A stretch of 5,733 nt of DNA from Conexibacteraceae bacterium (GTDB lineage Bacteria; Actinomycetota; Thermoleophilia; Solirubrobacterales; Solirubrobacteraceae). The DNA is taken from positions 1 through 5,733 of the forward strand of contig WQWK01000143.1 of the NCBI GenBank assembly GCA_009785395.1, in the 5' to 3' direction. Below are positions 1 through 5,733 of this stretch, piece after piece (position 1 is the first letter of the stretch; each line of letters opens with the position of its first letter). Position numbers and translations under genes: made by a program. The notes under the pieces were generated by a model. It searched no databases and was not told the DNA's origin. It was given only the letters and a program-made list of their open reading frames with translations.

Positions 1-1
1 C

Positions 2-502
2 GGGATCATCGTCGCCACCACGACCTCCTCGCTCTCAGTCGCCGGCCTGGCGCAGGACAGCGGGGTGCCCGAGCGCTTCGCTGGCCTGCACGTGTTCAAC
101 CCGGTTCCGCGCATGGAGCTTGTCGAGGTCGTGTTCCCGCCGCCGGCGAGCGCCGGCACCCGCGCGCGCACGCTGGCGCTATGCGAGACGCTCGGCAAGA
201 CAGCGGTCGAGGTTCCCGACACGCCCGGCTTCGTCGTCAACCGGCTGCTGTTCCCCTATCTGTTCGACGCGGTGACCTTCATGAGCGCACACCAGCTGGA
301 ACCCCAGCAGGTCGATGTCTGCATGACGCTGGGTGCCGGCCTGCCGATGGGACCGCTCGCTTTGCTGGACTTCGTCGGGCTCGATGTGGCCAAGGCGATC
401 GGCGACTCGATCGGGCTTGATACGCCCGCCGGGATCCAGGAACGGATCGCCGAGGGCGCCCTGGGAAAGAAGGTTGGTCGCGGTTTCTACATGTATCCCT
501 AA
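2..502 (+). CDS. 3-hydroxyacyl-CoA dehydrogenase, C-terminal part (5' end outside window)
   Basis: NAD-dependent oxidation of 3-hydroxyacyl-CoA to 3-ketoacyl-CoA, a cytoplasmic step of fatty-acid beta-oxidation or of 3-hydroxybutyryl-CoA metabolism. The open frame runs from base 2 without a stop; the Rossmann NAD-binding start is off the left edge and 166 residues remain. In fragment numbering, TTSSLS (7-12) and GLHVFNPVPRMELVEV (28-43) carry the family's active-site Ser, the catalytic His (H30) and its Glu partner twelve residues later (E42). DTPGFVVNR contains the conserved Asn (N80). The C-terminal helical domain follows, with GPLALLDFVGLD and the family-typical ending GKKVGRGFYMYP. One C-terminal domain then a stop fits a stand-alone enzyme of about 285-290 residues, not a FadB-type fusion. 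The GTG at 65 is an internal Val codon, not the start. Chain-length preference cannot be read here. The gene is convergent with the CorC-like gene across a 466-bp gap. Confidence 0.93.
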   Translation, partial: GIIVATTTSSLSVAGLAQDSGVPERFAGLHVFNPVPRMELVEVVFPPPASAGTRARTLALCETLGKTAVEVPDTPGFVVNRLLFPYLFDAVTFMSAHQLEPQQVDVCMTLGAGLPMGPLALLDFVGLDVAKAIGDSIGLDTPAGIQERIAEGALGKKVGRGFYMYP

Positions 503-525
503 CATGAATTTAATCTAGATTCATG
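503..525. repeat. AT-rich imperfect dyad directly after the dehydrogenase stop
   Basis: Arms CATGAAT (503-509) and ATTCATG (519-525) are exact inverted complements. The interior contains a perfect 10-bp palindrome, AATCTAGATT (512-521), so two overlapping dyads share the right arm. It is sharply AT-rich against a very GC-rich background and starts at the base after the TAA stop. Such dyads can be operators for MarR/TetR-like repressors, but no promoter or gene start lies next to it, so the role is unknown. Confidence 0.4.
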
Positions 526-586
526 TCTGCGGAGCATCTTTGATGGCGCGACGTACCTCATAGCAGCACCTCCTCCCCAGAAGCGC

Positions 587-623
587 GAAGCCGGCCCGCA
601 CCAGAAGCGGGCCGGCTTCCTTT
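587..623 (+). terminator. Intrinsic-terminator-like hairpin after the dehydrogenase gene
   Basis: A perfect 13-bp stem is formed by GAAGCCGGCCCGC (587-599) and GCGGGCCGGCTTC (607-619), with a 7-base loop (600-606), followed by CTTT. It lies 84 bases after the dehydrogenase stop and reads best as its transcription terminator. The T run is short, as is common in high-GC actinobacteria. On the minus strand no T run follows the stem, so the plus orientation is preferred. Confidence 0.7.
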
Positions 624-657
624 AACGGACACCTCCGCGGGCGCCGCTGCCACCCCG

Positions 658-722
658 CCGGAGTGCCACCATAAAGTGGCGTGTTTACAGGGGATTTCAC
701 CCGATCCACGGCTCCACTCCGG
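658..722. other. Possible structured RNA element closed by an 8-bp stem
   Basis: CCGGAGTG (658-665) and CACTCCGG (715-722) are exact inverted complements 49 bases apart. Inside is a smaller hairpin, GCCAC (665-669) with GTGGC (676-680), whose first base is shared with the outer arm, and a GGG/CCC pair around 691-702. The element lies between two terminator-like hairpins, and the second hairpin starts seven bases after it. It does not match tRNA, SRP RNA, RNase P or tmRNA signatures I could look for by eye. An 8-bp match over this distance could be chance in GC-rich DNA. Confidence 0.25.
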
Positions 723-728
723 AAATGC

Positions 729-766
729 TGAAGCCGGCCCGAGGGCCGGCTTCATCTCTCTCCTCT
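729..766 (+). terminator. Second terminator-like hairpin with the same arm core
   Basis: An 11-bp stem is formed by TGAAGCCGGCC (729-739) and GGCCGGCTTCA (744-754) with a CGAG tetraloop, followed by a pyrimidine-rich run (755-768) of T and C. The 11-base arm GAAGCCGGCCC is identical to that of the hairpin at 587-619. It is about 105 bases beyond the first terminator, so it is either a backup or the terminator of a separate short transcript starting between them. On the minus strand it is followed by only a TTT, so it could weakly serve the CorC-like gene from the other side. Confidence 0.55.
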
Positions 767-818
767 CAACCACCGGAAAATCTGCGGGGCGCCCGCTCTC
801 AGGACGGCGCCCACCGGT

Positions 819-840
819 GTTGCGATTCGCGAATTGTAAC
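819..840. repeat. Imperfect 22-bp dyad with perfect ATTCGCGAAT core
   Basis: The core ATTCGCGAAT (825-834) is a perfect palindrome. Extended to 819-840, the arms match except at two positions, both of which become G-U pairs in plus-strand RNA. This gives a 9-bp RNA hairpin with a CGCG loop on that strand only. It could be an operator-like site or a weak hairpin. No promoter or gene start is adjacent. The rest of 775-968 shows nothing I can name. Confidence 0.3.
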
Positions 841-968
841 TTATGTCGCGAGGATCAGGAGCCTCAGCCGGCCCGCCACAGAGCAACAGTCAGTTTTCGA
901 AACGATTCGATGCGCGGCGGTTCTCAACGCTGGCGCGAGCGCACCGGGCACCTTGTCCCGAGAGGCCC

Positions 969-2261
969 TCAGTGGCGCTCACGGATGCGCACCGCCTCGA
1001 TCCGGTTCTGGCGCACCGACTCGACCCTGATGGAGTAGCCGTTGGCCTGGATCGTGTCGCCGCGCTTCGGCAGCCGGCCCAGCTCGGCGAAGACGAAACC
1101 GCCGACCGAGTTGTAGGCGTCGGTGTCGACGGGCAGCTCGAGCCCGTAGTCCTCGAGGTCGCTGACGGCGACGTGGCCGCGCACGAACCAGTCCCCGTTC
1201 GCGAGCCTTCTGATCGCACCGCCGGCGGGATCGGTTTCATCGGCGATCTCGCCCACGACCTCCTCGATGATGTCCTCGATCGTGACGATCCCGGCCGTGC
1301 GACCGTACTCGTCGATCACAACCCCCATCTCCGTGCGCTCGCGCTGCAGGTCCGCAAGCAGGTCATCGAGCGGCTTCGTCTCCGGGAAGATCGGCGCCTC
1401 GCGCACCAGCGACTCGAAGCTCGCCTGCTCGCCGCCCTCCATCAGCAGCTTGACCAGCTGGTTGACGTGCACGATTCCGCGCACGCGATCCTGATCCTCG
1501 TCCTCGATCACGACGAGGCGCGAGTGCCCGGTGGCCACCGCCCGCCGCAGCGCGTCGCCGACCGTTTCGACCACATCCACCGTCACGACCGCGGGGATCG
1601 GGGTCATCACCTGGCGCGCCTCCTGCTCGTGCAGATGGAAGACGCCCTCCAACATGTCGGCCTCGCCCTCGTCGATGTGGCCGCTCGTCTCCGACTCGGC
1701 GATGATGCGCTTGATCTCATCCGGCGTGCCGTGTTCGGGCACGGCGTCGGGGTCGACTCCGAGCCGCCGCAGCATCCACTCCGATGACGCGTTCAGCGCG
1801 AAGATCAACGGTCTGAAGATCGTGAGGAAGAACTGCATCACCGGCGCGACCCGGCGGGCCATCTGCTCGGCATGCTGGATCGTGTAGAGCTTCGGGACGA
1901 TCTCGCCGACGGTGCTCTGGAAGAAGGTGATCAGCACATAGGCGATCACCACGGAGACGATCACGGCGACCTGATGTGCGGTGCTGCCGCGCCCGAAGAT
2001 CGGCTCCAGCGCGTGCGCGATCGCCGGCTCGCCCAGCGCACCGATGGCGATCGAGGCCATCGTGATCCCGACCTGGCAGGCCGAGATGTAGTCGCCGATC
2101 TCATCCGACTGGTGGAGCGCGAGTCGCGCTCCCCGGGAGCCGTCTTCCGCCATCTCCTGCAGGCGCGTCCGGCGTGAGCGCACGAGCGCGTACTCGGCGA
2201 CCACGAAGAACGCGTTCACCAGCACGAGCAGCACCGTGAGGATTATCAGCAGCGCTCTCAA
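969..2261 (-). CDS. CNNM/CorC-type membrane protein (DUF21, CBS pair, CorC/HlyC domain)
   Basis: Integral membrane protein of the CNNM/CorC ('hemolysin-like') family, linked in other bacteria to Mg2+ or other cation export; the ion here is not proven. Of 430 residues, 1-22 form the first membrane helix, running into the DUF21 motif NAFFVVAEYALVRSR (16-30). The QVGITMASIAIGALGEPA motif (63-80) and GEIVPK (119-124) are hallmark DUF21 features, with further helices near 97-115 and 139-157. Two CBS domains follow (about 215-275 and 283-342; VMTPIPAVV, then MGVVIDEYGRTAGIVTIEDIIEEVVGEI), which in relatives bind adenine nucleotides. A CorC/HlyC domain occupies about 345-428. Length and domain order are complete. 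The start is TTG: an in-frame TGA lies only 13 bases upstream of it (2274-2276), and GTGAGG (2277-2272) sits ten bases before it. It lies 81 bp downstream of the carbinolamine dehydratase gene on the same strand. No good terminator adjoins its 3' end. Confidence 0.93.
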   Translation of the reverse strand: MRALLIILTVLLVLVNAFFVVAEYALVRSRRTRLQEMAEDGSRGARLALHQSDEIGDYISACQVGITMASIAIGALGEPAIAHALEPIFGRGSTAHQVAVIVSVVIAYVLITFFQSTVGEIVPKLYTIQHAEQMARRVAPVMQFFLTIFRPLIFALNASSEWMLRRLGVDPDAVPEHGTPDEIKRIIAESETSGHIDEGEADMLEGVFHLHEQEARQVMTPIPAVVTVDVVETVGDALRRAVATGHSRLVVIEDEDQDRVRGIVHVNQLVKLLMEGGEQASFESLVREAPIFPETKPLDDLLADLQRERTEMGVVIDEYGRTAGIVTIEDIIEEVVGEIADETDPAGGAIRRLANGDWFVRGHVAVSDLEDYGLELPVDTDAYNSVGGFVFAELGRLPKRGDTIQANGYSIRVESVRQNRIEAVRIRERH

Positions 2262-2293
2262 GGCAGCTGAGCCTCACGTGCTCGCGTGGCGAA

Positions 2294-2304
2294 CACAGGC
2301 TGTG
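2294..2304. promoter_or_regulatory. Small palindrome upstream of the CorC-like gene
   Basis: CACAG-G-CTGTG is a perfect 5-bp inverted repeat in the 81-bp space between the carbinolamine dehydratase stop and the TTG start of the CorC-like gene, 33 bp upstream of that start. Position suits an operator, but an 11-base palindrome is short and no clear -35/-10 pair is visible nearby. Confidence 0.18.
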
Positions 2305-2342
2305 ACCGGGGACTTCGACCGGGGTCGGCGTTCATGCAGTCG

Positions 2343-2636
2343 CTACGCGTCTCCGAGCAGCGCGTCGAAGCGAGCGGCCATCTCGAAGTCGAGCTCCGTC
2401 AGCCCACCGGCCGCATGGTTGGTGAGGATGAGCTGCAGCTTGTTCCACCCGTGCACGAGCATATCGGGATGGTGGTTGTAAGTCTCGGCCACCTCTGCCA
2501 CGCGATTCACGAAGCGGATCACGTCGGCGAAGTCCCGGAACTCGAGCTCCCGCACGATCGTGTCGCCCGCGCGCGTCCAGTCGCTCGCGGCCAGCCGCGC
2601 GGTGACCTCGTCGTCTGTGAGCACTGGCTTTGTCAT
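2343..2636 (-). CDS. phhB: Pterin-4a-carbinolamine dehydratase
   Basis: Dehydrates 4a-hydroxytetrahydrobiopterin to quinonoid dihydropterin, recycling the cofactor of aromatic amino acid hydroxylases; cytoplasmic. The 97 residues are normal family length. The signature is clear: ETYNHHPDM (51-59) with the active-site pair H55-H56 and P57, W64, then NKLQLILTNH ending in H74, and D83 in LTELDFEMA. These match the three His of the known active site. The start is ATG, with GGGAG (2648-2644) seven bases upstream, a good ribosome binding site. No phenylalanine hydroxylase gene is in the window, so the role may be broader than phenylalanine breakdown; many bacteria carry such orphan copies. It is divergent from the cobalamin-binding-type gene with 14 bp between the two ATGs, so its promoter probably lies inside that neighbour. 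The CorC-like gene follows 81 bp downstream and could be co-transcribed. Confidence 0.93.
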   Translation of the reverse strand: MTKPVLTDDEVTARLAASDWTRAGDTIVRELEFRDFADVIRFVNRVAEVAETYNHHPDMLVHGWNKLQLILTNHAAGGLTELDFEMAARFDALLGDA

Positions 2637-2641
2637 ATCGT
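2636..2641 (+). promoter_or_regulatory. Candidate -10 hexamer for the cobalamin-binding-type gene
   Basis: TATCGT fits the actinobacterial TANNNT -10 pattern and ends nine bases before the ATG at 2651. A transcript from it would start at or within a few bases of the ATG, consistent with the lack of a ribosome binding site there and with leaderless translation. No convincing -35 is seen (about 2612-2619), and the hexamer overlaps the start codon of the divergent gene. Weak evidence. Confidence 0.25.
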
Positions 2642-2650
2642 TGCTCCCGT

Positions 2651-3550
2651 ATGCGAATCGTAAGCCTCGTCCCGTCCGCGACTGAAATGCTGTTCGCGCT
2701 CGGTCTCGGCGATGACGTCGTCGCCGTCACCCATGAGTGCGACTATCCGCCGCTCGCCACGACGCTGCCGCGGGTGACCCGCGACAGGCTGCCGGAGGGC
2801 CTGACGCCCGCCGAGGTCGATGCCGCCGTCAAGGAGCGCACGCTGGCCGGTGAGTCGATCTACGAGCTCGACACCGAAAGGCTGCATGAGCTGCGGCCCG
2901 ACCTGATCGTCACGCAGGCCCTCTGCAAGGTCTGCGCGGTGTCCTACGACGACGTCCGCGCGGTCGCGGAGGAGATCGACAGCCAGCCGATGGTGATCGC
3001 GCTGGACCCGCACACGGTCGGAGAGGTTCTCGGCGATGCCCGAACGATCGCACAGGCCACAGACACCAAGGACGCGGCCGTCGACCTGATCCGCGAGGCC
3101 TCGGACCGGATCGACCGCATCCGCCTGGCCGTACGCAGCGCCAGACGCCCGCGCGTGGTCGCGCTCGAGTGGCTCGACCCACCCTACGCCGCCGGCCACT
3201 GGACCCCACAGCTGATCGAGTTCGCCGGCGGCGAGGACGTGCTCGGCTTCGCCGGGGAAAGCTCGGAAGAGCAGAGCTGGGAGCTGATCGCCGCCTCTGA
3301 GCCGGACATCGTGATCGTGATGCCGTGCGGCTACGACGCGGAGATCGCCCACCGCGAAGCCGAGATGCACCGTGACGAGCTCGCCACGCTCGGCGCGGGT
3401 GAGATCGTCGCCGTCGACGCCGCCTCGTACTTCTCGCGTCCGGGGCCGCGCATCATCGACGGGCTCGAGTTGCTGGCGCACATCATCCACCCGGAGCGCG
3501 TCGAGATCGACCCGGAGCTGGCGGCCAAGGCGCTGACCGTGGAGCTGTGA
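2651..3550 (+). CDS. BtuF/TroA-like 'cobalamin-binding protein', cytoplasmic type
   Basis: Of 299 residues, with the fold of ABC-transporter substrate-binding proteins (BtuF/TroA-like, COG0614 type). It starts directly with the mature-domain strand MRIVSLVPSATEMLFALG and has no signal peptide or lipobox, so it should stay in the cytoplasm; no permease or ATPase gene adjoins it. Seen motifs are THECDYPP (27-34), LCKVCAV (91-97), GHWTPQLIEFAGG (182-194), MPCGYD (225-230) and the C-terminal SRPGPRIIDGLELLAHIIHP (262-281). Proteins of this subgroup are annotated as cobalamin-binding by homology; ligand and role are not firmly known to me. Cys30, Cys92, Cys95 and Cys226 lie in the motif positions and might form a metal or thiol site. 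The ATG at 2651 is preferred over an in-frame TTG at 2630 because homologues begin at MRIVSL and the earlier start overlaps the divergent gene. A strong hairpin begins three bases after the stop codon. Confidence 0.85.
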   Translation: MRIVSLVPSATEMLFALGLGDDVVAVTHECDYPPLATTLPRVTRDRLPEGLTPAEVDAAVKERTLAGESIYELDTERLHELRPDLIVTQALCKVCAVSYDDVRAVAEEIDSQPMVIALDPHTVGEVLGDARTIAQATDTKDAAVDLIREASDRIDRIRLAVRSARRPRVVALEWLDPPYAAGHWTPQLIEFAGGEDVLGFAGESSEEQSWELIAASEPDIVIVMPCGYDAEIAHREAEMHRDELATLGAGEIVAVDAASYFSRPGPRIIDGLELLAHIIHPERVEIDPELAAKALTVEL

Positions 3551-3552
3551 TC

Positions 3553-3584
3553 CCGTGGTCGTGGCCCGCTGGCCACGACCACGG
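3553..3584. terminator. Shared bidirectional terminator hairpin between convergent genes
   Basis: CCGTGGTCGTGGCC (3553-3566) and GGCCACGACCACGG (3571-3584) form a perfect 14-bp stem with a CGCT loop. It begins three bases after the stop of the cobalamin-binding-type gene and lies 14 bases beyond the stop of the convergent rhomboid gene. A small second hairpin, GGCGCAAGCGCC (3583-3594), adjoins it. There is no T run on either strand, so it would act as a U-less actinobacterial terminator or a 3'-end stabiliser for both transcripts. Confidence 0.6.
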
Positions 3585-3598
3585 CGCAAGCGCCTCCC

Positions 3599-4489
3599 TT
3601 AGATCGTCGAGCCGTTCGGCAGCAGCCCGTGACTGCCGGCGACGGCGATGCCGCCCACAACGCTGACCACCGCGATCAGCAGGCAGCCGCCCAGCACGAC
3701 CGCGCGCTGGTTGCGCTTCTCGCCGTACTCGGTCACGAGCCAGCCCGTGATGAAGCCCGACAGCACCCCGCCGACGTGACCGCCGATCGACACGCCGGCG
3801 ACCGTCAGCGTGTAGATGAAGTTGAACAGCAGGATCGGCAGCAGACCCGACTGCCACAGCGGGATCCGGCGCGCGCGGGCGACCATGATCAGCGCGCCGA
3901 AGATCCCGAAGATCACGCCGGACGCACCAAGCGTCGGCGCTATCGGGGTGAACAGCAGCGCACCGAACGAGCCCGCCAGCAGCGCCGTGAAGTAGATCGC
4001 CGCGAAGTAGAGCTTGCCGATCGCCGGCTCCAGTGAGCGGCCGACGAACCACAGCGAGAGCATGTTGAAGCCAATGTGGATGATGCTCGCGTGCAGGAAG
4101 CCGGAGGTCAGCAGCCGCCAGTACTCGTGGGAGCCGTGGCTCATCAATGGGCCGTAGAGCACCCCATGCTCGAGCGGCCAGGCAGCCAGCGAGTTGCTTC
4201 CCCCGATCGGGTAGCCGGCCCCAACCTCCCATAGGAACACGATCACGTTGATGACGATCAGCGTGTTCGTCACCGACCAGGTTCGCGGATCCGTCAGCGT
4301 CGCCGGTCGCGCGAAGCTCGCGCTGGCGCCGCGGCCGTGGATCCGCCGGACCTTGGTGCGCTCGCCCGCGCACTCCGGGCAGCGCATCCCAACCGAGGTC
4401 GGCGTCATGCAGTCTGGACAGATCGGACGTCCGCAGTTCGAGCACGAGACGCCGGTCTCGCGCGAGGGGTGGCGGTAGCAGGCCGGCAC
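3599..4489 (-). CDS. Rhomboid-family intramembrane serine protease with N-terminal zinc-binding module
   Basis: Multi-pass membrane protease that cuts transmembrane helices of other proteins. Of 296 residues, 4-40 form a B-box-like zinc module with spacing C-x2-H-x8-C-x2-C-x4-C-x2-C-x9-C-x2-C (C4, H7, C16, C19, C24, C27, C37, C40). A linker (41-70) follows, then the rhomboid core. The core has WRLLTSGFLH (124-133), H138 and N142 matching the GlpG H145/H150/N154 set, the nucleophile Ser190 in GASGVIFG, and catalytic His238 in GGHVGG. All catalytic residues are present, so it should be active. A last helix (about 264-285) follows the core, suggesting a seventh transmembrane segment. The start is GTG, needed to keep C4 and H7; there is no good ribosome binding site, and the gene begins 11 bp after the stop of the 113-residue membrane protein, so coupled translation is likely. 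It is probably the last gene of the sigma-factor cluster and ends at the shared hairpin (3553-3584). Confidence 0.94.
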   Translation of the reverse strand: MPACYRHPSRETGVSCSNCGRPICPDCMTPTSVGMRCPECAGERTKVRRIHGRGASASFARPATLTDPRTWSVTNTLIVINVIVFLWEVGAGYPIGGSNSLAAWPLEHGVLYGPLMSHGSHEYWRLLTSGFLHASIIHIGFNMLSLWFVGRSLEPAIGKLYFAAIYFTALLAGSFGALLFTPIAPTLGASGVIFGIFGALIMVARARRIPLWQSGLLPILLFNFIYTLTVAGVSIGGHVGGVLSGFITGWLVTEYGEKRNQRAVVLGGCLLIAVVSVVGGIAVAGSHGLLPNGSTI

Positions 4490-4500
4490 GGTGAGACGGT

Positions 4501-4842
4501 CTAACGGTCCGGGAGGACCCGCCGCGCTTCCTCGGCGATGTCGTGCAGCGTGCGCTCCGCGTATTCGATCAGGGTGGAGCTCTGACCACGGCGCGACTTC
4601 TGCCGGGCGCGCACACGCAGCGCCACCAGCGCCGTTCCGGCGGTGACGGTGACCGTCACCGCGACCGCCGGACGCACCCAGTTGCGCGGATCCCGCATCG
4701 CCGCCAGCTCCCAGCTGTCGAGCTCCTCCTGGGCAGCCTCGGTCAGCACCGTGAGGGTCGACTCGAACTTCTCGGAGAACTGCATCGGCGGCTCGACCGG
4801 TGTCAGCGCCTCACGCAGCAGTGCCTCGACGTTCGCGGTCAT
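4501..4842 (-). CDS. Small single-pass membrane protein, candidate anti-sigma factor or rhomboid substrate
   Basis: 113 residues that I do not recognise as a named family. An acidic, helix-prone N-terminal part (1-50, with LTPVEPP at 13-19 and TEAAQEELDSWELAAMRDPRNW at about 34-55) leads into one weak transmembrane segment at 58-75, rich in Thr, Val, Ala and Gly (TVTVTAGTA). A very basic stretch follows (76-85, seven Arg/Lys), then a likely amphipathic helix to the end. There is no HxxxCxxC zinc anti-sigma motif and no cysteine at all. It follows the sigma gene and precedes the rhomboid gene by 11 bp, which suggests an anti-sigma or sigma-tethering role and possible cleavage by the rhomboid; both are inferences from position. 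The basic flank favours a cytoplasmic C-terminus. The ATG overlaps the stop of a 10-codon minicistron (ATGA, 4842-4839), inside a 29-bp tandem repeat; the ribosome binding site is weak, so translation is probably coupled. Confidence 0.8.
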   Translation of the reverse strand: MTANVEALLREALTPVEPPMQFSEKFESTLTVLTEAAQEELDSWELAAMRDPRNWVRPAVAVTVTVTAGTALVALRVRARQKSRRGQSSTLIEYAERTLHDIAEEARRVLPDR

Positions 4843-4900
4843 CGCTCGCTCGTGTGATCGTTCGCGGTCATCGCTCGCTCGTCTGATCGTTCGCGCTCAT
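4830..4900 (-). repeat. 29-bp tandem repeat at the sigma / membrane-protein gene junction
   Basis: On the minus strand, unit 1 (4900-4872) and unit 2 (4871-4843) are each 29 bp and differ at two positions. A third partial unit (4842-4830, 13 bp) matches unit 2 exactly. Every unit begins with ATGA. Unit 1 encodes the last ten residues of the sigma factor, unit 2 a free decapeptide ORF, and unit 3 the first four codons of the membrane protein. The length is 29 bp (3x10-1), which is what keeps a 4-base ATGA stop/start overlap at each joint. There are no spacers, so it is a simple tandem duplication. Confidence 0.9.
4839..4871 (-). CDS. Ten-residue minicistron created by the 29-bp repeat
   Basis: ATG at 4871-4869 overlaps the sigma stop TGA (4870-4868), and the frame encodes MTANDHTSER then TGA (4841-4839), which overlaps the ATG of the 113-residue membrane protein. 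The peptide differs from the sigma factor's own C-terminus (MSANDQTSER) at two residues. It looks like a by-product of duplication that may still pass terminating ribosomes from the sigma gene to the membrane-protein gene. Whether it is translated, or does anything as a peptide, is unknown. Confidence 0.4.
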   Translation of the reverse strand: MTANDHTSER

Positions 4901-5452
4901 CGGTCCTGAACCATTCTCCTCGGCTTTGCCGACGATTCCCTCCAATTGCCGGATCGCGCGGTGCAGCAGCACCTTCGTCGCCCCGTCGGAGCGGCCCAGC
5001 GCCCGCGCGATCTCACGGTTGTCCATTCCGAGCGCGAAGCGCATGATCAGCGCCTCGCGCCGATCGTCGGGGAGCTGCTGGACGCCGTCGATGATGCTCT
5101 TCAGCTCCTCGCGCCCCTCGACGAGCGACTCGGTCGTATGCAGGGTAGAGATCATGCCCGCGTCCTCGATCGCGGACTCCGGCTTGCGCGAGCGGTCGCG
5201 ATAGAAGTTGGCCGCGAGGTTGTGTGCGATGCGGATGAGCCATGGACGCAGCGGTCGTCCGTTGGACTCGCGCAGCGCCCGCTCGAAGTGCCGGTAGGCC
5301 TGCAGGAACGTCTGCTCGGTGAGGTCCTCGGCGTCGTGATGGTTGCCGACCCGGTAGAAGCTGTAGGAGTACACGTCGCGCAGGTGCGCGCGGTAGAGCT
5401 CGCTGAAGCGTCTGTCCAGCTCGTCCTTGTCCATCGGCGTGTCGGTGTCCAC
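4868..5452 (-). CDS. ECF-type RNA polymerase sigma factor
   Basis: Directs RNA polymerase to a specific promoter set. Of 194 residues, sigma region 2 spans about 16-88: YRAHLRDVYSYSFYRVGN, then DAEDLTEQTFLQAYRHF (40-56) for core binding, and RPWLIRIAHNLAANFYRDRSR (69-89) for -10 recognition. After a linker, sigma region 4 spans about 122-175, with LPDDRREALIMRFALGMDNREIARALGRSDGATKVLLHRAIRQL forming the helix-turn-helix that reads the -35. There is no region 1 or 3, as in ECF sigmas. The last ten residues, MSANDQTSER, are encoded by the first unit of a 29-bp repeat. The start is GTG; an ATG at 5434 (Met7) is the alternative, and neither has a strong ribosome binding site. TAGGCT (5467-5462, minus strand) fits a TANNNT -10 nine bases before the GTG, without a visible -35. 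It heads the cluster with the small membrane protein and the rhomboid. Its target promoters are unknown. Confidence 0.92.
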   Translation of the reverse strand: MDTDTPMDKDELDRRFSELYRAHLRDVYSYSFYRVGNHHDAEDLTEQTFLQAYRHFERALRESNGRPLRPWLIRIAHNLAANFYRDRSRKPESAIEDAGMISTLHTTESLVEGREELKSIIDGVQQLPDDRREALIMRFALGMDNREIARALGRSDGATKVLLHRAIRQLEGIVGKAEENGSGPMSANDQTSER

Positions 5453-5481
5453 TGCACGGAGAGCCTACCTGTACACCTCAT

Positions 5482-5509
5482 GCGAGCCGCCGCCACTCAG
5501 GCGGCTCGC
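5482..5509 (-). terminator. Hairpin spanning the end of the acyltransferase gene, before the sigma gene
   Basis: GCGAGCCGCC (5482-5491) and GGCGGCTCGC (5500-5509) form a perfect 10-bp stem with an 8-base loop (5492-5499). The stop codon of the acyltransferase gene (5497-5499) lies in the loop, so one arm is coding sequence. No T run follows on the minus strand. It sits 29 bases before the sigma start and could be a U-less terminator or a partial attenuator separating the two genes. Confidence 0.45.
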
Positions 5510-5733
5510 GCGGTCTCACGCGCGGGCTCGGGCTCGCGTTCGGGCTCGACATCGCCGCCGAGCCACGCCCACTGCAGCTTCACGCGCGCCCACACGTGCC
5601 CGGTCACGCCGCCCGCCCCAGCCGGGGTGGCGACATCCACGTGCAGGAAGCGCAGCGGGCGCCCCGCGCGCACTCGGACCCGGTGCGGTCGCAGACGCCA
5701 GCCGCGGCGGATCGCCTCGGTGCCGATGATCGC
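5497..5733 (-). CDS. PlsC-like lysophospholipid acyltransferase, C-terminal tail (5' end outside window)
   Basis: The minus-strand frame is open from the right edge to TGA at 5499-5497, giving 78 residues. AIIGTEAIRRGWRLRP (1-16) followed by HRVRVRAGRPLRF (17-29) is the pattern that follows the catalytic core in 1-acyl-glycerol-3-phosphate acyltransferases (the 'VIGTE... R.. VRVRFG.PL' strand). The later VTGHVWARVKLQWAWLGG (43-60) resembles the helical end of actinobacterial PlsC-like proteins. These make phosphatidate by acylating lysophosphatidate at the membrane. The HX4D motif and the glycerol-phosphate site are off the edge, so activity cannot be judged. The tail ends in an EP-rich, likely disordered stretch (EPEREPEPARE). 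The gene runs in the same direction as the sigma factor, 44 bp upstream of it, with a hairpin over its stop codon. The family call rests on pattern memory of a short tail. Confidence 0.62.
   Translation of the reverse strand, partial: AIIGTEAIRRGWRLRPHRVRVRAGRPLRFLHVDVATPAGAGGVTGHVWARVKLQWAWLGGDVEPEREPEPARETARAA

Follow-up and report, generated by a model that had tools for sequence, protein, structure and literature searches.

The described systems closest to the locus analysed here are gene pairs that overlap by ATGA or TGATG and are translated by termination–reinitiation, the MIRUs of mycobacteria, and short coupled ORFs that feed a following gene. In the natural overlapping pairs of Escherichia coli and Haloferax treated in the accessible part of PMC6728339, translation of the downstream gene depends on upstream translation in most, not all, cases. 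Coupling is best at −4 to +3 spacing and becomes weaker with distance, with studies differing in places (PMC12548453, partial text). A MIRU is a short repeat located at a gene start, where a small ORF is coupled at −4 spacing; these repeats occur in many mycobacteria and are apparently mobile (PMC12548453, partial text). Short coupled ORFs that feed the next gene are represented by the iraD leader ORF (PMC5574718, partial text) and by bicistronic design (PMC12548453, partial text). Among the matches listed from open-licence full texts, no title concerned tandem duplication of a stop/start overlap.

The window (the whole 5,733-nt stretch of DNA that was analysed) carries on its minus strand, in this order, genes for a sigma factor (5452–4868), a 10-codon ORF (4871–4839), a 113-aa membrane protein (4842–4501), and a rhomboid protease (4489–3599). 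The sigma factor belongs to the ECF group by its domains: sigma-70 regions 2 and 4 are present (PF04542, PF08281, and PF04545 only) and region 3 was not found.

4868–5452, minus strand: ECF sigma factor, 194 aa (Pfam PF04542, E 1.3e-15, and PF08281, E 1.5e-13; TIGR02937 above cut-off)
4839–4871, minus strand: minicistron ORF MTANDHTSER, 10 codons plus stop, with its start on the sigma stop and its stop on the next start
4501–4842, minus strand: 113-aa protein; a single membrane helix is likely at about residues 56–82 (helices from a model of low confidence, pLDDT 58)
3599–4489, minus strand: rhomboid protease with an N-terminal zinc-finger-like stretch (PF01694, E 1.5e-31; PF00643, 20.1 bits, below the cut-off of 24.1)

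The junction between the sigma and membrane genes (4830–4902, minus strand) is occupied by a 29-bp tandem unit present in 2.5 copies (TRF: period 29), the score of which is 132 vs 71 for the best of 200 dinucleotide shuffles of the window.

4830–4902, minus strand: 29-bp tandem array, 2.5 copies (TRF score 132, 95% matches)
4872–4900, minus strand: unit 1, giving MSANDQTSE and two further bases in the sigma frame, the bulk of the putative array-derived sigma extension
4843–4871, minus strand: unit 2, the body of the minicistron
4830–4842, minus strand: partial third copy, coinciding with bases 1–13 of the membrane-protein gene (13/13 identical to unit 2; 15/15 with the two preceding bases)

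The first-pass annotation had described a 29-bp tandem repeat with three ATGA motifs 29 bp apart. All three motifs are present on the minus strand (4900, 4871, and 4842, at intervals of exactly 29 bp), whereas the unit itself is repeated 2.5 times. Units 1 and 2 are identical at 27 of 29 bases, and both differences alter a residue (S/T, Q/H). The third copy is identical to unit 2 over its first 15 bases and then diverges into the membrane gene (18/29 overall). With up to 3 mismatches allowed, the unit was found in the window at these two sites only (chance expectation 0.00). The three motifs lie in three different frames: 4900 is in the sigma frame, 4871 starts the decapeptide, and 4842 starts the membrane protein. 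The peptides named by the same annotation were recovered, namely MSANDQTSER as the sigma tail, MTANDHTSER as a free ORF (4871–4839), and MTANVEAL... at the start of the 113-aa protein, of which the N-terminus MTANVEALL is common among the listed kin. The proposed relay of overlapping stop and start codons consists of two overlaps (4871–4868 and 4842–4839, 4 nt each, same strand) and not a third, as the ATGA at 4900 is read through as ATG AGC. A length of ten codons minus one base keeps the 4-nt overlap, as seen at both ends of the minicistron.

Lengths of the form 3n − 1 occur among MIRUs as well, for example 77 and 53 bp. The minicistron of the window has ATGA at both ends, and the small ORF of a MIRU is likewise −4 coupled, the coupling being predicted in the window. 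Unlike a MIRU, the window unit is 29 bp long and includes the first 13 bases of the local gene itself, and it has no second place in the window. A DNA search of 232 genomes of the order gave one short match (28–33 bases) in each of 6 genomes; five fall on query bases from the sigma or membrane gene and one on array bases. The latter (L115; G056:C5:122064-122092) has 26/29 array bases at a site where neither gene is present, and its E value of 4.6e-4 for one genome is near chance over 232 genomes. The array may be called MIRU-like in form, the two being set side by side by description and not by sequence. ATGA/TGATG termination–reinitiation pairs have the same 4-nt, one-strand overlap as the window (PMC6728339, partial text). 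The window differs from them in having two serial overlaps around a 10-codon ORF, which appear to have been made by duplication. In the iraD leader ORF and in bicistronic design, ribosomes load onto the short ORF de novo, whereas that of the window would be fed by a full upstream gene.

The sigma/membrane junction was compared at 268 loci, including the window. The adjacent pair is present in 263 and absent in L114, L115, L118, L129, and L186; after 90 duplicate junctions were dropped, 173 distinct junctions were left (the window and 172 relatives). Stop and start overlap directly in 123/172 relatives (66 by 4 nt, 50 by 8 nt, 5 by 1 nt, and 2 by 11 nt). Gaps of 1–4 nt occur in 26/172, nine of these with a relay of 2–3 codons, and gaps of at least 5 nt were called in 14/172, or 13 once L250 was removed by hand on account of an ATG located some 14 nt before its sigma gene ends. 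The calling rule gave no start in nine relatives (L127, L138, L150, L236, L248, L252, L256, L259, and L261). A self-repeat scan of the 173 junctions found the 29-bp array in the window and in none of the 172 relatives, and its other entries were L228 (a triplication), L005, L022, and L165 (sigma-tail repeats), and L236. The last (G089:C129), which has a 17/20-base start-region repeat at 54 bp and a membrane gene that matches in two pieces, is possibly an in-frame start duplication and was set aside.

The array is also missing from the nearest junction, L003, at 88% protein identity. The idea of the first-pass annotation that unit number may vary between strains thus has no counterpart among the 172 relatives compared. 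In a DNA alignment, 56 bases at the array site are absent in L003 and 59 are absent in L004, L013, L001, and L016. Seven of the 12 best sigma matches are 184 aa long, and their end corresponds to the array start in the window; two of this length, P0142 and P0157, terminate in NGSGP, the window residues just before the array. No 4-residue word of the new sigma tail was found in the 201 sigma-search proteins (P0121–P0321; best 120 matches per search), and a search with the sigma-tail region likewise gave no such word in the best 120 of 194 matches. Because the array is absent from 172 relatives, most of which overlap directly, and because the sigma factors of close kin end at window residue 184, it is, by sequence comparison, a derived state. 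By the same comparison, the ten C-terminal residues of the sigma factor are new and array-derived, and the old sigma stop was most likely located at the first ATGA (4900).

A second case is L228 (genome G204, which belongs to neither of the two families searched separately). The start sequence ATGAGYAGSGAGGTCG is present three times, the copies being 39 and 41 nt apart. These sum to 80, that is, 3 × 27 − 1, as the unit of the window is 3 × 10 − 1. An ATG on the sigma stop opens 27 codons, closing on the TGA within the membrane gene's ATGA, whereas in L070 (88%) and L227 (84%), the closest kin, the two genes simply overlap by 8 nt. The minicistron of L228 arose by its own start-region triplication, independently of the array in the window. 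The earlier suggestion that duplication at an ATGA junction added a whole minicistron with the overlap kept is supported by the relatives, in which the array is lacking and direct overlap prevails, and by L228, where units of other lengths led to the same outcome.

On balance, the array is probably a local tandem duplication of the coupled sigma/membrane stop/start junction, made in this lineage and kept as a termination–reinitiation relay. A ribosome finishing the sigma gene would restart at once on the minicistron, finish it, and restart on the membrane gene, so that a single jump of 25 nt would be replaced, through the minicistron, by two restarts at zero distance. Each added 29-bp copy (3 × 10 − 1) would shift the frame such that stop and start meet once more at the following junction, and the 29-bp unit may survive because this shift restores the overlap; other unit lengths would lead to gene fusion or to a dead gap. 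The membrane protein would remain tied to sigma translation, with a yield relative to sigma that is at best unchanged and probably lower, since two restarts are required rather than one. The decapeptide MTANDHTSER is probably not a functional product.

Relays of the same kind, with a minicistron reaching from the sigma stop to the membrane start, are present in 12 of the 13 relatives with gaps of at least 5 nt, L228 included and L231 being the exception. Their minicistrons have 9, 8, 3 + 20, 7, 7, 4, 5, 19, 7, 10, 27, and 10 codons. The relay rule was extended to 8-nt overlaps once L228 had been noticed (11/13 before, 12/13 after). In the main null model, in which each junction kept its own ends, gap letters were shuffled, and length was jittered over frames still callable as a gap, relays averaged 5.2/13, and the fraction of the 20,000 runs that reached 12 was 0.0001. 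With one hand-chosen locus per near-kin group, 9/10 are relays (null mean 3.9; share 0.00045). Further null models of 4,000 runs each gave means of 3.7 (own ends with length jitter) and 4.9 (ends from all relatives), and neither reached 12. When the observed ends and gap lengths were both kept, the mean was 10.0/13 and 2.4% of runs reached 12; a relay is thus near-automatic at these ends and lengths, and the excess lies mainly in the frame. The relay label requires 10 changes, gains or losses, on the 173-row tree with the window included (FastTree; 60/170 inner branches weak). Among the gapped relatives, L035 (Candidatus Solirubrobacter pratensis) has 3- and 20-codon minicistrons in series with 4-nt overlaps over the 63 bases past the sigma stop.

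Part of the relay excess could come from left-over ancestral starts, which would not involve selection: if a gene start moves downstream, the ancestral start stays on the sigma stop, and of the two frames then possible, one would yield a relay. The main null model allows for such starts, and 12/13 relays are still above it.

It is also conceivable, though unlikely, that the array is a neutral slippage minisatellite, a replication accident in a frame that happens to work and with no effect on expression worth selecting. Its absence from all 172 relatives' junctions fits this explanation, and the two differences between units 1 and 2, each of which alters a residue, give no sign of constraint on the peptide. 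L224 and L233, with 90% identical proteins, both have 29 nt and share 6/10 peptide residues, so that 4/10 differ at the same length. The gaps of L063 and L066 are both 16 nt, and those of L119 and L120 differ by 3 nt, or one codon. Taken together, these near-kin pairs, although only three in number, look like constraint on frame rather than on peptide. Against neutrality, frame is respected above expectation at the sigma/membrane junction, and two separate duplications, in the window and in L228, both sum to 3n − 1. The junction therefore looks constrained, even if the array itself is not adaptive.

For the duplication-made relay, the ribosome sites give a mixed picture: their predicted strengths at the three ATGs of the window are −4.0, −3.7, and −3.7 kcal/mol, none of them strong, and the relay relatives are divided over which start has the stronger site. 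Median values are −7.7 for relatives with an overlap (123) and −6.6 for those with a gap (13), against −3.7 kcal/mol for the membrane gene of the window, and the site is stronger than that of the window in 152/162 relatives. A weak site at the membrane gene fits ribosome delivery from upstream. Special RNA structure at the junction was considered and rejected: folding is unremarkable (z 1.04) and 177/200 shuffles fold at least as well. With a weak membrane-gene site and no unusual RNA structure, restarting is favoured over unfolding.

The same sites bear on an explanation that is less probable still, namely that the membrane gene is initiated alone at 4842 and that the minicistron is in practice untranslated. 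A purine-rich stretch does precede each ATG, and in 5/12 relay relatives (L035, L063, L119, L120, and L172) the stronger site is the membrane gene's own. Overlapping E. coli pairs with de novo starts are on record as well (bioBF and, in part, menDH; PMC6728339, partial text). However, the stronger site precedes the start on the sigma stop in the other 7/12 (L014, L031, L066, L137, L224, L228, and L233), direct overlap is the common state among the relatives, and the window's own site is weaker than nearly all of theirs.

By arithmetic on the window, removal of one unit leaves a plain ATGA overlap between the sigma and membrane genes, and removal of two leaves an in-frame 297-aa sigma–membrane fusion. 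It is very doubtful that the array acts as a slippage-driven translational switch, in which unit number would set the ratio of sigma factor to membrane protein and would even tether the sigma factor to the membrane. If it did, the present state would be that of separate proteins coupled via one minicistron, and each further unit would add another at a cost in yield. The first-pass suggestion that copy number could tune the sigma to anti-sigma ratio is likewise speculative. Least likely of all is that an assembler made or miscounted the repeat. Its presence in a single record and in 0/172 relatives would fit this. Against it, units 1 and 2 differ at 2/29 bases and the third is partial, assembler copying errors do not usually leave differing units plus a partial copy, the 73-bp array is shorter than the usual read length, and, at the protein level, 2 contigs are listed as sources of the identical 113-aa sequence.

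If the array is a relay made by duplication, a coupled junction can absorb new DNA without uncoupling, additions of 3n − 1 converting a stop/start overlap into a relay. At this one operon junction in one bacterial order, relays need about ten changes on the tree, and at least two cases arose by duplication. The junctions form a graded natural set, from 3 to 27 codons and with one or two minicistrons, on which the cost of each extra restart could be measured, and they point to a class of very short ORFs below the length cut-offs of gene callers. Measurement of coupling efficiency across diverse bacteria is named as future work by the authors of PMC6728339 (partial text).

Within the genus of G001, which carries the nearest junction (L003), 27/28 genomes have the 113-aa protein; it is also found in 119/146 genomes of the family of G002 and, by profile, in 195/232 genomes of the order. 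Among the sequence matches listed, the best ones that carry a name are from Solirubrobacterales or unspecified Actinomycetota, and closer kin of the 113-aa protein, represented by protein only, are up to 87% identical. The first-pass annotation had called this protein an anti-sigma factor, a label that finds no counterpart in Pfam or NCBIfam: the window's protein matches no family at E 1e-3 in either, and no recognisable anti-sigma domain was found in it. No anti-sigma family appeared in 23 of its kin at E values up to 1. Weak Pfam matches within the 113-aa family (alignment A1) are to DUF4639 (18/23, best 5.9e-4) and DUF3379 (5/23, best 1.3e-4), a possible remote link. A PDB search with the protein returned a single match (E 0.41). 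Anti-sigma identity by family or fold was set aside, as no match is decisive and the model of the 113-aa protein (pLDDT 58) is too weak.

The rhomboid gene lies immediately downstream of the 113-aa gene in 68/146 loci (window included; loci long enough to tell), directly behind the sigma and one-helix membrane genes, and the N-terminus of the protease is CxxC-rich. Gene adjacency suggests that the rhomboid might cleave the membrane protein. Regulated release is attractive because of the constant adjacency, the one likely membrane helix, and the frequent rhomboid neighbour, but no family or fold match points to an anti-sigma factor.

Seven listed single proteins of 303–316 aa (P0130, P0138, P0147, P0153, P0158, P0169, and P0174) have the sigma factor fused to the membrane protein, and in four of them (P0130, P0147, P0153, and P0174; 303–312 aa) the fusion is in frame. 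These fusions are probably indels in assemblies, since all are single-member entries and several have frame-shifted tails. The model of one fusion, P0147 (pLDDT 68.5, pTM 0.33), is too weak to judge sigma binding. The records of L076 and L078 are titled as Bifidobacterium breve MAGs, and their form of the operon is close to that in Solirubrobacterales records; the organism names are probably wrong.

No known RNA element was found in the window at Rfam gathering scores, and a simple consensus search of 4400–5733 found no promoter or terminator. Elsewhere in the window, genes for a pterin-4a-carbinolamine dehydratase (2636, minus strand) and a periplasmic-binding-protein-like product without an obvious signal peptide (2651, plus strand) diverge. 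Their likely start codons are separated by just 14 bases, too few for ordinary promoters to fit between the two genes. In the region 503–968, 3′ of a 3-hydroxyacyl-CoA dehydrogenase gene, two GC-rich hairpins (about 587–623 and 729–757, identified by eye) share a GAAGCCGGCCC arm and are terminator-like or a repeated element.
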